NCBI GenBank assembly: GCA_946537565.1
Contig: CAMNFW010000063.1
Location: 1-10,035, forward strand
DNA length: 10,035 nt
Origin: an uncultured Ruminococcus sp.
GTDB taxonomy: Bacteria; Bacillota; Clostridia; Oscillospirales; Ruminococcaceae
Reading direction: 5' to 3'
Shown: one piece after another, positions 1-10,035 of the stretch
How the letters are laid out: the number at the start of each line of letters is the position of its first letter
How positions within the stretch are numbered: position 1 is the first letter of the stretch
Made by a program: the position numbers and the translations under genes
Notes under the pieces: generated by a model
Databases searched by the model: none
Told to the model about the DNA's origin: nothing
The model's input: only the letters and a program-made list of their open reading frames with translations

Positions 1-907
1 TTACCTGCTTGCTCCAGTCATTGCCGGAGGGACTTCCTTCAGCCTTTGCAGAGTTAGCTATTGTAGCGCCAGCTGGGAGAGAATCCATATTATACTCTGC
101 AACGAGCATTGATGTCGGGCTTGTGCCGGGATCAACGAAATAAACAACCTTTACCTTGTCACCTGGCTGAGCCTCATAAAGCTCTTTCTCAGGTGAAACG
201 ATATAATCAGCCTTTGTCTCAAATTCAGAAGGACCGGCTGTAGTTGTTGTTGCTTTAGTAGTTGAAGCTGTAGTAGTAGTTTCTTCACCGCCATCACCGA
301 TGATGAGCGTAGCAATCTGTCTTGTGGCATCGAACTCATCCTTGTTATTTTTACCAACAACGTGGAATCTGTTGAAGTCAATCTCATATGTGCCGTTAGC
401 AGCATCAGCAGGGATTGTGATAGAATAAGTCAGGATAGCTGTATCCTTGTCGATAGTAGAAGGCTCACCGCCAACGAGAGTGTTGAGATAGAGAGTTGTG
501 ATTCCTTCAGCGTTAACCTGTGGACTCCAAGCATTACCGGAGGGACTTGCCTCAGCCTTTGAGGAGTTAACGATTGTAGCACCAGCCGGGAGAGTGTCCA
601 TATTGAACTCAGCAACGAGCATTGAAGTCAGATTTGAGCCGGGATCAACGTAATAAGCAACCTTTACCTTATCACCGGGATTAGCTTTATACTCAGTCTG
701 CTCAGGCTTAACAATGTAGTCAGCCTTTGTCTCGAAGTCGCCTTCTGTCTTATTAGCAGAAACATCCAAAACTTCTCCTATACTAACGTTAGGCTGCTCA
801 GCAGAAAGACTGCCGGCAGCACTAACGGACATAGTTGAAGCAAATGCACTTGTAATGAACGATAAGCTCATTGCCACGGATGTAACTGCCGAAAGCAGTT
901 TCTTCAT
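1..907 (-). CDS. scaB: ScaB-like scaffoldin, N-terminal part (cut by window edge)
   Basis: This is the first 302 residues of a secreted multi-cohesin scaffoldin; the gene continues past base 1. The ATG at 905-907 is preceded by GGAAAGG at 918-924 with a 10-base spacer. Residues 1 to about 23 form a signal peptide (MKK, hydrophobic core, SAFA). After a short spacer, a cohesin-like beta-sandwich module covers residues 58-207, a Thr-rich linker 210-225, and a second module starts at 229 and is cut at 302. Shared module motifs are ADYIV.P, PG-KVKV, YxVDPG, SMLVAE and, in module 1, IPADAANG. Module 1 is nearly identical to the ScaA cohesin. The gene follows scaA by 55 bases, so it is probably in the same operon. 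In R. flavefaciens, ScaB follows ScaA, its first cohesins resemble those of ScaA, and it ends in an X-dockerin. The C-terminal dockerin cannot be seen here, so the name rests on gene order and the start. Confidence 0.72.
   Translation of the reverse strand, partial: MKKLLSAVTSVAMSLSFITSAFASTMSVSAAGSLSAEQPNVSIGEVLDVSANKTEGDFETKADYIVKPEQTEYKANPGDKVKVAYYVDPGSNLTSMLVAEFNMDTLPAGATIVNSSKAEASPSGNAWSPQVNAEGITTLYLNTLVGGEPSTIDKDTAILTYSITIPADAANGTYEIDFNRFHVVGKNNKDEFDATRQIATLIIGDGGEETTTTASTTKATTTTAGPSEFETKADYIVSPEKELYEAQPGDKVKVVYFVDPGTSPTSMLVAEYNMDSLPAGATIANSAKAEGSPSGNDWSKQV
287..736 (-). repeat. Cohesin module copy 1 of ScaB (repeat of 1284-1733)
   Basis: This 450-base segment encodes residues 58-207 of the ScaB-like protein. 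By my hand alignment 133 of 150 residues match ScaA residues 293-442, with no gaps. Bases 489-542 are identical to 1486-1539 (54 bases). The copies lie 997 bases apart in the same orientation. Confidence 0.9.
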
Positions 908-962
908 TAGCGCATTTCCTTTCCGAGCAATTGCTCTATTTTATTGGATAGGTTTCTGCAAA

Positions 963-2609
963 TCAGCCCTGAACGGGAAGAGTTACAAGGTGAACGATGC
1001 TCTGGATGATAGCGTCGGAGTCGAGTGAATCCAGACCTTCGCCGTTCTTAGGAGCATAGCAGTCAGCATTGAGCTTGCCCTGATCTGTGAGGTTGTAGGA
1101 CTTAGCATCATTGAGCCACTTGTTGAGAACAACAACGTCAGCAACATTTACCTTGCCATCGCAGTTTGAATCGCCCCAGTCAGGGTCGCCAGGCTTCTTG
1201 GTGGTAGTAGCTGTAGTTGTAGTTGTAGCCTTTGTAGTTGTAGCTGTTGTAGTTGTAGCTGTTGTAGTTGTAGTGGTTTCTGTACCGCCGTCGCCGATGA
1301 TGAGCTTAGCAGTCTGTCTTGTAGCATCGAACTCGTCCTTATTGTTAGCACCAACAACGTGGAATCTGTTGAAGTCAAGCTCATATTCGCCGTCAGCAGC
1401 ATCAGCAGGGATTGTGATTGAGTAAGTCAGGATAGCAGTATCCTTGTCGATCATAGAAGGCTCACCGCCAACGAGAGTGTTGAGGTAGAGAGTTGTGATT
1501 CCTTCAGCGTTAACCTGTGGACTCCAAGCATTACCGGAGAGGCTTGCCTCAGCCTTTGAGGAGTTAACGATTTTAGCACCAGCCGGGAGTGAATCCATGT
1601 TGTACTCAGCAACGAGCATTGAAGACGGATTTGAGCCGGGGTCAACGTAGTAAACAACCTTTACCTTTTCGCCAGGATTAGCCTTATACTCAGTCTGCTC
1701 AGGCTTTACAATGTAGTCAGCCTTTACAGGGAACTCATCTGTACCGCCGCCGTTAGTTGTTGTAACAACGGTAGTAGTTGTTGTAGGAGTATCCTTTGTT
1801 GTAGTAGCTGTAGTAGTTGTAGTTGTATCCTGAGCATCACCTTCAACAGTAATTGTAAGACCCTTAAGAGTCAGGTTGCTGTTCTTTGTTGTATACTTAG
1901 TTGAACCAACCTCGATCATGTTAGAATATGTCTCAGGATGCTCAGGGTCGCTGTTGTAGTCACAGAAATCAAGAGTATACTCACCAGCAGGTGTTCCCTG
2001 TGCGAACTCAACATTGATTACATAGATCGGATAATCATCAGACTTAGAACCTAAGTAAGTATATCCTGTACCGTTATCAGCTGAGATCCATACGCCTGAA
2101 GCGAAAGCATTAGGAGTTTTAGCAGCCTTTGAGCTTTCAGCTGTAAGATACTGACCGTTAGAGCTTCCGCAGCGGCTGAGTGAATACTCTTCTTCAACCT
2201 CGTCATAGTCGAACTTGCCGTCGAATGTAGCATAGCGCTTTGTGCTTACAGAAGCATCGCCCTTAGAATATGTCTGAGCAGCTGAAAAATAATCCTGTGT
2301 ATAAGAAGCGCTGGAGAACTTTACTTTTGAAGCGTCACCGTTTGCAGAGTTTACAGTGAACTGAGAAGCAATAGACTCACAGTCATTTGTACCCTCAACG
2401 ATGTAAACACCAACAGGAACTGTAACAGCACCAGCAGCGATATCAGCAGCAGAGATTGTTGTTGAAGCCTCTGTTCCGGCAGGAGTTAAGAAGGGGCGGA
2501 TCTCGAGTGACTTGCTTGCGTCAGCAGCACCTGTAGCAAAAGGAACTGCTGAGCCTAACATTGATGCAGCCATAGCAAGTGAAGCAGCTGCAGAAATAAG
2601 TTTCTTCAT
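963..2609 (-). CDS. scaA: ScaA-like scaffoldin: divergent N-terminal module, one cohesin, C-terminal dockerin
   Basis: This is a secreted 548-residue scaffoldin. The start ATG at 2607-2609 has AAGAAAGG (2621-2628) 11 bases upstream. Residues 1 to about 27 are a signal peptide. Residues 31-257 form a module of unassigned family with three Cys (77, 147, 216) and cohesin-like strand patterns (TVPVGVYIV, YPIYVINVEF, AGEYTLDF). A Thr-rich linker spans 261-286, a cohesin 293-440, a second Thr-rich linker 443-471, and a dockerin about 478-545. The first calcium loop of the dockerin has D480, N482, D484, N488 and D491. The second, around N514-D530, is irregular and longer. In R. flavefaciens, ScaA cohesins bind enzyme and ScaC dockerins while its dockerin binds ScaB. 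It lies 116 bases after scaC and 55 bases before scaB. R. flavefaciens ScaA proteins carry two or three cohesins, so a single clear one is short unless the N-terminal module also counts. Confidence 0.75.
   Translation of the reverse strand: MKKLISAAASLAMAASMLGSAVPFATGAADASKSLEIRPFLTPAGTEASTTISAADIAAGAVTVPVGVYIVEGTNDCESIASQFTVNSANGDASKVKFSSASYTQDYFSAAQTYSKGDASVSTKRYATFDGKFDYDEVEEEYSLSRCGSSNGQYLTAESSKAAKTPNAFASGVWISADNGTGYTYLGSKSDDYPIYVINVEFAQGTPAGEYTLDFCDYNSDPEHPETYSNMIEVGSTKYTTKNSNLTLKGLTITVEGDAQDTTTTTTATTTKDTPTTTTTVVTTTNGGGTDEFPVKADYIVKPEQTEYKANPGEKVKVVYYVDPGSNPSSMLVAEYNMDSLPAGAKIVNSSKAEASLSGNAWSPQVNAEGITTLYLNTLVGGEPSMIDKDTAILTYSITIPADAADGEYELDFNRFHVVGANNKDEFDATRQTAKLIIGDGGTETTTTTTATTTTATTTKATTTTTATTTKKPGDPDWGDSNCDGKVNVADVVVLNKWLNDAKSYNLTDQGKLNADCYAPKNGEGLDSLDSDAIIQSIVHLVTLPVQG
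1194..1283 (-). repeat. Thr-rich linker, low-complexity DNA
   Basis: This segment encodes ScaA residues 443-472, almost all Thr and Ala with a few Lys, between cohesin and dockerin. On the plus strand it is a run of degenerate GTTGTA/GCTGTA hexamers with an imperfect 18-base unit. Such linkers act as flexible spacers, are often O-glycosylated, and can change length by slippage. Confidence 0.85.
1284..1733 (-). repeat. Cohesin module of ScaA (repeat of 287-736)
   Basis: This segment encodes ScaA residues 293-442 and is the partner of the ScaB module 1 copy. It has 17 differences in 150 residues and shares a 54-base identical tract (1486-1539 with 489-542). Confidence 0.9.
1752..1829 (-). repeat. 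Thr-rich linker between N-terminal module and cohesin of ScaA
   Basis: This segment encodes residues 261-286, runs of Thr broken by Ala, Val, Lys, Asp and Pro, and is followed by a Gly-rich turn. On the plus strand it reads as GTTGTAGTAGTT-type low-complexity sequence. Confidence 0.8.
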
Positions 2610-2725
2610 TTGTAATAATTCCTTTCTTTAGGTATATAACCTATTATTTTTATGCTTTTGGGTTTGTATTCCTTTGTAAGGGGGACAAATCAGATAATCT
2701 CAGGATCAAAGCTGTATTCAATCAC

Positions 2726-3568
2726 TCAGGGCATCTCAGGCAGCTCAGTAATAACCTTAGCATCCAGTTTCTGGATAGCAAGAGCATCCTTAGCTGTAAC
2801 GCCGTCGCCTGGGTTATAGCAGTCGCCGTTGATAAGAGCCTGACCCTCAAGACCGTATTTGTCTACAAGAGCTACGTGCTGGAGAATAGCAACAGCATCA
2901 GCAACTGTAACCTTACCATCGAGGTTAGCGTCACCGAGCAGACCTGTTGGTGTAACACTGCTGCCGCTGTCCTTGATAGTTACTCCGCCGTTCTTGACAT
3001 CAACAGAGTACTTAACAGCAACACCGTTCTGCATATAGCCGCAGTCGATCTCGGTGTTAGCGTCACCTGTCTTCGGAACTACCTCACGATCTGTAGCAAC
3101 GACCTTTATATCAGCCGTTGTTCCGGGCGCAGCGCTTTCAGAAACTGTACCTGATACTGTACAGAAAACTCCCTCGCCCTTCAGCCAGTAAGTAGAATCA
3201 TCAAGAGATGTTGACCACATCAGGCTGATAAGACCCTCATTTTCTGTGTAGCTGTTGAAATTAGGAAGCATAGAAGCTGTAGAATCAGCTCCGGATGCAC
3301 CTGTTTCAGTAAGCTTACCAGGTGTAACTGAGGTTATTGAGAGAATGCTTGCATCAAACTCCAGAGAGAAATTTAAACCCTGTATACCTGTGGCAGGAAT
3401 ATCAGCGAGCGACACCTCCACCGTAAACTGTTCACCTGGGTTAGCCTCCGCCTGGCTGACGGATATCTGCACTGTTTCGCCAGCAGCAACAACAGGAGCA
3501 ACCGAGCAAACTGAAAGTGAAAGCATCGCAGCAGCCATTGCTCCGACGACTATCTTTTTTGTCTTCAT
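2726..3568 (-). CDS. scaC: ScaC-like adaptor scaffoldin (one cohesin plus one dockerin)
   Basis: This secreted 280-residue protein has the size and layout of R. flavefaciens ScaC. The in-frame codon at 3613 is not the likely start: a strong GGAGG at 3576-3580 sits 7 bases before the ATG at 3566-3568. Residues 1-29 are a signal peptide ending VVAA. A typical cohesin covers about 31-200 (SQAEANPGEQFTVEVSL, GIQGLNFSLEFD, a LKGEGVF segment). The dockerin covers about 211-277: loop 1 has D213, N215, D217, T221 and D224, and loop 2 has the ruminococcal pattern GDCYNPGDGVTAKDALAIQ. In R. flavefaciens, ScaC docks on ScaA and offers a cohesin of different specificity, widening the set of enzymes carried. 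This cohesin shows no clear resemblance to the ScaA/ScaB modules, as expected for an adaptor. It is the first gene of the scaffoldin operon. The cohesin-dockerin call is secure; the ortholog name rests on layout and order. Confidence 0.82.
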   Translation of the reverse strand: MKTKKIVVGAMAAAMLSLSVCSVAPVVAAGETVQISVSQAEANPGEQFTVEVSLADIPATGIQGLNFSLEFDASILSITSVTPGKLTETGASGADSTASMLPNFNSYTENEGLISLMWSTSLDDSTYWLKGEGVFCTVSGTVSESAAPGTTADIKVVATDREVVPKTGDANTEIDCGYMQNGVAVKYSVDVKNGGVTIKDSGSSVTPTGLLGDANLDGKVTVADAVAILQHVALVDKYGLEGQALINGDCYNPGDGVTAKDALAIQKLDAKVITELPEMP

Positions 3569-3622
3569 GTTTTTTCCTCCTTCTTCATTAATGTTATATA
3601 ACAACGGAACCAAAGCCCCCTT

Positions 3623-3631
3623 ATTATATCA
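3623..3631 (-). promoter_or_regulatory. Proximal promoter of the scaffoldin operon (extended -10)
   Basis: The minus strand reads TGATATAAT here, an extended -10 (TG-n-TATAAT). The -35 position about 17 bases upstream (near 3646-3651) is only CTGCAA, so the extended -10 would carry recognition. Predicted transcription starts near 3616, about 47 bases before the scaC ATG. Confidence 0.6.
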
Positions 3632-3646
3632 TGTCTTAAAATATTT

Positions 3647-3779
3647 TGCAGCACTCATCAGCTGCACACCTGACTAACTGCATCATGAACAAACATTGTT
3701 ACATTAACAGGCGAGCGGTGCCTGCTCATGCAGTGGTTAAATTAAGACACATCACACTGCCGTGATGGATTCTCAATCC
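3647..3779 (-). ncRNA. Candidate structured RNA or leader upstream of scaC (unassigned)
   Basis: Between two possible promoters lies a run of perfect inverted repeats that nest properly. The stem ACTGCAT 3677-3683 with ATGCAGT 3728-3734 encloses two hairpins, AACAA/TTGTT (3688-3700) and CAGGC/GCCTG (3708-3724), giving a three-way junction. On one side are CATCAC/GTGATG (3750-3767) and GGATT/AATCC (3767-3779); on the other is TGCAGC/GCTGCA (3647-3666). On the minus strand the last hairpin is followed by AAATATTTT, a weak terminator-like tail. I do not recognise a known riboswitch class. The strand is inferred from the scaC direction; the pairs themselves fit either strand. Confidence 0.4.
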
Positions 3780-3805
3780 CAAAATCTATATTTATTCATG
3801 ATTTT

Positions 3806-3834
3806 ATTATATATCAGGTCTCGAAAAAAGTAAA
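3806..3834 (-). promoter_or_regulatory. Possible distal promoter upstream of scaC
   Basis: The minus strand has TTTACT (3829-3834), a 17-base spacer, then TATAAT (3806-3811). A start near 3799 would give a scaC leader of about 230 bases containing the hairpins at 3647-3779. The region is AT-rich, so a chance match is possible. Confidence 0.4.
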
Positions 3835-3887
3835 TAGCTTTATGGTGTTTTTGGTATTTTATCTAAACATGGAATATATTTTTTGCA

Positions 3888-3931
3888 CGCTTTGCACAAC
3901 ACCAAAATCCATAAAAAAGGGTTGCAAAGCG
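3888..3931. repeat. 9-bp inverted repeat after the capA-like gene
   Basis: CGCTTTGCA (3888-3896) pairs with TGCAAAGCG (3923-3931); with a two-base bulge the stem adds two more pairs. A TTTGCAC direct repeat sits at 3882-3888 and 3891-3897. It lies 30 to 75 bases beyond the capA-like stop, where a terminator is expected, but no T-run follows on the minus strand, so it is not a standard terminator. Confidence 0.5.
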
Positions 3932-3962
3932 GTTGTTCTTAATTAGATGTGAATTTATTAAT

Positions 3963-5243
3963 TTATTTGTCGAGTTTTTGGAATTCTTTAGGAATACTCT
4001 CGTCAATTATCTGATTCAGAATGTCCCAGCTGAAGGAAGTATATGTTCCCTGCGGGACCGCATAAGGAATACCATGTACTGCTGCAAGCTCAGGAGTATA
4101 TTTGCTGTAGGGGTAGACTCCCAGATTGCTGAAATCTCCAACCTCATAATGGATTATATTAGGTATAGCCCCTACATCTTCAAGGGTTATTTCTCCGGTA
4201 TCGCCGTGGAGAACGATATCGAAGTCGGGCATTTCGCCCACAAGGTTAAAGTTATCGGTCTGACAGCATATGAAATTTCCCATAGAGTAGAAGACAAATC
4301 CCTTTGTTCCATCGTCACGCTCTATCCATTCCATAGTTTCAGCGGTATGGGTATGGCAGCCGAGTATAACATCTGCGCCCCAGTTCACCATTTTATTTGC
4401 AAGCTCGATCCTGTCCTCAGATACAAGATGTGTATCCTCAACACCCCAGTGTGCTGATACGACAACTGCATCTGCTATTTTGTCAGCTTCCTCGATCTGG
4501 CGCTGGATAACGTCTTCCTCATAGTTCATGATAACTCTCAGAGAAGAATCATCAGGTATCGAAAATCCGTTTATATGTTCAGCGTAAGCCAGGAATGCGA
4601 TCTTGACGCCGTTGACATCACGCACTCTTATGTTATTGGCATCTTCCTCGTTAAGGTAAGCGCCTAGTACGGTGAGATCATACTCCTTAGCCTTCTGGTT
4701 CCAGAAGTTTATTGACTCTTCCAAAGCCGAAGCACCAAAGTCCAGCAGATGATTGTTAGCCATTGTAACAACGTCGAAGCCCATATCGATTACGGCATCT
4801 GCCACCTCCGGCGGAGAATTGAACAGCAGGGCGCCGCCGTTTGCACCTCTGATCTCATTGCTGGGTGATATTATCGTTTCCTGATTGATTATAGCGAGAT
4901 CAGCTTCCTCAATAAGATACTTAACGTGTTGATAGAGAGGCTTGAAATCAAAATTTTCGCCGGGACCAGCAAGCTTCTCTGCATTTTTATATACAGAATA
5001 ATGTATCAGGTTATCACCGACAGCAGTAACGTGAACTGTCTTATCCGCCGGAACAGGCACAGTTGTTGGTTCAGTGGTGTTCTCTTCTTCCGGTTCCGTT
5101 TCATTTTCAGCAGGAGCAGCACTGGGTGCTTCATTTTTATTTCCTGCTGATCCCACTACTTTTGAAGTACAGCTTGCAACAGTTGTGATCAGCACAGCCA
5201 ATACAGCTATGGCAGCGGCAGCACGGCCTTTTCTTAATTTCAT
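3963..5243 (-). CDS. CapA-family (PGA_cap) metallophosphatase-like lipoprotein
   Basis: This 426-residue protein begins with a lipoprotein signal peptide: the VASC lipobox puts the lipidated Cys at residue 25. A low-complexity Glu/Pro/Thr stretch follows to about 66, a likely spacer from the membrane. Residues 69 to about 340 carry the CapA/PGA_cap motifs: AVGDNLIH (D77, N78), NQET (E122), MANNHLLDFG (N163, N164, H165, D168), SAHWGVED (H265, E269) and GCHTHTAETMEW (H297, H299), then YSMGNF. These residues form a calcineurin-like metal site. Family members are linked to poly-gamma-glutamate or surface polymer metabolism, but no capB or capC lies nearby, so the substrate is unknown. GGGAG (5252-5256) precedes the ATG. 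It is preceded by its own promoter and followed by 394 bases before scaC, so it is probably monocistronic. Confidence 0.88.
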   Translation of the reverse strand: MKLRKGRAAAAIAVLAVLITTVASCTSKVVGSAGNKNEAPSAAPAENETEPEEENTTEPTTVPVPADKTVHVTAVGDNLIHYSVYKNAEKLAGPGENFDFKPLYQHVKYLIEEADLAIINQETIISPSNEIRGANGGALLFNSPPEVADAVIDMGFDVVTMANNHLLDFGASALEESINFWNQKAKEYDLTVLGAYLNEEDANNIRVRDVNGVKIAFLAYAEHINGFSIPDDSSLRVIMNYEEDVIQRQIEEADKIADAVVVSAHWGVEDTHLVSEDRIELANKMVNWGADVILGCHTHTAETMEWIERDDGTKGFVFYSMGNFICCQTDNFNLVGEMPDFDIVLHGDTGEITLEDVGAIPNIIHYEVGDFSNLGVYPYSKYTPELAAVHGIPYAVPQGTYTSFSWDILNQIIDESIPKEFQKLDK

Positions 5244-5299
5244 TACACGATCTCCCTTTTATCCGGACCGGGAAAACTCCCCTGTCCTTCAGCAATTAT

Positions 5300-5328
5300 A
5301 TTATACCACATTGATTTTGATTTTGCAA
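5300..5328 (-). promoter_or_regulatory. Promoter of the capA-like gene
   Basis: The minus strand has TTGCAA (5323-5328), a 17-base spacer, and TATAAT (5300-5305) preceded by TGG, an extended -10. A second overlapping TATAAT lies at 5295-5300. The predicted start is about 50 bases before the ATG. Confidence 0.7.
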
Positions 5329-5492
5329 TTACCCTTTGTATGTTTTTTATTGATAATTACGGACAGTTTTATTAATTTCTTTATTAATAATCAGTTTGAA
5401 ACAACGTATATTCGTCATTTTTTTAATACTCCGCAATTATTTAAGCAACACTTGTTCAAATACACGAAATTTAATGATAATTTTTGTGCATT

Positions 5493-6494
5493 TTAACAGC
5501 CTGCATTTCTTGACCTTTGCAGCTCAATGAACTCGCCGGCAAGAGCCTCAGCCTCTGAATATGAAGAAAGCAAGTAACATCTTCCACGGAATTTAGCGCT
5601 TCCGTAATAGCCGTTCATGTACCAGGCTGCGTGCTTGCGAGCCTCGTGCATAGCCATTTCCTCATTTTTTTCACTGAGACTGATAATGAGGCGGATATGC
5701 TCCAGCATCACCTGCATTTTTTCCTCAACTGTGGGCGGTGAATAATCTCCGCCGTTGAAATGCGCTGCAATTTCCTTAAAAATGAAGGGGTTGCCGTAGC
5801 TTCCTCTTGCGATCATAACCAGATCGCAGCCTGTCTCCTCATACATTTTAAGGCAGCTGTTCAGATCGGTTACATCTCCGTTCCCGAAAACCGGTATGCT
5901 CACAGATCCTTTCACTCTTCTGATGACATTCCAGTCAGCCTTTCCGCTGTAAAACTGATCTCTCGTTCTCCCATGAACCGCAACTGCCGCAGCTCCGGCA
6001 GCTTCAACAGCCTTTGCAGCTTCGCATACATTGATATCATCGCTGCTCCAGCCGCTCCTGAGTTTTACTGTAACAGGCACATCTCCGGCAGCTTTTACAG
6101 CCGCTGCTGTTATCTCAGCTGCCAGTGAAATATCCTTCATCAACGCTGAACCTGCGCCTGTTCCCACCACCTTCGGTACGGGACAGCCCATATTGATATC
6201 AATAATATCCGGTTCATATTTCAGAACTATGTCCACAGCCTTTGCCATGAATTCAGGCTCGCTCCCAAACAGCTGAACTGCCATAGGACGTTCCTGCTCG
6301 GTGACAGTGCAGAGCTGAGCGGTTTTTTTGTCGCTGTAGCATATGCCCTTAGCCGAGACCATTTCGCTCACCACATAAGCTGCTCCGAATTTTTTACACA
6401 TCAGGCGGTAAGCTCTGTCTGCCACGCCCGCCATTGGTGCAAGGGCAGCTGTTACAGGTATGCTGACTTTTCCAAGCTCAACCGTTCTGTTCAT
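5493..6494 (-). CDS. dusB: tRNA-dihydrouridine synthase, DusB-like
   Basis: This 333-residue flavoenzyme reduces uridines of tRNA to dihydrouridine using FMN and NADPH. The TIM-barrel motifs appear in order: LAPMAGVADRAYR (18-30, FMN site), EMVSAKG (44-50), VQLFGSEP (73-80), DINMGCP (99-105, catalytic C104), TVKLRSGW (142-149), AVHGRTRDQFYSGKADW (172-188), PVFGNGDV (201-208) and MIARGSYGNPFIF (227-239). A helical C-terminal domain follows, with HEARKHAAWYMNGYYG. The ATG at 6492-6494 is chosen because AAGAGG (6501-6506) sits 6 bases upstream; an in-frame earlier start at 6539 would add a Lys/Arg-rich tail and overlap gtrA more deeply. The gene overlaps the end of the gtrA-like gene by 17 bases, suggesting cotranscription and coupled translation. 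I see no convincing terminator in the 249 AT-rich bases before the capA-like gene. Confidence 0.95.
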   Translation of the reverse strand: MNRTVELGKVSIPVTAALAPMAGVADRAYRLMCKKFGAAYVVSEMVSAKGICYSDKKTAQLCTVTEQERPMAVQLFGSEPEFMAKAVDIVLKYEPDIIDINMGCPVPKVVGTGAGSALMKDISLAAEITAAAVKAAGDVPVTVKLRSGWSSDDINVCEAAKAVEAAGAAAVAVHGRTRDQFYSGKADWNVIRRVKGSVSIPVFGNGDVTDLNSCLKMYEETGCDLVMIARGSYGNPFIFKEIAAHFNGGDYSPPTVEEKMQVMLEHIRLIISLSEKNEEMAMHEARKHAAWYMNGYYGSAKFRGRCYLLSSYSEAEALAGEFIELQRSRNAGC

Positions 6495-6990
6495 GAGTTT
6501 CCTCTTCCGCCGGTTTCTCTCCGGTTTTTTTCTTGTCACGGAAAACGAACAGCTTGCTCAGCAGATAATTTGCAATAAAGATAAGCACCTGGCTTGCAAA
6601 GGTTATGATAGTCTGATTCATGCCCATAACATCACACAGGACCAGGAATATCACCTCTTCCATTCCAAAGGTCGCAAGCCTTGCACCGTAAAATGAGAAG
6701 AAAACCTGCCAGAACTCCTTTGAGCTGTGAGTCTCATTTTTAAAAACATATTTCTTGTTGGTGAAGAACGCAAAAGTAACGGCAAGCACCCAGGATAAAG
6801 CAACTCCAGCAGTGTTTTCCCATGCCGGTCTGTTGGGAACTATCCAGAAAAACAGCAGCTTTGAAGCGATCGAAACAACTGTCGTCAGACCGCCGAAAAC
6901 AAGATAAAGCCATTTCTCTTCATATTTATAGTATATATCCTGAAGCTTCTGCGGCAATATCGAAACAAAAGCCTTGATCAATTTTTCCAT
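6478..6990 (-). CDS. GtrA-like membrane protein
   Basis: This 170-residue protein has the four transmembrane segments and signature of the GtrA/DPMS family: about 27-51 (WLYLVFGGLTTVVS...), 59-76 (ending FAFFTNKKYVF), 95-119 and 126-149 (ending NYLLSKLFVFRDKK). A charged tail rich in Lys and Glu follows. Family members are thought to move or help move polyprenyl-linked sugars across the membrane for cell-wall or surface glycan modification. No glycosyltransferase partner is next to it, so the substrate is unknown. The ATG at 6988-6990 has AGAGGG (6998-7003) 7 bases upstream; a TTG two codons earlier is too close to that site. It heads a two-gene unit with dusB. Confidence 0.88.
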   Translation of the reverse strand: MEKLIKAFVSILPQKLQDIYYKYEEKWLYLVFGGLTTVVSIASKLLFFWIVPNRPAWENTAGVALSWVLAVTFAFFTNKKYVFKNETHSSKEFWQVFFSFYGARLATFGMEEVIFLVLCDVMGMNQTIITFASQVLIFIANYLLSKLFVFRDKKKTGEKPAEEETHEQNG

Positions 6991-7023
6991 TATCAAACCC
7001 TCTCAAAAAAAGTTACTCCTTTA

Positions 7024-7052
7024 ATAATACCAGTATTTGAAAAAATTTTCAA
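7024..7052 (-). promoter_or_regulatory. Promoter of the gtrA-dusB unit
   Basis: The minus strand has TTGAAA (7047-7052), a 17-base spacer and TATTAT (7024-7029) preceded by TGG. The predicted start is about 27 bases before the gtrA-like ATG. Confidence 0.75.
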
Positions 7053-7071
7053 GTCTTTTTTGGATTATTTC

Positions 7072-7096
7072 AAAAATTTAGCCGAAGCTTTCAGCT
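7072..7096 (-). terminator. Weak terminator-like hairpin upstream of gtrA
   Basis: The minus-strand RNA can form a 7-bp stem (7090-7096 with 7080-7086, including one G-U pair, loop of 3) followed by AAA and five U (7072-7076). The G-U pair becomes an A-C mismatch on the plus strand, which favours minus-strand function. It would end a transcript from the promoter at 7145-7150, just before the gtrA promoter. Confidence 0.4.
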
Positions 7097-7100
7097 TATG

Positions 7101-7108
7101 CCTCCTTT
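7101..7108 (-). promoter_or_regulatory. Strong Shine-Dalgarno-like sequence without a following gene
   Basis: The minus strand reads AAAGGAGG, a near-perfect ribosome binding site, but no ATG, GTG or TTG lies at a normal distance. CTG, 6 bases on, would open only nine codons, through the hairpin at 7080-7096. Confidence 0.5.
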
Positions 7109-7144
7109 CTTACAGTCGATGTGGTTTAGTTTGACCGTGATATC

Positions 7145-7153
7145 ATTATACCA
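7145..7153 (-). promoter_or_regulatory. Extended -10 promoter upstream of the gtrA leader
   Basis: The minus strand reads TGGTATAAT, an ideal extended -10. The -35 position (about 7168-7173, TCTTTA) is poor. It lies after the DUF4363 stop and would produce a short transcript of about 65 bases ending at the hairpin at 7072-7096, or a long gtrA leader if read through. Confidence 0.5.
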
Positions 7154-7176
7154 CTGTTCAGCTCCTGTAAAGAATA

Positions 7177-7185
7177 GGGGGGGGG
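7177..7185. repeat. Nine-base G homopolymer
   Basis: Nine consecutive G (C on the minus strand) lie 6 bases beyond the DUF4363 stop and just upstream of the -35 position of the promoter at 7145-7153. Tracts like this are prone to slippage and to sequencing error. Confidence 0.95.
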
Positions 7186-7191
7186 AGATTA

Positions 7192-7542
7192 TCAGCTGCG
7201 GTGCTTAAGGTCCTCAACCAGCACATTCAATTCAGAAAGGTCAGAGCCGAAGCTGTCCTCATGCTCTGCCAGCTCCGGAAGTCTTGCACAAAGCCGGTCG
7301 ATCTCCCTGAGCATATCATTTTTAATTATAAGAGATGCCCATGTCCGGAAGCTTTCCCACTGCCGGCAAAGTTCTGCCGAAGTTTTTTCAGCAGCTTTAT
7401 TATCACCGTTTTCAGTTTCCTCAGCCGCCTGTATTATCAGCTGCTGCATTTCAGTGCATCGCCGCTGAGTCCATTTACCCGAAGTCAGACTAAGGCAAAG
7501 AAGTATCAGCAATATCCCTATACTCATCTTAAGTCTTGTCAT
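7192..7542 (-). CDS. Small membrane-anchored DUF4363-like protein
   Basis: This 116-residue protein has one N-terminal hydrophobic segment (about residues 6-21, an anchor or uncleaved signal). A mainly alpha-helical, charged region follows with a WESFRTWASLIIKNDMLREID stretch typical of DUF4363. Its function is unknown. Members of this family are commonly found directly next to DUF421 genes in clostridia, as here. The ATG at 7540-7542 is preferred because GGAGG (7551-7555) lies 8 bases upstream; a GTG at 7548 is too close. It overlaps the end of the DUF421 gene by 14 bases, so the two are probably translated together. The family call is from residue pattern and context, not a database search. 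Confidence 0.72.
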   Translation of the reverse strand: MTRLKMSIGILLILLCLSLTSGKWTQRRCTEMQQLIIQAAEETENGDNKAAEKTSAELCRQWESFRTWASLIIKNDMLREIDRLCARLPELAEHEDSFGSDLSELNVLVEDLKHRS

Positions 7543-8197
7543 CTTCACTTCCTCCCAGTATCATGATTTTTCCCGAACCCTTCGGAACTATGCAAAAACT
7601 ACCGCTGCCGTCAGCTGTCATTATAAAAATATCCTTAAGACTGCTGCTGCATTTTTTAGCTGCACTGAGGATATCTTTTTCACTTATGCCAAGACTGTCC
7701 GCCGCCGCCGCTGAATACACCCCGTCCGCTACAACTACCTGCGGCGGATCGGCTTCCGGCTTTTTCAGTACAGACACGCTGCCTGTGGTCTCCACTACAG
7801 CAAATTCCACCTCTGAGATATCAAAAATATCCTGCCCTCTCAGTGCCATCATCAGATCGTCTACGCTGAAACGTAGCTCCTTAAGTGTCCTGACATCGAC
7901 CTGACCGTGACGGATAATTATCTTCGGACTGCCTGAAACCAGCTTTCTCAGCCCCGGCAGCTTCAGGTCAAGGCTCGAAAGAATGACCTCAAAACAGACC
8001 AGTGAAAGTATCGGGGTTACGCCCACAAGCAGCGGTATATTCGTATCCTCCACCGGCAAAGTAGCAATATTCGATACCAGTATCGTTATTACCAGCTCCG
8101 AGGGCTGCAATTCGCCCAGCTGACGCTTTCCCATGAGCCTTACCGCAAATATTACCAGGGCATAGAGTATGATCGAACGAAGCATGATTATTCTCAT
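7529..8197 (-). CDS. DUF421 (YetF-like) membrane protein
   Basis: This 222-residue protein has three N-terminal transmembrane segments (about 5-21, 33-48, 55-75) and a cytoplasmic domain. The signature RLMGKRQLGELQPSELVITI (20-39), then SNIATLPVEDTNIPLL, is diagnostic of DUF421. The cytoplasmic part has GSPKIIIRHGQVD (89-101), LRFSVDDLMMALRGQ (108-122) and EFAVVETTGSVSVLKK (131-146). YetF-type proteins are membrane-bound, possibly oligomeric, and of uncertain function; in Bacillus some relatives belong to sporulation-linked operons. The start at 8195-8197 has AGGCGG, one mismatch from AGGAGG, 7 bases upstream. A TATAAT lies just before it, after a terminator, so it opens a new unit with the DUF4363 gene. 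Confidence 0.93.
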   Translation of the reverse strand: MRIIMLRSIILYALVIFAVRLMGKRQLGELQPSELVITILVSNIATLPVEDTNIPLLVGVTPILSLVCFEVILSSLDLKLPGLRKLVSGSPKIIIRHGQVDVRTLKELRFSVDDLMMALRGQDIFDISEVEFAVVETTGSVSVLKKPEADPPQVVVADGVYSAAAADSLGISEKDILSAAKKCSSSLKDIFIMTADGSGSFCIVPKGSGKIMILGGSEDDKT

Positions 8198-8220
8198 TTT
8201 TGCACCGCCTTTTTTGTTAT

Positions 8221-8226
8221 ATTATA
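8221..8226 (-). promoter_or_regulatory. Likely -10 element for the DUF421-DUF4363 unit
   Basis: TATAAT on the minus strand lies 23 bases before the DUF421 ATG. The -35 position would fall inside the upstream terminator stem and shows no consensus (about GGAATT), so the promoter is tentative. Confidence 0.45.
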
Positions 8227-8238
8227 ACCATTTGATGC

Positions 8239-8270
8239 AAAAAAATTCCCCGGCTTTTACACCGGGGAAT
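8239..8270 (-). terminator. Strong intrinsic terminator after the kinase-like gene
   Basis: ATTCCCCGG (8245-8253) pairs perfectly with CCGGGGAAT (8262-8270) around an 8-base loop. On the minus strand it is followed by a T-run (8239-8245). The plus strand also gives CTTTT after the stem, so weak two-way action is possible. It ends transcription from 8990-8370. Confidence 0.92.
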
Positions 8271-8302
8271 CTTTTAAATAAAGAAGAGAGATATAATTTT
8301 CA

Positions 8303-8349
8303 TGAGTACCTGAAAAACCGCCGTAATACAGAAGCTTTTCAGGTACTCA
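8303..8349. repeat. Perfect 14-bp inverted repeat in the 3' region of the kinase-like gene
   Basis: TGAGTACCTGAAAA (8303-8316) and TTTTCAGGTACTCA (8336-8349) are exact reverse complements around a 19-base loop. It lies between the stop codon at 8370 and the terminator at 8239-8270, so the kinase-like mRNA would end in two hairpins. No T-run follows it on either strand, so it is not itself a terminator. Confidence 0.9.
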
Positions 8350-8369
8350 CATACCTGAGTTACTGTGTT

Positions 8370-8990
8370 TTATTCAGCATTTTTATTATATTCATTAAAA
8401 GCTTTTACTATTATTTCAGCGCACAGATCATCGCCCAGCTCCGCACTATTCAGGCAAAGAGCATACAGATCCTTGTCCTGCCAGGTCTTTCCGGTATTCA
8501 CATTGAAGAAAGTCTCACGGCGCTTGTCAGCTTTTTTCAGTACGCTGTCAGCCTTTCCCTCATCGACACCGTATTCATTGACCGCACGGCGGATCCTGTC
8601 CTCCTGGGGCGCATAGATATATACTCCGAAACAGCCTTTTTCTTCAAGAATATACCTTCCGCATCTTCCTGCCAGAACAAAGCTCGGAACCTCCTCTGCC
8701 AGCTCGCTTATGATACGGCTCTCCATCAAAAAAACTTTGTCAGAAAGAGGAAGATTTTCCTCCATTGACCTTGCAGGATTTGCATTCAGAAGCAGTGAAT
8801 AAAGAAAACTCGTGGGGACGCTCTCCTCAGCTGATTCAAGATAATCCGCAGAGATACCGCATTTTTCCGCAGTCATTTCCAGTATCTGCCGGTTATAAAA
8901 CGGGATCCCAAGTTTTTCAGCTACAAGCTTTCCGATGACACTTCCGCCGCTGCCGTATTGTCTCTCTATAGTGATTATCTTTTTCTTCAT
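8370..8990 (-). CDS. Cytidylate-kinase-like family protein
   Basis: This 206-residue soluble protein belongs to the P-loop cytidylate-kinase-like family common in clostridia. The N-terminus ITIERQYGSGGSVIGK (6-21) holds the Gly-rich nucleotide loop ending in K21, followed by the usual LAEKLGIPFYNRQIL-type segment. LAGRCGRYIL (107-115) and RIRRAVNEYG (132-141) match the arginine-bearing middle part, and YALCLNSAELG (176-186) matches the C-terminal YDLCINT-type motif of cytidylate kinases. True Cmk phosphorylates CMP and dCMP; the substrate of this shorter, divergent family is not established. The ATG at 8988-8990 has GAGGAGG (9001-9007) 10 bases upstream. It stands alone, with its own promoter, and is closed by a strong terminator. 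Confidence 0.88.
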   Translation of the reverse strand: MKKKIITIERQYGSGGSVIGKLVAEKLGIPFYNRQILEMTAEKCGISADYLESAEESVPTSFLYSLLLNANPARSMEENLPLSDKVFLMESRIISELAEEVPSFVLAGRCGRYILEEKGCFGVYIYAPQEDRIRRAVNEYGVDEGKADSVLKKADKRRETFFNVNTGKTWQDKDLYALCLNSAELGDDLCAEIIVKAFNEYNKNAE

Positions 8991-9047
8991 TGGTGAAACG
9001 CCTCCTCAGAACAATGCAATATCCATTAATAGTAATTTCTATATCTT

Positions 9048-9075
9048 ATTATACCACACTTTGCATATATTTCAA
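9048..9075 (-). promoter_or_regulatory. Promoter of the kinase-like gene
   Basis: The minus strand has TTGAAA (9070-9075), a 16-base spacer and TATAAT (9048-9053) preceded by TGG (extended -10). The predicted start is about 50 bases before the ATG. Confidence 0.75.
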
Positions 9076-9144
9076 GAGAAAAATAAAGTTTTTTTGTCGC
9101 AGTTCGAATTTTCTATTTTTCTAACAAATAAATGTTGAAAGATT

Positions 9145-9159
9145 TGTGATATTTTCACA
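9145..9159. promoter_or_regulatory. Palindrome TGTGA-N5-TCACA in the divergent region
   Basis: This perfect 5-bp dyad lies about 70 to 95 bases upstream of both the kinase-like and pckG -35 elements. It resembles CRP-type or Rex-type operators, but the 5-base spacer fits neither consensus exactly. It is a candidate binding site only. Confidence 0.3.
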
Positions 9160-9222
9160 TCAAAATCTCCGGTTCAAAAAATGACCAGCATTCAGTTTTA
9201 TGTTTCCGTTTATATAGAGATA

Positions 9223-9262
9223 TGACAAAAAAATATCATTGTCAGCTATTGACAGGTTGACA
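9223..9262. promoter_or_regulatory. Cluster of TGACA repeats over the pckG -35
   Basis: TGACA occurs at 9223-9227, 9250-9254 and 9258-9262, and its complement TGTCA at 9240-9244. TGTCA-N5-TGACA (9240-9254) forms a dyad that covers the -35 hexamer, a position where a bound protein would block or guide polymerase. Confidence 0.4.
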
Positions 9263-9277
9263 AAAATTGTTTATAAT
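9249..9277 (+). promoter_or_regulatory. Perfect-consensus sigma-A promoter of pckG
   Basis: TTGACA (9249-9254), a 17-base spacer and TATAAT (9272-9277) match the consensus at every position. The predicted start near 9284 gives an untranslated leader of about 120 bases. Confidence 0.9.
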
Positions 9278-9305
9278 AGTAAGTGGGAAAGCTTGTGAAT
9301 ATGTT

Positions 9306-9368
9306 ACATATTTATAATATGTCCTCTCATCAGCTCCCTGTCTGCACCTTTACTGCATAAAGTGCAGA
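9306..9368 (+). promoter_or_regulatory. Two stem-loops in the pckG leader
   Basis: Hairpin 1 is ACATATT/AATATGT (9306-9322, loop 3). Hairpin 2 pairs TCTGCAC (9341-9347) with GTGCAGA (9362-9368) and continues, past one bulged C, with TTTA/TAAA around a CTGCA loop: 11 pairs in all. No clean U-run follows, so hairpin 2 is more likely a stabilising or regulatory structure than a terminator. Confidence 0.55.
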
Positions 9369-9403
9369 ATGATCTTGATAATTTTATTAGGAGGTATAAT
9401 ACA

Positions 9404-10035
9404 ATGTCACTGACAAAGAATCCAAACGTTCTTAAGTGGGTCGATGAAATGGTCGCTCTCTGCAAGCCTGACAAGGTTGTATGGATCAACGGCTCAAAGG
9501 AGCAGATCGACGCTCTCACCGAGGAGGTAACTTCTCTTCCCGATGACAGCTGGGATAAAATGTATAAGCTCAATCCCGAGCTGTATCCCGATTGTCTCTA
9601 CCACCGCACTCGTCCAAACGATGTTGCCCGTGTTGAGGACAGAACTTTCATCTGCTCCGTAAACAAGGAGGATGCCGGTCCTACTAACAACTGGATGGCT
9701 CCTGCTGAAATGAAGGCTCTCCTTACTCCTATGTATGACGGAGTTATGAAGGGCAGAACAATGTATGTAATCCCTTATTCTATGGGTCCTATCGGCTCTC
9801 CCCTTGCTAAGGTGGGCGTTGAGGTAACTGACTCTATCTACGTTGTTCTCAATATGAAGATCATGACAAGAATGGGCGTTCAGGCTTTCGAGAACCTGGG
9901 CGATACCTCCGATGATTTCGTTAGAGGTCTCCACTCCAAGGCTGACGTTGATCCCGAAAAGAGATACATCGTTCAGTTCCCTGAGGAGAATACTATCTGG
10001 TCTATCAACTCCGCTTACGGCGGAAACGTTCTCCT
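9404..10035 (+). CDS. pckG: Phosphoenolpyruvate carboxykinase (GTP), N-terminal part
   Basis: This is the first 210 residues of a roughly 600-residue enzyme; the gene runs off the right edge. It interconverts oxaloacetate and PEP using GTP/GDP. Recognisable stretches are KVVWINGSKEQ (24-34), DVARVEDRTFI (73-83, with substrate-binding R76), KEDAGPTNNWMAP (87-99), the signature MYVIPYSMGPIGSPLAKVG (about 120-138) with VTDSIYVVLNMKIMTRMG after it, and SAYGGN (203-208) at the oxaloacetate site. The P-loop and metal site are beyond the window. AGGAGG (9389-9394) lies 9 bases before the ATG. In R. flavefaciens-type fermentation the enzyme probably fixes CO2 onto PEP to feed succinate formation. The strong promoter suggests high expression. 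Codon use here favours C-ending codons, as in highly expressed genes. Confidence 0.97.
   Translation, partial: MSLTKNPNVLKWVDEMVALCKPDKVVWINGSKEQIDALTEEVTSLPDDSWDKMYKLNPELYPDCLYHRTRPNDVARVEDRTFICSVNKEDAGPTNNWMAPAEMKALLTPMYDGVMKGRTMYVIPYSMGPIGSPLAKVGVEVTDSIYVVLNMKIMTRMGVQAFENLGDTSDDFVRGLHSKADVDPEKRYIVQFPEENTIWSINSAYGGNVL

Follow-up and report, generated by a model that had tools for sequence, protein, structure and literature searches.

The locus upstream of the scaC-type gene

The window, a stretch of 10,035 nucleotides from an uncultured Ruminococcus sp. (contig CAMNFW010000063.1), contains a 394-base gap on whose two sides lie a PGA_cap gene (3963-5243, minus strand) and a scaC-type cohesin gene (2726-3568, minus strand). 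The element described here is in this gap. The ORF next to scaC (963-2609) showed no Pfam match, and the ORF after it (2-907) has a cohesin match below the Pfam cut-off. The scaC-type gene would be the head of a scaC-scaA-scaB operon, by analogy with other strains.

A sequence-only reading of the window had listed six inverted repeats in a 133-base stretch (3647-3779), the complementary segments GCAGTG and CACTGC, and a TATAAT at 3806-3811, and all of them were found. The repeats are assigned to the minus strand, within the predicted 5′ leader (about 3800-3569) of the scaC-type gene. The minus-strand signals around them are the promoter P1, followed by the Shine-Dalgarno (SD) sequence and the start codon of scaC. 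The 133-base stretch itself showed a folding z of -1.52 on the minus strand (9/200 shuffles as good) and -2.67 on the plus strand (3/200). Both strands are moderately better than shuffles, and thus folding energy alone does not choose the strand. From 5′ to 3′, the leader consists of the P1 promoter, a conserved 5′ domain, a hypervariable middle, a conserved hairpin and the SD. The features, all on the minus strand, are as follows.

3880..3899, minus: conserved upstream site TTGTGCAAAGCGTGCAAAAA with the direct repeat GTGCAAA, a possible activator site; TTGTGC[AG] is there in 93/100 loci
3806..3834, minus: promoter P1, TTTACT-17 bases-TATAAT; sigma-70-like scan, 10 of 12 matches; conserved
3788..3802, minus: 5′ strand of the 5′-end helix (state A), AUCAUGAAUAAAUAU; 15/15 pairs with 3682-3696, two of them G-U; swap test 0/2000
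3767..3779, minus: hairpin A (GGATT/AATCC); swap test 1/2000 (44 representatives) and pair counts
3750..3767, minus: hairpin B, CATCAC-GGCAGT-GTGATG, with a conserved loop; pattern match in 94/99 loci, swap test 7/2000
3742..3749, minus: 5′ strand of the long-range helix LR (state B), UGUCUUAA; 8/8 pairs with 3632-3639, swap test 0/2000, scan rank 2/558
3728..3734, minus: 5′ strand of the inner helix (state B), ACUGCAU, containing a possible partner of the hairpin B loop; z 4.4 at the homologous place
3682..3696, minus: 3′ strand of the 5′-end helix (state A), AUGUUUGUUCAUGAU; pairing and swap test
3677..3683, minus: 3′ strand of the inner helix (state B), AUGCAGU; pairing and constrained folding
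3647..3666, minus: terminal small hairpin (SL1-like), at the same place but of unlike sequence in relatives; scan rank 1/558, z 9.4
3630..3646, minus: A+U-rich linker between the terminal hairpin and hpT; more often unpaired than the leader mean in predicted ensembles
3632..3639, minus: 3′ strand of LR, UUAAGACA, within the linker that separates the terminal hairpin from hpT, a proposed processing site; pattern, swap test and scan
3596..3629, minus: A+U-bottomed hairpin hpT, AUAUAAUAAGGGGGC/GUUCCGUUGUUAUAU, with one mismatch, containing a second TATAAT; 99.2% of cells paired in 44 distinct rows
3576..3581, minus: Shine-Dalgarno AGGAGG; invariant in alignment A2
2726..3568, minus: scaC-type gene; cohesin at residues 33-156 (Pfam Cohesin, 5.4e-15)

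The TATAAT at 3806-3811 had been taken as a possible promoter element, and the TTTACT 17 bases upstream and the conservation of the box agree with that assignment. P1 is the sole sigma-70-like match on the minus strand within 3500-3962. TATTTAC and TATAAT of P1 are invariant in 45 aligned loci (alignments A1 and A2 contain 45 loci each, and A2 corresponds to 44 distinct rows). The P1 pattern TTTACTTTTTN{9,12}TATATAAT has a single occurrence in the genome. The leader is predicted to be transcribed from P1.

The DNA upstream of P1 is also conserved (3840-3899). It includes TTGTGCAAANNGTGCAAAAA and TAAAATACCAAAAA, the first with one exact copy in the genome, and is possibly an activator site. The genome-wide search with the upstream site TTGTGCAAAGCGTGCAAAAA returned one exact match only; the other four hits have three mismatches, and the reversed control gave three hits. 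In most loci the upstream ORF ends ~62-65 bases before this site despite the variable sequence between them (3899-3963). Two other candidates were rejected. The search for other genomic targets of the TTATATA-SD arrangement found one further hit, in a coding context. Nor is there a conserved short ORF for a leader-peptide attenuator: the candidate start, the ATG at 3799, reads AAG in L032-L037, and the frame is disrupted by single-base gaps in relatives.

Distribution of the leader and loss of its 5′ domain

The DNA search with 3569-3830 found matches in 103 of the 125 genomes of the genus (best E ≤ 2.9e-10), and the other 22 gave E values above 2e-4. Some of the matches are confined to a single block. 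The element is present once in the window's own genome and twice in G076. The 104 loci examined correspond to 100 unique loci after four identical to others were dropped; the matching genomes G003, G035, G091, G099 and G115 are outside these 100 (G035 and G099 were covered by the search, and the other three were inspected). The six named records among the loci are Ruminococcus flavefaciens or Ruminococcus sp. MAGs. In 100/100 unique loci, with L103 partly masked, the next ORF starts with MK[TA][KN][KR] and has 248-302 codons.

There are two conserved blocks, one at about 3899-3727 and the other from about 3640 into the scaC gene. The middle is variable in both sequence and length, and in 99 loci the two TATAAT boxes stand 138-333 bases apart; L057, whose second TATAAT is not exact, is excluded from the 99-locus counts. 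The second block extends into the coding sequence. Synonymous sites are nearly frozen across the genus in scaC codons 2-7 (3548-3568; 99 loci) and in the stretch ACAGTGCAGAT (3465-3475). Valine in these patches is encoded by GTG in 98/98 loci, while GTG accounts for 13% of valine codons in these genes. For comparison, at 85 conserved codons beyond codon 7 the median share of the commonest codon is 0.60 (98/100 loci used). Neither patch has a steadily placed pairing partner in the leader. The published scaC PCR primer ScaFwd, AGACARGRTATAATHAAAGGGGC, maps to the linker plus the left hpT arm, within the second conserved block (PMC3197198). The conservation of that stretch was therefore in effect already known; the text available from that source assigns it no structure or function (PMC3197198).

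All 22 genomes of the genus without a match below 1e-9 match the query protein somewhere, many in the dockerin part alone. Among them, G087 turned out to have the element, and G114 has a weak hit of model R2 (0.005). Six others (G029, G040, G062, G090, G103 and G110) encode a near full-length scaC-like protein, 40-44% identical, and have no R2 match at E ≤ 0.01. The four of these six that were inspected have other leaders. Thus, the element does not follow every scaC-like gene.

Model R1, which represents the promoter and the 5′ domain, matched 8/8 genomes of the genus and 0/388 others at E < 0.05 in a family sample of 396. Weak R1 matches (E 0.05-0.1) are seen in three other genomes, and that in G383 lies ~250 bases before a scaC-like gene. 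Model R2 hit 38 genomes of other genera at E ≤ 0.1, five of them directly before a scaC-like gene (G240, G315, G362, G371 and G463).

The 5′ domain has been lost in a few loci. Five of the 99 loci (L094, L101, L103, L104 and L105) lack hairpin B and the 5′ domain, and are outside the 94-locus tests below. All five also lack the AAGRC-like 3′ strand of LR, which is kept in 86 of the 94 others; the pattern for this strand was written after the variants had been seen. Judged by eye, L184 and L185 fit the same co-loss of the 5′ domain and the LR strand. All seven domain-less loci keep the terminal hairpin (five by the shuffle test, L184 and L185 by eye). In L185 the P1 promoter, the small hairpin and hpT are retained (by eye), and so the smallest unit seen is the small hairpin, the linker and hpT. 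Two of the domain-less loci, L101 and L104, have a TTGAC..TATAAT promoter close to scaC and are the only two of the 99 loci matching this pattern. L184 also has a gene-proximal promoter of this type, as do many scaC-like genes of other genera (both by eye). The three loci with a gene-proximal promoter lack the putative switch described below, and L094, L103, L105 and L185 lack both as far as seen. From these comparisons, the 5′ domain looks like a genus-specific addition able to pair with the linker.

Pairing and alternative folds

The proposal of a structured leader before the scaffoldin genes holds up, with a z of -4.15 for the whole predicted leader (3569-3800, minus strand; 0/200 shuffles as good) and its conservation in relatives. 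For the leader down to the second TATAAT in 44 dissimilar loci, including the window, the mean z is -2.78, with values below -2 in 31/44 and below 0 in 43/44.

Each helix was examined with a swap test, in which its own arms are compared with arms exchanged between loci in 2000 permutations. The sample was 44 of the 94 loci, chosen as representatives with dissimilar middles, although relatedness is not wholly removed. The permutations as good as the real arms numbered 0 for LR, 0 for the 5′-end helix, 0 for the terminal hairpin, 1 for hairpin A and 7 for hairpin B. They were 647 for GGCAGU/ACUGC and 754 for hpT, both of which hardly vary. A hypothesis-free scan of 558 pairs of sub-windows, which does not cover the 5′-end helix, had a mean z of 0.02 and an sd of 1.2; nine pairs exceeded 3 and one fell below -3. 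The terminal hairpin ranked first (z 9.4), LR second (4.8) and the inner helix, AAACC/GGTTT in relatives, fourth (4.4). Hairpins B and A reached z 2.9 and 2.8, and one unrelated pair reached -4.8. By pair counts, 91.5% of the cells of hairpins A and B are paired (7/500 shuffles as high), and their covariation score was equalled in 21/500.

The other pairings were examined locus by locus. The best 5′-end pairing (11-17 pairs) is unmatched by any of 200 shuffles in 30/94 loci, and P ≤ 0.05 is seen in 39/94. The terminal hairpin has P ≤ 0.05 in 63/99 loci (60 shuffles each). In L188 the LR strands are GTCTTC/GAAGAC, a two-sided change; LR is broken or shifted in several loci. The loop-closing pair of hairpin B occurs as C-G, U-G and U-A. 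In hpT, no two-sided change was found within the genus in the 44 distinct rows. Across genera, upstream of scaC-like genes, its arms change together when compared by eye: AAAGGGAT/ATCTCTTT, AGGGAAT/ATTCCCT, AGGAAG/CTTCCT and AAGGCGG/CCGCTTT.

The expectation of conserved, covarying stems is borne out by the stem conservation and the swap tests. In the strictest test, however, an all-pairs covariation analysis against a tree-simulated null, no pair was significant (93 loci, L089 being left out as well; 8541 pairs; best E 8.2). Many columns are too conserved for this test, yet the result stands against a strong claim.

LR and the inner helix cross the 5′-end helix, and so a nested fold holds one or the other. 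In state A, the 5′ end of the transcript pairs with 3682-3696. In state B, LR and the inner helix form. Constrained folding of 37 loci/species gave a median difference (B minus A) of 2.9 kcal/mol, with A as the minimum in 24 and B in 4. In the window, state B is 8.6 kcal/mol weaker than state A. In unconstrained ensembles of the 94 loci, LR has a mean probability of 0.15 and exceeds 0.5 in 13%; the means for hairpin B and hpT are 0.38 and 0.92. The linker is predicted to be unpaired with a mean probability of 0.62, against 0.40 for the whole leader, and is above the leader mean in 83/99 loci. The SD is mostly unpaired in the predicted ensembles (mean paired 0.23). A candidate pairing of the SD with GUUCCUUU was rejected at a mean probability of 0.01.

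These folds differ from the one first drawn. The sequence-only reading had missed the helix 3788-3802/3682-3696 (15 pairs, two G-T), the helix 3742-3749/3632-3639 (8 pairs) and the hairpin 3596-3629. Its three-way junction at 3677-3734 does not stand as drawn, since the hairpins 3688-3700 and 3708-3724 are species-specific and lie in the variable part. Its closing stem does lie where relatives have the helix AAACC../..GGTTT, but the conserved junction is larger and is closed by 3742-3749/3632-3639. The original junction thus corresponds to the variable inside of state B. The switch proposed between GCAGTG and CACTGC was right in that competing pairings exist; the segments themselves show no covariation (647/2000 swaps as good). 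The competing pair with covariation support is LR against the 5′-end helix. GCAGTG/CACTGC may act both as a competitor and as a pseudoknot. The loop GGCAGT of hairpin B can form at least five pairs with a downstream site in 82/94 loci, but only 20/94 beat shuffles (P ≤ 0.05). The possible partner lies 12-16 positions into the searched region in 72/94.

Sequence comparison establishes the conservation of the leader, its linkage to scaC-type genes, its hairpins, and the two long-range helices with their exclusion of each other in a nested fold.

Possible function of the leader

The leader belongs to no described RNA class as far as the searches covered. No Rfam 15 family reached its gathering score in the window or in the relatives searched (sets of 10 and 8 loci, 3 shared), in agreement with the earlier impression of an unclassified RNA. 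The nearest in anatomy is caiA RNA (RF02934), which shares the order hairpin, UUAUAUA, SD and AUG. Membership was rejected because the matches score 25.5-31.9 bits against a gathering score of 55.5 and span hpT to the start codon only. A literature search, covering mostly papers outside subscription journals, found no RNA described at this leader, and word searches of PMC8040213 and PMC12484212 were likewise negative. In the text available from PMC12484212, riboswitches appear only as engineering ideas.

The cip-cel IR4 region of Ruminiclostridium cellulolyticum offers a closer parallel. Experiments on IR4 showed a cut ahead of a hairpin whose bottom consists of AT pairs, with protection of the RNA downstream, and they showed that the cut position is set by a small hairpin lying still further upstream, through structure rather than sequence (PMC10311766). 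The scaC leader is like IR4 in its cellulosome operon, its structure-dependent small hairpin, its AT-bottomed hairpin and the gene downstream (PMC10311766). IR4 differs in being intergenic and experimentally demonstrated, and the available text reports no 5′ domain covering its cut site (PMC10311766). The part order small hairpin, linker and AT-bottomed hairpin is found in the scaC leader. From this order, and from a small hairpin that is conserved in shape while its letters change, we propose that the linker is the site of processing and hpT the protecting element.

Our best explanation, still a tentative one, is that the leader is a cis-acting element of scaC-scaA-scaB, transcribed from P1, with a 3′ processing and protection unit and a 5′ domain that opens or covers the linker. 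The 3′ unit would consist of the sequence-indifferent small hairpin (3647-3666), the A+U-rich linker (3630-3646) and the A+U-bottomed hairpin (3596-3629). An endoribonuclease would cut in the linker, leaving scaC mRNA with hpT at its new 5′ end, where the hairpin would protect it. In state A, with the transcript 5′ end paired to 3682-3696, the linker would be single-stranded. In state B, the strand 3742-3749 would cover the linker at 3632-3639 and the cut would be blocked. We infer the cleavage and its place, the protection, the occasion of each state and the signal from these likenesses and pairings. The signal is perhaps linked to growth on cellulose. In strain FD-1, scaA, scaB and scaC mRNA rise ~4.5-fold on cellulose relative to cellobiose (PMC2721979), and in strain 007C the substrate is described as without effect on the ScaC protein (PMC3672088).

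The main alternative is a two-promoter region, in which the TATAAT at 3623-3628 is a real -10 box, scaC mRNA starts at hpT, the hairpin only stabilizes it, and the P1 leader is minor and separately regulated. The sequence-only reading had already placed a second promoter at 3623-3631. The box is conserved as such a promoter would require: it is exact in 99/100 loci while neighboring bases vary, although the locus finder required TATAAT (L057 is the exception, and L185, a further locus, also lacks it), and it is more conserved than the stem needs. Similarly built hairpins stand ahead of the rpsL and acpP SD in other genera (by eye), and Rfam caiA, at 25.5-31.9 bits here, has a like anatomy; both also fit a hairpin at an mRNA start. 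On the other side, no -35 element is conserved at -26 to -16. In its place stands a hairpin whose sequence differs from locus to locus, a pattern that DNA-level constraint does not readily explain. In another genus, the orthologs L162 and L163 read ATATAAG in place of TATAAT and yet retain hpT. We consider this alternative rather unlikely, and TATAAT within hpT may be promoter, stem or both. As a separate observation, hpT-like hairpins followed by an A+T-rich stretch and the SD are seen by eye in other genera, ahead of rpsL, acpP and genes probably encoding secreted proteins (L121, L126, L129 and L130; genes named from protein sequences only), and are perhaps a general 5′-end hairpin in the family.

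Other explanations start from hairpin B and its loop. A ligand-binding riboswitch, with hairpins A and B and a GGCAGU-ACUGC pseudoknot as the aptamer and a state change acting on scaC translation, would account for the conserved loop, the possible pseudoknot partner in 72/94 loci and the two competing folds. It is quite unlikely, given that the loop pairing beats shuffles in only 20/94 loci, that R1 matches all 8 genomes of the genus in the family sample but 0 of the 388 others (E < 0.05), that the SD has a mean paired value of 0.23, and that no Rfam family matches at threshold. It is very unlikely that the leader serves as a platform at which an RNA-binding protein, or a small RNA acting in trans, recognizes hairpin B and its loop. 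The GGCAGU loop is conserved beyond the need of a loop, as such a site would be, but L098 has the loop GGTTGT. The ACTGC partner is missing from its leader and also from that of the related L055, where the loop is unchanged. The loop thus does not strictly follow its partner. The suggestion of a small RNA or an attenuator is not upheld, as no conserved terminator was seen. For an attenuator with an intrinsic terminator, three terminator-like sites were counted on the minus strand of the window against 0.2 expected; in the aligned relatives, however, the tail after the terminal hairpin mostly has no U-run by eye (e.g., TGCATTAAGACA in L015). The conserved hairpin with a U-run that marks an intrinsic terminator is not seen in the scaC leader, and this mechanism is extremely improbable.

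The processing and protection model has a bolder version. Across the genus, the leader would act as an RNA switch whose two mutually exclusive long-range helices expose or mask an endonuclease site and so set the lifetime of scaffold mRNA, and it may have replaced an older gene-proximal promoter; we regard this as possible at a low level of confidence.

Ruminococcus flavefaciens and its kin are major fiber degraders of the rumen, and their scaffoldin mRNAs rise on cellulose. The leader is a defined and testable cis element at the head of the scaffold gene set in about a hundred species.
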